From positions 496,001 through 560,000 of the forward strand of contig NZ_QICB01000001.1 of the NCBI RefSeq assembly GCF_003725295.1: a DNA stretch of 64,000 nucleotides, written 5' to 3'. The notes under the pieces are model-generated. The model ran no database searches, was not told the origin of the DNA, and worked only from the letters and a program-made list of their open reading frames with translations. Below are positions 1 through 64,000 of this stretch, piece after piece. The position numbers were made by a program, and so were the translations under genes. This DNA comes from Slackia faecicanis (GTDB taxonomy: Bacteria; Actinomycetota; Coriobacteriia; Coriobacteriales; Eggerthellaceae). Numbering within the stretch: position 1 is the stretch's first letter; every line of letters starts with the position of its first letter.

Positions 1-575
1 ACGCAGGCGTACAGCGCGAGCAGCGCCATGAGGATCGCCACATACACCGGCACGCGCGGCGCCAGGATGGCGCAGGTGAAGATAATCGAGCAGGCCACCG
101 GCAGAAACGGGAACGTGATCGTTTCCAGCAGCAGCTGATAGGCACTCATGAACTTGGCGGTCTGGCTGACCAGCGTGCCGCCGAAACGGTTGGAATGAAA
201 GCTCATGGACTGGTTGCACAGCGCATCGAAGCTCATCGTGGCCAGGTCGTACGACGCCGCGATCTGCAGCTTGTACATGGCGTAGTCTTGCAGCTTGCTT
301 GCCGCCTGGCCGCACACGTTGATCGCGATCAACGCGAAAATGAACGGCCCGAACACCGAAAACACCTGGTCGGAAGGCACGGGGCCCGCGCTTACCTTAT
401 CGACCACCAGGCTCATCACGTACGGATTGCCGTAGGAAAGCAAGGCGACGAACAAAAACGTCGAAACCATAAGCAGCGAGAACAGGCCGAAATGCTTGCG
501 CGTGACCTGCCAGTAGTAATGCAGCGTGCGCTTCGTGGTCGATGCCGCCTTCTTCTTTTCACCATCGGTCGCCAT
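1..575 (-). CDS. ABC exporter, transmembrane/ATP-binding protein (partial)
   Basis: About 191 N-terminal residues are visible; the gene runs off the left edge of the window. The ATG at 575 is preceded by an AAAGGGGAT ribosome site. After a short Lys-rich cytoplasmic start come hydrophobic helices at roughly residues 30-50 and 70-90 and again near 155-190, spaced as in type I ABC exporter membrane domains. The stretch QTAKFMSAYQLLLETI fits the coupling-helix region of that fold. The nucleotide-binding domain would lie outside the window, so the ATPase part is inferred. Substrate unknown; it could be a drug, lipid or peptide exporter, possibly half of a heterodimer. Confidence 0.7.
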   Translation of the reverse strand, partial: MATDGEKKKAASTTKRTLHYYWQVTRKHFGLFSLLMVSTFLFVALLSYGNPYVMSLVVDKVSAGPVPSDQVFSVFGPFIFALIAINVCGQAASKLQDYAMYKLQIAASYDLATMSFDALCNQSMSFHSNRFGGTLVSQTAKFMSAYQLLLETITFPFLPVACSIIFTCAILAPRVPVYVAILMALLALYAC

Positions 576-671
576 GAATCCCCTTTCGTCAAGCATCCGA
601 TTATGCCACAGCGCACGCGCCCTGCGACGAAACGCCGCGGGAACGACGCAGGCGCTGCCCCCGTATACGGC

Positions 672-701
672 GAGGCGGCGCCGACCATGCGACGCCGCCT
701 C
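672..701 (-). terminator. GC-rich hairpin after the sodium symporter gene
   Basis: A 9-bp perfect inverted repeat (GAGGCGGCG / CGCCGCCTC) with a 12-base loop sits just past the stop of the symporter gene. It has no U-tract, so it may be a weak terminator or an mRNA end stabiliser. Confidence 0.4.
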
Positions 702-731
702 GAATCTCTCGTATGCGATTTCGGACGAGTG

Positions 732-2156
732 CTACAAGCCCAGCCAGAGCGCGACCTTCGGCGCATAGCCCATGATGAAGATGATCACGATCAGCACGGG
801 AATGCCCCACTTCACCCACAGTCGGCTCCATGCGGGGAATTTCATGCCCTCGCCCGCATCGGCCTCGGCGAGGAAGCTCTTCCAGCCCCAGCCGAAGCGC
901 TGCGTGCAGAACAGCACGAAGATCAGCGCGCCAAGCGGCAGCATGTTGTTGGACACGATGAAGTCCTCGATCGACTGGATATCGCCGATGCCCGGAACTG
1001 CCACGCCCGAAAGCACGTTGAAGCCGAATACGCACGGCAGGCTCAGAACCACCACGAGCACGGCGTTGATCGCCACCGCGCGCTTGCGGTCGATGGCCCA
1101 CTTGTCCATGGTGAAGCTGATCAGGTTCTCGAATACGGCGATGACGGTGGACAGCGCCGCGAAGCTCATGAACACGAAGAACAGCGCGCCCCAGACGTTG
1201 CCGAGCGGCATCTGGCCGAACACCACGGGCAGCGTGACGAACACGAGCGAGGGGCCGGAGTCGGGCGTGACGTTATACGCGAAGCAGGCCGGGAAGATGA
1301 TCAGGCCGGCCAGGATGGCGACGAGCGTGTTGAGCAGCGTGACGTTGACGGCCTCGCCCGTCAGGCTGCGCTCGCGGCCGATCTTCGAGCCGAAGATCTC
1401 CATCGCGGCGATGCCGAGCGAAAGCGAGAAGAACGCCTGGCCCATGGCCGCATAGACCGCTTCGCCGAACGTTGCCCAGCCGCCTGCGAACATGCGGCTG
1501 AAATCGGGGATCAGGTAGAACTCCAGGCCCTCGGCGGCGCCGGGAAGCGTGACCGAGCGGATGCAGAGCGCGATCATGGCGACGAACAGGATGGCCATCA
1601 TCCACTTCGTGATGCGCTCGACGCCCTTCTGCAGGCCCAGGCTGCACACGAGGAATCCGATGACCACCGCGGCGAGCATCCAGCCCAAAAGCTCGGAGGG
1701 GTTCGCGAGCATCGACGAGAACGCCGCGCCCGTGACCTCGGCCGTGCCGGCGTCGAACATACCCGACGCCATCTTGGGCACGTAGGCCAGCATCCAGCCC
1801 GCCACCGTAGTGTAGAACATCATCAAGATCATGCATCCGATGTAGCCCCACCAGGAGAACCAGTGGAAGCGGCGCTTGGGCTCGAGGACGTCGAAGGCCT
1901 GCGCGCAGCTCTTCTGGCTGGCGCGGCCCACGGCGAACTCCATCACCATGACGGGCAGGCCCAGGATGACCAGGAAGATCAGGTACAGCAACACGAAGGC
2001 GCCGCCGCCGTATTCGCCCGCGATGTACGGGAAACGCCACACGTTGCCCAATCCGATGGCGCAGCCTGCGGCCACGAGGATGAAGCCCAGGCGGGACGCG
2101 AAGTGTTCGCGCTTCTGCTCCCCGCCCGCAGGCTTCACGGAAGTCGTATCGGCCAT
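732..2156 (-). CDS. Sodium-dependent transporter, NSS (SNF) family
   Basis: 474 residues, near the usual size of bacterial neurotransmitter:sodium symporters. The N-terminal signature GCAIGLGNVWRFPYI (about residues 32-46), with its unwound TM1 glycine and GNxWRFP motif, is diagnostic of the family and forms part of the sodium and substrate sites. About eleven hydrophobic helices follow. Members import amino acids or related amines with sodium; the substrate cannot be read here. The start at 2156 is supported by GAAGGAGTG eight bases upstream. It lies downstream of the whiA block on the same strand but behind a strong terminator, so it is probably transcribed alone. Confidence 0.9.
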   Translation of the reverse strand: MADTTSVKPAGGEQKREHFASRLGFILVAAGCAIGLGNVWRFPYIAGEYGGGAFVLLYLIFLVILGLPVMVMEFAVGRASQKSCAQAFDVLEPKRRFHWFSWWGYIGCMILMMFYTTVAGWMLAYVPKMASGMFDAGTAEVTGAAFSSMLANPSELLGWMLAAVVIGFLVCSLGLQKGVERITKWMMAILFVAMIALCIRSVTLPGAAEGLEFYLIPDFSRMFAGGWATFGEAVYAAMGQAFFSLSLGIAAMEIFGSKIGRERSLTGEAVNVTLLNTLVAILAGLIIFPACFAYNVTPDSGPSLVFVTLPVVFGQMPLGNVWGALFFVFMSFAALSTVIAVFENLISFTMDKWAIDRKRAVAINAVLVVVLSLPCVFGFNVLSGVAVPGIGDIQSIEDFIVSNNMLPLGALIFVLFCTQRFGWGWKSFLAEADAGEGMKFPAWSRLWVKWGIPVLIVIIFIMGYAPKVALWLGL

Positions 2157-2460
2157 AAATCACTCCTTCTGACTAAAGCGACGAAATGAGGAGGATTTTA
2201 GCATGAATACTCAAGAGGAGGAATATCGGCCGCCGAGGCGTCGGGCGAAAGGAGCGGGAGCCGCAAGCCGGGCGGCGCGGCGCAACGGCCCCCGCCGCGC
2301 CGGGTGCGTCACCGGCGCGGCGGGCCCGGGCTTTCGTGGGCGCGCGCGGTGCAACGGTCTCGCAGCGGCGGGTTTCAGCCGAAACGGATGCACGCGGCAT
2401 CGCGGGTTCGCCCGACCCGCGGCCGCCGACGCGAACCCGCTCGCCCGCCTTCGGCCCTCC

Positions 2461-2496
2461 GCGCGAAGACGCGCGCGAAGACGCGCGCGAAAAAGG
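2461..2496. repeat. 12-bp tandem repeat, about 2.6 copies
   Basis: GCGCGAAGACGC at 2461-2472 is repeated exactly at 2473-2484 and partly at 2485-2496. Probably replication slippage in GC-rich spacer DNA. Confidence 0.6.
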
Positions 2497-2512
2497 GCGC
2501 CCGCGGCGCCCG
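2490..2512 (-). terminator. Terminator of the uvrC-rapZ-yvcK-whiA block
   Basis: On the minus strand GGGCGCC-GCG-GGCGCCC is followed at once by a run of five T, directly after the whiA stop codon. A classic intrinsic terminator. Confidence 0.8.
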
Positions 2513-2515
2513 CGA

Positions 2516-3439
2516 TCACAGATTCTTCGCGAGGTCTTCCAACCTGCGCACGCGATGATACACCGCCGATTTCGACAGCGGCGGATTCGCCCGTTCGCCG
2601 AGCTCTTTGAGGCTCGCGTCGGGATAGCGCAGACGCAGGCGCACGAACTCCTGCAGTCCCGGCGGCAGATCGGCCATCTTGCCGCTTTCCGCCAGCTTGC
2701 GGATGCTCACGATCTGGTCGATCGCGGCCTCGGCGCTTTTGGCCTGGTTGGCCAGCTCGGCGTTCACCTTGCGGTTGATGTCGTTGCGCACGCTTTTGCG
2801 CACGCGCTCGTTTTCCATGGCGAGCGCGCTTTGGTGCGCGCCCACGAACGCGAGAAACTCCGAGATGGCGGTGCCGCTCTTGAGATACACGATATACGAG
2901 TTGCGGCGGTGCAGGATGCGCGCCTTGATGCCGCGCTCGGTCATCAAGGCCACGAGTCCCTCGGCCAGTCCCTCGTTTTCGACCGTGATCTCGAAGTGGA
3001 AATCGCCGCGCGGCTCGGCGATGAAGCCGCTGCCCAGAAATGCGCCGCGCAGATACGCCGCCTCGCAGCAGGGCTTTTCGATCAGATGGGCGTGAATGCC
3101 CATCTCCAGGCCCGCATCGCCCAGGACGCCCAGGTCGTGCAGGGCCTCCTCCATGCCGGGCTGAGACGGGACCACAATCAGGTAGTTCGGGGTTTTATGC
3201 AGCACGCTGCGGCGCACCGTGAGCTCGGTCTTAAGGGCGTAGGTCTGATGGAGCGACTTGATGATCAAGCGCGCCACGGAGCTGATTTCGGTGGCCACCT
3301 CCAGGCGGTAGCGCCCCGGCCCCGAGAAGAACAGCGTGCCCTCGATGCGGATAAGGGCCGCCAAGGTAGCCTTGTCGCAATGGCTGCACCCCGGAGCCAC
3401 GCGCGTGAGCTCGTCTTTGACATCGGCGGTAAACGACAT
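2516..3439 (-). CDS. whiA: WhiA, DNA-binding regulator
   Basis: 307 residues. The N-terminal part (MSFTADVKDEL, then the CDKATLAALIRIEGTL region) is the degenerate LAGLIDADG homing-endonuclease-like domain of WhiA. The C-terminus carries the helix-turn-helix stretch PPLSKSAVYHRVRRLEDL. WhiA binds DNA and controls sporulation septation in Streptomyces and cell division or chromosome segregation in other Gram-positives. It follows yvcK with a 6-base gap, the conserved rapZ-yvcK-whiA order, so it is almost certainly co-transcribed and is the last gene of the block. Confidence 0.97.
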   Translation of the reverse strand: MSFTADVKDELTRVAPGCSHCDKATLAALIRIEGTLFFSGPGRYRLEVATEISSVARLIIKSLHQTYALKTELTVRRSVLHKTPNYLIVVPSQPGMEEALHDLGVLGDAGLEMGIHAHLIEKPCCEAAYLRGAFLGSGFIAEPRGDFHFEITVENEGLAEGLVALMTERGIKARILHRRNSYIVYLKSGTAISEFLAFVGAHQSALAMENERVRKSVRNDINRKVNAELANQAKSAEAAIDQIVSIRKLAESGKMADLPPGLQEFVRLRLRYPDASLKELGERANPPLSKSAVYHRVRRLEDLAKNL

Positions 3440-3445
3440 GGAATC

Positions 3446-4591
3446 TTACTTTCTCAAACGCAGACGGGAAAGGCGGACCACGGTGCGCATGGCCTCGCGC
3501 AAAGCGGACGCGTCATGCCACGTGGGCCTCAAGGGATCGACGAGGTTGCGGACGAGCACCACGGGGCCCGCCTGCTGGATGGCGAAGGCGTCCTCGTAAG
3601 AAATCCGCACCGGACGGATGGCGTCGGACGGCCGGGCCGGTACGGCCGACGGCCCCGCCTGAGGCACGTCGCCGCAAACGGCGCGGGCCATGCGGTCGGC
3701 CCGATTCGCGGGTCGCAATGCCTCGGGGCTGTGCACCAGCACGTAATCGACCAGGCCGTCCATGCCGTGGCGCATCAGCGCCTCGAAATGCTCGCGCGCC
3801 GAAAGGCCCCAGGTCTCGCCCTGCATATCGGCCAGCGAGCACACGAACGCCACCACGCCGCTCGATTCCCTGATCGCGTCGATGACGCCCGGCACCAACA
3901 GGTTGGGAATGATCGACGTGAACAGCGACCCCGGGCCGAGCACGATCAGATCGGCCGCGCGAATCGCATCGAGGGCGGGACCGTAGGCGCGCACCGGCGT
4001 ATCGGATTCGAGCCATACGCGATGCAGCGCCGTGGTGGACTTGCACGCCTTCGCCTGGCCCTCGAGCACCACGCCGTCGCAGGTCTCGGCGGAAAGCTGC
4101 ACCTTGTCCAGCGTCGAAGGATACACGTGGCCGCGCGCGCCGAGCAGGCGCTCGCAGATGGCGATGGCCTCGGGAAACGATCCCGTGGCGTCTTCGAGCG
4201 CCGACAGCATCAGGTTGCCCAGCGTATGGTTGCGCGCGAACGAGAACCGGTATTTGAACGCGCGCGTCAGCGGGTCGGAGGCGTCGGCCGCCATGGCGGC
4301 CAGGCACTTGCGGATGTCGCCCGGCGGCAAGACGCCCGCCTCTTCGCGCAGGATGCCGGTCGAGCCGCCGTCGTCGGCCATGGCCACGACCGCGGAAACC
4401 TCGGCCTCGAGCGAGAGCAGGGTGCGAATCGACACGGGAGCCCCCGTGCCGCCGCCGATCACGACCGCCTTCACGGGGGCCGCCGTGTCGTGCAACGCCT
4501 TATCGCCCACTTCCGAGCGAAGGCGCGCGAAAGCGGCCGTCGCCGCCGGGTCGTAGGCGAACGGCACATCGCGCGGAGTGAATTCGGCCAT
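3446..4591 (-). CDS. yvcK: YvcK/CofD-like gluconeogenesis and cell-wall factor
   Basis: 381 residues. A nucleotide-sugar-binding CofD-like fold is shown by VVIGGGTGAPVS near residue 45, then DDGGSTG and the PPGDIRKCLAAMA segment. YvcK proteins bind UDP-sugars and link carbon flux to peptidoglycan synthesis. There is an unusual N-terminal extension of about 40 residues before the glycine-rich loop. The gene lies 2 bases after rapZ and 6 bases before whiA, so the three are translationally close. No kinase or transferase activity should be assumed, since the family is mainly regulatory. Confidence 0.95.
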   Translation of the reverse strand: MAEFTPRDVPFAYDPAATAAFARLRSEVGDKALHDTAAPVKAVVIGGGTGAPVSIRTLLSLEAEVSAVVAMADDGGSTGILREEAGVLPPGDIRKCLAAMAADASDPLTRAFKYRFSFARNHTLGNLMLSALEDATGSFPEAIAICERLLGARGHVYPSTLDKVQLSAETCDGVVLEGQAKACKSTTALHRVWLESDTPVRAYGPALDAIRAADLIVLGPGSLFTSIIPNLLVPGVIDAIRESSGVVAFVCSLADMQGETWGLSAREHFEALMRHGMDGLVDYVLVHSPEALRPANRADRMARAVCGDVPQAGPSAVPARPSDAIRPVRISYEDAFAIQQAGPVVLVRNLVDPLRPTWHDASALREAMRTVVRLSRLRLRK

Positions 4592-4593
4592 GG

Positions 4594-5529
4594 CTATTCG
4601 GCCTTTCCATCGAGCGCCGAGCGCACCGATTCGGCCAGCGCGAGGTCTCGATGGCTCACGCTGACGCGATAGCCGCGGGTTTTCAGGTAGTCGCCCGTGC
4701 TTTCCGCCAGCGCGACGCTGCGGTGCTGTCCGCCCGTGCAGCCCACTGCGATCGCCAGTTGCTGCTTGCCTTCCTTCACGTAGCCCGGCATCACCACGTC
4801 GAGCAGCTCGCGCCAGCGCTTCAGGAATTCGACCGTCTCGTCGCGATACATGACGAAATCGCGCACGGGCGCGTCGAGGCCCGTCAGCGGACGCAGGGCG
4901 GGGTCGTAATAGGGATTGGGAAGGAAGCGCACGTCCATCACCATGTCGGCGTCAAGCGGCGCCCCGTGTTTGAACCCGAAGGAGTACACGGTGACGGCCA
5001 GGCCCTCGCGCTCGTCGACGCCCGCGAACAGGTCGCGGATCTTCGTGCGCAGCTGCATGGGCAGAAGCTCGCTCGTGTCGATCACGTCGTGAGCCATATT
5101 GCGCAGCGAGAACAGCAGCGCGCGCTCGGCGGCGATGCCCTGGGCGATGGTCATGCCCTCTTCGCACATGGGGTGGCGGCGACGGCTCGCCTTGTAGCGC
5201 GCCACCAGCTTGTCGTCGTCGGCGTCGAGAAACACCACGCGATACGCCACGCCCGCCGCGGACAGGCCTTCGAGCTCGCCTTTCAAGTCGGCGAAGAAAT
5301 CCTTATTGCGCGCGTCGCAGACCACGGCGAGCTTGCGGGCCTTCTCGCAGGCGCCGCGCGCCGTGCTGAGCAGCTGCGGGATCAGGTTCGCCGGAAGGTT
5401 GTCGATGCAGAAATACCCCAGGTCTTCGAAGGCGTGCATGGCCTCCGTGCGGCCGGCGCCGCTCATGCCCGTGACGATGACGAAATCATTGGCGCTTTCG
5501 CCTTCGTATGCGGCGGTCTCGAATCCCAT
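4594..5529 (-). CDS. rapZ: RapZ/YvcJ nucleotide-binding RNase adapter
   Basis: About 311 residues. The Walker A loop GMSGAGRTEA lies near the N-terminus and is followed by LGYFCIDNLP. The C-terminal domain carries GCTGGQHRSVALAE, the family hallmark. In E. coli RapZ guides RNase E to the GlmZ small RNA; in Gram-positives YvcJ binds nucleotides and its role is less clear. The Walker A motif has Arg where most P-loops have Lys. A GTG exists at 5535, but the AGAGG ribosome site is six bases before the ATG at 5529, so the ATG is preferred. It sits between uvrC and yvcK in the conserved order. Confidence 0.95.
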   Translation of the reverse strand: MGFETAAYEGESANDFVIVTGMSGAGRTEAMHAFEDLGYFCIDNLPANLIPQLLSTARGACEKARKLAVVCDARNKDFFADLKGELEGLSAAGVAYRVVFLDADDDKLVARYKASRRRHPMCEEGMTIAQGIAAERALLFSLRNMAHDVIDTSELLPMQLRTKIRDLFAGVDEREGLAVTVYSFGFKHGAPLDADMVMDVRFLPNPYYDPALRPLTGLDAPVRDFVMYRDETVEFLKRWRELLDVVMPGYVKEGKQQLAIAVGCTGGQHRSVALAESTGDYLKTRGYRVSVSHRDLALAESVRSALDGKAE

Positions 5530-5576
5530 GGGCACCCTCTTTCTCGAACGCTCGGTCCTCTCCAGGGGCCGGCGGA

Positions 5577-7514
5577 CTACACGCTTCGCTCCGAACGGAG
5601 CCGTCGTTCATTATACTGCGAGAGCACCGCGTAGACCTCTTCGGCCACTTCGACCGGAACCGCCTTCGCGGCGACGATGTCTTCGAGGCTCGCTTCGCAA
5701 AGTTTGCGAAAGCCCCCCATGGCCGCAAGCAGCGCCTTCTTGCGCACGGGGCCCAGTCCCGTCACGTCGTCGAGCACCGATTTGGTCATGCCCTTGCCGC
5801 GCAGCTCGCGATGGAACGCGATAGCGAAGCGGTGGCTTTCGTCTCGCACGTGTTTAACCAGGTACAACGAACTCGACCCGCTCGGCAGCACCACGGGGCC
5901 GCTCTCCTGCCAGGGCACGAACAGCTCCTCGTCGCGCTTCGCAAGGCCCGCCACGGGAATGTCGTCGATGCCCAGCTCGGCCAGCTGCGCCAGCGCGGCC
6001 GTAAGCTGCGGCTTGCCGCCGTCGACGATCAGCAGGTCGGGCTTTTTGCCGAAGCGCTCGTCGGCCATGCGCTCGGGCGCGTAGCGGCGGCCGAGCACCT
6101 CGCGCATGCTCAGGAAGTCGTCGGCCTCTTCGAGCGGCGTCTTGATCTTGAAGCGCCGGTACTGGTTTTTGTCGGGGCGTCCGCCCGTGAACACCACCAT
6201 CGACGCCACCGTATACGACCCGTGGATCGTGGAGATGTCGAAGCATTCGATGCGCATCGGCGGCGCGTCGAGTGCAAGGGCGCTTTCGAGCTGCAGGAGC
6301 GCGTCGTTGATGCGCTTATCCTCGTAGTTGGTGCGCACCTTGTAGCGGCTGAGCGTATGCCCCGCGTTCTTGCGGGCCATGGCCAAAAGCTCGGCCTTCT
6401 CGCCGCGCTGCGGCACCGTGAAGCGCACCTTGGCGCCGTGGGGGCTTGCCAGCTTCTCGGTAAGCCACGCCTCCATGGCCTCGGCGTCTTCGAGCTCGCA
6501 ATCGACGATCACCTCGTGCGGGATCGAGGTGGCGGCATCGTAGTAGCGCAGCAAGAAATTGTGCAGCAGGTCCACGTCGGGCACGTCGCGGCCGCGGTCG
6601 AGCACGAATTCGTTGCCGTTGACGATGCGGCCCTCGCGCACCATGAACACGTGCACGCCAGCGATGGTCTCCTCACGCTCGATGCCGATGACGTCGGCGT
6701 TCAGGTTGCGCGAAGACACCGCATGCTGGCGGTCCGTCAGCGACTCGATCGTGTCGATGCGCGCCTTGATGCGGCCCGCCCGCTCGAAATCGAGCTCGGC
6801 GGCCGCGGCGGCCATTTCCCCGGAAAGCTCGTCGACGAATTCGCGGCGATTGCCCGCCAGGAAGCGTTCGACGCGCGCGACGTTCTCGCGATACTCCTCG
6901 GGCGTCACCCATCCGCAGCATGCGCCGGGCCCCAGCCCCACGTGGGCGTCGAAGCAGGGACGGCACGATTCGTCGGACAGGACCTCTTCGACCGACGCCG
7001 TTTCCAGGCGGCGCTTGAGCCTGCGCCATTCGGCGCACTTCGACGCGCAGACCGGCACGATCTTGCGCACGATGTCCACCAGGTCGCGCGCGGCGCGGCT
7101 GTCGGTGTACGGTCCGAAATAGCGCGTGCCCGCCACGTGCTTCTCGCGCGTGTACTTGATGGCGGGAAACACGTCGCTTTTGGTGATCGCGATGAACGGA
7201 TAGCTCTTATCGTCCTTGAAGTCGGCGTTGAAAAACGGCGCGTACTGGTTGATCAGATTCTTCTCGAGCACGAGGGATTCGTGCTCGTTTTCGACCACGA
7301 TGTATTCGAATGAATCTATCTGCTCCAGCATGAGCGGGATCTTGGCGCGCTCGTCCTGCCCCATGACGTATTGCTTCATGCGGGCGCGCAGCTGCTTGGC
7401 CTTGCCTACGTAGATGACGCGGCCGTCGCTGTCTTTCCACAGGTACACGCCGGGAAGCGCGGGCACGCCTGCCAGCTCCTGCCTTATTTCTTGAATGCGG
7501 GTTTCGTTGCTCAT
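5577..7514 (-). CDS. uvrC: UvrC, excinuclease ABC subunit C
   Basis: 645 residues. The N-terminal GIY-YIG nuclease is seen as GVYLWKDSDGRVIYVGKA. A cysteine cluster (CASKC, CRPC, GACCGW) lies near residues 155-200, then a UVR domain for UvrB contact (LDFERAGRIKARIDTIE), an RNase H-like 5' nuclease (DISTIHGS) and a C-terminal helix-hairpin-helix (VTGLGPVRKKALL). It makes the dual incision in nucleotide excision repair with UvrAB. The four cysteines match the Fe-S or zinc site described in UvrC. It is the first gene of the rapZ-yvcK-whiA block. Confidence 0.97.
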   Translation of the reverse strand: MSNETRIQEIRQELAGVPALPGVYLWKDSDGRVIYVGKAKQLRARMKQYVMGQDERAKIPLMLEQIDSFEYIVVENEHESLVLEKNLINQYAPFFNADFKDDKSYPFIAITKSDVFPAIKYTREKHVAGTRYFGPYTDSRAARDLVDIVRKIVPVCASKCAEWRRLKRRLETASVEEVLSDESCRPCFDAHVGLGPGACCGWVTPEEYRENVARVERFLAGNRREFVDELSGEMAAAAAELDFERAGRIKARIDTIESLTDRQHAVSSRNLNADVIGIEREETIAGVHVFMVREGRIVNGNEFVLDRGRDVPDVDLLHNFLLRYYDAATSIPHEVIVDCELEDAEAMEAWLTEKLASPHGAKVRFTVPQRGEKAELLAMARKNAGHTLSRYKVRTNYEDKRINDALLQLESALALDAPPMRIECFDISTIHGSYTVASMVVFTGGRPDKNQYRRFKIKTPLEEADDFLSMREVLGRRYAPERMADERFGKKPDLLIVDGGKPQLTAALAQLAELGIDDIPVAGLAKRDEELFVPWQESGPVVLPSGSSSLYLVKHVRDESHRFAIAFHRELRGKGMTKSVLDDVTGLGPVRKKALLAAMGGFRKLCEASLEDIVAAKAVPVEVAEEVYAVLSQYNERRLRSERSV

Positions 7515-7613
7515 GCGGGCAAGTATAGAGCACGGCCGCAGGCGACGCGGCCCGGGCGGCGCGTCGGCACCGTTTCGTCAGAACCCGCGCGCCGGGGCGC
7601 ACGGGCGGGCGCG

Positions 7614-8552
7614 CTACATCAGCGCGTGGAAGAACTCGATGAGCACGGGCACCAGAGCCGAGCAGATCACGCCGTTGACGACGGAGAGCACCACGGTTTC
7701 GCCGTTGGTGCAGCGGATCATCATGGGAAGCGTGGTGTCTTCGCTCGTCGCGCCGGCGGGCGCGATGCAGGTGGGATAGTTCAGATGACGCGCGATCCAG
7801 GGAATGGTGAAAAACGAGATGAGCTCGCGCAGCAGGTTCGCCAGAAACGTCACGCTTCCCACCTGGGCGCCCGCGATCTGCGTCAGCATGACGCCCGAAA
7901 GGCTGTACCAGCCCAGACCCGACGCGATGGCTCCGCCCACGGGCAGCGAGAATCCGCACAGCACGGCCGCGAGCAGGCCGCCCGCCACCGAGCCGACCAC
8001 GATGCCGAAGGGGATGATGAGCACGCGCACGTGATACTGCTTGATCTTGCCGATCAAGCCCTTGCTTCCGCCGACGCTGATGCCGACGAAGAACATGAGC
8101 GCGAGCAGCACCCAGTCGGAATGGGCGACGAGGAAATCGACCGGCGCGAGGTCGAACGGAGCCAGGCCCGCCAGCACGCCGAACGCCAGGGCGCCCACCG
8201 CGATCGCGATCATGACGCCTTCCCCGCCGTCGGCATCGACCGACTCGCGGGCGGCCTCGTGCTCGGCGTCTTCGGCATGGCGCTTGGTAATGTCGGACAT
8301 GAACGCGCGCGACAGGAAATAGACGGCCGCTGTGGAGAACACGATGGGAAGCACGGCGAAGGCGAGGCTTGCCAGGCCGAGCTGCGCGAGCTCGTCGAGA
8401 AAGCCCTCGCGGCCGCCGAGCATGGCGCCCATCGAGAAGATCAGCAGGCCCGTGCAGACGAGCGTCAGCGTGGAGTTGGCCTTCTTCAGCGAATCGGGGA
8501 ACACCGTTGCGCCCACGAGGACGCCCACACACATCACGACCAGTATTTCCAC
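7614..8552 (-). CDS. lysO: LysO-like lysine exporter (DUF340)
   Basis: About 312 residues with roughly eight to ten hydrophobic helices, matching the YbjE/LysO family, which exports L-lysine or toxic analogues. Recognised from the start EILVVMCVGVLVGATVFP, the SMGAMLGG motif and the segment GLGWYSLSGVMLTQ, which is strongly conserved in LysO. The frame is open upstream to 8696, but AGAGG lies eight bases before the GTG at 8552, which begins at the first helix; that start is used. It precedes uvrC on the same strand with a gap of about 100 bases. Regulation is not visible. Confidence 0.85.
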   Translation of the reverse strand: MEILVVMCVGVLVGATVFPDSLKKANSTLTLVCTGLLIFSMGAMLGGREGFLDELAQLGLASLAFAVLPIVFSTAAVYFLSRAFMSDITKRHAEDAEHEAARESVDADGGEGVMIAIAVGALAFGVLAGLAPFDLAPVDFLVAHSDWVLLALMFFVGISVGGSKGLIGKIKQYHVRVLIIPFGIVVGSVAGGLLAAVLCGFSLPVGGAIASGLGWYSLSGVMLTQIAGAQVGSVTFLANLLRELISFFTIPWIARHLNYPTCIAPAGATSEDTTLPMMIRCTNGETVVLSVVNGVICSALVPVLIEFFHALM

Positions 8553-8805
8553 GACGCAAACCTCTCGTCTCGTTTTCGATGGAATCGTCCGTTTTTCGGG
8601 CGAGCGACAGTATACCAACCGCACGCGGCGTTTTTCGACCGACGGCGGCGAACGACGGCGAAAAACAAGCGGCCCGCCGCCGCGAGGCGGCCGCACCGAA
8701 ACCCCGGGAGAAGTTCACGATACGTTGACGAATCGTCGAGCCTGCGCCCGAGGCGAGGGCACGCCGGCAATAATGAATTTCCGACCATATATTAGAAGGA
8801 ATCCT

Positions 8806-9816
8806 ATGCCCACGCAGAATAAAGACAGCGCCCCCTACGCCGACGTGCGCTCGATCGGCTTGCCGAGGGCCTTGATGTATTACCGCTACGCGCCTGCTTG
8901 GAAAGCGTTTTTCGAAGCGCTCGGACGCGAAGTGGTGGTAAGCCGGCAGTCCGACCGCGCGATGCTCGAGCGCGGATCGGCGCGCTCCGTCGACGAGTGC
9001 TGCCTGGCGTCCAAGCTCTATATGGGCCACGTCGAATCGCTTCTCGACGCCTGCGACGCCGTGTTCGTGCCGAGCCTGGCCAACCTGGGCCGCTTCAAGA
9101 GCTTTTGCACCAAGTACCAGGCCCTCCCCGACCTCGTGCGCAACACCTTCGACGAAGAGTCCATCAGGCTCGTTTCGTGCGTCGTCGAAGACCAGCAGTC
9201 CAAGACGTCCATGAGGACGGCCTTCCTCGATTTGGCCGCACAGTTCGGCGCGACGCCGAAGGAGGCCAAGGCCGCCTATAAAGCCGGGCGCGTCGCGCTC
9301 GAGCGCGCCGAGAAAGACGCCCGCGAATCGTTCGAAAAGGCGCTGCAGGGCGTCGAGCGGGCGCGCAAGGAGCGCCGCGACGAAGACGCCGACGAGTCGC
9401 TGGCCATCCTGGTGGCGGCGCATCCCTACGTGTCGCACGACCGCCTGATCGGCGGCCCGGTCGTCGATGCGCTGCGCGACATGGGGGTCACGGTCTTGTT
9501 CGCCGACGAATTCGACCGCGAGCGCGCCTATAAGGAAAGCGGCAAGTTCTCCTCGACCATGCCCTGGCTCATCAACAGGGAGCTGATCGGAGCCATGCTG
9601 TGCCTGCGCGAGCGCGTGGACGGCATCGTGGCGGTCAGCGCGTTTCCCTGCGGGCCCGATTCCATGACCAACGACGCGATCGCCCGACGCGCCGGCAACA
9701 CCCCCCTGCTCTCGCTGACCGTCGACGCCCAAAGCGGCACCGCCGGCCTGGAGACGCGCGTCGAGAGCTTCATCGACATCCTTCGCTATCGCCGGAAAGG
9801 AGGCTACCTGCAATGA
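8806..9816 (+). CDS. DUF2229/HgdB-like cysteine protein, component 1 of a split activase-linked reductase
   Basis: 336 residues, starting at ATG 8806 after an AGAAGGA site. It begins with SIGLPRALMYYRYAPAWKAF, then conserved cysteines in DECCLASKLYMGH and AFPCGPDSMTND, the pattern of the DUF2229 part of large 2-hydroxyglutaryl-CoA dehydratase activator-type proteins. Those cysteines probably hold an Fe-S or double-cubane cluster (inference). In many bacteria this domain is fused to the HgdB-like and BcrAD domains in one chain of about 1400 residues; here it is separate. Its stop overlaps the next start (ATGA), so translation is coupled. Substrate unknown. Confidence 0.8.
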   Translation: MPTQNKDSAPYADVRSIGLPRALMYYRYAPAWKAFFEALGREVVVSRQSDRAMLERGSARSVDECCLASKLYMGHVESLLDACDAVFVPSLANLGRFKSFCTKYQALPDLVRNTFDEESIRLVSCVVEDQQSKTSMRTAFLDLAAQFGATPKEAKAAYKAGRVALERAEKDARESFEKALQGVERARKERRDEDADESLAILVAAHPYVSHDRLIGGPVVDALRDMGVTVLFADEFDRERAYKESGKFSSTMPWLINRELIGAMLCLRERVDGIVAVSAFPCGPDSMTNDAIARRAGNTPLLSLTVDAQSGTAGLETRVESFIDILRYRRKGGYLQ

Positions 9817-11102
9817 CGACGCCCGAATCGCCGCATAAAACCGCGTTGGAGCGCGAGCGGCCCAACGACTCGCTGCCCCTGCGCGCGGCGAACTTCCTCG
9901 GAGACACGATCGACGCCTTCGACACGCTCACGCGCCGCTACGACGACGGTCCGCGCGCCGACGTGCGCGCCGAAGATTCCGAAGGCGTGCGCACGAGGCT
10001 GGTGGCCAAGCGCGCGAAACGCAAGCGCGACCGCCACGCCAAGACGAAGGTCGCCTTCCTGCGCTACAGCTACTACGACGTGGTGTTCCGCTTCTTCGTC
10101 GAACGCGTGCTCGACGCCGAGTTCGTCGACTTGGGCGAGCCGACCAAGGTGACGCTCGAGCTGGGGGCGATGCACAGCAACGACTTCGTCTGCGCGCCCT
10201 TCAAGCACATCCTGGGCGATTACATCGAGGCGCTCGACGCGGGCGCCGACGTGCTCGTGCAGTTCACGGGCCCGTGCCGCCTAGGCTATTACGGAGAGCT
10301 GCAGGAATCGATTCTGCGCGACATGGGCTACGAGTTCGAGATGCTCAACTTCGCCGAGATCGCAGGCAAGCCGCTGAAAGAATATGTGGCCGCATGCAAG
10401 AAGCTGGTCAACCCCGACCTTTCGGTGGCGCAGGGCGTCAAAGGCATGCTCGCGGCCTTCAAGATGGTCGAATGCCTCGACGCCTACCATGCCCGCTACC
10501 TCGCACTGGCGGGATTCGACGCGCACCCGGGCGATTCCGACGCGGCGCGTGAGGAGTTCTTCGCGGCAATGGCGCGCTGCGAAACGCGACGCGACGTGGA
10601 AGACGTGTATCGCGCGGGCATCGAGAAGCTCGAATCGATCGAGCGCGACAAGCCCGCCGACGCGCTGCGCATCGGCATCGTGGGCGAGTATTTCACGGCG
10701 GCCGACCCGCGCAGCAACCTCGACATCGAGCGCAAGCTGCTCGCGATGGGCGTCGAAGTGTCGTGCTCGATGAACGTCACCAACCGCAACATCCGCTACA
10801 ACGAGCCCGAGCTGCGCCGCGAGATCGAAGAGTACGTCGCCTACGACATGGGCCCCACCTCGACGCTCACCATCGCGTCGGCGAAACGCTACGCCGACGA
10901 GGGCTTCGACGGAATCGTGCATCTGAAATCGTCGGGTTGCACCCCCGAAATCGACTGCATGCCCGTGCTGCAACGCATCAGCCGCGAACGCAAGATTCCC
11001 GTGCTCTTCCTCAGCTATGACTCGCAGACCAGCGACACCGGCCTCGACACCAGAGTCGAGGCGTTCTACGACATGATCGCCATGAGAAAGGCTTCACGAT
11101 GA
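9813..11102 (+). CDS. HgdB-like/double-cubane-type protein, component 2 of the split reductase
   Basis: 429 residues from ATG 9813, preceded by AAAGGAGG and overlapping the previous stop. Recognisable elements are FTGPCRLGYYGELQ, VGEYFTAADPRSNLDIER and SSGCTPEIDCMPVLQRISRE, which correspond to the conserved cysteine segments of 2-hydroxyacyl-CoA dehydratase D-like and double-cubane cluster proteins. The first about 75 residues are charged and less conserved. By family it would accept low-potential electrons from the ATP-driven activator encoded next and reduce a small or CoA-bound substrate; this is inference. It is followed by the activator with another ATGA overlap. Confidence 0.8.
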   Translation: MTTPESPHKTALERERPNDSLPLRAANFLGDTIDAFDTLTRRYDDGPRADVRAEDSEGVRTRLVAKRAKRKRDRHAKTKVAFLRYSYYDVVFRFFVERVLDAEFVDLGEPTKVTLELGAMHSNDFVCAPFKHILGDYIEALDAGADVLVQFTGPCRLGYYGELQESILRDMGYEFEMLNFAEIAGKPLKEYVAACKKLVNPDLSVAQGVKGMLAAFKMVECLDAYHARYLALAGFDAHPGDSDAAREEFFAAMARCETRRDVEDVYRAGIEKLESIERDKPADALRIGIVGEYFTAADPRSNLDIERKLLAMGVEVSCSMNVTNRNIRYNEPELRREIEEYVAYDMGPTSTLTIASAKRYADEGFDGIVHLKSSGCTPEIDCMPVLQRISRERKIPVLFLSYDSQTSDTGLDTRVEAFYDMIAMRKASR

Positions 11103-12097
11103 CCGACAGCACCCCCTCCGAGAAGCGCCGCACGGCATTCCTCGGCATCGATACCGGCTCCATTTCGACAAAGGGCGTGATCATCGACGAGAAGGGCGCC
11201 ATCATCGCCCGCACGTATCTGTGGACCGAAGGCGACCCGTCCCGCGCCGCGGGCCGCGTGGTGGACGACCTGGCCTCCCAGATAGACCGCGACGAAGTGG
11301 ACGTGGTGGCCGTGGGCACCACGGGAAGCGCGCGACGTCTGGTCGGCGCGATGCTCGACGCCCAGGTGGTCAAAAACGAAATCACCGCGCACGCGGTGGG
11401 CACCACGTTTCTCCACCCCGACGTGAGGACGATCCTCGAGATCGGCGGCCAGGACTCCAAGATCATCTGCGTCGAAGACGGCGTGGCGGTCGATTACGCC
11501 ATGAACACGCTGTGCGCCGCCGGCACCGGATCGTTTCTCTCGAGCCAGGCGCATCGCCTGGGCGTCGAGGTGGAAGACTTCGGCCCGATCGCGCTGACCT
11601 CGGAAAACCCCGCGAACATCGCGGCGCGCTGCACCGTGTTCGCCGAAAGCGACCTGGTCCATAAGATCCAGATGGGCTACGCCCGCGAAGACGTGATCGC
11701 GGGCCTGTGCAAGGCGGTCGCCGTGAACTACCTGAACAACGTGGGCAAAGGCAAGAAGATCGTCTCGCCCGTGGTGTTCCAGGGCGGCGTGAGCAAAAAC
11801 GTCGGCGTCGTGCACTTCTTCGAAGAGGCGCTCGGCTGCGACGTGACCGTCGACGAAGACGGCCACCTGATGGGCGCATTCGGCGCGGCGCTGCTCGCGG
11901 CCGCGGCGCCCGAAAGCGCGAGGCGCTCCTTCGAATTCGACATCGACGACTTCGAATTCAAGACGAGGGAGGTCGTGTGCGGCAAATGCCCGAACCACTG
12001 CGAGATCGTCTGCGTCTACCGCGACGACGACTTGATCGATTCGTGGGGCAACCGCTGCGACAAGGGAGCCCTGAAAACGGCGCGCAAGCGCGCATAA
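11099..12097 (+). CDS. BadF/BadG/BcrA/BcrD-family ATPase activator
   Basis: 332 residues of the ASKHA fold: FLGIDTGSISTKGV (phosphate-1 loop), GTTGSARRL, IGGQDSKII, then CAAGTGSFL and ARCTVFAESDL. The two cysteines in the last motifs are those that hold the [4Fe-4S] cluster between subunits in HgdC-type archerases. The C-terminus adds an unusual cysteine-rich tail (CGKCPNHCEIVC and a later Cys) suggesting a second metal site. It hydrolyses ATP to push an electron to its partner, here presumably the products of the two upstream genes. It ends the operon, before a strong terminator. Confidence 0.88.
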   Translation: MTDSTPSEKRRTAFLGIDTGSISTKGVIIDEKGAIIARTYLWTEGDPSRAAGRVVDDLASQIDRDEVDVVAVGTTGSARRLVGAMLDAQVVKNEITAHAVGTTFLHPDVRTILEIGGQDSKIICVEDGVAVDYAMNTLCAAGTGSFLSSQAHRLGVEVEDFGPIALTSENPANIAARCTVFAESDLVHKIQMGYAREDVIAGLCKAVAVNYLNNVGKGKKIVSPVVFQGGVSKNVGVVHFFEEALGCDVTVDEDGHLMGAFGAALLAAAAPESARRSFEFDIDDFEFKTREVVCGKCPNHCEIVCVYRDDDLIDSWGNRCDKGALKTARKRA

Positions 12098-12103
12098 GCA
12101 TCG

Positions 12104-12139
12104 AGGACACGGCGGAAGGGCGCCGTGTCCTTTTCTTTT
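12104..12139 (+). terminator. Terminator of the split reductase operon
   Basis: AGGACACGGCG / CGCCGTGTCCT with a 6-base loop, followed by TTTTCTTTT, directly after the activator stop codon. Confidence 0.85.
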
Positions 12140-12218
12140 CCCATGCATCCGGGGTTGCATCGCTTGCGTCCGTGCGCTAAATTACGAACATCGGTACGAT
12201 ATAAGCGAAAGGACCCCT

Positions 12219-13379
12219 ATGCGCCTTCTGCATCTTTCCGACCTCCATATCGGCAAGCAGGTCAACGAATTCCCCCTGCTCGAAGACCAGTCGCGCATGC
12301 TCGAATCGGTGATCGGCATCATCGAGCAGCGAAACGTCGACGCGCTCGTCGTCGCGGGCGACGTCTACGACAGGTCGGCTCCGAGCGCCGATGCCGTCGC
12401 CTGCTTCGACAGGTTCCTTTCGGCGGTCGCCGAAACGGGCGCCGCATGCTTCATCGTTCCCGGCAACCACGATTCGGCGGAGCGCATCGCCTACGCCGCG
12501 GGCCTGCTCGAGAAAAACGACGTCCACATATCCCCCGTCTACAACGGGTCGATCGTCAGCCGCACCTTGACCGACGAACACGGCGAAACCGTCTTCTGGC
12601 TCTTTCCCTTTCTCAAGCCGGCGCTCGTGCGACCGTTCTTTCCCGACGAAGACATCCCCGATTACACCGCCGCCATGCGCCGCGTCGTCGAATCCTGCGA
12701 TATCGACCCCGCCCGGCGCAACGTGGCGATCGCCCACCAATTCGTCACCTGCGCAGGACGCGAACCCGACCGCAGCGATTCTGAGCTTTCGCTCGGCGGC
12801 CTCGACAACGTGGACGCAAGCGTCTTCGACGCGTTCGACTACGTCGCCCTGGGCCACATCCACCGCCCGCAGCGCATCGGGCGCGACACGGTGCGCTATA
12901 GCGGAAGTCTCCTGAAATACTCGGCCTCCGAAATCCGTTACCCGAAGTCGGCGCCGCTGGTCACGCTGGGCGCGAAAGGCGAGGTCGACATCGAGCTCGT
13001 CCCGCTTATCCCTGCCAGAGATATGCGCCAGATCAAAGGCCCTCTGAAGCAGCTGGTCAGCGAAGAAACGGTCGCCGGCCTATCGAAAAGCGAGCGCGAC
13101 GATTACATCCATGTCGTCCTGACCGACGAATTCCAGCCGATCGACGCGCTTTCGGCGCTGCGCGCCGTCTACCCGAACGTGATGAGCATCTCGTTCGACA
13201 ACGCGCGCGCGACGGCGACGGAAGCGGCGGAGTGCGGCGCCATCGCCGAAGACGTCGACCATCTCGATCCGATCGAGCTGTTCGCGCGCTTCTATCACGA
13301 ACAGAACGGCGCCGGTCTGACGGCGAGCCAATACGAAACGGTGCGCGAAGCGCTCGAGGAAAGCGAGGAGGACCGATGA
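12219..13379 (+). CDS. sbcD: SbcD, Mre11-family nuclease
   Basis: 386 residues. All phosphodiesterase motifs are visible: LHLSDLHIGKQ at the N-terminus, VVAGDVYDR, VPGNHDS, AIAHQF and ALGHIHRPQ. These bind the two metal ions of the Mre11 active site. With SbcC it forms an ATP-dependent nuclease that opens hairpins and trims blocked DNA ends. Start at ATG 12219 with a GAAAGGA site. It overlaps sbcC by four bases (13376-13379), so the two are coupled. No sign of horizontal transfer. Confidence 0.97.
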   Translation: MRLLHLSDLHIGKQVNEFPLLEDQSRMLESVIGIIEQRNVDALVVAGDVYDRSAPSADAVACFDRFLSAVAETGAACFIVPGNHDSAERIAYAAGLLEKNDVHISPVYNGSIVSRTLTDEHGETVFWLFPFLKPALVRPFFPDEDIPDYTAAMRRVVESCDIDPARRNVAIAHQFVTCAGREPDRSDSELSLGGLDNVDASVFDAFDYVALGHIHRPQRIGRDTVRYSGSLLKYSASEIRYPKSAPLVTLGAKGEVDIELVPLIPARDMRQIKGPLKQLVSEETVAGLSKSERDDYIHVVLTDEFQPIDALSALRAVYPNVMSISFDNARATATEAAECGAIAEDVDHLDPIELFARFYHEQNGAGLTASQYETVREALEESEEDR

Positions 13380-16300
13380 GGCCGATCCATCTGACCATGT
13401 GCGCGTTCGGCCCTTATGCGGGCACGACCGAGATAGATTTCTCCGAACTGGGACGCAACGGCGTCTATCTGGTCACGGGCGACACGGGCGCAGGCAAGAC
13501 CACCATATTCGACGCCATCGCGTACGCGCTGTTCGGAAAAGCGAGCGGCGAAGATCGCGACGCGAAAACGTTGCGCAGCGATTTCGCCGCGCCGACCCTC
13601 GAGGCGAGCGTCAAGCTTGAATTCGAATACCGCGGCCGCGTCTACGCCGTATCGCGCAGGCCCGCGCAAGAACGCGAGAGCCGGCGGGGAAAAGGAATGA
13701 CCCAAGTCAACGCCGACGCCACGCTCACCATGCCCGACGGGTCGGTTGTCACCGGTCCGAAAAGCGTCAGCAATGCCATCGTCGGCATCCTCGGCATCAA
13801 CCGCGAGCAATTCGCCCGCATCGTCATGATCGCCCAGGGCGATTTCCGCAAGCTTCTTTCGGCGAAAACCGACGAGCGACGCGATATATTCCGCCGCATC
13901 TTCGGCACCGAACGCTACCAGGCCTTCCAGGAAAGCCTGGCCGCGCGCAAGCGCGCTTTGGACAGCGAGCATAAGGCGCTGGTCGAAGAGCTCAAGCTCC
14001 ACGCCAAAGCCGTCCACATCGACGAGGGAACCGACGAAGCCGACGAACTGCACCGCCGCATCGAAGCCGACACGTTGCAGGCCGAGTGGCTGCGCGTGAT
14101 GCTGCAGGAGGCGACGCAGCGAGACGCCGCCCTGCTCGAAGCATCCGACCTGCGCCTCGCGGAAGCCGAGGCCGAAAGCCGCGACGTCGAACGGGCCGAG
14201 AAGGAACGCGAGCGCGCGCAAAAGCTCCAAAGCGACATTGGCCTGGAGCGATCGAAGAAACAGGCCCTCGAAGAGGCGCTCGAAGAGGCGCGGCGAGCGC
14301 TCGACGCCGCCTCGGAATCGCTCGGCCGTCGAGATGCGCTGGCAAGCGAGGTCGCCGTCGAAGAAAACGCCCTGGATTCCTACGATGCGCTCGAGGCGGC
14401 GCGCGCCCAAGCGGCCGAGGCCGAGGCGCTCATGCGCTCCGCCGACGCACGCCTCTCGAAGCTTGCCGCGCACGAAGCGGCGGCGGCGCAGAAGAAAGAG
14501 CAGGCGTCGGACACCATCGCAGAGCTCGCGAACGCCGACGAGACGTACGCGCAGGCGAGCATCGCCCGAAGCGAAGCCGAAGCCCGTTTCGATACAACCG
14601 ACCGATACCGGAACGCATGGAACGAAGCGGCCGCGCTCGGCAGAAGCGCGCGCGAGGCCCAGGCGAAAGCCGAGCAGGAAGAGAAGGCGTCCTGCGAAGC
14701 CGAAGAGCGGCGATGCGCAGAGGAACAGGCCATCAAAGACGGCGATGCGCTGTGCGCGGCCCTGGCCGCGGCGCCCGAACAGGCGGCGCGCCACGAAGCC
14801 GAGACGAAACGCCTGACGGACCTCATCGAACGCATCGAAGGGTCCCGGGCAAGCGAGCGCGCCGCAGCGCAGGCGAGCGTCGCGGCGCAGGCGAAGGCGC
14901 GCGAGGCGGTCGCAACGTATACGGCCCTGAAGGAACGCTTGGATCGGGCGGAACGCGACTGGAGCAGCGCCAACGCCGCCTACCTCGACGACCAGGCGGG
15001 CGTGCTCGCCGCCACGCTCGTCCCCGGCTCGCCCTGCCCCGTATGCGGCTCGACCGAGCACCCCCGCCCCGCCGAGGCGGGCGCGAGCGCGCCGAGCGAA
15101 GGCGAAGTCGAACGCCTTCGCCGCACATGGAACGCCGCCGCAGACAAGACCGCCGCGGCATCGGCCGAAGCGGCGGCGGCGCGCGGAGCGGCCGAGGAGC
15201 GCGAGCGCGCCCATCGCGACATCGTCGAAGCGCACGGTTCGGCCGAAAGCCTGCAAGCACAGGCCGAAGAAGCGGCCGCGAATCTGCGCAATGTCGAACG
15301 AGACCTCGCCGAAGCGCGCGAAGACGCCCGAAAGCTCGGAGAGGCGCGAAAAGGCGTCGAACGCGCGCGCAGACGCAGAGAAGAGGCCGAAGCAGCCGCC
15401 CGCGCGGCGCTTTCCCAGGCGGCGGATGCACGCGCCGAAGCCGTACGTCTCGACAAGACGGCCAAGGCGGCTTTCGAGAGCATCCCCTACGAAAGCAAGG
15501 ATGCGCTTGCCGACGCCTACCGCGCCGCCAAAGACTCCGTCGCGGCGGCCGACGAGCACGTGCAGACGGCCGAGCGGAATCGGAACAGACTCGCCGAGGC
15601 GCGCAAGCTCGAGCGCGAAGCCGCCAAGGCGGCCGACACGGCCCGTGCGCAGGTCGTCGAAGCCGAGCGCGAGCGCGCATCGGCCCACGCAAGGCTCGAA
15701 CGCGCACGCGGAGAGGTCGAATACCTGGCGAAACGCCTCAAGCACGCCGGCAAGGCCGAGGCCGTCGCCTCGATCGAAGCGCTGCGCGGCCGCATCAAGG
15801 CGATCGACGACGCGCACGAACGCGCCCGCGCGGCCGTCGAAAAACACGAAGGAGACCTCGCCGTCGCAAAGGGGCGCATCGAGACGCTCGAGCGCTCCCT
15901 CGCAGACACGCCCAAGCACGACGCCGAGGCCCTTGAGGCGCGGGCGGCGCACGCAAGCGCACGTCTTGCCGCCGAAAGGCAGGCCAACGCGGGGCTGCGG
16001 GCACGCAAAGAGGCCAATGGGCGCGAACTGAAGCAGGTCGAGCGCATAGCCGAGCGCGTCGGAGCATTCGATGAACGCTACGGCGAAATAGCCGCGCTGG
16101 CGGAAACCGCGAACGGGCAGATGAGCGGCAAAGACAAGGTCGCCTTCGAAACGTATGTGCAGAGCATGCATTTCGACCGTATGATCGAATCGGCCAATCG
16201 CCGCCTTCGCGCGATGACGGACGGCCGCTACGAGCTCGTTCGCCGCAGCGTCGCGGCGAATAGATCGGTGCAAAGCGGCCTCGATCTGAACGTGCGCGAC

Positions 16301-16624
16301 AACTACACGGGCAAAGAGCGCGGCGCGGAATCGCTTTCGGGCGGAGAATCGTTCAAGGCATCGCTCGCCTTGGCGCTGGGCCTGTCCGATATCGCGCAAT
16401 CCCACGCAGGCGGCATCAAGCTCGACACGATGTTCATCGACGAGGGATTCGGATCGCTCGACAGGCAGTCGCTCCAGCTCGCCATCAAAACGCTCACCGA
16501 ACTTTCCGGCGGCGACAAGCTCATCGGCATCATCAGCCACGTCGACGACCTCAAAGAGGCCATCGACCGCAAGATCGTCGTAAGCAGGGGCCGGAACGGC
16601 TCCACCCTGCGCATCGAGGCGTAG
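13376..16624 (+). CDS. sbcC: SbcC, Rad50-family ATPase
   Basis: 1082 residues. The Walker A loop GDTGAGKTTIFDAI is near residue 35. Very long Ala/Glu/Arg-rich coiled coils flank a zinc hook (CPVCGSTEHPRP, about residue 553). The C-terminal ATPase half has the signature LSGGESFKAS and Walker B DTMFIDEGFGSLD. It forms the SMC-like arm and ATPase of the SbcCD nuclease. The ATG at 13376 overlaps the sbcD stop; a GGAGGA site precedes it. The coiled-coil codon bias leaves huge open antisense frames here that are not genes. Confidence 0.97.
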   Translation: MRPIHLTMCAFGPYAGTTEIDFSELGRNGVYLVTGDTGAGKTTIFDAIAYALFGKASGEDRDAKTLRSDFAAPTLEASVKLEFEYRGRVYAVSRRPAQERESRRGKGMTQVNADATLTMPDGSVVTGPKSVSNAIVGILGINREQFARIVMIAQGDFRKLLSAKTDERRDIFRRIFGTERYQAFQESLAARKRALDSEHKALVEELKLHAKAVHIDEGTDEADELHRRIEADTLQAEWLRVMLQEATQRDAALLEASDLRLAEAEAESRDVERAEKERERAQKLQSDIGLERSKKQALEEALEEARRALDAASESLGRRDALASEVAVEENALDSYDALEAARAQAAEAEALMRSADARLSKLAAHEAAAAQKKEQASDTIAELANADETYAQASIARSEAEARFDTTDRYRNAWNEAAALGRSAREAQAKAEQEEKASCEAEERRCAEEQAIKDGDALCAALAAAPEQAARHEAETKRLTDLIERIEGSRASERAAAQASVAAQAKAREAVATYTALKERLDRAERDWSSANAAYLDDQAGVLAATLVPGSPCPVCGSTEHPRPAEAGASAPSEGEVERLRRTWNAAADKTAAASAEAAAARGAAEERERAHRDIVEAHGSAESLQAQAEEAAANLRNVERDLAEAREDARKLGEARKGVERARRRREEAEAAARAALSQAADARAEAVRLDKTAKAAFESIPYESKDALADAYRAAKDSVAAADEHVQTAERNRNRLAEARKLEREAAKAADTARAQVVEAERERASAHARLERARGEVEYLAKRLKHAGKAEAVASIEALRGRIKAIDDAHERARAAVEKHEGDLAVAKGRIETLERSLADTPKHDAEALEARAAHASARLAAERQANAGLRARKEANGRELKQVERIAERVGAFDERYGEIAALAETANGQMSGKDKVAFETYVQSMHFDRMIESANRRLRAMTDGRYELVRRSVAANRSVQSGLDLNVRDNYTGKERGAESLSGGESFKASLALALGLSDIAQSHAGGIKLDTMFIDEGFGSLDRQSLQLAIKTLTELSGGDKLIGIISHVDDLKEAIDRKIVVSRGRNGSTLRIEA

Positions 16625-16686
16625 CCCGCATCGGGCGCGCCCTGCCGAGCCTGCGATGGCGTCAGCGGGGCGCGCCTCGATGCGGG
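16625..16686 (+). terminator. Long imperfect hairpin after sbcC
   Basis: CCCGCATCG-GGCGCGCCC pairs with GGGCGCGCC-T-CGATGCGGG across a loop of about 20 bases, right after the sbcC stop. There is no U-tract; it is likely an mRNA end structure or weak terminator. Confidence 0.45.
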
Positions 16687-16784
16687 ATCGCCCCAAGGCG
16701 CATGCGAGGATTCGAAGGAGACGCAAGGCGGCGCGCGGATGAAATACGCGACCGAGCGCAGCCGATGGCATAGAATGGTGTCGT

Positions 16785-18422
16785 TTGTCCATCGAAGAGA
16801 ATCGAGCCGCCTTGCATTCCCGGCACAAAACCCTCGCCGCAGCCCTGCGCGCGCTTTGCTGCGCATGTGCGCTTTTCGCAGTCCTGACCGCGGCGGGCTG
16901 CACGAGCGCACCCGGACACGACGTCGTCGACGTCGATCTGAAACAGGGACGAAGCGCCGCCGCGCACAATACGCAGACCCTCCAGCACGCCATCAACGCC
17001 GCGTCGTATGCAGGCGGCGGCGAGCTCAGGCTTCCTGCGGGAACCTACTACTTCTCCTGGAGCCACGAGGACGAGTGGAGCAGCTACGCCATCATCATGC
17101 GCGACAACGTGTCCGTCGTCGGCGCAGGCATGGACGAGACCTTCCTCATGCCGCTCGGCACCTACCCCGAAACCGTCGAGGCGAAGCACGGCGTGGACAT
17201 GTTCTCCTACGACGGCGGCCAGACGGGCAAATACCTCGTCAACGCCGATTTCGCCGATTTCACCATCGATGGATCGGCCACCCAGGGCGACCCCGACGGC
17301 TACAACGCCTCGGGCAAAGGCTTTTTCTTCACCCTGTTCAAAGATTGCGACTGGGAACGCGTGAAGGTCATGAACACCGACGGCACCGGATTCGGCGCCG
17401 ACTTCCCCGTCAACTGCACGATGAAAGACTGCATCGCCGTGCGATGCGGCAAGAACGCGACGTCCGAATCGGTGGGCGCCTCGGGCTTCGGCGTCGGCAT
17501 CGGGCACTCGGAAGACGAATCGATGCTCATCGAGAACTGCGTGTCCTACGACAACACGAAATACGGGTTCTTCTTCGAGCACCAGACGATCTTCGAGAAC
17601 CCCGTCACCACGGCGAAGCGCGCCGAGGGCTACGTGGTACGCGACTGCAAGGCTTCGGGCAACCTGTACAACTTCGGCGGCAACCGAGCCAACGACGTGC
17701 GCTTCATCGAATGCCGATCGGATGCATCCGTGAGCGCCGCGCGCGAGGGCTACACCCGCTGCGCCTTCCAGTTCCACAACTATTCGACCCGCGTCACCGT
17801 AGAAGGCGGCGAAATAGCCCAGCGCTACGGCGACGTGGCGCCCGAAGACGACTGCTACGACGCCCTTGCGTGGGCGCTCGCCTGCAACGTCGCCGAAGTG
17901 GGTTCGGACGGCTACGACGACTTCAGGCCGCGCGACATGGCCTCGCGCGGCGAAGTCGCCGTGTTCTTGTGGCGCTACGCCGGCAGGCCCGGCGAAGTGT
18001 TGCTCGGCCACGCCCCCTCCTTCGCCGACCCCGCCTCGGACGTGGCCTTCGGAAGCTACTACGCCGAAGCGGTGAAGTGGCTCAAAGAAGACGGCCTGAG
18101 CATCGCGGAGCCGTTCAGGGCCCAAGACGGCATGACCTACGGCGAGCTCGCCACGCTGTTCTGGCGCTACGCCATGCTGCTCGAAACCCCCGAGAGCCAG
18201 GCGTCCGACGCCGCCCATTCCGCGGGCGACGCGGCATCGACGCGCGCCGACGAGAAGGAAGTCGGCGAACGCACGGGCGCGGGCGACGACGCCGATGCGG
18301 CCGCTTGGGCGTTCGAGCACGGCCTTCTGCCCTTCGAGGAAAGCGAGAACAGGCTCGGCGAGCCGTGCACGCGCGAAGGCGTCATCGAGATGCTCTACGC
18401 ATTCGACGGCATACGGCCCTAA
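16785..18422 (+). CDS. Lipoprotein with right-handed beta-helix and SLH repeats
   Basis: Up to 545 residues. A signal peptide ends in the lipobox LTAAGC (Cys about residue 39), so it should be a lipid-anchored surface protein. Residues about 55-340 look like a pectate-lyase/right-handed beta-helix fold: LRLPAGTYYF, then repeated Asn/Asp turn segments such as ENCVSYDNTKYG and VRDCKASGNLYN. Residues about 355-545 hold two clear S-layer-homology-like repeats (ALAWALACNVAEVGSDGYDD; SYYAEAVKWLKEDGLS) and a third divergent one. The start is unsure: TTG 16785 or TTG 16812. Polysaccharide binding or cleavage is possible, but no catalytic residues can be assigned. Confidence 0.75.
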   Translation: MSIEENRAALHSRHKTLAAALRALCCACALFAVLTAAGCTSAPGHDVVDVDLKQGRSAAAHNTQTLQHAINAASYAGGGELRLPAGTYYFSWSHEDEWSSYAIIMRDNVSVVGAGMDETFLMPLGTYPETVEAKHGVDMFSYDGGQTGKYLVNADFADFTIDGSATQGDPDGYNASGKGFFFTLFKDCDWERVKVMNTDGTGFGADFPVNCTMKDCIAVRCGKNATSESVGASGFGVGIGHSEDESMLIENCVSYDNTKYGFFFEHQTIFENPVTTAKRAEGYVVRDCKASGNLYNFGGNRANDVRFIECRSDASVSAAREGYTRCAFQFHNYSTRVTVEGGEIAQRYGDVAPEDDCYDALAWALACNVAEVGSDGYDDFRPRDMASRGEVAVFLWRYAGRPGEVLLGHAPSFADPASDVAFGSYYAEAVKWLKEDGLSIAEPFRAQDGMTYGELATLFWRYAMLLETPESQASDAAHSAGDAASTRADEKEVGERTGAGDDADAAAWAFEHGLLPFEESENRLGEPCTREGVIEMLYAFDGIRP

Positions 18423-18839
18423 GCGGCTTTCGAGCATACCGAGAAAAGCGCCCGATGCGGCGCTTTTTTTCGCCCCGCATCGGGCGCTCGCCGCGCGCAC
18501 GCGCCGCTTATTGCGGCTTGAGATAGGCCGCGGACAAGCATCGGCGACGATCCGAAGCAAGCCGCCGACAGACACCGGCGATCCGGCAAGCATCGGCGAC
18601 GGCCGTTGGGTGCAGAATCCGCGGTTCGGCCGAGCCCCGAGAGGGCCCCTGGCAGTGCGTCGCCAGACGGCTACCCGACCCTGCCCCTCGAAGGTCTCCG
18701 CGTGCAAGAGCCGCCCATCGCGCAATGCGCAACGACGTTTTCCCAGGAAAATATCTTTCTGGACATATCGAAGTAGATTAATTTATTCCTTTTGTTAGAA
18801 TCAGAATAAAGCCAGATTCTCAACGAGTAAGGTCAGTTC
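18423..18839. other. Intergenic region upstream of the MocR gene
   Basis: Holds the lipoprotein terminator, a spacer with the 14-base direct repeat AAGCATCGGCGACG (near 18537 and 18591), and an AT-rich last 80 bases that should carry the mocR promoter. In that last part AGAATC and GATTCT form an inverted repeat separated by 12 bases (about 18797-18820), a candidate operator. No gene was seen. Confidence 0.5.
18444..18488 (+). terminator. Terminator with an overlapping alternative hairpin
   Basis: GCGCC-CGATGC-GGCGC followed by seven T is a standard intrinsic terminator after the lipoprotein gene. The bases 18447-18460 (AGCGCCCGATGCGG) can instead pair perfectly over 14 bp with 18475-18488, giving a larger, mutually exclusive hairpin that sequesters the U-tract in its loop. 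Confidence 0.75.
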
Positions 18840-20549
18840 ATGCTCAGCTACGATATGGACGCGCACGGTGAAAACCCCCTGTACGTGCATCTGTGCGCAT
18901 GCATCAGAAACGACATCGAAGCAGGCGCGATCGCGCCCCATGAGAAGCTGCCTTCGAAGCGCGCCCTGGCCCGCAACCTCGACGTGGCGGTGGTCACCGT
19001 GGAAGCAGCCTATGCCCAGCTGATCGCAGAAGGCTATCTCTACGCCGAGCCGCGGCGTGGATACTTCGCCTGCGAACTGCAGCATGCAAACGACGACGCC
19101 CCCGATGCGGCCGACGAAGACGCGACGTCTCCCCTGCCCTCGCACGACCGCGCGCCCGCACGCCGCAGCGGCGCGGCCCCTGCGGGCCGGCCCCCCATCT
19201 CCCAGGCCGAGGCGCGCCGTGCCGCGGCGCGATCCTGGACGCGCGCCGACGCCCCGAAGCGCGAAGCGGCCCCGCGAACCGCGCGCTCGCGCTTCGACCT
19301 TTCGCCGGAAGCCGTATCGAGCGAAGCCTTCCCGTTCGCCCTGTGGACGAAGATGCTGCGCGACACCCTTGCGCTCGAGCCGAAAGAAACGCTGATCGGC
19401 GCCGGCGACCCTCGCGGAGAAGAGCGCCTGCGTCGCGCTATCGCCGACCACCTGCGCCGCACGCGCGGCTTTTGCGTCGACCCCGACTGCATCGTGGTGG
19501 GCGCGGGGTCGCAGGTGCTTTTCGCCCTTGTCGCACAACTGTTCGGACGCCCCGCGCGCGTCGCCGTGGAAAACCCGTGCTCGGCGGGCGTGCCGGGCGT
19601 CTATGAAGCCCACGGCCTTTCCGTGCGCCGCATACCGCTCGACGAGCACGGCATGGATATCGACGCCCTGCGCGCCTGCGGCTGCACGCTTGCGCACGTC
19701 GGCCCTTCGCATCAGTTCCCCACGGGAATCGCCATGCCCGTTAGCCGACGATACGAACTGCTTGCATGGGCGGGCGAATCGCCCGACCGCTATATCGTCG
19801 AAGATGATTTCGACAGCGAATGCAGGCTTGCAGGAAAGCCTCTTCCCACGCTTGCGAGCATCGACGGATCGGGACGCGTCATCTACGCGAACACGTTCTC
19901 GAAGACGCTCGGCCCGGGATTCCGCATCGCGTACCTGGTGCTGCCGCGCGCGCTTCGCGACGCGTTCGCGGACAGGCTCGGGTTCTATTCCTGCACCGTG
20001 TCCGCGATCGAGCAGATCGCCCTGGCCCGCTTCATGGAGCGCGGCGATTTCGAACGGTTCGTCAACCGCACGAAAACCCGCTGCCGCGCCGTGCGCGACG
20101 CCCTGGTCGATGCGATCGAGAAAACGCCCGCCGCGCAGCGCATCGCGTTCGAAAACGCCGATGCGGGCCTGCACCTGATCATGCGCATCGAGGCGAAAAG
20201 CCCCGAGCGTCCCGCGAAAAAACCCGCGGCCCACGCGGGCTGGCAGCGTCCTTCGGCATGCGGCGGCGCCGTGCGAAAGGCCGCCGAGCCCGAATCGGAA
20301 CCCGAGCGCGACGACGATGCGAAAAAACGCCTCGAAGGTGCGCTCGTGCGATCGCTCGCGCGCCAAGACGTACGCGTTGCGGCGCTGTCGAGCTTCGGAG
20401 CGGCGGCGGCCGGCCTTCGCGCCGACGAAGAAACCGCCGAGCCCGGACGCATCGCATGCCGCTTGGTCGTCGGTTTCGCGGCCCTTTCCGAAACGCAGGC
20501 CCGCGCGGCCGCCGAAGCGCTCTGGAGGGGCATTGCTCCCTTTATTTGA
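18840..20549 (+). CDS. MocR/PdxR-type regulator (GntR HTH plus aminotransferase domain)
   Basis: 569 residues. The N-terminal 80 residues are a GntR winged helix (PLYVHLCACIRNDIEAG; LPSKRALARNLDVAVVTVEAAY). Residues about 150-560 form a fold-type I aminotransferase domain with the PLP-site segment YANTFSKTLGPGFRIAYL (Schiff-base Lys in FSKTL) and EDDFDSE. MocR proteins sense PLP or an amino compound and control vitamin B6, GABA or amino acid genes. It is longer than the usual 450-500 residues because of an Ala/Arg-rich linker (about 90-150) and a low-complexity insert near 455-500. It has no co-directional partner, so its target is unclear. Confidence 0.9.
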   Translation: MLSYDMDAHGENPLYVHLCACIRNDIEAGAIAPHEKLPSKRALARNLDVAVVTVEAAYAQLIAEGYLYAEPRRGYFACELQHANDDAPDAADEDATSPLPSHDRAPARRSGAAPAGRPPISQAEARRAAARSWTRADAPKREAAPRTARSRFDLSPEAVSSEAFPFALWTKMLRDTLALEPKETLIGAGDPRGEERLRRAIADHLRRTRGFCVDPDCIVVGAGSQVLFALVAQLFGRPARVAVENPCSAGVPGVYEAHGLSVRRIPLDEHGMDIDALRACGCTLAHVGPSHQFPTGIAMPVSRRYELLAWAGESPDRYIVEDDFDSECRLAGKPLPTLASIDGSGRVIYANTFSKTLGPGFRIAYLVLPRALRDAFADRLGFYSCTVSAIEQIALARFMERGDFERFVNRTKTRCRAVRDALVDAIEKTPAAQRIAFENADAGLHLIMRIEAKSPERPAKKPAAHAGWQRPSACGGAVRKAAEPESEPERDDDAKKRLEGALVRSLARQDVRVAALSSFGAAAAGLRADEETAEPGRIACRLVVGFAALSETQARAAAEALWRGIAPFI

Positions 20550-20919
20550 GCGCCTCCTGAAAAATAATCGATTCGGAATGTGTGTGACCTGGGATTTTGT
20601 ACTGGTCACTAAAAAATGAGTATCCGATTTTCCCTTCGAGAATACCGGCCTTCGAGCGATTTGCGACCTCTTGGAGGGGCGTATTATGCAAATCGTTCCG
20701 AATGACACCCATCGGACATGCCCCTTATCCGATCCGCCCGTTCCCCTCGTGACGGATCGGACCTCCTTCGATTCGGCCCGCTTACCCCGGGTCGGGTCAA
20801 ACTCCTTTGGCGCACCTCTCTCATGCGCCTTTCTTCCCCAAAAGGCCGGCACACCCGCTAAGGCGTGTCGGCCTTTTCTTATGCCCTCATGCGCCCGTCG
20901 CCGAAACGGCGCGGCGCTT
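20550..20919. other. Convergent intergenic region with a conserved-looking motif
   Basis: After mocR there is an AT-rich block (20560-20640) with a GTGACC...GGTCAC inverted repeat (20584-20609) running into AAAAAATGAGT. The 18-base segment GGTCACTAAAAAATGAGT recurs in opposite orientation near 49309. A terminator follows at 20840-20880. No gene was seen. Confidence 0.5.
20840..20880. terminator. Bidirectional terminator between mocR and the ABC permease
   Basis: AAAAGGCCGGCACACC pairs with GGCGTGTCGGCCTTTT (with G-U pairs) around a 6-base loop, flanked by A and T runs. It serves two convergent genes. Confidence 0.8.
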
Positions 20920-23025
20920 TCAGCGGCTCCGCTTGCGCGTCATAGACCGCGCCCCGAAATACGTCACCGCGAAATACGCTCCGTACACGAACAGAAACGA
21001 CGCCACCGCGACGGCGCTCGTGGCGCCGATGTCGAAGTTGCCGAACACGCGCACCACGTCGGTCACCACCCGCATCGCGCATAGCGTATGGGCTATGCCC
21101 AAGATCAACGGGAAGGCGAAATACACCGCGATCTGCTTGAACAACGCCCCGTCGACCATAGGCCGCGGCGCGCCGAGCTTTTCGAGAAGCTCGTAGCGGC
21201 GCGCGTTGTCGGACGCATCGGTCAGCTGCTGGATCGCAAGGATGGCCGCGCATGCGATCACGAGCACGAAGCCGATATAGATCGCCAGATAGCTCACCAC
21301 CGCCGTCAATCCCGAACTCTGGCTGCGCACGTCCTCGGCGGTCTGCACCATGGCCACCGGCTGCGTGTTCGTATCGAGCGTCTGCGCGACCGCCGATGCG
21401 AACGACCCGAACTCCGCCTGCATGCCGGGCCTGCAACGCACGTCGAGGATCGACTGATACGGCACGCCTTCCCCGGCAAGGCACGAATCATCCACCACCA
21501 CGACGCCGGCGCGCATCATGACGCCCGTGACTTCGAGGGTATCGCGGCACAGCTCGGGCTGCACGCGCAGCTCGCGCCCGAACGCCGCGATCGAAGGCTC
21601 CTTGCGGGCCGCGGCTTCCAAATACGGAGCGGTGGTGGCGAAGTCGCTCCACAGCAGGCACTCGCCCTCGCCGAGCGTCACGGGATCGAGGCCCGCAAGC
21701 TCGCGCGCCGCGTTGAAACGAGAAAGCGCCACGGCGTCCAGGCCCATCTCGTCGGCATCATCGGCCAAAAGGCCCGCCCCCACGTAGTCGAACAGCGATT
21801 CGCCCGACGCGTCCTGCAGGTCGGCATAAGTGACGCCCGCAGCGTAGAAGTCGAGCTGCGCGCTTTGCTCCACGAAGGAGTCCCACGCGGGCGCCCCCAC
21901 CGCGGCGGCGCTATCGGCCAGACCGCGCGCCATGTCGTAATCGTGCGCACGCACGAATTCCGCGAACGGCGCGTCGTAGGCCGGAAGCACGCTGCCGTCG
22001 TCTTTCCCGAAATCGTACACGGCATGCGTCGTCGAGACGGTGGCATCGTAGCGCGTTCCCGCCTCGATGCCCGAGCTCATGGCGTTGCAGATGCCGATAC
22101 CGCCGCATACGCTGGTCATAGCGGTAAACAGCGTAAGGGCAATCACGCTCATGCTGAAAAACGCCGAGTTCACGCGCGCCGAAAGCTGACGGAGGAAGAA
22201 CATGTTCAATCCACGCAGATACAGCGGCCGCATCATTTGGGCCGCGCGCAGCAGAAAGCCCGCCAGCGAATAGAAGAACAGCACGGTGCCCGCGCACACG
22301 AGAACCGTCGCGGCGGCAAGCTGCGCGTTCACGTTCATCAGGCCGTTGTCGACCAGCAGCTTGTATGCCGCCCCGATCATGGCGCACGACACGACGAACA
22401 AAACGAACGAAAGCGGCAGGCTGCGCAGCTTCATCCGCTCGCCTCTGCGCTCCGAATGCAGCAAGTCGATCAGCTTCGCCTTGGACAGGCGGCCCGCGTT
22501 AAGCACCACGGTGACGGCGAACACGGCCGCGAACGCCAGCGCGGTGCGCGCGACCGCCGCGCCCGATATGGAAAACGCGACGCCTTCGACCGTCGAATCG
22601 AACATCGACGCCGCAAAGTTCGACAGGCCCTGCGACACGGCAATGCCGATTGCAAGGCCCGCCGCCAGCGAGGCCGCGCCCACGATCAGCGTTTCGGCGG
22701 CCGACAGCTTGAGCAAATCGCCTTTCTGCATGCCGAGCGTCAGATACAGCGCGAACTCCTTATCGCGGCGCTTGACCAGAAACCTGTCGGCATAAAGCAC
22801 CAGAAACGCCAGAATCGCCGCGATGAATACGGAAACGCCCGATATGACCATGCTCAACAGCTCGACCATCGAGCGCGAGTCCTCCGAGATGCGCGCCACA
22901 GCCGCCGAATCGGCGATCGAATTGAACGCGTAGAACACCGCGATGCCCAAGACCAGCGTGAAAAAATACACGGCGAAGTCCCTCGCGGACTTGCGCACGT
23001 TCGCGAAAGCGAGCTTAGCGATCAT
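20920..23025 (-). CDS. ABC transporter permease, FtsX/BceB-like
   Basis: 701 residues from ATG 23025, which overlaps the end of the ATPase gene by 11 bases. The N-terminus FANVRKSARDFAVYFFTLVLG, a further hydrophobic group to about residue 210, then a large soluble loop (about 330-560) and C-terminal helices fit the BceB/FtsX-like layout of antimicrobial-peptide resistance transporters. Such permeases recognise bacitracin- or lantibiotic-like peptides or lipid II complexes in the membrane. With the ATPase and a divergent two-component system it probably forms a detoxification and sensing module; the ligand is unknown. Confidence 0.88.
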   Translation of the reverse strand: MIAKLAFANVRKSARDFAVYFFTLVLGIAVFYAFNSIADSAAVARISEDSRSMVELLSMVISGVSVFIAAILAFLVLYADRFLVKRRDKEFALYLTLGMQKGDLLKLSAAETLIVGAASLAAGLAIGIAVSQGLSNFAASMFDSTVEGVAFSISGAAVARTALAFAAVFAVTVVLNAGRLSKAKLIDLLHSERRGERMKLRSLPLSFVLFVVSCAMIGAAYKLLVDNGLMNVNAQLAAATVLVCAGTVLFFYSLAGFLLRAAQMMRPLYLRGLNMFFLRQLSARVNSAFFSMSVIALTLFTAMTSVCGGIGICNAMSSGIEAGTRYDATVSTTHAVYDFGKDDGSVLPAYDAPFAEFVRAHDYDMARGLADSAAAVGAPAWDSFVEQSAQLDFYAAGVTYADLQDASGESLFDYVGAGLLADDADEMGLDAVALSRFNAARELAGLDPVTLGEGECLLWSDFATTAPYLEAAARKEPSIAAFGRELRVQPELCRDTLEVTGVMMRAGVVVVDDSCLAGEGVPYQSILDVRCRPGMQAEFGSFASAVAQTLDTNTQPVAMVQTAEDVRSQSSGLTAVVSYLAIYIGFVLVIACAAILAIQQLTDASDNARRYELLEKLGAPRPMVDGALFKQIAVYFAFPLILGIAHTLCAMRVVTDVVRVFGNFDIGATSAVAVASFLFVYGAYFAVTYFGARSMTRKRSR

Positions 23026-23794
23026 CGCGGGCCTCGCTTCCCAGTTGCGTCGCCGCGGCCGCGATCTTGGCGAAAAACGCCTCGCGCGGCTCGTCCGCAC
23101 GGCGCAGCTGCCCCCACAGACGTCCGTCTTTGATGAACACGATGCGACCGCACCAGCTGGCCGTATACGCATCGTGCGTCACCATGACGATGGTCGACCC
23201 CATTTTATTGAGCAGGTCGAACGTCTCGAGCAATCGAGTCGCCGATCGGGAATCGAGCGCGCCCGTGGGCTCGTCGGCCAAAACCAGGCTCGGACGCGTG
23301 ATCACGGCACGCGCCGCCGCCGCACGCTGCTTCTGGCCGCCTGACACCTGATAGGGGTATTTCTCCAGGATGTCGGCAATGCCCAGCCGAGCCGCCACGT
23401 CGCGCACGCGCGCATCGATTTCGGCAGCGGGCGCCTTCTGGATCGTCAGCGCGAGCGCGATGTTCTCGTACAGCGTGAGCGTGTCGAGCAGGTTGGAATC
23501 CTGGAACACGAAACCCAGCTCGTCGCGGCGAAAGCGCGACACCTCCTTCGACGAGAGGTTCGTCACGTCGCGGCCTGCGATGCGGATCGCGCCGCTCGTG
23601 ACCGAATCGATCGTCGAAATGCAGTTGAGCAGGGTCGATTTGCCCGACCCGCTCGGCCCCATGATGCCGACGAACTCGCCTTCGTCCACGAAAAAGCTCA
23701 CGTCGTCGAGCGCCAAGGTCTGAGCCCCTTCATCGCGACCCTTTTCTCCGTAGCGCTTCGTCGCGCCCTGCACCTCGAGCACATGCCCTGCCAT
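23015..23794 (-). CDS. ABC transporter ATP-binding protein, BceA/MacB-like
   Basis: 259 residues from ATG 23794, with GAAAGGA six bases upstream. Walker A is GPSGSGKSTLL, the signature is VSGGQKQRAAAARA, Walker B is LVLADEPTGALD and the H-loop is VMVTHDA. The type is that of peptide-resistance and lipoprotein-release ATPases, which pair with FtsX-like permeases. The frame is open further upstream, but that part is antisense to the divergent response regulator. It is the first gene of a two-gene operon facing away from the regulator genes. Confidence 0.93.
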   Translation of the reverse strand: MAGHVLEVQGATKRYGEKGRDEGAQTLALDDVSFFVDEGEFVGIMGPSGSGKSTLLNCISTIDSVTSGAIRIAGRDVTNLSSKEVSRFRRDELGFVFQDSNLLDTLTLYENIALALTIQKAPAAEIDARVRDVAARLGIADILEKYPYQVSGGQKQRAAAARAVITRPSLVLADEPTGALDSRSATRLLETFDLLNKMGSTIVMVTHDAYTASWCGRIVFIKDGRLWGQLRRADEPREAFFAKIAAAATQLGSEARDDR

Positions 23795-23975
23795 TTCGAA
23801 TCCTTTCTCGAATGCCGGCGTGCACCGGCACGGCCATTGCGTGATTCGACGATACCGAGACCCGCCGGCGCCAACCTTGAACCGACCTGACATTTGCCTG
23901 ACGAAACGAAGCGCGCGTTTCCGCCGACCGGGCCCGCGTGCTTTAATGAAGGCGATGAGAAAGGAGCATGCCGCC

Positions 23976-24701
23976 ATGACCGACGCGAATCTGAAATCAC
24001 GACGCATCCTTGTGGTCGACGACGAACCCGAGCTCAGGCGCATGGTGGCGTCGATGCTTTCCGCCGAGGGGTTCACGCACGTGACCCAGGCGGGAAACGT
24101 CAAAGAGGCCCTCGAGGCGTTTCGCCGCGTCAAGCCCGAGCTTGCGCTTCTCGACGTGATGCTTCCCGACGGCGACGGGTTCACGCTATGCCAATACCTG
24201 CGCGCCTTCGATCCCGACGCTCCCCTTCCCGTGATCTTCCTCACGGCGAAAGACGAGACCGACGACCGCCTTTCGGGACTGCGTTCGGGCGCCGACGACT
24301 ACGTCACCAAACCGTTCAGCCCTCAAGAACTGGCCCTTCGCATAGCCGCGGTGTTGCGTCGATGCTATCCGGCCGAGCCCGAAACCGTCGAATTAGCCGA
24401 TTGCGTGCTCGACCTGGGAAACGCCGACGTGTTGCGCAAAGATTCGGACGAGCACGTATCGCTCACCGTAAAAGAGCGCGCCCTCCTCGAAGCCCTCGCA
24501 CGCAACGCAGGGCGCATCGTGACCACCGACGCCCTGTGCGAGGCGGTCTGGGGCGATTCGTTCGGATACGAGCAATCGCTCATGACGCATGTGCGACGCG
24601 TGCGCGAGAAAATCGAAGCGGACCCGTCGCACCCCCGTTCGCTCGTCACCGCGAAAGGCATCGGCTACAAGCTAATCGCGCAGAAAGGACCGCGAGCATG
24701 A
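23976..24701 (+). CDS. Response regulator, OmpR/PhoB family
   Basis: 241 residues. The receiver domain has VVDDEPE, the phospho-acceptor Asp in LLDVMLPDGDG, the Thr in FLTAKDE and Lys in YVTKPFSP. The C-terminal winged helix has SLTVKERALLEALARNAGRIV and MTHVRRVREKIE. Several ATGs lie upstream (23946, 23955), but AAGGAG is nine bases before ATG 23976. It overlaps the kinase by ATGA and diverges from the BceAB-like operon, which it is likely to control. The divergent spacer is about 180 bases. Confidence 0.94.
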   Translation: MTDANLKSRRILVVDDEPELRRMVASMLSAEGFTHVTQAGNVKEALEAFRRVKPELALLDVMLPDGDGFTLCQYLRAFDPDAPLPVIFLTAKDETDDRLSGLRSGADDYVTKPFSPQELALRIAAVLRRCYPAEPETVELADCVLDLGNADVLRKDSDEHVSLTVKERALLEALARNAGRIVTTDALCEAVWGDSFGYEQSLMTHVRRVREKIEADPSHPRSLVTAKGIGYKLIAQKGPRA

Positions 24702-26326
24702 AACCGACCGACGCCGCACGCGCCCGCCAGGCCGAAAAGCCCGCCCGGCGCCGGGCGGAACGGGCGCGCAGGAACGCATCGGCGCCGTTTTTCTTCGGCA
24801 AGCAGGCCATCGCCTTCGCGGCGGTGTGCGTCGTGCTGCTCGTCTTGGACCTCTTCTTATATATAGGCATCGCCATCTACGAGAACACGCAGGCGTTCGG
24901 CTACGGTTCGCCGAAAAGCGTCACGCGCGCCGTCGGCGAAGCGCTCGTGCAGGAAAGCGACGGAGCCTATGCCCTCCCCGCCGACGAAGCGGACTGGATG
25001 GATTACGAGCAATGCTGGGGAATGCTGCTTTCGGAGCAGGGAGACGTGCTTTGGAGCCGCAATGCCCCCGACGCGGTGCTACACCCCTACGAGCTTTCCG
25101 AGGTGGCCGTGTTTTCGCGCAGCGGATACCTGAACGACTTCCCCTGCTTCGTCTGGAAGCGCGACGACGGCCTGCTCGTCACGGGATTCCCGAAAGACTC
25201 CTACGCCATGAGCGTGGTGTCGTATCTCCCCCAGGAAAGTCTCGGCCACATGCCGCTCTATGCGCTGCTCATCTTCGTCATCGACGCCGCCGTGCTCTAT
25301 CTGGTGTATATGGTGTCGAAACGCCGCGTGGCCAAAAGCATCGCGCCCATGATCGAAGCGCTCGACGAGCTGGCGCGCGGAAAGCCCGTGCACGTACAGC
25401 TCAAAGGGTCGCTGCGCGACGTGGGCGAAAGCATCAACGCGGCAAGCGCCGTGATGCGGCGCAAAGACGAGGCGCGCAGGCGCTGGGTATCGGGCGTCAG
25501 CCACGACGTGCGCACCCCGCTCGCCATTTCCATGGGACACGCCGAACGCATCGCGGCCGATGAAGCGGCAGGCGACGAGGCGCGCGAGTCGGCCCGCATC
25601 ATCGAGCGGCAGAACGCGCGCATCCGCGACCTGGTATCAGACCTCAACATAGCCTCGAAGCTCGAATACGACATGCAGCCCGTCGAGGCGAGACCCGCGC
25701 GCATCGCGCCGTTGCTGCGCTCCATCGCGGCCGACTACGCCAACACCTATCCCGAAGGCCCCTTCGCCATCGAAGCCGATGTCGGCGACGAGGCGCGCGA
25801 CGCCGAAGCGCTGATCGACGAACGCCTTATGGACCGCGCGCTGCGCAACCTGATCGACAACGCCGTCAGGCATAACGAAAGCGGATGCACCGTCCGCCTG
25901 TTCGCCGACGCGCACGACGGGCAGCTGGCCCTGGGCGTGGCCGACGACGGCAAGGGGCTCGACGAAGCGCTGATCGCGCGTCTGAACCATGAAGCCGAAG
26001 CGATCGCGTCAAGCGCCGTCGAGGAAGACGAGCCCGCGCAAGGCCCCGTGCCGCCGCCGCATTACGACGAATACCGGGCGGCAGCTGCGGCCGGCGCGCT
26101 GCGGACCGGACCCGCCGCGTCGCCGTGCGGCGAAGAGCCGACGCTTGCGCCCAAAGACCTCGTCGGGCTCAACGAGCACGGACTCGGGCTTTCGCTGGTG
26201 GCGCGCATCGCCGCCGCGCATGGCGGACGCGTCGGATTCTCGAGCGGCCCCGAAGGCGGGTTCGTCGCCACGATCGCGATTCCCCTGCGTCCGTTCGACA
26301 CGCAGCGCCCAGCCGTCGTGGCATAA
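24698..26326 (+). CDS. Sensor histidine kinase
   Basis: 542 residues. A basic N-terminus is followed by one helix (about 38-62), an extracytoplasmic domain of about 120 residues, a second helix (about 185-208), a short linker, then HisKA (SGVSHDVRTPLAISMGHAER with the phospho-His), N box (RALRNLIDNAVRHN), G1 box (GVADDGKGLD) and G2 box (HGLGLSLVARIAAAHGG). About 60 low-complexity residues are inserted between G1 and G2. It lacks the short membrane-embedded sensor of true BceS kinases, so it may sense ligand directly. Partner of the preceding regulator. Confidence 0.93.
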   Translation: MKPTDAARARQAEKPARRRAERARRNASAPFFFGKQAIAFAAVCVVLLVLDLFLYIGIAIYENTQAFGYGSPKSVTRAVGEALVQESDGAYALPADEADWMDYEQCWGMLLSEQGDVLWSRNAPDAVLHPYELSEVAVFSRSGYLNDFPCFVWKRDDGLLVTGFPKDSYAMSVVSYLPQESLGHMPLYALLIFVIDAAVLYLVYMVSKRRVAKSIAPMIEALDELARGKPVHVQLKGSLRDVGESINAASAVMRRKDEARRRWVSGVSHDVRTPLAISMGHAERIAADEAAGDEARESARIIERQNARIRDLVSDLNIASKLEYDMQPVEARPARIAPLLRSIAADYANTYPEGPFAIEADVGDEARDAEALIDERLMDRALRNLIDNAVRHNESGCTVRLFADAHDGQLALGVADDGKGLDEALIARLNHEAEAIASSAVEEDEPAQGPVPPPHYDEYRAAAAAGALRTGPAASPCGEEPTLAPKDLVGLNEHGLGLSLVARIAAAHGGRVGFSSGPEGGFVATIAIPLRPFDTQRPAVVA

Positions 26327-26375
26327 GAAGGCGCGATGCGCGATGCAATGGCGCCGATAGCTGAGTTTCACCCGA

Positions 26376-26407
26376 AAAGGGCCGCTCGCACCCGTGAGCG
26401 GCCCTTT
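26376..26407 (+). terminator. Terminator after the histidine kinase
   Basis: AAAGGGCCGCTC pairs perfectly with GAGCGGCCCTTT around an 8-base loop; the U-tract is short. Confidence 0.7.
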
Positions 26408-26546
26408 GCCTTATTTGAAAAGCACTCCAGCCAAATAGAGCGGGAAACGGCTATAGTGGCATGCATGACATTCAGGTGGCCAGCGCGACTGCCTCGACGG
26501 TATTCGAATCAGTCGCGCCGCGATCCATCGACGTACGAAAGGACCT

Positions 26547-27785
26547 GTGGTGAAAAAAATCTGGCAGAAATGGAACGAGATCAGCCTCATCAAGAGGATC
26601 TTGGTCTTCCTCGTCTTCGGCGCCGTCCTCGGCGTCATCGCGCCGAACCTTACATGGCTCGGCATCTTCGGCCAACTGTTCGTCGGGGCGTTGAAGGCCG
26701 TCGCCCCCATCCTCGTTTTCTTCCTGGTCATCGCCGCGCTTACCAACGCACACGCCGACGGCTCCATGAAGACGATCATGCTCCTCTACGTGCTGTGCAC
26801 CTTCATCGCCGCGCTAGCGGCCGTCGTCGCCAGCTACCTCTTCCCGATCGAGCTCACGCTCGAGGGCCTCGAGGCTGCCGACAAGGCGTCGCCCGAAGGC
26901 GTCGGCGAGGTTTTGAGCACGCTCATCATGAACCTGGTCGCCAACCCGGTCGATGCCCTCGTCAACGCCAACTACCTGGGCATCCTGGCCTGGGGCGTGC
27001 TGCTGGGCGTCGCCTTGCGCATCGCCTCCGAAGCCACCAAGACCATCTTCACCGACATCTCCGACGCCGTGGGCCACGTCGTGCGCTGGGTCATCAGCCT
27101 CGCCCCCTTCGGCATCTTCGGCCTGGTCTACACCGCCGTGTCCACCAACGGCCTCGAGATCTTCACCGAATACGGCAAGCTGCTGCTGGTTCTCGTCGGC
27201 TGCATGCTGTTCCTTGCCTTCGTCGCCAATCCGCTCATCGTGTACTTCTTCACCCGCAAGAACCCCTATCCGCTGGTCATGCGCACGCTGAAGGAATCCG
27301 GCCTCACGGCGTTTTTCACCCGCAGCTCCGCCGCGAACATCCCCGTGAACATGGAGCTGTGCCGCAAGCTCAAGCTGGATAAGGACATCTACTCCGTCTC
27401 CATCCCGCTGGGCGCCACCATCAACATGGGCGGCGCGGCCGTCACCATCACCGTCATGGCCATGGCCGCCTCCCACACCCTGGGAATCGCCGTCGACCTT
27501 CCCACTGCAGTGATCCTGTCCGTGCTGGCCGCCGTGTCCGCATGCGGCGCATCCGGCGTCGCGGGCGGCTCGCTCATGCTGATTCCTCTGGCATGCTCGC
27601 TGTTCGGCATCGGCAACGACATCGCCATGCAGGTCGTAGCCGTCGGCTTCATCATCGGCGTGATCCAGGACTCCTGCGAAACCGCGCTGAACTCCTCCAC
27701 CGACGTTCTGTTCACGGCCGCCGCGGAATACCGCGAGCGCCGCAAGAACGGCCAGGCCATCGACTACAGCGAGTGGGAGAAGTAA
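26547..27785 (+). CDS. sstT: SstT, serine/threonine:sodium symporter
   Basis: 412 residues, matching SstT length. The N-terminus [21 protein letters not shown] and later [37 protein letters not shown] and [18 protein letters not shown] are the conserved hairpin and sodium-site motifs of this dicarboxylate/amino acid:cation symporter subfamily. It imports serine and threonine with sodium. Two adjacent GTG codons (26547, 26550) follow a GAAAGGA site; the first is used. It appears monocistronic, with a bidirectional terminator behind it. Confidence 0.95.
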
Positions 27786-27805
27786 ATCCCCTTTCCCGCA
27801 TCACG

Positions 27806-27834
27806 AAAAAGAGCCGCATCGCGGCTCTTTTTTT
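27806..27834. terminator. Bidirectional terminator after sstT
   Basis: AAAAAGAGCCGC-ATC-GCGGCTCTTTTT followed by more T; strong on both strands. Confidence 0.88.
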
Positions 27835-28026
27835 ATAGCCGAACGACGATGCATGCCGCCCTCCCCTCGCGCATCGCGCCGACGATGCGCGTACGTTCCA
27901 CGAATCCGCCGGCTGCATCGACATAGCCCAGGCAGGCATCACGCATACCGAAAAGAGCCGCGCGAGCACTGGCTCGAATACGAGATGGAGCGATGGGAAC
28001 ACGCCATGGCCCCTGCCGCGAAGCGC

Positions 28027-28054
28027 AAAAACGCCCCGGCACGCGACCGGGGCG
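28027..28054 (-). terminator. Terminator of the reductase gene
   Basis: On the minus strand CGCCCCGG pairs with CCGGGGCG around a 7-base loop and is followed by five T, just past the reductase stop. Confidence 0.85.
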
Positions 28055-28076
28055 CTTGCTTCGACAAGGCGGCGGC

Positions 28077-29729
28077 CTATGCCAAAGCGTCGAGGATCTG
28101 CTCGATGTTCTTACGTCCGAACAGGACCTTTTCGCCGTCATTCACCACGACGCACGGCACGCTCATCACGTTGTAGCGCTCCTTGAGCTCGGGCGCATGG
28201 GCGATGTCGTAGACCTCGGCGCGCACGCCTCCGTTTTCAGCGGCGACGCGCTGCGCGGCGACCACCGTTTCGGGACACATGGTGCACGAAAGCGAGACGA
28301 TCACCTTGATGTCGACCGGGCCCTGCACCGCGGCGATACGTTCGCGCGCCGCGTCGTCGAGCGGCTGGCCCGGGCCCGCCACGTTATACAGGCCCAAGAC
28401 GAACGAGGTGAACTCGTGACCGCCCGGCACGCCATGGAATGCCAGGCCGCTGTCGGTTCCGTCGACGCGCAGCACGCGCACGAACGGGGCCGCATCGGCA
28501 GGAGCAGCCTCGCCGCGCGTCACGTCCACACGGTCGGTCAGCCCCGCGAGCGCCTCGGCGTACGCGACGAGCTCGCCCGAAGCGGCGGTCGCGTTCTCAT
28601 GCAGTTCGAGCACGACCGGAGCCGTCATGCGAGCGAACACCGCGCCCAGCTGGGCCAGCATGCCTTCGTCGAAAAGCTCGGAAGCGGCGGCGGAGCCGGC
28701 CTGAGGCGCAGGCTGCTCGGCCACGGGCTGCTCGGCCCGGGGCGCAGCGGCGGCATGCTCGACGCGCGCGGGGACGATGCCCGTTTTCTCCTGCATCTGA
28801 ACCGCGTAATGCTCGATGGACGCGGCGGCCTTCGCGCCGTCGGCCGTGGCAGTGACCACCTGACGCAGCTCCTTGGAGCACACGTCGCCCGCCGCGAACA
28901 GGCCGGGCGCGGCGGTGCGCTGGCCCTCGTCGGTCACGATGTAGCCCCAATCGGTCATCTCGGCCAAGCCGGCCGCAAGCTCGGTCGCAGGCTCGTAGCC
29001 CGCGAACACGAACAGACCGAACGTGTCGCCCTCGGGAGCACGATACACGAACTCTTCGCCCGTGACGTTATTGCGATAGTGCAGCGCGCGCATGAGTTCG
29101 TCGCCTTCGATGGCCGTCGCTTCCGTATTCGTCAGCACGGTGACCTTCTCGTGGTTGCGAGCCGCAGCGGCGGCGCCGGGAGCGCAGGTGAAATCGTCGC
29201 TGCGCACGAGAATGGTCACGTGGTCGGCGTATTTGGTCAAAAACACGCCCTCTTCGGCCGCGGAGAAGCCGCCGCCGATAACGAACACCTCTTTGCCGGC
29301 GAAGAATTCGCCGTCGCAGGTGGCGCAATAACCCACGCCGCGGCCCGCGAAACGGGCCTCGCCCTCGATGCCCGCGCGACGCGGACGGGCGCCGGTGGCG
29401 ATCAACACGGCGAAGGCGCCCAAATCGCCCTTCGACGTATGCACGGTCTTCACGTCGCCGTCCATATCCAGACCGAGCACTTCAGCCGCCATGAACTCGG
29501 CGCCGAAGGATGCGGCCTGCGCACGCATCGTGTCGGTCAATGCCGCGCCCGAGATCTTCTCGACGCCCGGGTAGTTCACCACTTCGGACGTGATGGCAAT
29601 CTGGCCGCCGAAGCGATCCTTCTCGACGACGAGCACCCGCATGCGGGCGCGCGCCAGATACAGAGCCGCGGTAAGGCCGGCGGGGCCGCCGCCCACGACG
29701 ACGGCATCGTACATATTCTCATGTTCCAT
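28077..29729 (-). CDS. Thioredoxin-reductase-like flavoprotein fused to an AhpF-type thioredoxin domain
   Basis: About 550 residues. The N-terminal half is a thioredoxin reductase: FAD-binding VVVGGGPAGLTAALYLARA, redox motif CATCD (about 135-138), NAD(P)H-binding VFVIGGGFSAAEE, and second FAD motif GLFAAGDVC. A Pro/Ala-rich linker (about 325-350) leads to a double thioredoxin fold like the AhpF N-terminus, with CTMC about residues 482-485 and a cis-Pro segment SVPC. The domain order is the reverse of E. coli AhpF. It lies behind ahpC, so it probably reduces AhpC. The second ATG (29729) is better placed after AAAGGA than the one at 29735. Confidence 0.88.
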   Translation of the reverse strand: MEHENMYDAVVVGGGPAGLTAALYLARARMRVLVVEKDRFGGQIAITSEVVNYPGVEKISGAALTDTMRAQAASFGAEFMAAEVLGLDMDGDVKTVHTSKGDLGAFAVLIATGARPRRAGIEGEARFAGRGVGYCATCDGEFFAGKEVFVIGGGFSAAEEGVFLTKYADHVTILVRSDDFTCAPGAAAAARNHEKVTVLTNTEATAIEGDELMRALHYRNNVTGEEFVYRAPEGDTFGLFVFAGYEPATELAAGLAEMTDWGYIVTDEGQRTAAPGLFAAGDVCSKELRQVVTATADGAKAAASIEHYAVQMQEKTGIVPARVEHAAAAPRAEQPVAEQPAPQAGSAAASELFDEGMLAQLGAVFARMTAPVVLELHENATAASGELVAYAEALAGLTDRVDVTRGEAAPADAAPFVRVLRVDGTDSGLAFHGVPGGHEFTSFVLGLYNVAGPGQPLDDAARERIAAVQGPVDIKVIVSLSCTMCPETVVAAQRVAAENGGVRAEVYDIAHAPELKERYNVMSVPCVVVNDGEKVLFGRKNIEQILDALA

Positions 29730-29746
29730 ATACATGTTCCTTTGCA

Positions 29747-29774
29747 GAAAAAGAGGCCGCGATCGCGGCCTCTT
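29747..29774 (-). terminator. Intercistronic terminator/attenuator between ahpC and the reductase gene
   Basis: AAGAGGCCGC-GATC-GCGGCCTCTT followed by T residues on the minus strand, in the ahpC-reductase gap. It should make ahpC transcripts more abundant than readthrough into the reductase gene. Confidence 0.7.
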
Positions 29775-29839
29775 CTGGGTTCTCGTTCATTTCCGGATAA
29801 CGCCGTCCGGCGCGGCCGAACGGCCGAAAGCGTCCGGAC

Positions 29840-30403
29840 TTACAGCTGGCCGACCAAATCGAGGCTCGGCTTGAGGGTCTCGGCGCCCGGCTGCCACTTG
29901 GCGGGGCAGACCTGATCGCCGTGCTCGGCGACGAACTGGCAAGCCTGGACCAGGCGGAGCAGCTCGTCGGCGTTACGACCGACGCCGCCGGCGTTGACCT
30001 GGTAGGACTGGATGCGGCCCTCGGGGTCGACGATGAAGGTGCCGCGCTCGGCGAGGCCGTTCTCCTTGATCAGGACCTTGAAGTCCTTGGCCAGAGCATG
30101 GGTCGGGTCGGCGAGCATGGGGTACTGGATCTTCTTGATGCGCTCGGACTCGTCATGCCAGGCCTTGTGCACGAAGTGCGTGTCGGTGGAAACGGAGTAG
30201 ATCTCGCAACCGATCTTCTGGAACTCCTCGTACTTATTGGCGAGGTCCTCGAGCTCGGTCGGGCAGACGAAGGTGAAGTCGGCCGGATAGAAGAAGAACA
30301 CGCTCCACTTGCCCAGAACGTCGGCTTTGGTGACGGTCTTGAAGTCGTCCTGATGGAAAGCCTCAACGGAGAAGTCGGCGATTTCTTTATTGATCAAAGA
30401 CAT
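29840..30403 (-). CDS. ahpC: AhpC, typical 2-Cys peroxiredoxin
   Basis: 187 residues, the exact length of the E. coli type. The peroxidatic Cys47 sits in TFVCPTE and the resolving Cys166 in QVCPAKW. It reduces hydrogen peroxide and organic peroxides; the neighbouring flavoprotein is the likely electron donor. Glu is mainly GAG and Lys AAG, as in highly expressed genes. A sigma-70-like promoter lies about 90 bases upstream (30469-30496). A GC-rich hairpin is present in its short leader (GGCGGGG...CCCCGCC, near 30430). Confidence 0.97.
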   Translation of the reverse strand: MSLINKEIADFSVEAFHQDDFKTVTKADVLGKWSVFFFYPADFTFVCPTELEDLANKYEEFQKIGCEIYSVSTDTHFVHKAWHDESERIKKIQYPMLADPTHALAKDFKVLIKENGLAERGTFIVDPEGRIQSYQVNAGGVGRNADELLRLVQACQFVAEHGDQVCPAKWQPGAETLKPSLDLVGQL

Positions 30404-30468
30404 GGTAGGGCTCCTTGGTACGTATGCGGCGGGGTCGTTCCCCGCCCTCTCTCTTTGTGACGCCTTCT

Positions 30469-30496
30469 ATTGTAGCCAACGTGATTTTAATTGCAA
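30469..30496 (-). promoter_or_regulatory. Promoter of ahpC
   Basis: Minus strand: -35 TTGCAA, 16-base spacer, -10 TACAAT, in an AT-rich pocket about 65 bases before the ahpC start. A peroxide-type (PerR/OxyR) operator was not recognised. Confidence 0.6.
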
Positions 30497-30683
30497 CTAT
30501 TTTTGTAACAATTAGCGGAAATGATCGGACTACGGGGAGAAATGCGCGGCATGCTGACGGCGAATCCTGGGCGCACTTCAATGCACCATTGCGCCGAGAG
30601 CAACGTTTCACCAGCTCATTACCACATTATTTGTTAGGCCTACTTCTTTTATATGTTTAATAGCACTTTCATCGAAAAAAACC

Positions 30684-30712
30684 TTGACGCAGCGGCTTTT
30701 GCGCGATATAAA
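30684..30712 (+). promoter_or_regulatory. Near-consensus sigma-70 promoter
   Basis: TTGACG, 17-base spacer, TATAAA. It is one of the best promoter matches in the window, yet the next gene on this strand starts 500 bases further on, beyond a terminator at 30976. Confidence 0.6.
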
Positions 30713-30718
30713 GTTTCC

Positions 30719-31008
30719 TGTGGTTAACATCCACCGCGAAAGCAGCAGTCGCTCGGACGGGCGCCCCTTTCCGTTTCGGGCGGCGGGCGATTCGCACATC
30801 GGCAGCATACGGGCCCTCCCGCCTGGTCGCGGCGGATTCCACGAAACGCTTTTCCGAAGGCGGGCACGCACCCACCCCCTTGGTGCGCCGCCCGCCGCAC
30901 TTCCTCCATGCGCGGTCAGACTGCGCGAAAATACTGACGCTTGCAGGAACCGCGCCGACCTGCACTCGATAGGCGCAGCGGCCCCCTTCGCGGGGCCGCT
31001 TTTTCGTT
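30719..31008 (+). ncRNA. Candidate structured small RNA of unknown family
   Basis: The segment between a strong promoter and a strong terminator could give a transcript of about 290 nt. Strong local hairpins are visible: GGCGGGC-A-CGCACC with GGTGCG-C-GCCCGCC (about 30858-30895), GTCAG...CTGAC (near 30915) and the terminator. It does not match the core motifs of tmRNA, RNase P RNA or SRP RNA that I looked for. It could also be an attenuated leader of the downstream MFS-CBS gene. Confidence 0.35.
30976..31008 (+). terminator. Terminator closing the candidate small RNA
   Basis: GCGGCCCC-CTTCGC-GGGGCCGC followed by TTTTTCG. Confidence 0.8.
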
Positions 31009-31211
31009 TCGAGACGAAACGCCCCGCCCTCCCCTATACGCGCCCGCGCGATATGAAGCTTTCATGGTCGGCGGTTACGGCGCCGTTCGCCCTTTCGTTA
31101 CAATAGCGTTCGCAGCATGCAGTTCCTTCCAACGTAAGTCTAGGCTGCCGTCCAAGGCTTACCCGCATACGGCACCTTGGCGTTTCGCACATCGGACACG
31201 AAAGGACGCCC

Positions 31212-33089
31212 ATGCAGGGAAAACCCCTCGTATTGCTGCTCGGCGTGCTCTATGGCGGAGCATTTCTCGCAGGATTCAACGAAAACCTCGTCAACATGGC
31301 GCTCATGTCGATCATGGCCGAATACGCCATCGACTCGATCACCGCACAATGGCTGGTCACGGGCTACATGATCGTCGCCACCGTCGTCGTGACCTGCATG
31401 GCCTTCTTCTACCGCCGTTTCAAGCTGCGCACGCTGTTTTTCTCGGCGTCTGCGCTCGCGTTCGCAGGCTCGGCCATGGGCCTGTTCGCCCAAAGCTTCG
31501 CGATGCTTCTGTGCGCGCGCCTCGTCCAGGCCGTCGGCACGGGCATCTTCATCCCGCTCATGATGAACACGATCCTCGCCGTCACGCCCAAGAACAAGCT
31601 AGGCACCTATATGTCGATCGGCAGCTGCATGATCACATTCGGTCCCGCATTCGCCCCCGTGGTCTGCGGCGCGATCGTGACCGGCTTCGGATGGCGATTC
31701 GTCTTCGCGGTACCTGCCGTCGCCATGGCCGTCATCGCGCTTCTCGGCTTCTTCTTCGTGAAAAACCTCGAGATCGGCCGCGCGCATCTCGACCTCGCGT
31801 CGGTGGCGCTTTCCTCGATCGCCCTGTTCCTTCTGTCGTTCGGCCTGGCGAATCTGGCGATGAACACGCCTGCGGCCGTCGCGGCACTTGTCGCGGCCGT
31901 CCTGATGGGAGCCGCGTTCATCGTCCGCCAGCTTCGCTGCGAGCATCCCCTGATCGACCTCGCCCCCGCAAAAAGCATCCGCTTCTGGCCGACGCTGCTC
32001 CTTGTGACCGTGGCCATGATGTCGACGTTCTCCATGAGCGTGCTTCTGCCCCTGTATTTCGAAGGTGCGCTGGGCACCACGGCGTTTTTCGCCGGCATCG
32101 TCATGCTCGTGCCCGTTCTGGCCAACACCTTCATCACGCTGCTCGGCGGCCGCATCATGGATAAATACGGCGAATGGCCCCTGCTGCCCGTCGGATTCGC
32201 CGTGGTGACGATCGGCTTCGCGCTCGTCGCGGCAAGCGCCCCGAGCCTGTCGCTTGTCGCCATGCTGATCGGTTCTCTCGTCACGCTGTCGGGCGTCGGA
32301 TTGATCTTCTCGCCCTCGCAGACCGCGGGCCTGCGCACGCTCGCGCCCGAACTGCACCCCTTCGGCGTGGCGCTTTCCACCACGTTCGTCCAGATAGCCG
32401 CATGCATCGGCCCTTCGCTTTACACGGGCATCATGTCCTCGGTCGAAGCCGATGCGATCGCGAACGGCACATCGGCCCGGCTCGCATGCGCCGAAGGCTT
32501 CGGCGCGACGATGGCCGTGGCCGCCGCGGTGGCAGCGATCGGCTTCGGCACCGCGCTCGTCTACGCGCTCGCGGCGAAACGGCGCGAGAACGCGGCGGCG
32601 CCCGTCGTCGAATATGCGGAGCTGGGCGCCATCATGGAGCGCGAACCCTTCCTCCTCAACGAGACCGACACGGTCGCGCATGCCATGGAGGCATTCGTCG
32701 AGCGCCGCGTGGGCGGCATGCCCGTCGTCGACGCCGAAGGACGCGGCACGGGCTTTCTGTCCGACGGCGACATCATGCGCTATCTCGCCGACAAGCATCC
32801 CCTGGTCATGGACGGTTATTCGCTCATCGCGATGGCCGAAGAAGGCGGCTTCGACAAGCGCCTGCGCGAACTGATGGCCCTGCCCGTGAAAACGGTGGCG
32901 ACCGATCGACTGGTCTCGATCGACGAGCGCTCGACGCTCGAAGAGACCTGCACGCTTCTCGCGCGTCACAAGCTCAAAAAGGTGCCCGTCGTGCGCGACG
33001 GAAAGGTGGTCGGCACGATCAACCGCTCGGCCGTGATCCGCTATGCGATGCGGCGCGCAGGCGAAGCCGACGCACAACCGCGTCCGTAA
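31212..33089 (+). CDS. MFS (DHA2-like) transporter fused to a CBS-domain pair
   Basis: 625 residues. Residues 1 to about 460 are a multi-helix major facilitator resembling EmrB/QacA drug exporters (LVNMALMSIMAEYAI; WLVTGYMIVATVVVTC; ARLVQAVGTGIFIPL). Residues about 474-612 are two CBS domains (ETDTVAHAMEAFVERRVGGM with DGDIMRYL; ERSTLEETCTLLARHKLKKV with NRSAVIRYAM). CBS pairs bind adenine nucleotides or ions, so transport may be energy-gated. This fusion is unusual. Start at ATG 31212 with GAAAGGA; a terminator follows. Confidence 0.88.
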   Translation: MQGKPLVLLLGVLYGGAFLAGFNENLVNMALMSIMAEYAIDSITAQWLVTGYMIVATVVVTCMAFFYRRFKLRTLFFSASALAFAGSAMGLFAQSFAMLLCARLVQAVGTGIFIPLMMNTILAVTPKNKLGTYMSIGSCMITFGPAFAPVVCGAIVTGFGWRFVFAVPAVAMAVIALLGFFFVKNLEIGRAHLDLASVALSSIALFLLSFGLANLAMNTPAAVAALVAAVLMGAAFIVRQLRCEHPLIDLAPAKSIRFWPTLLLVTVAMMSTFSMSVLLPLYFEGALGTTAFFAGIVMLVPVLANTFITLLGGRIMDKYGEWPLLPVGFAVVTIGFALVAASAPSLSLVAMLIGSLVTLSGVGLIFSPSQTAGLRTLAPELHPFGVALSTTFVQIAACIGPSLYTGIMSSVEADAIANGTSARLACAEGFGATMAVAAAVAAIGFGTALVYALAAKRRENAAAPVVEYAELGAIMEREPFLLNETDTVAHAMEAFVERRVGGMPVVDAEGRGTGFLSDGDIMRYLADKHPLVMDGYSLIAMAEEGGFDKRLRELMALPVKTVATDRLVSIDERSTLEETCTLLARHKLKKVPVVRDGKVVGTINRSAVIRYAMRRAGEADAQPRP

Positions 33090-33915
33090 ACGAACGAGAG
33101 GGGTCCCGACGCACGAACCGCGACGTCGGGACCCCTCCTTTCCCGCCGTGCCGCCTATGCCGCAAGGCGCACATCCTCGTCGCAACGCTCCCCCAACGCA
33201 AGCCCGACCGACGAAGCCGCCGCGCTTTCGCGCTTTTTTCGCGACGCACGACCATCGCATACACCGCCAAACCGGCGACGGCGAACGCCGCAGTCAGCGC
33301 CACGACCGCAGCCGTAGCCGTCCAATCCCCCGCCGCCGCGAATCCCGCCATCGCCGTCGACGAGACGATCGCAGGAATGCGACCCACGGTGGTTATAAGG
33401 GCGATGCGCCACGCAGGGCAATTCGTCAGGCCCGCGATGTACGTCATGATGTCTTTCGGCGTGCCCGGAATGAGGAAGCATACGAACATGAGCAGTTCGA
33501 ATCGAGCGGAATCCTGCAGCCACTTCATAGACGCGATCTTCTCGCGCGAGAAGAACAGCTCGACGGCTTTCATGCCCAGCGTGCGTACGAGCGCGACCAC
33601 GATCAGCGTTCCTACCAAGCCCGCCGCCAGGCACAACACCGTTCCCTCCCAGAACCCGAACGCATATCCCGCTCCCAGTTCGAGCGGTTCGCCCGGCAAA
33701 ACCGCCACAACGATTTGAAACACGATCAGCGCGGCCATGGCAAGCGGCGCGAAAATCCCGCGGTCGTCGACCCATGCCTGCAAACGCGGGCCGTCGGCGA
33801 AAAAGGCGAACAGCTCGGGGCCGTACGCGACGCAGGCGACGATGAGCGCGATCGCGATCGTCGCTGCAGCGCAGCACGCGATCGCACGACGCATTCTTGT
33901 TTCGTTCGTCTTCAT
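33019..33915 (-). CDS. TVP38/TMEM64 (VTT) family membrane protein with an apparent C-terminal frameshift
   Basis: Up to 298 residues from ATG 33915 (GAAAGG upstream). About six helices; the family core is seen as LPGEPLELGAGYAFGFWEG, then LIPGTPKDIMTYIAGLT and TTVGRIPAIVSSTAMAG. VTT/DedA relatives act in membrane lipid or proton-linked processes. After VVRREK the frame becomes Arg-rich, crosses the terminator hairpin and runs 71 bases into the opposing gene. A -1 shift at the A6 run (33234-33239) instead gives a plausible tail ending CDEDVRLAA at 33155, just before the terminator. I therefore suspect a one-base deletion, a sequence error, or a programmed slip. Confidence 0.8.
   Translation of the reverse strand: MKTNETRMRRAIACCAAATIAIALIVACVAYGPELFAFFADGPRLQAWVDDRGIFAPLAMAALIVFQIVVAVLPGEPLELGAGYAFGFWEGTVLCLAAGLVGTLIVVALVRTLGMKAVELFFSREKIASMKWLQDSARFELLMFVCFLIPGTPKDIMTYIAGLTNCPAWRIALITTVGRIPAIVSSTAMAGFAAAGDWTATAAVVALTAAFAVAGLAVYAMVVRREKSAKARRLRRSGLRWGSVATRMCALRHRRHGGKGGVPTSRFVRRDPSRSFTDAVVRRLRLRAASHSGSRPSG
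33099..33140. terminator. Terminator between the MFS-CBS and VTT genes
   Basis: AGGGGTCCCGAC pairs with GTCGGGACCCCT around a 14-base loop, lying between two convergent genes. Confidence 0.75.
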
Positions 33916-34121
33916 ACTCGATGCACCTTTCAGCATTGCAGATTCGCACGACGCCGGCGAAAAACCGGCCGGCGGCGAGGCGGGCGGATGCGCATTCCGC
34001 CGCGGCCTCAAAGCCGCGATCGAAGGATCCTTCGATACTGAAAAGTCTACGAAGCGAATATCAAATCGCTATCAACGCAAGGAAACGCGATTCTGACGAA
34101 ATGCCGGCGAACGGAGCCGCA

Positions 34122-36005
34122 TCACGCAAGCGGGGCATGCACCGACGCTTCCACCACGGCGCCGCCCGCGTCGGCATTGGACAGGTGGACCGACCCGCCG
34201 TGCTTTTCGCACAATTCGGCGCAGATATTGAGGCCCAGGCCGAAATGGGCGGAATCGTCGCGCCGCTTTTCGGCGGCATCGCGCCAGAACGGCTCGCACC
34301 CGTGCTCGAGCGCGGCCGCGTCGAAGCCGGGGCCGTCGTCGGCCACGCGTACCGTCAGCACGCCCTCGTTCCACATGCACGACAAAGACGCCCTCGTGCG
34401 CGCGTAGCGAAGCGCATTCGCGAGCGCGTTCTCCACGATTCGCGAAAGCGCGATATCGTCGAAAGAGACGATGCGCGGCAAGCCGCCCGCCTTCGCCTCG
34501 AAGTCGATCCCGGCGGCGCCCGCCAGGTCGGATGCTTCGGCCGCGACGCGCACGAACCAGGCGCCCAGATCGACCGGGCGGGGATCGACCGCGCATTCGT
34601 CGAGGTCGGCGAGGTCCTTCATCGACTCCACATAACGCTGCAGCCGCTCGGTCTGGCGTGACATGGCGGCCGACGCTTCCGCGAGCCCCGCCGCATCCAC
34701 GCGTCCTTCGGGCGCGAACGTGGAAAGCATCTCGGCCCGGCCTTTCAGCACCGTAAGCGGCGTGCGCAGGTCGTGCGCGAACGCGGCGTTCACCTTGCGA
34801 CGGTTCTCGGCCACGCGCCACATGGCCTTGTTGTTGCGCTCGAGCGCGGCGCGCATATCCTCGAACGAGACGCAAAGGCGATCGAGCTCGCTACGCGAAC
34901 CGGCAGGCGGCGCAGCCACGGGAACGGACAGGTCGCCTTCGGCGATGCGTCGCGCCGCGTCATCCATCACTTGGATGGGACGCTGCAGTTTGCGCTTGTA
35001 GAAGCCGCGACTCGCCGCGAGAAAGCAGACGACGAAGGTCAGAGGAACGACGACGAACACGCCCAGGTTCACCATCTGATACAACGGGCTCGACGGTAAA
35101 TACACGTAATAACCGACGAGTGAAGCGACGGGATGGTTGCCGTCGGCATCGACCGGAAGCTGGCTTTCAAGAGCGTCGACATTGCCCCGCTGCTCATTAG
35201 CCGACGCATCATATGCTGCGAGGCCGTCAAGAGAAATGCTCGTATCAAGACGGTCAGGCCCGCCGCGAAGAGTCTCGTCCATATCGTGAATGACCACGCC
35301 CTCCTCTTCCTCGGAAGGGTTCCCCACGGAAATCGAATGCCAGGAATCGGCGCGTGCGGAATAGCTTTCGACATAAAGCGTGATGTCGTTGACGACGACG
35401 GGCGTCGTTCCGTCGGCGTAATTCGTGAACTCTCCCCCATCGCCTCGATACCAGCTCACCTCTTCCGCCTTGACGAGCTCGTCGGATTCGGAATCGTAGA
35501 TATAAAGCCCGGGATACACTTCCCTGCCGCCATAGAAAATGCTCTCCGAAAGAGCCGAAAGCCCCATAGCGGCCATCGTCGACACGACAAGGGCGACGGC
35601 AACGCCGACAAGAGAGTAGAAGAAGAACGCGGCGCGCACCGAACATGCATCCAAAAACGCGCGCGTCGAACGCAACGGATGGCGAAGCCACGCGAACGCG
35701 GCCCTGCGAACACGGGCGGCATTCGATCCGTCGCTTTCGAGGACCTCGTCGACAGCCTCGTCGCCGACAGGAGACGAAGGGGCCCCATCAGCCTCGTCGG
35801 GCGCATTCGGCCCATCGCCGCACGGACCGCCCTCGCAAGACCTCCCGCCGGACGAATCGCTCGAACAGGAGGTCGCATCGAACCGCCCGCCTGCTTCCAT
35901 CCCCTCTTCCTCGAGCGCTTCCGCACGCTCTCCTTCGGTCGCACAGAACGATGACTGCGCGCAACCGCCGCTATTCCCCAAATCCGAACGCTCTAGCCCT
36001 GCCAT
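34122..36005 (-). CDS. Sensor histidine kinase with a long acidic, Cys-containing N-terminal extension
   Basis: About 627 residues from ATG 36005, overlapping its regulator by 13 bases. The first 125 residues are Ser/Glu/Gly-rich with five cysteines and lie before the first helix (about 130-155), so they should be cytoplasmic. An extracytoplasmic domain of about 165 residues precedes the second helix. Then come HAMP, HisKA (AFAHDLRTPLTVLKGRAEM) and HATPase (VENALANALRYA; VADDGPGFD; FGLGLNICAELCEKHGG). The signal is unknown. The N-terminal extension is odd for this family; a shorter start (for example Met 36, near 35900) cannot be excluded. Confidence 0.88.
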   Translation of the reverse strand: MAGLERSDLGNSGGCAQSSFCATEGERAEALEEEGMEAGGRFDATSCSSDSSGGRSCEGGPCGDGPNAPDEADGAPSSPVGDEAVDEVLESDGSNAARVRRAAFAWLRHPLRSTRAFLDACSVRAAFFFYSLVGVAVALVVSTMAAMGLSALSESIFYGGREVYPGLYIYDSESDELVKAEEVSWYRGDGGEFTNYADGTTPVVVNDITLYVESYSARADSWHSISVGNPSEEEEGVVIHDMDETLRGGPDRLDTSISLDGLAAYDASANEQRGNVDALESQLPVDADGNHPVASLVGYYVYLPSSPLYQMVNLGVFVVVPLTFVVCFLAASRGFYKRKLQRPIQVMDDAARRIAEGDLSVPVAAPPAGSRSELDRLCVSFEDMRAALERNNKAMWRVAENRRKVNAAFAHDLRTPLTVLKGRAEMLSTFAPEGRVDAAGLAEASAAMSRQTERLQRYVESMKDLADLDECAVDPRPVDLGAWFVRVAAEASDLAGAAGIDFEAKAGGLPRIVSFDDIALSRIVENALANALRYARTRASLSCMWNEGVLTVRVADDGPGFDAAALEHGCEPFWRDAAEKRRDDSAHFGLGLNICAELCEKHGGSVHLSNADAGGAVVEASVHAPLA

Positions 36006-36676
36006 GTGTAGCCCACTCCCCACACCGTTTTCACGTAATCTTTCTCGGCGCCCGCCTTCGCAAGAGCCCGACGCAGCCTGCGCACGTGCTCGGTCACCAC
36101 GGCGGAATCTCCCGAAGTGCCCCAGACGCGCTCGTATATCATGTCGCGGTCGAATACCTGACCCGCATGCTTCGATAGAAGCGTGCAGATTTCGTACTCC
36201 TTGCGGGCAAGGGGCACCTGCGCCCCTTCGACATACACCGCCATGGCCGCATAGTCGATCGACAGCACATCGTCGACACGCACGGCGCTGACGCGCTTCA
36301 TGCGTTCGCCGCGCGCGAGCTGGGCCTTTACGCGAGCACCGAGCACCTCGAGCGAAAACGGCTTGGTCACGTAGTCGTCAGCGCCTGCGGAAAACCCGTC
36401 GATGGCGTCGGCGTCTTCCACGCGCGCCGTCAAAAATATGATCGGGCAGGCATGCACGTCGCGCAGCATGCGGCAGACCGAGAACCCATCGATATCGGGA
36501 AGTCCCACATCGAGCAGGATCACGTCGGGCGAACACCTGGCTTTTTCGAGCGCCTGCGCCCCATCGAGCGCCACCGTGGCCAGATAGCCCGACATTTCGA
36601 AATAGCTTTTGAGCATGTCGGCGATATCGCGCTCGTCGTCGACGATCAGCACGAGCGGCTTTTTTGCGCTATCCAT
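35993..36676 (-). CDS. Response regulator, OmpR family
   Basis: 227 residues from ATG 36676. The receiver domain has LIVDDERD, the acceptor Asp in ILLDVGLPDIDG, FLTARVED and YVTKPFS. The winged helix includes VPLARKEYEICTLLSKHAGQVFDRD and VTEHVRRLRRAL. It precedes and overlaps the kinase gene and is transcribed divergently from the metal-efflux operon. No obvious target operon lies beside it except the VTT-family gene downstream of the kinase. Confidence 0.93.
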   Translation of the reverse strand: MDSAKKPLVLIVDDERDIADMLKSYFEMSGYLATVALDGAQALEKARCSPDVILLDVGLPDIDGFSVCRMLRDVHACPIIFLTARVEDADAIDGFSAGADDYVTKPFSLEVLGARVKAQLARGERMKRVSAVRVDDVLSIDYAAMAVYVEGAQVPLARKEYEICTLLSKHAGQVFDRDMIYERVWGTSGDSAVVTEHVRRLRRALAKAGAEKDYVKTVWGVGYTWQG

Positions 36677-36814
36677 GGCGACACCAATCTCTTCGAAACA
36701 TTCGTTCGCGGCATGCGCCGCTTCATGCGCGGGACAACCGCGCACCGAACACGATACCGCGCAAATATCAACTTTCGCTCTACAGGAATCGGTGATCGCA
36801 CCGCAACGGCCCTC

Positions 36815-36842
36815 TTGACATTCCCTTCTTCGCTCTTATACT
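36815..36842 (+). promoter_or_regulatory. Promoter of the metal-efflux operon
   Basis: Perfect -35 TTGACA, 16-base spacer, -10 TATACT. The ArsR-type operator begins one base after the -10 box, so bound repressor would cover the transcription start. Confidence 0.85.
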
Positions 36843-36860
36843 TATGAACAGTTGTTCATA
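36843..36860 (+). promoter_or_regulatory. ArsR/SmtB-type metal-responsive operator
   Basis: TATGAACA-GT-TGTTCATA is a perfect 8-bp inverted repeat with a 2-base spacer. It matches the TGAACA-N2-TGTTCA core recognised by zinc/cadmium ArsR-SmtB repressors and sits between the -10 box and the ribosome site of the arsR-type gene. Confidence 0.88.
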
Positions 36861-36877
36861 TGTTGAAAGGTTTGAAG

Positions 36878-37252
36878 ATGTCCGAAGACGAAACGCTCGC
36901 GCACGACCATGCGGCCGCATCGTGCTGCGGAAGCGTCCATTCTCAAGGGAACGACGCTTTCGACGAGCTTCCCGACGAAGAATTGCTTTATGACCTAGCC
37001 GATCTCTTCAAAGTGTTCGCCGACACGACACGCATCAAGATCCTCTACGCCCTCATGGGAACCGAACTATGCGTGGCCGACATCGCGGCCATCGTAGGCG
37101 CGACGCAAAGCGCCGTCTCGCATCAGCTGCGCACCTTGAAGCAGGCCCATCTGGTGAAATTCAAACGCGAAGGAAAAAACGTGCGCTATTCGCTTTCAGA
37201 CGACCACGTGCACACCATGCTGGCCCAAGGCATGAACCACATCTGCGAATAA
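36878..37252 (+). CDS. ArsR/SmtB-family metal-sensing repressor
   Basis: 124 residues from ATG 36878, with GAAAGG seven bases upstream; an in-frame ATG at 36860 lies inside the operator and is less likely. The N-terminus has His and a CC pair (HDHAAASCCGSVH). The core has ADTTRIKILYALMGTELCVADIA and the recognition helix ATQSAVSHQLRTLK. The C-terminal DDHVHTMLAQGMNHICE resembles the alpha-5 zinc-site sequence DxHxx(x)...H of CzrA/SmtB sensors. It should repress its own operon until Zn, Cd or a similar ion binds. Confidence 0.93.
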   Translation: MSEDETLAHDHAAASCCGSVHSQGNDAFDELPDEELLYDLADLFKVFADTTRIKILYALMGTELCVADIAAIVGATQSAVSHQLRTLKQAHLVKFKREGKNVRYSLSDDHVHTMLAQGMNHICE

Positions 37253-37293
37253 CGCCTCCACCCGCAAAACCAAAGGAACGAAAGGAACCCATC

Positions 37294-37512
37294 ATGCGTA
37301 AGTCTTTCAAGCTCGACGAAATCGATTGCGCCAATTGCGCGCGCAAGATCCAGGACAAGATCGCCGCACTCGACGGCGTACAGGACGCCTCGGTCAACTT
37401 CATGGCCCAAAAGCTCACGCTGCAGGCGGAAGACGCCGAGTTCGACGCCGTGCTCGACCGCGTCGTCGCCCTGGTAAGCGACATCGAGCCGGATTGCGAA
37501 ATCATCCGCTAA
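37294..37512 (+). CDS. Free-standing HMA metal-binding protein
   Basis: 72 residues from ATG 37294 (GAAAGGA upstream). A single heavy-metal-associated domain with CxxC in LDEIDCANCARKIQDKI and the usual beta-alpha-beta spacing. DCxxC rather than GMxCxxC suggests Zn/Cd/Pb handling rather than copper. The adjacent P-type ATPase lacks an N-terminal HMA domain, so this small protein probably supplies it in trans, as metallochaperone or regulatory domain (inference). Middle gene of the operon. Confidence 0.9.
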   Translation: MRKSFKLDEIDCANCARKIQDKIAALDGVQDASVNFMAQKLTLQAEDAEFDAVLDRVVALVSDIEPDCEIIR

Positions 37513-37545
37513 TGCGGCCACGCAAACGGCCGATAGGAGTTTCCC

Positions 37546-39450
37546 ATGAATAAAAAGCAGAAGAAGCTGCTCAAACGCATCGTAGTCGCACTAGTCCTGT
37601 TCTTCGCCATCATGGCCGTCGACAAGATAGGAGCGCTCGAACTCGTCTTCGGCGCGCGAGGCGCGGTGTATGCGAGCTTCGCCCTCTACCTGGTCCCCTA
37701 CCTCATCGTGGGCCACGACGTCTTGCTGAAGGCGTGGCGCAACGCCCGCCGCGGCGAAGCTTTCGACGAAAGCCTGCTTATGTCGATCGCCACGTTGGGC
37801 GCATTCGCGATGGTCGCCTTCCCCGATTCCGACCCGCATATGGCCGAAGGCGCGGCTGTCATGCTGTTCTACCAGGTAGGAGAGCTTTTCCAAAGCTACG
37901 CCGTAGGTAAAAGCCGCAAATCCATCGCCGCCATGATGGATATCGCCCCCGATTACGCCAATATCGAACGCAATGGCGAGCTGGTGCAGACAAGCCCCGA
38001 AGAGGTGGCCGTGGGCGACATCATCGTGGTCAAGCCCGGCGAGCGCGTGCCGATCGACGGCGTGGTCGTCGACGGATCGTCCCAGCTCGACACCGCCGCG
38101 CTGACCGGCGAATCCATGCCTCGTCATGTCGAAGCGGGCGCGGAGGTCGTTTCCGGCTGCATCAACATGACGGGCGTGCTGCGCGTGCGCACCCTCAAGC
38201 CCTTCGGCGCCTCCACCGTGAGCCGCATCCTCGAACTCGTAGAAAACGCCAGCGAGAAGAAGGCGCGCACCGAGAACTTCATCACCCGCTTCGCGCGCGT
38301 CTACACCCCTGCGGTCACCTTCGCGGCGCTTGCGATCGCCGTCATCCCGCCGCTTCTCGGCATGGGCGCCTGGTCCGACTGGATCTTGCGCGGCCTGACA
38401 TTCCTCGTGGTGAGCTGCCCTTGCGCCCTCGTGATCAGCGTTCCTCTATCGTTTTTCGGAGGCATCGGCGGCGCATCGAGGCTCGGCATCCTGGTCAAGG
38501 GGTCGAACTATCTCGAAGCTCTCAGCCATGTGGACACCGTGGTATTCGACAAGACCGGCACGCTGACCGACGGCACCTTCGACGTGACCGCCGTCCATGC
38601 ATGCGACGGCTTCGATGCCGATGCCGTTCTCGAGACCGCCGCATATGCCGAGGCCTTTTCCGACCATCCGATCGCCGCTTCGGTCAAGCGCGCCTTCGCG
38701 ATGCCCATCGACCGAAACCGCATCGGCGAAGCCGCCGAAGAGTCGGGGCACGGCGTTTCCGCGACGATCGACGGACGCGCGGTGCTCGTCGGCAACGACC
38801 GGCTCATGGCGGCGCACGGCATCGCATGCGACGCGTGCGACCTGGCGGGAACCGTCCTGAACGTCGCGGCGGACGGACGCCTCATCGGCCGCATCGTGAT
38901 CGCCGACACGGTGAAAGACGATGCCGCGCAGGCGATACGCGACCTGCGCGCAGCCGGCGTCGAACGCTGCGTCATGCTCACGGGCGACCGCGCCGACGTG
39001 GCGCAAGCCGTCGCAAACCAAGTGGGCGTCGACGAGGTGCACGCGCAGCTGCTGCCGGCCGACAAGGTGGAGGAAGTCGAGCGCATCATGGATACGGCGC
39101 GCGAAAACCTGGCCTTCGTAGGCGACGGCATCAACGACGCGCCGGTTCTCACGCGCGCCGACGTCGGCATCGCCATGGGCGCCATGGGGTCGGATGCTGC
39201 AATCGAGGCCGCCGACATCGTGCTCATGGACGACAAGCCGTCCAACATCGCGTGCGCCATCCGCATCGCGCGTAAGACCATGGCCATCGTGTGGCAGAAC
39301 ATCGTGTTCGCCATCGGCGTGAAGGTGCTGATCCTCGTGCTTGCCGCGCTCGGCATCGCCAACATGTGGCTTGCCGTGTTCGGCGACGTAGGCGTTGCGG
39401 TCATCGCCATCCTCAACGCCATGCGCGCCATGAACGTGAGGAAGATGTAG
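37546..39450 (+). CDS. P1B-type heavy-metal efflux ATPase (ZntA/CadA type)
   Basis: 634 residues. The membrane part has the ion-site motif SCPCALV (about residue 290), the actuator domain has LTGESMP, the phosphorylation site is DKTGTLTDG (Asp about 335), the nucleotide domain has SDHPIA (HP motif), and the hinge is VGDGINDAPVL. CPC with the DCxxC partner and CzrA-like repressor points to Zn, Cd or Pb export rather than Cu. It is shorter than usual because no N-terminal HMA domain is present. Last gene of the operon, followed by a terminator. Confidence 0.95.
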   Translation: MNKKQKKLLKRIVVALVLFFAIMAVDKIGALELVFGARGAVYASFALYLVPYLIVGHDVLLKAWRNARRGEAFDESLLMSIATLGAFAMVAFPDSDPHMAEGAAVMLFYQVGELFQSYAVGKSRKSIAAMMDIAPDYANIERNGELVQTSPEEVAVGDIIVVKPGERVPIDGVVVDGSSQLDTAALTGESMPRHVEAGAEVVSGCINMTGVLRVRTLKPFGASTVSRILELVENASEKKARTENFITRFARVYTPAVTFAALAIAVIPPLLGMGAWSDWILRGLTFLVVSCPCALVISVPLSFFGGIGGASRLGILVKGSNYLEALSHVDTVVFDKTGTLTDGTFDVTAVHACDGFDADAVLETAAYAEAFSDHPIAASVKRAFAMPIDRNRIGEAAEESGHGVSATIDGRAVLVGNDRLMAAHGIACDACDLAGTVLNVAADGRLIGRIVIADTVKDDAAQAIRDLRAAGVERCVMLTGDRADVAQAVANQVGVDEVHAQLLPADKVEEVERIMDTARENLAFVGDGINDAPVLTRADVGIAMGAMGSDAAIEAADIVLMDDKPSNIACAIRIARKTMAIVWQNIVFAIGVKVLILVLAALGIANMWLAVFGDVGVAVIAILNAMRAMNVRKM

Positions 39451-39497
39451 CGGTCCGCCGCGCAGACGGCACGCGGATCCACCGCCGCAATGCGAAG

Positions 39498-39533
39498 AAG
39501 GGGGACGAAGCCCGACGGCCTCGTCCCCCTTCC
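39498..39533. terminator. Bidirectional terminator after the metal-efflux operon
   Basis: AAGGGGGACGA pairs with TCGTCCCCCTT around a 12-base loop; it lies between convergent genes. Confidence 0.7.
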
Positions 39534-39573
39534 CTGTTCTTGGGGTTCGCCCCCCCCGGTCATCCCGCGCGCA

Positions 39574-42276
39574 TCAGCGGATCGACAGCTTGTCCCTTCC
39601 CGCCGAGAACGACCTGACGGTGGGCATGAGCGCGTCGTCGCGCACCACGCGCGCGCCCGACGCCGCCATCACGCAGCACAGCGAATTGCAGCCCGAATCG
39701 GCCGCCGCCTTAGCCATGTCGAGCATGCTCTCGCAGTTGGCGGAAAGCGCGCCCACGGCCACGCCCTCCTTGCGCAAGATCTCGTCCTCTTCCTCCTCGG
39801 TGTGGCGCTGCAGGCCCTTCACGCTTTGGAGCAGTTCTTCGAACTCGACCATCGCCTGGTCGGCCATCGCCGAGCGCAGGGCCGCGCAGCGCCGATAGCA
39901 CGCCGCCGCGGCATCGTAGCGCTCGAGCTTCCAGAAGGCATACGCCATCCAATACAGCGCAAGGCCCGCATCGGCCGGGTGCCACGCCACCTCGATCGCC
40001 TTGGAACACATGGAAATCTCCTGCTCGAATTCGCCGCGCATGAAATAGGCGCGGGCGGCGCGCAGATATGAATACGCGCGCGCAGGCGCAAGCTCGATGC
40101 AGCGGTTCGCGTGCTCGAGGGCCGCATCGGCGCCCGCGATCGACGTGGTGTACACCTGGGCGAGCGCGTCGTGCACCAGAAACGCCTCGTCGGGCAGCGG
40201 CAGCACGCGCCTGCCCGCGGCGTCGTCGGCGCAGTGGCGCGCATACATGTAGCGCGTCTCGTAGCTGTCGAAGAAGCGGTAGCACGTCTGGGCAGTGTCG
40301 GCGAATCCTTCGGTGGCCTCCACCTTCGCCAGGAGGTCTTCGAGCACCGCGATCGCCTGCGATTCGTCGTCGGCGCGCACGAGCGCCGTGGCGCGGGCCA
40401 TGAGGGGCTTGAAGCCGTATGCATCGATGAAAGCCTCTTTCACCTCGAGATACGAATGCTCGTCCAGATCGCCCAGCATGAAGCCGTCCATCAACGCCCC
40501 GCAGATCCGGCGCACGAGGATGTTCTCGGTGCGGTCATGGATGCCTTTCAGGCACTCGAGCGCCGACGCGACGCCGGCGTCGAGGGCGGCCGACACCTCT
40601 TCGGCGTAGGCCGAGCGCGCGCCGTCTTCGAAAATGGTCAGATCGCACGGCGCCGCCACGCCCGCAAGCTCGCGGGCCTCTTCGGAAAACGGCACGGCAT
40701 CGCGATGGATGAGCGGCTCGCGCGTCTCCGCGAAAACGCCCTCTCCCCTCTGGAAGCATGTCGGCACGGCGCGCAAGGCAAACTCATCGCCCCATTCGAA
40801 CGCGACGCCCAGATTGTGCAGGAATGCGAAGGGATCGGCGAACGCATGCTCGGCATCGGAAGCGAAGGCCGCGCAAAACGCCGCACGCTCGAAAACGCCC
40901 GCCGCCACGGCTTCGTCGCCGCCGTCGCGCATGCAGTTCAGATACACGCGCTCGATATCGGAGGAGACGGAAAATGCCTGGGCCGCGAACAGGATGGCGG
41001 CATGGGCGGCGTATCGAGCCGCATCGCCGTTGCGGGCGGCTTCGTCGCGCGGCACGTAGCAGCCGGCCGCCTCGTCCCACGCGATGCCCGCCATGACGTC
41101 GGCGGGCGGGCAGAACACGTTCACGCCGAACGACGCGGCACCCTGGTCGCTGTAGAACTCGTAGCCCACGCGATACGGCAGACGAAGCATCTCGCATGCG
41201 CGCGCATAGGCCAGATGCTTGTCCCAGGCGCTCTCGAGCAGCGGCGCCTGGGCGGGATCGTACGCCTGAACGCAGATGCGGTCGCACAGCCATCTGTCGG
41301 CCGCGCTGCAAAACGCCTCGTCGGCCGCGCGCGAGCCGCCCTCGAAGTGCTGCTCGAGGTATTCGGTCAGCAGCAAAAACCTATTCAGCGCCGCCTCGGC
41401 GCGCAAAAACGTCCGGCGCGCCTCGGCCGTCTCGGGCAGCGTGGAAAACCCGCCGTTCTCGACAACGGTTCCCGACGCGTCGGCATAATAGAAATCGACG
41501 TAATAGGTGTTCGCGTAGAACGCGGTGCGCAGTAGGCGCACGGCAGGCACGCACGGCCGCCCGTCGGGCGCCGTGAACGCCAAGTCATCGCGCGTCTTGC
41601 CCACGATCCCCGAATCGCGCAGAAGAGCGGCCAGGTAGCGCTCGACGTCGCACGCCCCGCCTTCGCCGAAAGACGATTCGACCTCGAGGATTTCCCTGTT
41701 CACCGCATCGAACAAATCGGTCGTGTCGAAGCGCGCGAACACCGCGCCCAGGTCGAAGGGCCTCGATGCGGCCCGCTCGCGCGCAAGCCCGACGAAGCGG
41801 AAATACGCCTTGCCGATGAAGTCGTCGTATGGTTCCCAGGGACCGGGAAGCGGCGCCGAAAACACGCGCGGGCCTATGACGCCCTCGATGCGGTAGCGCT
41901 CGTTTCCGCCGGGATCCTTGCACGAATAGGAGCCGACCGCCGTCTCCTCGCCGATGCGCGAAACGACCGCCAGATAGCCGCGCTCGCGCGCTGTTCCTTC
42001 TTGGGAGAACCCCTTGAAATCGGGAAAGCGGGCAGGCGGAATGATCAGCGGCTCGCTCGTCTCGAAGACGCGGCCGTACTTGTCGACGTATGCCAAGATC
42101 CTCGCACGGGAAAGCACGGGCGAATCGAATTCGACCAGATAGAACGCGCCTCCCTCAGGAAGCGCGATACCGCTTTCCACCAGGCCGAACACACGGCCTT
42201 CGGATTCGTCGTCTACATCGGGAAACGCTCTGCGTTTCGCCGACGCGTCCAATTCGAAAGGAAAACTCGCCGTCAT
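39574..42276 (-). CDS. Large TPR-containing protein of unknown function
   Basis: About 900 residues from ATG 42276 (GAGGTG upstream). I recognise no family over the first 600 residues, which are acidic and rich in aromatic residues, with many Cys. The last 250 contain tetratricopeptide-like helical repeats, for example AALEHANRCIELAPARAYSYLRAARAYF, split here as ELAPARAYSYLRAARAYF and ALYWMAYAFWKLERYDAAAA. The C-terminus ends ADSGCNSLCCVMAASGA. No signal peptide or membrane helix is clear, so it is probably cytosolic. Probably lineage-restricted. Monocistronic. Confidence 0.75.
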   Translation of the reverse strand: MTASFPFELDASAKRRAFPDVDDESEGRVFGLVESGIALPEGGAFYLVEFDSPVLSRARILAYVDKYGRVFETSEPLIIPPARFPDFKGFSQEGTARERGYLAVVSRIGEETAVGSYSCKDPGGNERYRIEGVIGPRVFSAPLPGPWEPYDDFIGKAYFRFVGLARERAASRPFDLGAVFARFDTTDLFDAVNREILEVESSFGEGGACDVERYLAALLRDSGIVGKTRDDLAFTAPDGRPCVPAVRLLRTAFYANTYYVDFYYADASGTVVENGGFSTLPETAEARRTFLRAEAALNRFLLLTEYLEQHFEGGSRAADEAFCSAADRWLCDRICVQAYDPAQAPLLESAWDKHLAYARACEMLRLPYRVGYEFYSDQGAASFGVNVFCPPADVMAGIAWDEAAGCYVPRDEAARNGDAARYAAHAAILFAAQAFSVSSDIERVYLNCMRDGGDEAVAAGVFERAAFCAAFASDAEHAFADPFAFLHNLGVAFEWGDEFALRAVPTCFQRGEGVFAETREPLIHRDAVPFSEEARELAGVAAPCDLTIFEDGARSAYAEEVSAALDAGVASALECLKGIHDRTENILVRRICGALMDGFMLGDLDEHSYLEVKEAFIDAYGFKPLMARATALVRADDESQAIAVLEDLLAKVEATEGFADTAQTCYRFFDSYETRYMYARHCADDAAGRRVLPLPDEAFLVHDALAQVYTTSIAGADAALEHANRCIELAPARAYSYLRAARAYFMRGEFEQEISMCSKAIEVAWHPADAGLALYWMAYAFWKLERYDAAAACYRRCAALRSAMADQAMVEFEELLQSVKGLQRHTEEEEDEILRKEGVAVGALSANCESMLDMAKAAADSGCNSLCCVMAASGARVVRDDALMPTVRSFSAGRDKLSIR

Positions 42277-42359
42277 ATGCCACCTCGCTGACTCGTCGCG
42301 CACGACCGTTATTCGATGCCGATTATACGGCACGAAACGCAGGGCGCGCCGAGCCTGCA

Positions 42360-42557
42360 TCAGCGAGAGGCGCGCTTCGGACGAGGAAGGTGAGGAACGC
42401 CCATGGGAGGCGTCTTGCGCGGCGCGGCTTCGCCGGTCACCACGACGGGCTCGGTCTCGAGCAAACAGCGCTTCAAGAATTCGGCCTCTTCGGCCGTCAG
42501 TCGACGGCCGAAGCCGGAAGAACGGATCTCACGCATCGTATCCGCAGAATCAACCAT
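42360..42557 (-). CDS. Small hypothetical protein
   Basis: 65 residues, starting at ATG 42557 with GAGGGGAG upstream. Charged, without membrane segment or Cys; a helical N-terminal half (LTAEEAEFLKRCLLETEP) and a Pro/Arg/Lys-rich tail. It lies just upstream of the TPR gene on the same strand, so the two may be co-transcribed. No family recognised; it could be a chance open frame. Confidence 0.45.
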   Translation of the reverse strand: MVDSADTMREIRSSGFGRRLTAEEAEFLKRCLLETEPVVVTGEAAPRKTPPMGVPHLPRPKRASR

Positions 42558-42916
42558 CTAAGAACTCCCCTCGAAGTCGCGGCGCAAGGCCGCGGCCCAA
42601 TGCCTACGCGACTCTCTCTTCGCGCAGCGGCGATGCCCATGCGTCCGTCGCATGCATCGCTTTCTTGCATACTACGCAATGTCTTCTCCGCCTTTCCGCA
42701 TGAAAGCAAGAATCGCGACCGACGGCCGTTTTAGGCCGACGACGGCGGGAAAACGAGCAGAAGCGGCGGCAAGCGGACTTCGCTCGAAAACCTCTTTCCA
42801 AACGCGATATTCGCCGTCGCGTGCGCTTTATCGCAGCAAAGTACTGTATTATTGGCGCGCATAGACCGCTCGCCGCGTCGCCGCCAAGGCCATGCGGCTC
42901 GAACGAAAGGAACGCA
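42558..42916. other. Divergent intergenic region before the NCS2 permease
   Basis: Regulatory spacer. A TATTAT box near 42848 may be the -10 of the permease gene. TTGC-N7-GCAA (about 42673-42687) is a short dyad. No purine riboswitch or PyrR-type attenuator was recognised. No gene seen. Confidence 0.4.
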
Positions 42917-44218
42917 ATGGCAGAAGAACGCCCCATCATCGGGGTGGACGACCGCGTGCCCGTCGCAAAGGCGATTCCCCTGGGCATCCAGCACTTCATG
43001 AGCATGTTCGGCGCCACGGTGCTCGTGCCGTTTCTCACCGGCCTCTCGCCGTCGCTGGCCATCATGTGCTCGGGCATCGGCACGATCCTCTACCTCCTGG
43101 TCACGAAAGGAAAAATCCCCAGCTACCTGGGATCGTCGTTCGCATTCATCACGCCTATCGCGGTGGTGGCGCAAAGCCAAGGCATCGGCGCCGTCGGCGG
43201 CGCGCTCATCGTGACAGGTCTGGTATACGTAGCCGTGGCGGGCATCATCAAGATCGCGGGGACCAAATGGCTCGACGCGATTCTGCCCGCGCCTGTCGTC
43301 GCGCCGGTGATCGTGGTCATCGGCCTGGGCCTGTCGGCCACGGCCATCAAGATGGCCTTCTTCAACGGCGGCTACGACGCAGGCGCGCCGTTCAATTACG
43401 AAGGCTTCGCCGTGGCGGCGCTCACGCTTGCGGTATCGATCGTGTTCTCCACCTGCTTCCGCGGGTTCTGGTCCACCATCCCCGTGCTGATCGGCGTGAC
43501 TACCGGCTACATCGCCTCCTGCTTCGTCGGCCTGGTCGATTTCCAGCCCGTGATCGACGCGGCGTGGGTCGGCCTTCCCACCCTGACGGCGCCGACGTTC
43601 GACCTGGGAGCCATCATCCTGGTCGCACCCGTCGCGATCGTAATCATCATCGAACACATCGGACACCTGCTCGTAGTGGGCGAAGTGGTCGGCAAGAATT
43701 ACAACGACATGCTGCCCCGTTCGCTTCTGGGCGACGGCCTGTCCACGATGCTTTCGGGCTTCCTGGGCGGCACTCCTACCACCACCTATGCGGAAAACAT
43801 CGGCGTCATGAGCGCCACACGCGTCTATTCCACGCAGATCTTCTGGTATGCGGGCGGCATCGCGTTGCTCGTAGGCGGTTTCTGCCCCAAGATCGAAGCG
43901 CTTATCAACTCCATCCCCACCTCGGTCATGGGCGGCGTGAGCCTGCTGCTGTTCGGCCTGATCGCCTCCAACGGCCTTCGCATGCTGGTCAGCAACCGCG
44001 TCGACTTCAGCAAGGCGCGCAACCTCATGATCGTCTCCGCCGTCCTGGTGGTGGGCGTGGGCATGGAAACCGCAGGCATCAAGATTCCCGTGGGCGTCTA
44101 CGAGCTGCCCGGCATGGCGGCGAGCGCCATCATCGGCGTGGTGTTGAACCTGTGCCTGCCGAAAGAGACCGTCGCCGACGAAACGTATCCCGCAGGCTCT
44201 GCGGGCGGCGACGTATAA
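42917..44218 (+). CDS. Nucleobase:cation symporter-2 family permease (uracil/xanthine type)
   Basis: 433 residues from ATG 42917, with GAAAGGA upstream. NCS2 signatures: IPLGIQHFMSMFGATVLVP, then EHIGHLLVVGEVVGKN in TM8, and GGTPTTTYAENIGVMS in TM10, where Glu in the TM8 and TM10 segments bind the base and proton. The QH and TTTYAENIG patterns fit the uracil (UraA/PyrP) branch better than xanthine, but specificity is not certain. No pyrimidine-operon gene is adjacent. Followed by a terminator. Confidence 0.92.
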   Translation: MAEERPIIGVDDRVPVAKAIPLGIQHFMSMFGATVLVPFLTGLSPSLAIMCSGIGTILYLLVTKGKIPSYLGSSFAFITPIAVVAQSQGIGAVGGALIVTGLVYVAVAGIIKIAGTKWLDAILPAPVVAPVIVVIGLGLSATAIKMAFFNGGYDAGAPFNYEGFAVAALTLAVSIVFSTCFRGFWSTIPVLIGVTTGYIASCFVGLVDFQPVIDAAWVGLPTLTAPTFDLGAIILVAPVAIVIIIEHIGHLLVVGEVVGKNYNDMLPRSLLGDGLSTMLSGFLGGTPTTTYAENIGVMSATRVYSTQIFWYAGGIALLVGGFCPKIEALINSIPTSVMGGVSLLLFGLIASNGLRMLVSNRVDFSKARNLMIVSAVLVVGVGMETAGIKIPVGVYELPGMAASAIIGVVLNLCLPKETVADETYPAGSAGGDV

Positions 44219-44242
44219 GCGGCAAGTACCGCATTCGAACCG

Positions 44243-44290
44243 AAAAGCGCCCTCGCCCTGACACGCGCGGCGAAGGAGAGGGCGCTTTTC
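44243..44290. terminator. Terminator between the NCS2 permease and a small membrane protein gene
   Basis: AAAAGCGCCCTC pairs with GAGGGCGCTTTT; the loop is 23 bases. Flanked by convergent genes. Confidence 0.7.
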
Positions 44291-44307
44291 GTACGCGGCG
44301 ACCAGAG

Positions 44308-44559
44308 CTATGCGGGCATGAAGAAGAGCCAGCATGCGAAAGCGGCGAGCGGCGCCCCCACCGCAAACAAAACGACCGCCATAACAGCCACCCATACAAA
44401 TGATTTTTCTTCGGCAGCATGTTTTTTACGCAAATATGCGAAAACGATGCCGAGCGCAACAGACGCCGCCACGCAGCCGAAGCCGAAAAGCCCCGCCATG
44501 GCGGCGGCCAAGCCTAAAGCGAGCACGCCTCCCATCACGAACACAAAGCAGCCTCCCAT
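44308..44559 (-). CDS. Small two-helix membrane protein
   Basis: 83 residues from ATG 44559, with GAAAGGCGAAGG upstream. A glycine-rich hydrophobic hairpin (about residues 5-42), a short Lys/Glu loop (RKKHAAEEKS), and a second helix (about 54-80). No family recognised. The TATA-rich spacer to the divergent HAD gene is short. Function unknown. Confidence 0.6.
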   Translation of the reverse strand: MGGCFVFVMGGVLALGLAAAMAGLFGFGCVAASVALGIVFAYLRKKHAAEEKSFVWVAVMAVVLFAVGAPLAAFACWLFFMPA

Positions 44560-44697
44560 GCCTTCGCCTTTCTTCGCATCGATTTCGCACGTCCTTGACT
44601 CAGGCGTTTCACTTCGGATTCAGAATAAACCACGAAGAATTATCGGAATACGGGCCGAACGCAAGCGCGCCATTCGGCCCGAGCGAAAGGAGCGACG

Positions 44698-45396
44698 ATG
44701 CGACCTTCTCTGGCAGGCGTCGGATTCATTTTCGACTGCGACGGAACGCTGCTCGACACGATGGACGCATGGCTCTCAATGGAAGACACGTTCGCTTCCC
44801 GCGTGGGCGGACGAATCGATTCCTCCATGCGCGAAGCGCTGTGCACCATGACCATGCCCGAAGAGGCGGTCTTTCTCCACGAGACGTTCGGCGTGGGCGC
44901 ATCGCCCGCCGAACTCGAAGCGGAAATCGACGAATACTTCATGAGCTATTACAGCGAACGCGCCGAGATGACGCCCGGCGCAGGCGCGCTCATCGAAGAA
45001 GTGCGCCGCCGCGGCATCCCCTGCGCGATCGCGTCGTCGAGCCCGCACGCCTACCTGGAAGCGGGCCTGGGCCGCACGGGACTTCTGGGCGCGTTCACCT
45101 CGGTGTTTTCCACCGAAGACGTGGGCGCCTCGAAGCGCGAGCGCAAAATCTATGACGCCGCCGCCAAATCGATGAAGGCCGTTCCCGAGCTGACATGGTG
45201 CTTCGATGACGCCGTATACGCGCTGCACGCCATGAAGAAGGCGGGGTTCAAAACCGTGGGCGTCTACGACCGCGACACCTCAGGCACCGTGGACCAACTG
45301 CGCGAAACCGCCGACACGACGGTGCTCACGCTCGAGGACGTGGATATCGACGAACTTCTCGCGCTGCAGGCGGCGCACCTGGCCGCGTCGGCGTAG
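44698..45396 (+). CDS. HAD-superfamily phosphatase/phosphomutase
   Basis: 232 residues. Motif I is FIFDCDGTLLDTMDAW, motif II is IASSSPHAY, and motif III/IV is CFDDAVYALHAMKKAG. The helical cap (about 20-85) fits subfamily IA, near phosphoglycolate phosphatase and beta-phosphoglucomutase. Motif IV has Asp-Asp and then Ala-Val instead of the usual DS. Substrate not inferable. Start at ATG 44698 after GAAAGGAG. Monocistronic. Confidence 0.88.
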   Translation: MRPSLAGVGFIFDCDGTLLDTMDAWLSMEDTFASRVGGRIDSSMREALCTMTMPEEAVFLHETFGVGASPAELEAEIDEYFMSYYSERAEMTPGAGALIEEVRRRGIPCAIASSSPHAYLEAGLGRTGLLGAFTSVFSTEDVGASKRERKIYDAAAKSMKAVPELTWCFDDAVYALHAMKKAGFKTVGVYDRDTSGTVDQLRETADTTVLTLEDVDIDELLALQAAHLAASA

Positions 45397-45445
45397 GCCG
45401 CGCGTGAAACAGGGCGCGAAATCCCCGGCCTCGCCCGAACCGCAC

Positions 45446-45496
45446 AGCTTCCTACCTCTTGGACCTCGCCTCGCCCGGGAGGCAGGAAGCTTTTCT
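45446..45496 (+). terminator. Terminator after the HAD gene
   Basis: AGCTTCCT-A-CCTC pairs with GAGG-C-AGGAAGCT (one mismatch) and is followed by TTTTCTT. Confidence 0.65.
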
Positions 45497-45520
45497 TCGC
45501 TCCGGGTCAGAGCAACGAAA

Positions 45521-45566
45521 CGCGGTTGCGGGCGCACCGGCCGAAACGCCAGCGCCCGCAACCGCG
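45521..45566. repeat. 15-bp perfect inverted repeat
   Basis: CGCGGTTGCGGGCGC and its exact complement flank a 16-base loop. There is no U-tract. It lies between convergent genes and may help terminate the minus-strand regulator gene. Confidence 0.55.
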
Positions 45567-45684
45567 CGGCGGCCCGGGCTGCGGCGGCGGCCGATGCGCC
45601 CTTGCTCGAACCCCGCCCGACGCCGCAGCACAGCATCAGGCGGCCGGAATCTGGCGGCGGCCGAACGCCGCGCGCCGCGGCCCG

Positions 45685-46446
45685 CTACTGCGCGCAATAC
45701 GCCTTCAAGGCGTCGCGCAGAAATCGCGCGCCGCCTTCGACGCGCGCATCGTAATACATGCGGAAGCGCTCGTCGGCCACATACGTTTCAGCCAGCGCCG
45801 CATGAGCCTCGCGCGTGTACATGCCGTCAGGCCAATACATCTTGAGCCACGCCTCGTGCATCGCGCACAGCTCGCGCGCCGCGCCGCCGTGCGCATCCCG
45901 CGTGGGCACGGCCTCGGCCAGCTTGTCCAAAATTGCCTCGGCCAGGCCTTCGGCCGATTCCCACTGCCCTTCGTCCATCGCGAGCACCTTCTCGTTCGAC
46001 GCGTCGACCGCCGCGTCGCCGTAAGCCGCACGGGCCTCTTCTCCATAGAGACGCTCGTTTTCCTCAACCGCGAGGCGCTTCATGCCCTCGAATCGTTTCG
46101 CATCGTCCATCGCCGTTCCTTTCTCTAAATTCGCAAGCGTGCGTTCCACCGCGCGCATCATGGCCTCGGTCTGCTCGATCTTGCGCGCGAGCCGCTCCCG
46201 ATGCGCGCGCAAAGCCTCTCGCGCATCGAATGCAGGGTCATCCAACAGGTCTTTGATATCCGCGAGCGCCATGCCGGCGTCGCGATACAGCAATATCTGC
46301 TGCAGGCGCGCCGCATCCCCGGCGTCATAGACGCGATAGCCGTTCGCCAGCCTGCGCGGAACAAGCAGCCCGCGCTCCTCGTAATAATGGAGCGTGCGCA
46401 CGCTGACGCCCGAAAGCGCCGCGAGCTCTTTGACGGCATAGCCCAT
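45685..46446 (-). CDS. MerR-family regulator of the TipA/Mta type
   Basis: 253 residues from ATG 46446, with AAGGAGG upstream. The MerR winged helix is YAVKELAALSGVSVRTLHYY, then ERGLLVPRRLANGYRVYDAGD, with a long coiled-coil dimer helix (about 75-115). The C-terminal 130 residues are a TipAS-type ligand domain (EDEAQWES-like MDEGQWESAEGLAEAILDKL). TipA/Mta regulators bind thiopeptides or other hydrophobic drugs and activate efflux or detoxification genes. It diverges from the nitroreductase gene, a plausible target. Confidence 0.92.
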   Translation of the reverse strand: MGYAVKELAALSGVSVRTLHYYEERGLLVPRRLANGYRVYDAGDAARLQQILLYRDAGMALADIKDLLDDPAFDAREALRAHRERLARKIEQTEAMMRAVERTLANLEKGTAMDDAKRFEGMKRLAVEENERLYGEEARAAYGDAAVDASNEKVLAMDEGQWESAEGLAEAILDKLAEAVPTRDAHGGAARELCAMHEAWLKMYWPDGMYTREAHAALAETYVADERFRMYYDARVEGGARFLRDALKAYCAQ

Positions 46447-46712
46447 CGCATCCTCCTTGCCGCTGCGCGGCATCGCCCATCTCGATTCGAATCGACGCCG
46501 ACGCCCGCCGCGCTCCGGGGCGCGGGCCGCATCGACGTTTCGCAGTCTAGGCCATCACGCGACGTGAGGGTCAAGGGAGAAAACGGGGAAATATCCCACG
46601 CTTGAAACGCGCGCGACCCGTCGCCGCAACGAGGCGCACAGGTTTCGCCACGACGGTTTATGATGGAGGAAGCCATCGCGACCCGGCCCCGCGCCGGCGA
46701 AAGGAGGACCCC

Positions 46713-47384
46713 ATGGCCCCGAAAACCCCGCTGAACGAAACGATCGAAACCGCGTTCGCCGAGCGCTTCGCCTGCAAACGCTACGACCCCGAGCGCGACG
46801 TGGACGAAAAGGACCTGCGCACCATCCTGGAAGTCGCGCGCCTGTCCCCCAGCTCGTTCGGGCTGGAGCCGTGGAAATTCCTCGTGGTGAAGAAATCGGC
46901 CGCGCTGACCGACGAACTGCTCGAGCGCGCCTGGGGCATGAAGCGCAACGCCCCGTACACCGTGGTCATCCTGGCCCGCAAGCACATGGAGCCCGAAAAC
47001 GCGCACGTCGAGCACATGATGGCCGACGTGCAGCGCGCCACGCCCGAGAACATGGCGCAGCGCCAGGCCATGTTCGCGTCGTTTCAGAAAAACGACCTGG
47101 GCGTCGCCGACGACCCGCGCCTGATGTTCGAATGGTCGTGCCGCCAGTGCTACATCGCGCTCGCCGACATGCTGGCCGCCTGCGCGCTTCTCGGCGTTGA
47201 CTCCACGCCCGTCGAAGGCCTGAACTACGACGCCGTGAACGCCCTGCTTGCCGAAAAAGGCCTGATGGATCCTAAAGAATTCGGCGTAGCCGTAGCAATC
47301 CAGATCGGCTATCGCGACCCTTCGCATGCCATAAACCCGAAAACCCGCCAAGAGGCAGCCGACGTATTCTCGTTCGTCGAATAG
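46713..47384 (+). CDS. Nitroreductase-family FMN oxidoreductase
   Basis: 223 residues from ATG 46713 (AAAGGAGG upstream). FMN-binding residues lie in RFACKRYDP and ARLSPSSFGLEPWKFLVV; the C-terminal GYRDP segment fits the NfsB/YfkO-like group. Uses NAD(P)H to reduce nitro compounds, quinones or enals. Divergent from the TipA-type regulator, so a drug- or electrophile-inducible role is possible. The spacing to the next gene is 190 bases. Confidence 0.9.
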   Translation: MAPKTPLNETIETAFAERFACKRYDPERDVDEKDLRTILEVARLSPSSFGLEPWKFLVVKKSAALTDELLERAWGMKRNAPYTVVILARKHMEPENAHVEHMMADVQRATPENMAQRQAMFASFQKNDLGVADDPRLMFEWSCRQCYIALADMLAACALLGVDSTPVEGLNYDAVNALLAEKGLMDPKEFGVAVAIQIGYRDPSHAINPKTRQEAADVFSFVE

Positions 47385-47575
47385 GCCGAAAAGACCGGGC
47401 GCGCCTTGCCGCCGCGAAGCGAAAGGCGCGCCCTCGAAACGCCGTGCGCGCGACAGGCGGCATGGCCCCGCACGCAGCGCGACCGCATGCTCGCCGGAAT
47501 CGGGCGCGGCGAAACAGGCGATGCCGCCAAGAGAAAAGCAGCCCGAACCGCATCCCGCGAAAACGAAGGAGCCCC

Positions 47576-48973
47576 ATGCCAGAACATGTCGTCCATGGAA
47601 TCGATCCCGTCTTCGACCGCAACAGCCGGGTGCTCGTGCTCGGAAGCATCCCCTCCCCCAAAAGCCGCGAAGAAGGCTTTTTCTACGGGCATCCGCGCAA
47701 CCGGTTCTGGCAGGTGCTGGCGGCGGCGTTCGACGAACCCGCCCCCGCCACGATCGAAGACAAGCGCGACCTGCTGCTACGCCGGCATATCGCCCTGTGG
47801 GACGTGGTTGCGTCATGCGACATCGAAGGCGCGAGCGACGCAAGCATCCGCAATGCCAAGCCGAACGACCTCGACCGCATCTTCTCGACCGCCGACATCG
47901 AGGCGGTTTTCGCCACGGGCGCAAAGGCGGGCGAACTCTACGCGCGCCTGTGCGAAAAGCGCTTCGGCAAACCCTGCACGACCCTGCCCTCGACGAGCCC
48001 CGCGAACGCGAAGGAAAGCGTCGAATCGCTGACGAAGGCCTACGCCGCCGCGCTGCTCGAGCACCTGAACCCCTTCGAGCCGCCCGTGCTCGACGTGAAG
48101 CGCGTCGTGGAACTCGAGCGCCGCATCGAAGACGCGGGCACCCCGCTTTCCACGCTCATGCGCCGCGCAGGGCGCGCCCTTGCGCATAAGGCGCGCGCCG
48201 TGGCCGAAGCCGCAGGATGCGGCGCCGATGCGCGCTTCGCGATCCTGTGCGGCAACGGCAACAACGGCGGAGACGGATGGGTGGCCGCCCGCGTGCTGAC
48301 CGAAGAAGGGTTCGGCGTCGACGTCATATGCGCCACGACGCCCGCCGATATAACCGCACATCCCGCACGCGCGGCGGCCCTGGAAGCGCAGCGCGTGCTC
48401 GAAGGCCGTCCGAACGCGCGGATCGTGGCCCGCCCCGACGCCGCAGCGTTCAAGGCGGCGCTCGCGCGGGCCCACGTGGCGATCGACGCGCTGCTCGGCA
48501 CGGGCTTCGAGCACGACACGGTGCGCGCGCCCTTCGACGGCTGGATCGAAGCCGTCTGCGACGCGCGCTCCCGCGGCCTGCGCGTCGTGGCCGCCGACGT
48601 GCCGAGCGGTATGAATGCCCAGACGGGCAAAGCGGCGCGCCCGTGCATCAAAGCCGACGCCACCGTGACCATGATCGCCTCGAAGCCGGGGCTCGCCACC
48701 CCGTACGCCTTCGCTTTCTGCGGCGAGACGAGCATCGCGTCGATCGCCTACATCGAACCGCTGCTCGCAGACGCGAGCCGCGGCGCCGAACAAGCCGAAT
48801 ACGCCTCCGCCTGCGTCGAGAACGACGCCGCGCCTTCGCCCGCGAAGGCGGCGAAACGAGACGCGAACGCCGAATTCCTGCGCGCGGAGGCGGAAGACGA
48901 CGATGGATACGACCCGTATTCGGACCGCAAGCCCGAACCCGAGCCGCTCTTCCAAAGCGACCCGTGGAGCTGA
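47576..48973 (+). CDS. Fusion of a DNA-deoxyinosine/uracil glycosylase domain and an NAD(P)H-hydrate epimerase domain
   Basis: 465 residues from ATG 47576 (AAGGAG upstream). Residues 1 to about 165 resemble family-6 (hypoxanthine) DNA glycosylases: VLVLGSIPSPKSREEGFFYGHPRNRFW, here split as VLVLGSIPS and REEGFFYGHPRNRFW, plus the C-terminal LPSTSPAN motif. Residues about 175-410 are a YjeF-N epimerase (NnrE): NGNNGGDGWVAARVL about residue 226, DALLGTGF and AADVPSGM. The last 55 residues are acidic and disordered. No internal ribosome site was found between the halves, so the fusion looks real. One repairs deaminated DNA, the other repairs damaged nicotinamide cofactors. Confidence 0.85.
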   Translation: MPEHVVHGIDPVFDRNSRVLVLGSIPSPKSREEGFFYGHPRNRFWQVLAAAFDEPAPATIEDKRDLLLRRHIALWDVVASCDIEGASDASIRNAKPNDLDRIFSTADIEAVFATGAKAGELYARLCEKRFGKPCTTLPSTSPANAKESVESLTKAYAAALLEHLNPFEPPVLDVKRVVELERRIEDAGTPLSTLMRRAGRALAHKARAVAEAAGCGADARFAILCGNGNNGGDGWVAARVLTEEGFGVDVICATTPADITAHPARAAALEAQRVLEGRPNARIVARPDAAAFKAALARAHVAIDALLGTGFEHDTVRAPFDGWIEAVCDARSRGLRVVAADVPSGMNAQTGKAARPCIKADATVTMIASKPGLATPYAFAFCGETSIASIAYIEPLLADASRGAEQAEYASACVENDAAPSPAKAAKRDANAEFLRAEAEDDDGYDPYSDRKPEPEPLFQSDPWS

Positions 48974-49095
48974 TCGCCCGAACCGGCGCACGACCCGCAA
49001 CCGACGATGCGCGCACGAACCGCGTCGAAAGATCCGTTGCGGACGACGTGGCGACAAATCCGCGCGCAGCGCCATCGAAGCTCCCGTCTTTTCCC

Positions 49096-49122
49096 GGCCC
49101 GCACGACCTGCGGGCCTTTTTC
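49096..49122 (+). terminator. Terminator after the glycosylase/epimerase fusion gene
   Basis: GGCCCGCA-CGACC-TGCGGGCC followed by TTTTT. Confidence 0.85.
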
Positions 49123-49431
49123 GTTTCGAAAACGAGGCGAAAACCCGGTGGCGATACATGCGCCGCGCATCGATTCGGCGCCGAACGCCTGCCGATGCGG
49201 CCACGCCCGTATCGCGCGGTCTTGCGAAAAAGGCCATCGAGCGCAAGAGCCGACACCGAAAAACAATAGCTGCACATTATGCATAAAACATGCCTCATCT
49301 GGTGTTCTACTCATTTTTTCGTGACCGTGTTTGGGGCGGTAAAAAAGGTGGGCTGTTTTATCCAGCTTTTCAGCCGTAAGTATTCACCTGGCCTTTTATC
49401 AACAAAAGCTCGCGCTTCGAGCAAAATTAGC

Positions 49432-49456
49432 GAATATGCATCTTTTATGCATATTC
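49432..49456. promoter_or_regulatory. Candidate regulator-binding dyad upstream of the caiD-like gene
   Basis: GAATATGCAT and ATGCATATTC form a perfect 10-bp inverted repeat with a 5-base loop. It lies just upstream of a plausible -35 box, the usual place for an activator of the LuxR class. The core ATGCAT recurs in a palindrome near 49279. Confidence 0.45.
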
Positions 49457-49471
49457 AAAAAACCTTCGCGC

Positions 49472-49499
49472 TTCGATACCGATAATTCTGCGATATTCT
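49472..49499 (+). promoter_or_regulatory. Candidate promoter of the caiD-like gene
   Basis: -35 TTCGAT (weak), 16-base spacer, -10 TATTCT. The weak -35 box next to a dyad fits activator dependence. Confidence 0.35.
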
Positions 49500-49655
49500 C
49501 TCCAATTTTCTTCTTCGGAATACTGCAATCCAGGCGATATGCGAAACCTTGGCGAGTGCGTAATCTTGAACCAGTGGCCGAAGCATCAAGGCGCCGTGCG
49601 CCGACAGCCGCGTTTCGGCCGACCGAACCTGATGAGCAAGACTCAAGGAGGAAAA

Positions 49656-50441
49656 ATGGCAGATTACTATGGAACCGACACGGTCGTATCCGAGCTTCGC
49701 GAAGATGGTCTTCTGATCATCCGCATCAACCGCCCCGAGGTTGCTAACGCTCTGAACGGCGCTACGTCCAAGGCGATGGAAAACATCATGAACAACGCCG
49801 AGCTCGACCCTGCGGTTCGCGCGATCATCGTCACCGGCACCGGCAAAGTCTTCTGCGCCGGCGAGGACCTCTCCGAGCTCTCTGAGGGCGGCGAGTGCCA
49901 GACCGTCACCGAGCACGGCTTCGGCGGCCTGACCGCACGTCTCTGCTCCAAGCCCGTCATCGCTGCTTGCAACGGCTCCGCTGCCGGCGGCGGCATGGAG
50001 ATCGCCGTCTCCTGCGACATGGTCGTCGCTGCCGAGAACGCTAAGTTCGGCTGCACCGAGGTCGGCCTGGGCATCATCGCTTCCACCGGCGGCCTGGTTC
50101 GCCTCGCTCGCGACATCAACCGCAAGGATTGCATGGAGCTCCTGCTCACCGGCAAGAAAATCAAGGCTCCCGAGGCCAAGGCTCTCGGCCTGATCAACTA
50201 CGTCGTCCCGGCCGAGGAAGTTCTCGACAAGGCCATCGAGCTGGCTGAAGAGTGCCTGAAGAACGCTCCCCTCGCCCTCAAGTGGACCAAGTACATCGTT
50301 CACGCTTCCTCCCAGATGTCCGAGGAAGACGCCATGCGCTACAGCGATGCCGCGTATCGCTTCCTGGAGAAGACCGCCGACGGTATCGAGGGCCCCGCTG
50401 CCTTCGTCGAGAAGCGCGCTCCCCAGTGGCAGGGCAAGTAA
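49656..50441 (+). CDS. caiD: Enoyl-CoA hydratase/crotonobetainyl-CoA hydratase-like (CaiD type)
   Basis: 261 residues from ATG 49656 after AAGGAGG. Crotonase fold with oxyanion-hole segments VFCAGEDLSEL and GSAAGGGMEIA. Two acid residues, Glu115 and Glu135 (FGCTEVG), keep the 20-residue spacing of the Glu111/Glu131 pair known in E. coli CaiD. It would interconvert carnitinyl-CoA and crotonobetainyl-CoA if the cluster handles carnitine; the exact acyl group is inferred. Codons are strongly biased (GAG, GCT, CTC, TCC), unlike flanking genes, suggesting high expression. It is transcribed away from the rest of the cai-like genes. Confidence 0.82.
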   Translation: MADYYGTDTVVSELREDGLLIIRINRPEVANALNGATSKAMENIMNNAELDPAVRAIIVTGTGKVFCAGEDLSELSEGGECQTVTEHGFGGLTARLCSKPVIAACNGSAAGGGMEIAVSCDMVVAAENAKFGCTEVGLGIIASTGGLVRLARDINRKDCMELLLTGKKIKAPEAKALGLINYVVPAEEVLDKAIELAEECLKNAPLALKWTKYIVHASSQMSEEDAMRYSDAAYRFLEKTADGIEGPAAFVEKRAPQWQGK

Positions 50442-50462
50442 CTCCTTCTTGCAGTGCTTTCG

Positions 50463-50489
50463 AAAGGCACCCTTCGGGGTGCCTTTTTT
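50463..50489 (+). terminator. Terminator after the caiD-like gene
   Basis: AAAGGCACCC-TTCG-GGGTGCCTTT followed by more T. Confidence 0.9.
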
Positions 50490-50842
50490 GGTGCCCGCCT
50501 CGGGAACGGCGCACGCTCGCACCCGCTACGCGACGAAAGGGCGCCGATGCGAACAGCGTGCATTCGCCAGATGAGCGATGGTATTCTCGCATCGACCCGC
50601 CGCCTTCCCATCGGCATCGCCCATTCGCCGCAGCAACGCGCGGCCGCGCCGCCGCCTCTCGCCCGCCGCCCGACAGCGCTCGCAAGCTGCCCGGGCGCCG
50701 CAGCAACGCGTCAGCCGCATACCGTTTCCTCCCCGCATCAGAAGACGAACGACATGCGATCGACCCGTTATACGCGCTCATATAAGCCCGTTTCAGGACC
50801 GTATGGACACCCTCGCGGGCAAGATATGCCCGAAAACGCACG

Positions 50843-50876
50843 AAGGCCCGCTGCGCAGCAATACGCAGCGGGCCTT
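50843..50876. terminator. Terminator after the MFS gene
   Basis: AAGGCCCGCTGCG pairs perfectly with CGCAGCGGGCCTT around an 8-base loop. Confidence 0.75.
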
Positions 50877-50912
50877 CTTCGAAATCTCGATGCCCCGAAA
50901 GAAAACGGATGT

Positions 50913-52415
50913 CTAGGCCGAACGCTTCTGGCGAACGGCGGGCACATCTTCGATCGCGCTCGTCTCCGCGAGCGACTTGCCCTTGGTTTCGGGCGCCATC
51001 ACAAGCGAGAGCACCCAGCCGAACACCACCAGGCCGGCGGCCACCAGCATGGTGGGGCCGATGCCGTAGGCCTCCAGGAAGATCGGCGTCGCATACGTCG
51101 CCAGAATGGTGCCCACGCGGCTGAACGCGATCGCGATGCCCACGGCGGATGCGCGGACCTCGGTCGGGAACAGCTCGTTGGGATAGAGCCATTGCAGGAT
51201 GCCCGGTCCGCCGCTGAAGAACGCGTACAGGCCGAACGCCACGATCACGACCCAGACAGGAGCCGTCGGCCAGAAGCCCAGGATGAGCAGGCCGACCGCC
51301 ATCATGGCGAGACTGATCAGCAGAAGCTTGCGGCGCCCCATGGAGTTGAGCCAGAACATCGCAGGAATGCTGCCGACCAGGAAGAAGAGGCTGACGGCGC
51401 TTTCGCCCAGAATGGCCTCGTGGCCCTCGCCCAGGCCGAACGCCGACATGATGTCGGGACCGAACGTATAGATGGCATACATCGGAACCACCTGGCACAA
51501 GATGAAGATGCCCAGAAACACCATGCGCTTCATATAGCCCGACTTGAGCAGCACGCCGAGCGACGTCTTCTGCGTCACCGCCTCGGGCTCAAGCTCCACG
51601 TCGTCGCCGAACACGCGATGCACCACTTCCTCGGCCTCCTTGATGCGGCCCTTCTGCGCGAGCCACATGGGAGATTCGGGGATGTCGTGACGGCCGATCA
51701 GCAAGATGATGCACGGAACCACCGCGCTGCCGAGCATCCATTTCCAGCCGTCTTCCACGCCGTAGAGGCAGTAGCCCACCACGGCCGCGACGGTGGCGCC
51801 CAGATACCATGCGGCGGAAACCATGCCCATGGAAACGGAGCGATGTTTCTTCGGCGTGAACTCCGCGATCAGCGACGTGGCGATCGGGTAATCCGCGCCC
51901 ACGAACACGCCGATGAAGAAGCGCGCCAGCACGAGCTGGAGCGGCGTGGTGGCGAAGACGCTCAAGATGGAGAATACCGCGATAGCGATGATGTCGATCG
52001 TGAACATCTTCTTACGCCCGATGGCATCGGTCAGATATCCGCCGAACACCGTGCCGAAGAAAATACCGAGCATGACCGAGGCGCCGATCGCGGCGCTTTC
52101 GGCCGCCGTCAGGTCGAACAAAGGAACGATCTGGGTCAGCGCGACGCCGATCAGCGAGAGGACATAGCCGTCCAAAAACGATCCGCCGCTCGAGAAGAAC
52201 GATATCTTGCGAAGGAACGGCGTCATCGCGACATCGTCGATCGTCTTTTTCGCGACCTTCTTCGCCGACGAAGGAATTCCCTTCACCTTCTCCTTCACCC
52301 TGTGCGCGCGCTCCGATTTGTACGAGCGCTGCGTGCGGACGTCCGCGGGAACCATGCTTGCCATCCGATGCTCGGGCGGGCTTACGACCTGCGTGTCTTT
52401 TTTGATGTCATCCAT
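50913..52415 (-). CDS. MFS transporter, metabolite:H+ symporter-like (sugar-porter fold)
   Basis: 500 residues from ATG 52415 (GAAGGAG upstream). A cytosolic N-terminus of about 65 basic residues precedes 12 helices. Motif A (YLTDAIGRKKMF), the PESPMWLAQKGR loop and LFPTEVRASAVG are features of the sugar-porter and aromatic-acid/metabolite symporter groups. In this context it may import the substrate of the cai-like pathway or export its product, taking the place of the CaiT antiporter, which is absent from the window; that is inference. It has its own promoter (52480-52509). Confidence 0.85.
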   Translation of the reverse strand: MDDIKKDTQVVSPPEHRMASMVPADVRTQRSYKSERAHRVKEKVKGIPSSAKKVAKKTIDDVAMTPFLRKISFFSSGGSFLDGYVLSLIGVALTQIVPLFDLTAAESAAIGASVMLGIFFGTVFGGYLTDAIGRKKMFTIDIIAIAVFSILSVFATTPLQLVLARFFIGVFVGADYPIATSLIAEFTPKKHRSVSMGMVSAAWYLGATVAAVVGYCLYGVEDGWKWMLGSAVVPCIILLIGRHDIPESPMWLAQKGRIKEAEEVVHRVFGDDVELEPEAVTQKTSLGVLLKSGYMKRMVFLGIFILCQVVPMYAIYTFGPDIMSAFGLGEGHEAILGESAVSLFFLVGSIPAMFWLNSMGRRKLLLISLAMMAVGLLILGFWPTAPVWVVIVAFGLYAFFSGGPGILQWLYPNELFPTEVRASAVGIAIAFSRVGTILATYATPIFLEAYGIGPTMLVAAGLVVFGWVLSLVMAPETKGKSLAETSAIEDVPAVRQKRSA

Positions 52416-52479
52416 GCGTTTCTCCTTCGTGGCAAAGCGCCGCGCCGCGCATCCGTTTCGGTTGCCGCATGAGGTAGTG

Positions 52480-52509
52480 CTTATAGTGTTGGGAGGGGAA
52501 GTCGTGCAA
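52480..52509 (-). promoter_or_regulatory. Promoter of the MFS gene
   Basis: Minus strand: -35 TTGCAC, 18-base spacer, -10 TATAAG, about 65 bases before the start codon. Confidence 0.55.
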
Positions 52510-52571
52510 AAGAATCAGGGAGCGTGGCGCGCCGCCCAGTGCACGAGTAATTTCAGTATATCCCCTGGTAA

Positions 52572-52602
52572 AACAGTTGGGGACCCAAGGCCCCCAACTG
52601 TT
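52572..52602 (-). terminator. Terminator closing the cai-like operon
   Basis: AACAGTTGGGG pairs perfectly with CCCCAACTGTT around a 9-base loop; the minus strand continues TTTTA. It lies about 90 bases after the hydratase gene and separates it from the MFS gene. Confidence 0.65.
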
Positions 52603-52690
52603 CCGAAAGCGTTACGCCGCTTTCTTCGGCATGCGTCGGAAGCGCATCCGGCCCATTACGAAAAGGCCGTCGCATCCGAACGCGCCGCCG

Positions 52691-53581
52691 TTATTCCCAT
52701 TCGACGATGCAGGAATTCAGGAAGGGCTTAGGGGTGCGCTCGCCGTTGGCGAGCGCCGCATCGAACGCCTCGGCATCGACCATGCGGAATCGAGCCTCGG
52801 TATCGGAAACCTTCCACACCTGGGTGCGAAGCTTGGTGCCCGGCAAAACCGGCGACGTGAAGCGGCACTTGAAGCGCTTCAGACGCTCGGGCTCGCCCGG
52901 GAACAGCAGCTTGATCACGTGGCGCATCGCGATACCCGCACTGCACACGCCGTGGTTGATCGGACGTGCGAGGCCGGTCTGCTCGGTATAGGACCAATCG
53001 ATGTGCTGCTGATGCCAATCGCCCATCATGCGGTAAATCAACGGCCACTGCAGGCCGCAGACCTCTTCGTACACCAGATCGGGCTCGCGATCGGGGTATT
53101 CCACGACGTCTTTCGGAGGCTGCTCGCCGCCGAAACCGCCGTCGTAGATGCAGCAGTCATAGGTTTCGACCGTGCACAGGTGAGTGCCATCGGAGCTGTA
53201 AGACTTTCCTACCTGCTTGGAAAGAGACCCGCGACCTTCGCCGCGGTCCCAGATGGCCTCCTGGGTCACATAGGTCTCGATGTGGTCCTGCATCTTGAAC
53301 GGCGCATGGAAATGCACGTCGATGCCGTAATGCAGGGAACCGGAATAATCGAAGCCGTAGTCGAGGGTGGTGGTCATCTCCTCGTTCACGGTCAGGGGCA
53401 CGCCGAAGATCGGCAGCACCTTCAGATCGGGGTTTTTGGCGTCGCCCTCGTTGACGCACTCCAGGTCGACCCGGCCGTCCCACGCGCAGCCGCAGCCGAG
53501 CGCGCAGATCTCGAGGTCTTTGAAGGTGTAGTCGCGGACGAACGGACCGAAGGTCTTTCCTACGATTTCAGTGCTGATCAT
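52691..53581 (-). CDS. MaoC-like double-hotdog hydratase
   Basis: 296 residues. The C-terminal hotdog has MMGDWHQQHIDW with Asp188 and His193, the Asp-x4-His pair of R-specific hydratase-2 enzymes (usual GDxNPxH); the usual Asn-Pro is replaced by His-Gln. RPINHGVCSAGIAMR, which follows, matches the family helix. The N-terminal half looks like a second, non-catalytic hotdog. It probably hydrates or dehydrates an enoyl-CoA of opposite stereochemistry to CaiD, or acts on a shortened acid from the same pathway (inference). Last gene of the operon. Confidence 0.8.
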   Translation of the reverse strand: MISTEIVGKTFGPFVRDYTFKDLEICALGCGCAWDGRVDLECVNEGDAKNPDLKVLPIFGVPLTVNEEMTTTLDYGFDYSGSLHYGIDVHFHAPFKMQDHIETYVTQEAIWDRGEGRGSLSKQVGKSYSSDGTHLCTVETYDCCIYDGGFGGEQPPKDVVEYPDREPDLVYEEVCGLQWPLIYRMMGDWHQQHIDWSYTEQTGLARPINHGVCSAGIAMRHVIKLLFPGEPERLKRFKCRFTSPVLPGTKLRTQVWKVSDTEARFRMVDAEAFDAALANGERTPKPFLNSCIVEWE

Positions 53582-53600
53582 CTGTCCTCCTTGGGTTCGC

Positions 53601-53700
53601 GCCGGCTCTCCCGAAGCCGGCGATGACCCGCCTTTCGCATTCCGCCGCGCCGACGAAGGCAGCCTGCCGGGCGGCGCGCGCGGTCCCCTACGAAAGGCGG
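53601..53700 (-). repeat. Paired hairpins in the gap between the CoA-ligase and hydratase genes
   Basis: GCCGGC...GCCGGC (53601-53621) and a 10-bp inverted repeat CCGCCTTTCG/CGAAAGGCGG (53628-53637 and 53691-53700) fill the spacer. One of several intercistronic structures in this operon. Confidence 0.5.
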
Positions 53701-53705
53701 ACCGG

Positions 53706-55307
53706 TTAGCTCAAGAGCTTCTTGGCGATCTTGCCCACGCTCGTGCGCGGCAGATCGTCGACCACTTCGATGATGGACGGGATCTTGAAGCCCGCCAATC
53801 GGCCTTTACAGTACAGGGTCACTTCGTCGGGATCGAGCGAGCATCCCGCCTCGGGAATCAAAAACGCCTTGACGGCCTGGTCCCGAACAGGGTCGGGCAC
53901 GCCGATGACTGCGGCTTCGGCGATGTCGGGGTGGCTGGCGAGAACGCCTTCGACCTCGGAGGCCGAGATGTTTTCGCCCGATCGCTTGATCATGTTCGAC
54001 TTCCTGTCGACGAAGTAGAACCACCCCTCCTCGTCGCGGTAGCCCTTATCGCCCGTATGCAGCCATCCGTCGGAACCGAGCGTCTCCGCCGTGATCTCGG
54101 GCTCGTCGTAGTAGCCCTTCATGAGCGTGATGCCCGGCATGCCGTGGACGACGATCTCGCCCACGCACCCCGTTTCGACGGCGCGGCCTTCGTCATCGAC
54201 CACGTCGACCCGATAGCCGAGGCCCGCACGGCCGACCGACGGCCAGCGGCGCTCGCCGAACGGCAGGTCGGTCAGGACCCAGCACACCGATTCGGTGGAG
54301 CCGTAGCAGTTCATCAGGCGCACGCCGAAGCGCTTTTCGAAGGCGTCTTTCTCCTCGTCGGTGATTGCAAGGTAGTACTGGATCGAACGGACCCGATGGT
54401 CGCGTTCGCCCTCGTCGACAGGCTGGACCATCATCGTGCGTGCGATCATGGCGGTCAGCTGAAGCGAGGTGGCCCGATACTCGCGTACCTGTTTCCAGTA
54501 ACGGCGGGCGCTGTACTTCTCGATGAAGACCAGCGTCGCGCCGGCGACGAGCACCGGCATCAAAGCGGCGGTCTGGAAATTGGAATGGAACGCAGGCATA
54601 GTGGTCAGCAGGCGGTCGTCGGGCGTCAATGCGCACTGCCAGATGCCGAAATAGCCGCCGAACAGCATGTTGCCATGCGTGAGCTCGACGCCCTTCGGAC
54701 GCGATGTGGTTCCCGACGTGAAGATGATCATGGCCGCGTCCAACGCGGAAAGCTCGCAGGAAGCCTCCAGCACGTCGGAACATTTCGCCACTTCGGCGTC
54801 GAAATCGACCGCTCCGTCCAGCAGGGGCTCGCCGCCGCGAAGATGCGATATAAGCACATGCTTCATCGGGTAGGTCTCTTCGATGCGGGCAGGCACGGGG
54901 ATGCGCCATTCGATACCCTCGGGCACGTCGGCGATATAGAACGGCTGGCAATCGGGCTCGGCCACCACCATGTCGATGCCGCACTTCTCGTAGACGAACG
55001 CGCACTCATCCACCATGTGCGCCATATTGATCGGCACGGCCACCGCGCCGATCTTCGCAAGCGCCATAGCGGTCGAAACGCTTTCGGGCGAGTTGTACAG
55101 CTGGATGGCGACGTTGTCGCCCTTCTTCACGCCCAAAGAAAGGAAGTAATTCGCCGTACGGTTGATGCAGCGGTCGAATTCGGCATACGTGAACGCCTGC
55201 CTCCGTCCTTCCCTGTCCTGGAACTCCATAAAGACATGGTCGGCGCGATCCGTGCCCAGCCTCTCCCACAGATTGCGCAGGTTGTCGTTGCCGACGATAG
55301 TGCTCAT
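53706..55307 (-). CDS. caiC: Carnitine/crotonobetaine-type acyl-CoA ligase (CaiC-like)
   Basis: 533 residues, AMP-forming synthetase. P-loop FTSGTTSRPKGVELTH, then YGSTES, HTGDKGYRDEEGWFYFVDR, KRSGENISASEVE and the C-terminal catalytic Lys in PRTSVGKIAKKLL. Length and motif spelling fit CaiC. It would prime the pathway by forming the first CoA ester from ATP and CoA, while CaiB carries on by transfer. A terminator-like hairpin separates it from the upstream CoA-transferase gene, so it may be expressed less. Start ATG 55307. Confidence 0.85.
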   Translation of the reverse strand: MSTIVGNDNLRNLWERLGTDRADHVFMEFQDREGRRQAFTYAEFDRCINRTANYFLSLGVKKGDNVAIQLYNSPESVSTAMALAKIGAVAVPINMAHMVDECAFVYEKCGIDMVVAEPDCQPFYIADVPEGIEWRIPVPARIEETYPMKHVLISHLRGGEPLLDGAVDFDAEVAKCSDVLEASCELSALDAAMIIFTSGTTSRPKGVELTHGNMLFGGYFGIWQCALTPDDRLLTTMPAFHSNFQTAALMPVLVAGATLVFIEKYSARRYWKQVREYRATSLQLTAMIARTMMVQPVDEGERDHRVRSIQYYLAITDEEKDAFEKRFGVRLMNCYGSTESVCWVLTDLPFGERRWPSVGRAGLGYRVDVVDDEGRAVETGCVGEIVVHGMPGITLMKGYYDEPEITAETLGSDGWLHTGDKGYRDEEGWFYFVDRKSNMIKRSGENISASEVEGVLASHPDIAEAAVIGVPDPVRDQAVKAFLIPEAGCSLDPDEVTLYCKGRLAGFKIPSIIEVVDDLPRTSVGKIAKKLLS

Positions 55308-55340
55308 TGCTAGCTCACTCCACCTATGCGTTCTTGCAAA

Positions 55341-55366
55341 AGGAGCCCGACATAGATCGGGCTCCT
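55341..55366 (-). terminator. Intercistronic attenuator between the caiB- and caiC-like genes
   Basis: AGGAGCCCGA pairs with TCGGGCTCCT around a 6-base loop; the minus strand continues TTTTGC. Partial termination here would lower ligase and hydratase levels relative to CaiA and CaiB. Confidence 0.6.
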
Positions 55367-55401
55367 CTCTTCCTTGCGACTAAGCGACTGCGAGAATCGC
55401 G

Positions 55402-56616
55402 TTATTCGCTGATTTTGACAACGCCCTGCTCGGCGAGCTCGCGCACCTGCTCCTCGGTGTAGCCGGCCCTGACCAGCACATCGATGGTGTCGCCGCCCTG
55501 ATGCGGCATCGGACGCCACACCTGGCCGGGGTTGTTCTTGAACTTCGGGAACACGCCCAGACCGTGGAAGGTCTCGCCGTCGGCGGTCTCCCAGTCGAGC
55601 CAGTTGCCGCGAAGCTTCATGTGCTCCTGGTTCGGCAGGTCTTCGAGGTCGTTGATCACCTGAGCGGCGATGCGGTGAGCAGCGAAGTCCTCTTCGATCT
55701 CGAACTTGGAGTGCTCGAGGCAGTACTTCTCGAATGCAGCCTGGATCTCGTCGGCGTGCGGATTGGACAGCCAGAGGCCGGAGGTGTCCTCGGGGATGTC
55801 CTCGGTGCCCCAGAGGTGGCCGAGGCCGATGGTCTCCAGGAAGTGCTTGTTCTGGTCGACGCCGTAGAGGCAGACGCCCAGGAAGCCGTCGTTGCACTCG
55901 AACTCGCCGATGCCGCAGAGGTTCTGGTTGCGGGCGCCGGGACGAGGCCACTTGACGCCGTCGTTGAGGTAGTCGACCAGGTAGTACTGACCGATGGCAA
56001 GCAGGGTCTCGTACATGGCGAGGTCGATGGACTCACCCTTGCCGGACTTCTCGGCCTTGTAGAGAGCGGCCATCGTGGAGAAGCCGATCATCAGGGTGTT
56101 GAAGTAGTCGCCGGCGTAGGGTCCGGGCAGCATGGGCTGCTCGGGGGTGCCGTTCTGCATGATGATGCCGGAGTAAGCCATGACGGTCAGGTCGTAAGCG
56201 GCGCGCTTGACCATCTTGGGGTCGCCCTCCTGGCCGAAGCCGGAAACATGGACGATAACCATCTTGGGATTGAGCTCCCACAGGACATCGTCGGTGATGC
56301 CCTTACGAGCCCACGTGCCGCCCTTGGAGGCCTCCATGAAGATGTCGGCATCCTTGACGATCTCGAAGAAGGCCTTCTTGCCCTCTTCGGAGAAGTAGTT
56401 GATCGAGACGGAACGCTGGTTACGACGCTCGGCCTGCTTGACGTTGGCGGTGTCGCGGATGGTGTCGCCTGCGCCCGTGTTCTCGAGCCAGATGACATCC
56501 GCACCCCAGTCAGCCATCAGGTCGGCGGCCTTCGGGCAAGCGAGCTCGACTGCAGCGTAGACGACCTTGACGCCATCAAGAGGGCCGAAGGACGGTTTTT
56601 CGGTAGGAATTGCCAT
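55402..56616 (-). CDS. caiB: Class III CoA-transferase (CaiB-like)
   Basis: 404 residues from ATG 56616, the size of E. coli CaiB (405). The N-terminus LDGVKVVYAAVELACPKAADLMADWGAD, split as LDGVKVVYAAVELACP and ADLMADWGADVIWLE, is the usual CoA-transferase opening. Asp170 in PYAGDYFNT aligns with the catalytic Asp of the family (Asp169). It moves CoA from gamma-butyrobetainyl-CoA or a like product to fresh substrate. GAG and AAG codons dominate. It sits between the caiA- and caiC-like genes, with 95-100 base gaps. Confidence 0.87.
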   Translation of the reverse strand: MAIPTEKPSFGPLDGVKVVYAAVELACPKAADLMADWGADVIWLENTGAGDTIRDTANVKQAERRNQRSVSINYFSEEGKKAFFEIVKDADIFMEASKGGTWARKGITDDVLWELNPKMVIVHVSGFGQEGDPKMVKRAAYDLTVMAYSGIIMQNGTPEQPMLPGPYAGDYFNTLMIGFSTMAALYKAEKSGKGESIDLAMYETLLAIGQYYLVDYLNDGVKWPRPGARNQNLCGIGEFECNDGFLGVCLYGVDQNKHFLETIGLGHLWGTEDIPEDTSGLWLSNPHADEIQAAFEKYCLEHSKFEIEEDFAAHRIAAQVINDLEDLPNQEHMKLRGNWLDWETADGETFHGLGVFPKFKNNPGQVWRPMPHQGGDTIDVLVRAGYTEEQVRELAEQGVVKISE

Positions 56617-56651
56617 GATAGACACGACCTTTCTTATATCCAGGCGGGTTC

Positions 56652-56678
56652 GGAGGGGCGGCATACGACCGCCCCTCC
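56652..56678 (-). repeat. Hairpin between the caiA- and caiB-like genes
   Basis: GGAGGGGCGG pairs perfectly with CCGCCCCTCC around a 7-base loop; no U-tract. Confidence 0.5.
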
Positions 56679-56716
56679 CCCGTCAATCCCTGAGGGTTAA
56701 GAACGATGAAGCGCTA

Positions 56717-57868
56717 TTACTGACGATAGGGCTTGATAGCGTTCTTGGAAGCGGTGAGAATCATCATCTCGTCGGTGCCGCCGGAGACGCGGTCGACACG
56801 CAGGTCGCGCCAGATGCGGTTGATGCGATGCTCGGAAGCAACGGCGATGCCGCCCATGACCTGCATAGCGTCGTCGACGACCTCGAAGGAGGAGTTGGCG
56901 CAGTAGTACTTGCACATAGCGGCGCGACCGGCGTCGACGTCGCCGCCACGGTTGTGGTCAGCGTCCCAAGCCGTCTCGTAGAGCATGTTGCGCATGGAGT
57001 CGAGCTTGATAGCCATGTGAGCGAACTTCAGGGAGTTCAGCTGGAAGCGAGCGACCGGCTTGCCGAAGGCGATGCGGGTCCAGGCATGCTTGGCGGCATC
57101 CTCGAAAGCGGAGATGGCCGTGCCGTAGTCGCAAGCGCCGACGAGCCAACGCTCGAAGTTGAAGTCGGCAACGCCGCGGTTGAAGCCGTTGCCCTCCTTG
57201 CCGAAGAAGTCCTTCTCCTCCATCTCGACGTTGTCGAGGTAGACCTCGCAGCAGGAGTCCATACGCAGACCAAGCTTGGTCAGCGGGGACAGCTTGATGC
57301 CGGGCTTGGACATGTCGACGAAGAACTCGGAGATGACATCCGGGTTGTCGGCGTCGCGGCACATGATGATGAGGTACTTGACGCCCAAGGAAGAGGTGAT
57401 GAAGGTCTTGGTGCCGTTCAGGTAGATCTTGCCGTTCTCACGCTTGTAGGTGGTCTGGAGACCGGAGACGTCGGAACCGGCGCCCGGCTCGGTGCAAGCG
57501 GAGTTGACGACCTGCTCGCCGGTACCCAGGTACTTCAGGCAAGCTTCGATCTGCTCTTCGGTGCCCTCGCGGACGATGGTGTTGTAACCGGTCAGCAGAT
57601 AGAGAACGTAGGTCGGAGCGCCGTACTGGCCCAGGACCTCGTAGATGGCCATCAGAGTGGTGAGGGGCTCCTCGAGACCCAGACCGCCGTGCTCCTCGTC
57701 GAGCATGATGCGGTCGAGGCCGAGCTCGCACAGGCCCTGCGTCCAGCGCAGAGGATACTCATGCTTCTCGTCGCACTCATGGAAGTAGGTCTCCCAGTTT
57801 TCGCTCTCCATGTAGTCGCGGTAGGATGCAACGATAAGCTCCTGCTCGTCGGACAGATTGAAATCCAT
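56717..57868 (-). CDS. caiA: Acyl-CoA dehydrogenase family reductase (CaiA-like)
   Basis: 383 residues. From memory it is close to E. coli CaiA throughout: [49 protein letters not shown] and [12 protein letters not shown]. The place of the catalytic Glu in ordinary dehydrogenases (Glu-Gly-Thr) reads Gly-Gly-Thr, as I recall for CaiA. FAD enzyme that reduces crotonobetainyl-CoA to gamma-butyrobetainyl-CoA with electrons from FixABCX; fixX and fixC lie at the right end of the window. This is the gene that most strongly points to a carnitine-type pathway. Start ATG 57868, after AGGAGG. Confidence 0.9.
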
Positions 57869-57974
57869 GATAACCTCCTGTTTGCTATAAGGATTTCCAC
57901 CAGCGCCCCATCTGAGGGAAGCGCGCTGATACCAAAAGGGTTTCTATGCGGCCGCAGCGGTCCGCCGAGCCGCG

Positions 57975-58943
57975 CTAAGCGCGGCGGGTCTTCCAGAATT
58001 CGGCGCTGTGCTCGATGCACTCGGTAGCGGCGTCGAGCATGCGGGAGTAGTGGACGAACGCGTGGAGCACGCCGTCGAAAACCTCGAACTGGTTATCGAT
58101 GCCGTTGTGCGTCAGGACGCGCGAGAGGCACTCGCTGTCGTCGCGCAGCGGATCGAGGCCGGCAGCGGCGATGTAGCACGGAGCCATGCCGGTCTTGAGG
58201 TCGTTGGACAGCATGTCGACGTAAGGAGCGCTCGTCTCTGCCTCGAGGTCGTTGAGCCAACACTGGTTGTAATAGACCAGGTCTTCCTTGCGCATGCCGT
58301 CGATATCCCAGCCGTAAAGGCGACGGGAAACGGAATCCACCAGGCCGTAGAAGCCGTAGTAGAGAAGCAGGGACTTGACGAAGGAGTTGTCGCCCTCCTC
58401 GTCGCGCAGCCACAGGTTGGTGGCCATGGACAGGACCGCTCCGCCGGAGTCGCCCGCGAAGGACAGGTCGTTGCCGTCGATGCCGCGCTCGGCACCATGC
58501 TCATGCAGGTACTTGGCGACCAGGGCGCATTCCTGGATGTTCGCAGGGTACTTGGACTCGGGAGACAGATGGTAATCGACGCTCACGACTGCAGCGCCCG
58601 TGCGGTCTGCCAGGATGCGGCAGACGCGGTCGTGCGTGGCAGGGCTGCCCACGACGAAGCCGCCGCCATGAATGAACTCGATGACAGGAAGCTTCTCGGC
58701 CTCTACTGGATAGTAGAAGCGGGCGGTGAACTCGCCCTTCGGGCCCTCGAAGACGACATCCTCGGTCTTAGCCATGACAGGGCCGCCCTCGTTCCAGAAA
58801 CCGCGCTCCTTGATGTAGTTGGCGCGCATTTCCTCGAATCCCACGTCGGTGACGAACGCGTCGCCGGCAAGCTCGGCCGATTTCTGAAGAACGGCCTTCA
58901 TCTGATCGTTCATGAGAGACATTGCGTCAAGTTTGTTTTCCAT
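57975..58943 (-). CDS. HSL-family esterase/alpha-beta hydrolase
   Basis: About 322 residues; ATG 58943 is nine bases after AAAGGA (an ATG at 58949 is too close). The oxyanion motif is HGGGF (about residue 93), the nucleophile Ser166 is in GDSGG, the acid is in GLDPLRDDS and the His is in LHAFVHYSRM. The family hydrolyses short acyl esters. No cai operon I know carries it. Inside this operon it could release carnitine from O-acylcarnitines or choline-type esters before CoA activation (inference). Confidence 0.83.
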   Translation of the reverse strand: MENKLDAMSLMNDQMKAVLQKSAELAGDAFVTDVGFEEMRANYIKERGFWNEGGPVMAKTEDVVFEGPKGEFTARFYYPVEAEKLPVIEFIHGGGFVVGSPATHDRVCRILADRTGAAVVSVDYHLSPESKYPANIQECALVAKYLHEHGAERGIDGNDLSFAGDSGGAVLSMATNLWLRDEEGDNSFVKSLLLYYGFYGLVDSVSRRLYGWDIDGMRKEDLVYYNQCWLNDLEAETSAPYVDMLSNDLKTGMAPCYIAAAGLDPLRDDSECLSRVLTHNGIDNQFEVFDGVLHAFVHYSRMLDAATECIEHSAEFWKTRRA

Positions 58944-58985
58944 GAGCATAAGTCCTTTGCGTACATCGGAAAAGTTGTATGGGAG

Positions 58986-59010
58986 GTGCGGGGCGGGAAG
59001 CCCCGCACCG
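58986..59010 (-). repeat. Hairpin between the MFS and esterase genes
   Basis: GGTGCGGGGC pairs with GCCCCGCACC around a 5-base loop; no U-tract. Confidence 0.5.
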
Positions 59011-59097
59011 TATTCGTCGAATCGGATTCGGCGTGAATCCGGCGAAGGGAACCGGGCCGGCCGCCGACGATGACGGCCGACCTACGCGAAGCGCTGA

Positions 59098-60375
59098 CTA
59101 GGCGTTCTTCGCGGCAAGATGCTTCTTCACGGTGCGCAGGCACATGAAGAGGAAGAAGACGCCGGCAACTGCGAAGACAGCCTCGATCGCGAAGATCATG
59201 TTGTAAGCAGCGTCGCCGGAAGCGTCGATCATGCCGCCATACCAGGTGTGGATGAAGATGTCCGGGCAGAAGCCGATGACGGACAGCAGACCTGCGGCGG
59301 TACCGAAGATGCGCATGGGGATGCCCAGCTCGGACAGCGGCGAGGAGCCGATGGAGAAGGCGCCGTAGGTGGCGAAGCCGAAGACGACGACCAGGCAGAC
59401 GGCGACGATGGCCATGCCGGGATCCTGCGGCAGGAAGATGAACACGCCGAGGATGACAAGAGCCAGAACCAAGCAGCCCATGATGGTCTTGGTGCTCTTG
59501 ATGCGAGCAGCGATCACGCCGAGCACGGGGCCTGCGAGCAGGCCGATGCCGTAGGTACGGATGAGGCCGACGACGTTGACGAGGTTGGAGTCGGTGCCAA
59601 GAGAGGTGAGGTACGGGGTGGTGTAGGTAGCGCCCTGGTAAACCGTATACACGCAGAAGTATGCGAGGCAAGCCCAGATAACACCCGGAGTCTTGATGGC
59701 CTCCATAGCGTCGGCGACGCTGAAGCCCTTGGCATCCTTGTTGATCTCGCCCTTGAAGTCAGGCATGAAGATGTAGGAGAGCACGCCGAGCAGCGCGATA
59801 ACGACGCCCAGGAAGATCAGGACAGCCTGGATGCCCTGGGAGGGCACGGGGATGGCGGCGACGATAGCCGCGTTGATCAGACCGAAGACCAGGCCCACAG
59901 CACCATAGATCGAGTAGCTGATACCGATCTTGGTGGGATACTCGTCCTCTTCGCAGCAGAGACGAATGACCTTGAAGCGGGTGCCCCACCAAATCAGGAT
60001 GGAGGTGATACCCATGCCGCCGAAGAGCACGTAGCACATGGTGACGGAGGGCAGGGTGGCGTAGACGAAGGTCAGGATCGCGGTGCCGAGGAAGCCCCAC
60101 GTTGCCAGGGTGCGCATGCGGAACTTGTCAGCAAGCACGCCGGAGGGCAGGTAGAACACGACGGCGGCGATGCCGTAGAAGGACACCATGGCGCCGAGGT
60201 CGGCGTTGGTGCAGCCGAGACCCTGCATCAAGGGCTCGTAGAACACGTTCTTCAGATACATCGGAGTATAGATGATGGAAGAACCCATCGAGATGAGGAT
60301 GATCAAGAACCACTTGTGGATACCGGTCAGGTCCTTGTACGTCACCTCGCCCTTGCTCTTAGCAAGAAAAGACAT
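59098..60375 (-). CDS. MFS transporter heading the cai-like operon
   Basis: 425 residues from ATG 60375 (GAAAGGG upstream). Twelve helices; motif A is LPSGVLADKFRMRTLA and helix 5 has SYSIYGAVGLVFG. It resembles anaerobe MFS carriers found beside catabolic gene sets, not the BCCT carrier CaiT. As first gene of the operon it is the best candidate importer or exchanger for the pathway substrate and product. Codon use is optimised like its neighbours. It diverges from the LuxR-type regulator gene across 560 bases. Confidence 0.85.
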   Translation of the reverse strand: MSFLAKSKGEVTYKDLTGIHKWFLIILISMGSSIIYTPMYLKNVFYEPLMQGLGCTNADLGAMVSFYGIAAVVFYLPSGVLADKFRMRTLATWGFLGTAILTFVYATLPSVTMCYVLFGGMGITSILIWWGTRFKVIRLCCEEDEYPTKIGISYSIYGAVGLVFGLINAAIVAAIPVPSQGIQAVLIFLGVVIALLGVLSYIFMPDFKGEINKDAKGFSVADAMEAIKTPGVIWACLAYFCVYTVYQGATYTTPYLTSLGTDSNLVNVVGLIRTYGIGLLAGPVLGVIAARIKSTKTIMGCLVLALVILGVFIFLPQDPGMAIVAVCLVVVFGFATYGAFSIGSSPLSELGIPMRIFGTAAGLLSVIGFCPDIFIHTWYGGMIDASGDAAYNMIFAIEAVFAVAGVFFLFMCLRTVKKHLAAKNA

Positions 60376-60935
60376 GTGATTTCCCTTTCTCAAATATCCG
60401 CGGATAAATGGCCGCGGAATTCCCAACATCCCCATCCATGCTTAGAGAGGTCCCGGTGCCGCGCCTCGCACACACATACATATAAGTTGGCGTTGCGCGA
60501 TACTCGAAGAAAAGGAGACCTCTATAAGGACTCGCGGGGGATGAGACCGCCATGAAGCGATCAAGTCGTTTCGGCCCCTTCGCCGATTTGTTCGCGCCTC
60601 CTCTCGCGGGAATGTCGTCTCGTGTCTCCTCGGATGTCGTCCATGGAGACATGCGGATCAGATGTGGATATCTTGTGCTTGCATGGCCCGTCCTGCCATC
60701 GCGTAAATGCCGCTAAAAGAGCTTTACTCAACTTGATGGGAGCATTCTTAAGACATGTACTCAAAATCAAGTGATAGATTGACCTTGGGAAATCTGTCAT
60801 TATTGATTTCTGCTTTTTAACGGTCCCCCGAAACGCCGCATACCTAAATCTGCGATAAACACCGGATCCGTTGCACAAAATAGATTGTTTTTATCTATGT
60901 TATGCTCATATCTGTAACTGGGAGAAAGGCTTGGA
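60376..60935. other. Divergent control region of the cai-like operon and its regulator
   Basis: 560 bases. The right half is AT-rich and holds ACTTGAT (60731-60737) inverted against ATCAAGT (60766-60772), and ATAGAT-N7-ATCTAT (60880-60898). Both are candidate operators for the regulator. No consensus promoter was found for the operon, in line with activator control. No gene seen. Confidence 0.5.
60880..60898. promoter_or_regulatory. Candidate operator before the LuxR-type gene
   Basis: ATAGAT and ATCTAT form an inverted repeat with a 7-base T-rich spacer, about 40 bases before the regulator start. Confidence 0.35.
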
Positions 60936-62380
60936 ATGGGAGAGTCAAGCGTGAAGGAAGCGCTGCTTTCATCGGAAAATCGGGAGCAGGTCGGGCTGCA
61001 TTACTTAGGCATCAGCCTCATTCTGGCATGGTATTACTGCCTTTGGTTCACGCCGAACTTCTTCACGTCCACGACGATAACCGACAACGCCGTCACCTTT
61101 TCATGGCTTTCCACCCTGGCCCTGACAGGCGCCGCGTTCCTCGTGACCCCCATGATCTTCAAGAAGATCCATTTCTACGATCATCAGAAGGCCATCCTCG
61201 TGGTCGCAGGCATCATGAGCGTGGCGACGTTCGCATTCGGCGTGCTCGCCTTCACACTGGCGTCTCCGCTGCTCGGGCTTCTGGTGTTTCCGCTGCTGTT
61301 CGCAGCCTGCAACGCCGTGTTCTGGGTGGCATGGGGCGAATTCCACGCGCGACGCAAATCAAACTTCTCGCTGAGCAAGTTCGCATTCATCTTCGGAAGC
61401 GTCATGCTCGTCGCGATTACCGTATCGTCGCTTCTACCGCACTACGTGGTCGACGTATTCGTCGCGCTGTTCCCGCTCGCAAGCGCATTCGCCTATATGA
61501 AAGAAAACGCCGAGCTGGGCGACCGCGAGCTTCCCACGCTTCTGCCCAAGGCCACACGCGCAAAAACGTCCAAGGCGACTGCGGTCATCTCCGTGGTGAT
61601 TTTCTTCACCTGCGTGGGATGTTATTTCAACATCGCGATCATCCCCGTGGATGACCTGCTGCCCGAGGGCCTGTCGTATGTGATAGGCATCATGGGCGCT
61701 GCAGTCATCTGCCTTGCCATCGCGATCGTGCAGAAAGTCATGAAACGCAATATCGCGTCGTATCGCCTGCTTCCGTGGCTTGTGGTGACATGCATCGTCG
61801 CCCTGGCGGTGTTCGTCAATGCAAATTCCAACTACTTCGACTTCTCATTCGTCATCACCGTGACGCTTGCAGGCGTGTTCGAGGTGTTCTTGATCGCCTA
61901 CTTCGGAGCCCTTGCCAACAAGGGGCACCTCTCCCCCGTCTTCGCATTCGCCATTTCGAGCGCCATCGTTCGCCTGGGCTTCTTCGCCGGCGACGCATGG
62001 GCCGTTGTATACGAGCACAACGCATTTTTAGCGGATAATTTCACCGAAGGCACGTCCCTCGTGCTTTTATGCGTGCTTGCCGCCATGCTGGTCCCGCTGC
62101 TGCATAAAGAAAATACGCTAGTGCAGCTCACGCAGGCCCGTCCGAGATCGAAGAGGTGTGCGACGCGGCCATCGAGGAGTTCTCGCTCTCCAAGCGCGAA
62201 GGCGAGATCCTGAAGTATATCGCACGCGGCTACACGGTCGACAACATCTCGAAAAAGCTCGTCATTTCGCCGTATACCACGCAGACCCACGTGCGCCACA
62301 TCTACTCGAAGATGCACGTGCACAAGCGCAGCGAGCTGCTCGACTACATCAACATGCACCGCGGCGACAACAACGATTAA
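60936..62380 (+). pseudogene. LuxR-type membrane regulator, HTH domain out of frame
   Basis: ATG 60936 with GAAAGGC upstream opens a frame with about 12 hydrophobic helices (residues 20-395), the sensor layout of MFS-like LuxR regulators common in Eggerthellaceae. After VQLTQA near 62135 it changes to an Arg/Ser-rich nonsense tail ending at 62213. In the -1 frame an intact segment PSEIEEVCDAAIEEFSLSKR continues into a complete LuxR HTH (EGEILKYIARGYTVDNIS; TTQTHVRHIYSKMHVHKR) ending at 62380. One missing base near 62134-62143 would explain both. It could be a true mutation, a sequence error, or a programmed -1 shift. Its neighbours suggest it activates the cai-like operon. Confidence 0.85.
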
Positions 62381-62400
62381 CCCACGAAGGCTTCGCACGG

Positions 62401-62432
62401 GCCGCCCGAGGATTCTCGGGCGGCTCTTTTTT
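62401..62432 (+). terminator. Terminator after the LuxR-type gene
   Basis: GCCGCCCGAG-GATT-CTCGGGCGGC followed by TCTTTTTT. Confidence 0.88.
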
Positions 62433-62538
62433 CGCCCTGAAAGCGGCTGGGACGGCGCGAATCGAAGAAAGAGCAAACGACCCGCGATCGGCCTCCGCGC
62501 GCGACGAAGCGCGCCGTTCGGTCCGCGAGGCGAGAAGA

Positions 62539-62583
62539 ACGCAGGCGCCCGCGCGGCGGAAGCGGCAGCGCGGGCGCCTGCGT
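62539..62583. repeat. 16-bp perfect inverted repeat
   Basis: ACGCAGGCGCCCGCGC and its exact complement flank a 13-base loop. No U-tract. Role unknown. Confidence 0.55.
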
Positions 62584-62671
62584 GAACCGGGCCTGGGAAA
62601 GCGCCCTGCGCGCAATCGCGCGCCAGCCATGCCCGAACCCACGCCGATGCCGCCGATGCCCGCGAAAGCGA

Positions 62672-62698
62672 AGCCCTGAGAGCGATTCTCAGGGCTTG
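62672..62698. repeat. 11-bp perfect inverted repeat
   Basis: AAGCCCTGAGA and TCTCAGGGCTT with a 5-base loop. Terminator-like stem without a long U-tract. Confidence 0.5.
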
Positions 62699-62821
62699 TA
62701 TGGATGTCCGATGAGTGCAGATTCGGATTATCGAACCGCGCGTCTTATAAAGGCTCTCCGCACGCATCGGTCGGGACCCGCTCCCCTTTCGCCCCATCGG
62801 CGACGAAAACGGCGAACAACG

Positions 62822-62859
62822 AAAAAGGAGGCGACCCCTCGAAGGGAATCGCCTCCTTT
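62822..62859 (-). terminator. Terminator after fixX
   Basis: AAAGGAGGCGA pairs with TCGCCTCCTTT around a 14-base loop; the minus strand ends in five T. Confidence 0.82.
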
Positions 62860-62904
62860 CGGATGCAACGGATGCGGATGGCGGCTCGCACGGCCGCTGA
62901 AATC

Positions 62905-63210
62905 CTAGCCGAAACGGTACTCGACGCCCATCGTCGGCTGCGGGTTCTCCCACTTCTCGACGATCGTGTCGCCGCATGCGATGCGGCAGGTGCCGCACTC
63001 GAGGCAGCCGGCGTAGTCGAAAGACTGCTTGCCGTCCTCGTCGCGCTTGTACAGCGCGGCCGGGCACACGCGGATGAGCTTATCGAACTCGGCGGGGTCG
63101 CACGCCTCGGCGCCGCCCTTGAGCTCGATGTGCGCGTTGGATTCGTCGACCTCGTATTTGTTCAGAGACAGGTACTCGTCGACGTTCACCGTGAATTTGA
63201 TGTCACTCAT
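62905..63210 (-). CDS. fixX: FixX, ferredoxin-like protein
   Basis: 101 residues from ATG 63210, which overlaps the fixC stop (ATGA). A CLECGTCRIACGD motif gives Cys69, Cys72, Cys75 and Cys79, with Cys49 before Pro, as in FixX/ETF-quinone-oxidoreductase ferredoxin domains. It accepts electrons within the FixABCX complex. In enterobacteria fixABCX serves CaiA, and its place next to the cai-like genes supports the same use here. Last gene of its operon, before a strong terminator. Confidence 0.94.
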   Translation of the reverse strand: MSDIKFTVNVDEYLSLNKYEVDESNAHIELKGGAEACDPAEFDKLIRVCPAALYKRDEDGKQSFDYAGCLECGTCRIACGDTIVEKWENPQPTMGVEYRFG

Positions 63211-64000
63211 AGTGCCTTCATCGCTCCTCGAACGTCTTTGAACAGGTTCATCATGCCCATGCCCTTGACGATAGGCATCATGGATTTCTTCATCGGGCCG
63301 ACCGGGGTGCCGTCGACGACGAACATGGTGTTCATCATGTCGCGCATCATCTCGGGGTAGCCGCAGAACATGCGGTCGAAGTTCTCCATGAACGCGGGAA
63401 CGTTCTTGAACTGACGCATGTCCTTCATGACGAAGGAGTCCTCCAGGGCGTCGATGTAGCACTTCAGGCCCGCCTTGGAGGTGTCGCCCGCGTCAAGCGC
63501 CTTGACGGCGGCCTGACCGGCCATCTGGCCTGCGGCGACGGCGTAGTCCATGCCGCGCACCGTGTAGCCGAGGTTCACGCACATCGTGGCGTTGTCGCCT
63601 GCGATGAGCACGCCGTCGGCGGTCAGCTCGGGCATCGTGGTGATGCCGCCCTCGGGAACCATGTGGCCGGAATGCTCGACCAGCTTGGCGTCCTTGAGCA
63701 CGGGAGCGACCTCGGGACGGTTCTTCAGATCCTCGAGCATCTGATACACCGGGACGGTGGCCTTCTCGGCGGTCGCCTCGATGCCCGCGACGATACCGAT
63801 GGAGATGGAGTCCTTGTTGGTGTAGATGATGCCGCCGCCGAAGGTGCCATGGGTGCAGTCGCCGGCGAACAACCACGCGGCGCCCTCGCCCGGGTTGCAC
63901 TGGAAGCGCTTCTCGATCTCTTCCTCGGGAAGTTCGAAGACCTGCTTCACGCCGACAGCCATCTGGGAGGCGGGAACGCGCTTGGCGCCCACGGCCTGCT
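63207..64000 (-). CDS. fixC: FixC, flavoprotein (C-terminal part only)
   Basis: About 264 C-terminal residues; the gene continues beyond the right edge. The visible part includes VPEGGITTMPELTADGVLIAGD, seen as GGITTMPELTADGVLIAGDN, with the second FAD-binding GD, then GYTVRGMDYAVAAGQMA, and the ETF-QO-like middle domain GDCTHGTFGGGIIYTNKDS. FixC is the membrane-linked or bifurcating flavoprotein of FixABCX. fixA and fixB are expected just outside the window on this strand. Met-rich near the C-terminus. Confidence 0.92.
   Translation of the reverse strand, partial: QAVGAKRVPASQMAVGVKQVFELPEEEIEKRFQCNPGEGAAWLFAGDCTHGTFGGGIIYTNKDSISIGIVAGIEATAEKATVPVYQMLEDLKNRPEVAPVLKDAKLVEHSGHMVPEGGITTMPELTADGVLIAGDNATMCVNLGYTVRGMDYAVAAGQMAGQAAVKALDAGDTSKAGLKCYIDALEDSFVMKDMRQFKNVPAFMENFDRMFCGYPEMMRDMMNTMFVVDGTPVGPMKKSMMPIVKGMGMMNLFKDVRGAMKAL

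Follow-up and report, generated by a model that had tools for sequence, protein, structure and literature searches.

A ten-nucleotide deletion separates the sensor and DNA-binding domains of a membrane LuxR regulator in Slackia faecicanis

A membrane LuxR regulator read in two frames

The window analysed here, a stretch of 64,000 nucleotides from Slackia faecicanis (contig NZ_QICB01000001.1, positions 496,001 to 560,000), carries on its forward strand a LuxR-type membrane regulator whose sensor and GerE/LuxR half are read in two different frames. The sensor frame runs from an ATG at 60936 to a stop at 62211-62213 and encodes 425 aa, of which the last ~25 residues are out of frame. Its original part, the N-terminal membrane sensor (60936-62129, + strand), is 95% identical to residues 1-398 of an intact 484-aa orthologue (L003, the sister gene), and the remainder (62130-62213, +) forms a foreign tail reading TQARPRSKRC...ARS. 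The DNA-binding half follows in the -1 frame (62144-62380, +) and comprises a full GerE domain in profile searches (Pfam PF00196; 60 bits, E=1.7e-16, cut-off 23.5). A start scan identified GTG 62156 as the only in-frame ATG, GTG or TTG near the beginning of this half, and the frame from there to 62380 encodes 74 aa. Hydropathy peaks in the sensor support a polytopic membrane domain of uncertain exact helix count; an AlphaFold model of the intact orthologue, of low confidence (pLDDT 56), contains 12 long helices, from 13-36 to 371-400. A hairpin with a T-run, resembling an intrinsic terminator, lies directly 3' of the regulator (62399-62426, +).

Divergent from the regulator is an intact operon on the minus strand. 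Its first gene encodes an MFS transporter (59098-60435; PF07690) that is 98% identical in L003, followed by an acetyl-esterase-like alpha/beta hydrolase (57975-58949; NF007547 above cut-off), a CaiA-type crotonobetainyl-CoA dehydrogenase (56717-57868; NF002885, 657.8 bits, cut-off 540), and a CaiB-type L-carnitine CoA-transferase (55402-56664; NF002914, 673.8 bits, cut-off 413), the last two models being curated equivalogs for CaiA and CaiB. On the other side, and convergent with the regulator, are a FixX-like ferredoxin gene (62905-63183, -; NF011993 below cut-off), which is conserved in L003-L006, and a FixC-like flavoprotein gene (63207-64000, -; partial matches to NF007450/NF007542) that crosses the window end and reaches its full length past the edge. 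The placement of the regulator beside a divergent caiB-caiA-esterase-MFS operon is kept in five relatives, four from Slackia and the more distant L007; no fix part was detected in the stretch of L007 that was compared. The locus resembles enterobacterial cai/fix systems in having CaiA and CaiB models above cut-off and fixX- and fixC-like genes close by, but differs from them in that an MFS carrier and an esterase join caiA and caiB. The enterobacterial carnitine regulator is CaiF, whereas the regulator in the window is a membrane LuxR protein. A search of the literature for Slackia carnitine genes found nothing specific.

Between the regulator and the operon lies an intact 21-nt block, CAGATGTGGATATCTTGTGCT (60659-60679, +), whose 17-nt core is shared without a mismatch by four other Slackia species, although the surrounding intergenic regions have diverged. 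Allowing up to 3 mismatches, the genome contains a single copy of the block, and we regard it as a candidate operator or promoter element on the basis of this conservation. Another conserved intergenic block, TTCGGCCCCTTCGCCG (60570-60585), is located upstream of the MFS gene and might form a short hairpin. The operon enzymes (55402-60435) are up to 97-99% identical across Slackia species, compared with ~60% for the sensor domain (60936-62131); between the window and S. piriformis, for example, CaiB is 97% identical and the sensor 59%. This combination of conserved enzymes and a diverged sensor suggests either that the sensor evolves fast or that the enzyme genes have been exchanged.

Loss of one repeat unit in the linker codons

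We aligned the junction between the two halves with the intact orthologues L003, L004, L005/L010, L006/L011, L007, L013, and L014, the last two coming from other genomes of the genus; identity over the sensor is 95% for L003, ~60% for L004, L005, and L006, and 37% for L007. Compared with every one of these sequences, the window is shorter by exactly 10 nt at 62130/62131 (+), with a placement ambiguity of ~1 nt. In L003, the junction reads CTCA-CCCAGGCCCC-CGCAGGCCCG-TCC and forms an imperfect 10-bp tandem repeat; removal of one unit yields the window junction, CTCACGCAGGCCCGTCC, with zero further changes. Of all direct repeats in L003 measuring 7 nt or more, this one has the shortest period. 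It encodes the linker QAPAGP, situated between helix 12 and the HTH domain according to the low-confidence model that sets the helix boundaries. The first-pass annotation had placed the break in the linker between sensor and DNA-binding domain and had predicted a restored chain of about 480 residues. The alignment bears out the former, and the 484 aa of the intact orthologue agree with the latter; the break falls in the linker because the repeat is made of linker codons. That annotation was also right about the split itself, but attributed it to a single base, which seemed enough to restore the frame because a loss of ten is equivalent to a loss of one modulo 3. A one-base indel at the C run is ruled out by the 10 additional nt in all aligned orthologues. 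We infer that slippage during replication caused the deletion.

A search of 140 genomes of the family (full-length matches at E<=1e-40) yielded 41 full-length matches, spread over 36 other genomes, all with sensor and HTH in one frame, and a split at the linker was found in none of them, leaving the window copy alone in this respect. It had been envisaged that all relatives might carry the same shift; no relative examined does. Two of the full-length relatives (G014:C10:21520-22905 and G084:C4:6456-7859) have a single in-frame TAG inside and are possible independent pseudogenes. Across the regulator and six neighbouring genes, the 10-nt deletion is the only indel relative to the sister, and a protein-level check of ~26 kb revealed no other clearly broken gene.

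Substitution patterns bear on the age of the event. The HTH half differs from L003 by 12 synonymous and 0 nonsynonymous codon changes (dS 0.30, dN 0), and the sensor shows a dN/dS of ~0.06. Had the HTH been unconstrained since the split from the sister, the window branch should have accumulated roughly 27 nonsynonymous changes; by the same rough reckoning, this half can have evolved free of constraint for no more than about the final 11% of that branch. The break is therefore very recent, unless, as is less likely, it reflects an error in the assembly.

The same genome contains a second regulator of this type as a 295-aa remnant (G000 contig 5, ~64226-65113; L002 1396-2283, -), in which the initial part of the membrane domain runs directly into the end of the HTH owing to an in-frame deletion (..VGVRTHIRHVYEKTQMHKK..). 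Its counterpart in the sister species (G007 contig 12; L058 ~1000-2099) is partial, has frame breaks, and adjoins a second CaiB-like CoA-transferase gene; this disrupted paralogue was counted apart from the 41 full-length matches. As the second regulator is disrupted in both the genome and its sister, loss of such regulators is already under way in the lineage, and for the regulator in the window a genuine pseudogene is therefore easier to credit than an error.

Relation to known regulators and competing readings

The regulator belongs with the 10-12-TM LuxR activators of Coriobacteriia, of which DadR, HcdR, and CadR have been tested in Eggerthella lenta with Slackia named as a genus whose genomes carry over 10 of them each (Dong et al, 2022; PMC9734109). 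In agreement with this family, it combines an N-terminal 12-helix membrane domain, a short linker, and a C-terminal PF00196 domain within ~480 aa, and its gene stands beside metabolic genes that it presumably controls. The neighbours differ, being carnitine-type CoA enzymes here rather than catechol dehydroxylases. The window copy also departs from the family in that the 10-nt deletion has split it, whereas family members have both domains in one chain; it is thus a broken copy of a member rather than a working one. Specifically, the PF00196 domain, the predicted 10-12 TM helices, and the metabolic-gene neighbourhood are present, and the single chain is not. DadR is inactive without its DNA-binding part and, although expressed, also without its TM part (DadR(deltaTM)), and it keeps partial function with a shuffled linker (PMC9734109). 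A literature search for frameshifts in 10-12-TM LuxR regulators found nothing specific.

Several other readings of the split were weighed. The organism might possess an intact gene, with the assembler having collapsed the 10-bp repeat or taken a minority variant. A short tandem repeat is a place where such a collapse could happen, and the dN of 0 in the HTH means that by every measure the event is recent or absent. However, loss of one 10-nt repeat unit is atypical of base-calling errors, and the tandem stretch spans ~20 bp, whereas ordinary reads and assembly k-mers are longer than that. The assembly (2.0 Mb in 20 contigs) is 97.66% complete with 0.07% contamination, and neither the indel-free neighbouring genes nor the surrounding ~26 kb point to poor sequence quality. 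The sequence error proposed in the first-pass annotation is accordingly unlikely, and much less probable than a real deletion. Its suggestion that the two parts are made separately, with the HTH translated from GTG 62156 as a 74-aa GerE-like regulator uncoupled from the sensor, fares worse. Bacillus GerE is a stand-alone HTH protein of 74 aa, and the orphaned frame matches such proteins in size and fold class; its GerE domain is complete and perfectly conserved, and the 58-nt frame overlap could permit coupling. Unlike GerE, this frame arises from a recent frameshift and lacks evidence of a start or function of its own: L004-L006 have GTC and L007 has ATC in place of GTG 62156, which has no good Shine-Dalgarno sequence at proper spacing and is followed 58 nt downstream by the sensor-frame stop. 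The fused state of 41/41 full-length relatives and the inactivity of the expressed DadR(deltaTM) protein (PMC9734109) also argue against a separately started HTH, which we consider improbable.

Mechanisms that would preserve or periodically restore the fused protein are less probable still. Programmed ribosomal frameshifting would require a shift of -1, as is the case here, in the region where the frames overlap (62108-62213), but this overlap contains no slippery heptamer of the form X_XXY_YYZ, and only one genome carries the break, for which a simple deletion suffices as an explanation. With no such heptamer and unbroken relatives, a programmed -1 frameshift gene was rejected, and ribosomal restoration of the fused chain has next to no likelihood. 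Reversible phase variation, in which gain and loss of the 10-bp unit would turn the regulator on and off, draws on the presence of two imperfect units in the sister and one in the window, and on a repeat period not divisible by three. Against it, the repeat occurs in L003 only among the relatives read and is absent from L004-L006, the single unit left after the loss does not make back-slippage easy, and a single OFF allele was seen. We therefore give very little credence to phase variation, and just as little to its corollary that the linker repeat is a contingency site toggling the coupling of sensor and DNA-binding domain, with gut populations in which carnitine users that can be induced would be mixed with others that cannot (or that are constitutive, having the HTH only).

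Probable consequences for the regulator and the neighbouring operon

The reading that we consider probable is a recent 10-nt slippage deletion that has produced a likely null allele of a local activator and left the operon uninducible in this strain. The gene is the Slackia orthologue of a 10-12-TM LuxR regulator divergent from the caiB-caiA-esterase-MFS operon, and according to this model slippage at replication would have removed one unit of the imperfect tandem repeat in its linker codons. The resulting frame shift leaves the GerE DNA-binding domain cut off from the membrane sensor. The sensor half, ending in ~25 foreign residues, could then not bind DNA, and the HTH half would lack a good start and be unresponsive to the signal, so that the split allele is most likely null and its activator function lost. 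The perfectly conserved HTH speaks against this model insofar as it would be equally expected of an HTH that is still functional. That the regulator controls the cai-like operon we infer from the gene order shared with relatives, the conservation of the intergenic block, and the known role of the family. The operon enzymes and the candidate operator are intact, and induction would be lost in the strain. Among the three readings offered in the first-pass annotation, loss of control over the cai-like operon is the best supported, given that the family consists of local activators, that enzymes and candidate operator are intact, and that the frameshift parts the sensor from its DNA-binding portion.

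Most likely, the case represents ordinary recent pseudogenisation, by a neat mechanism, of a member of an already described regulator family. If true, it would illustrate how repetitive linker codons can make such regulators prone to loss, and it would amount to a naturally occurring knock-out within a regulator family that is large and little studied. In gut Slackia, it would also tie one TM-LuxR regulator to the candidate operator CAGATGTGGATATCTTGTGCT and to a carnitine-type operon in a way that can be tested.
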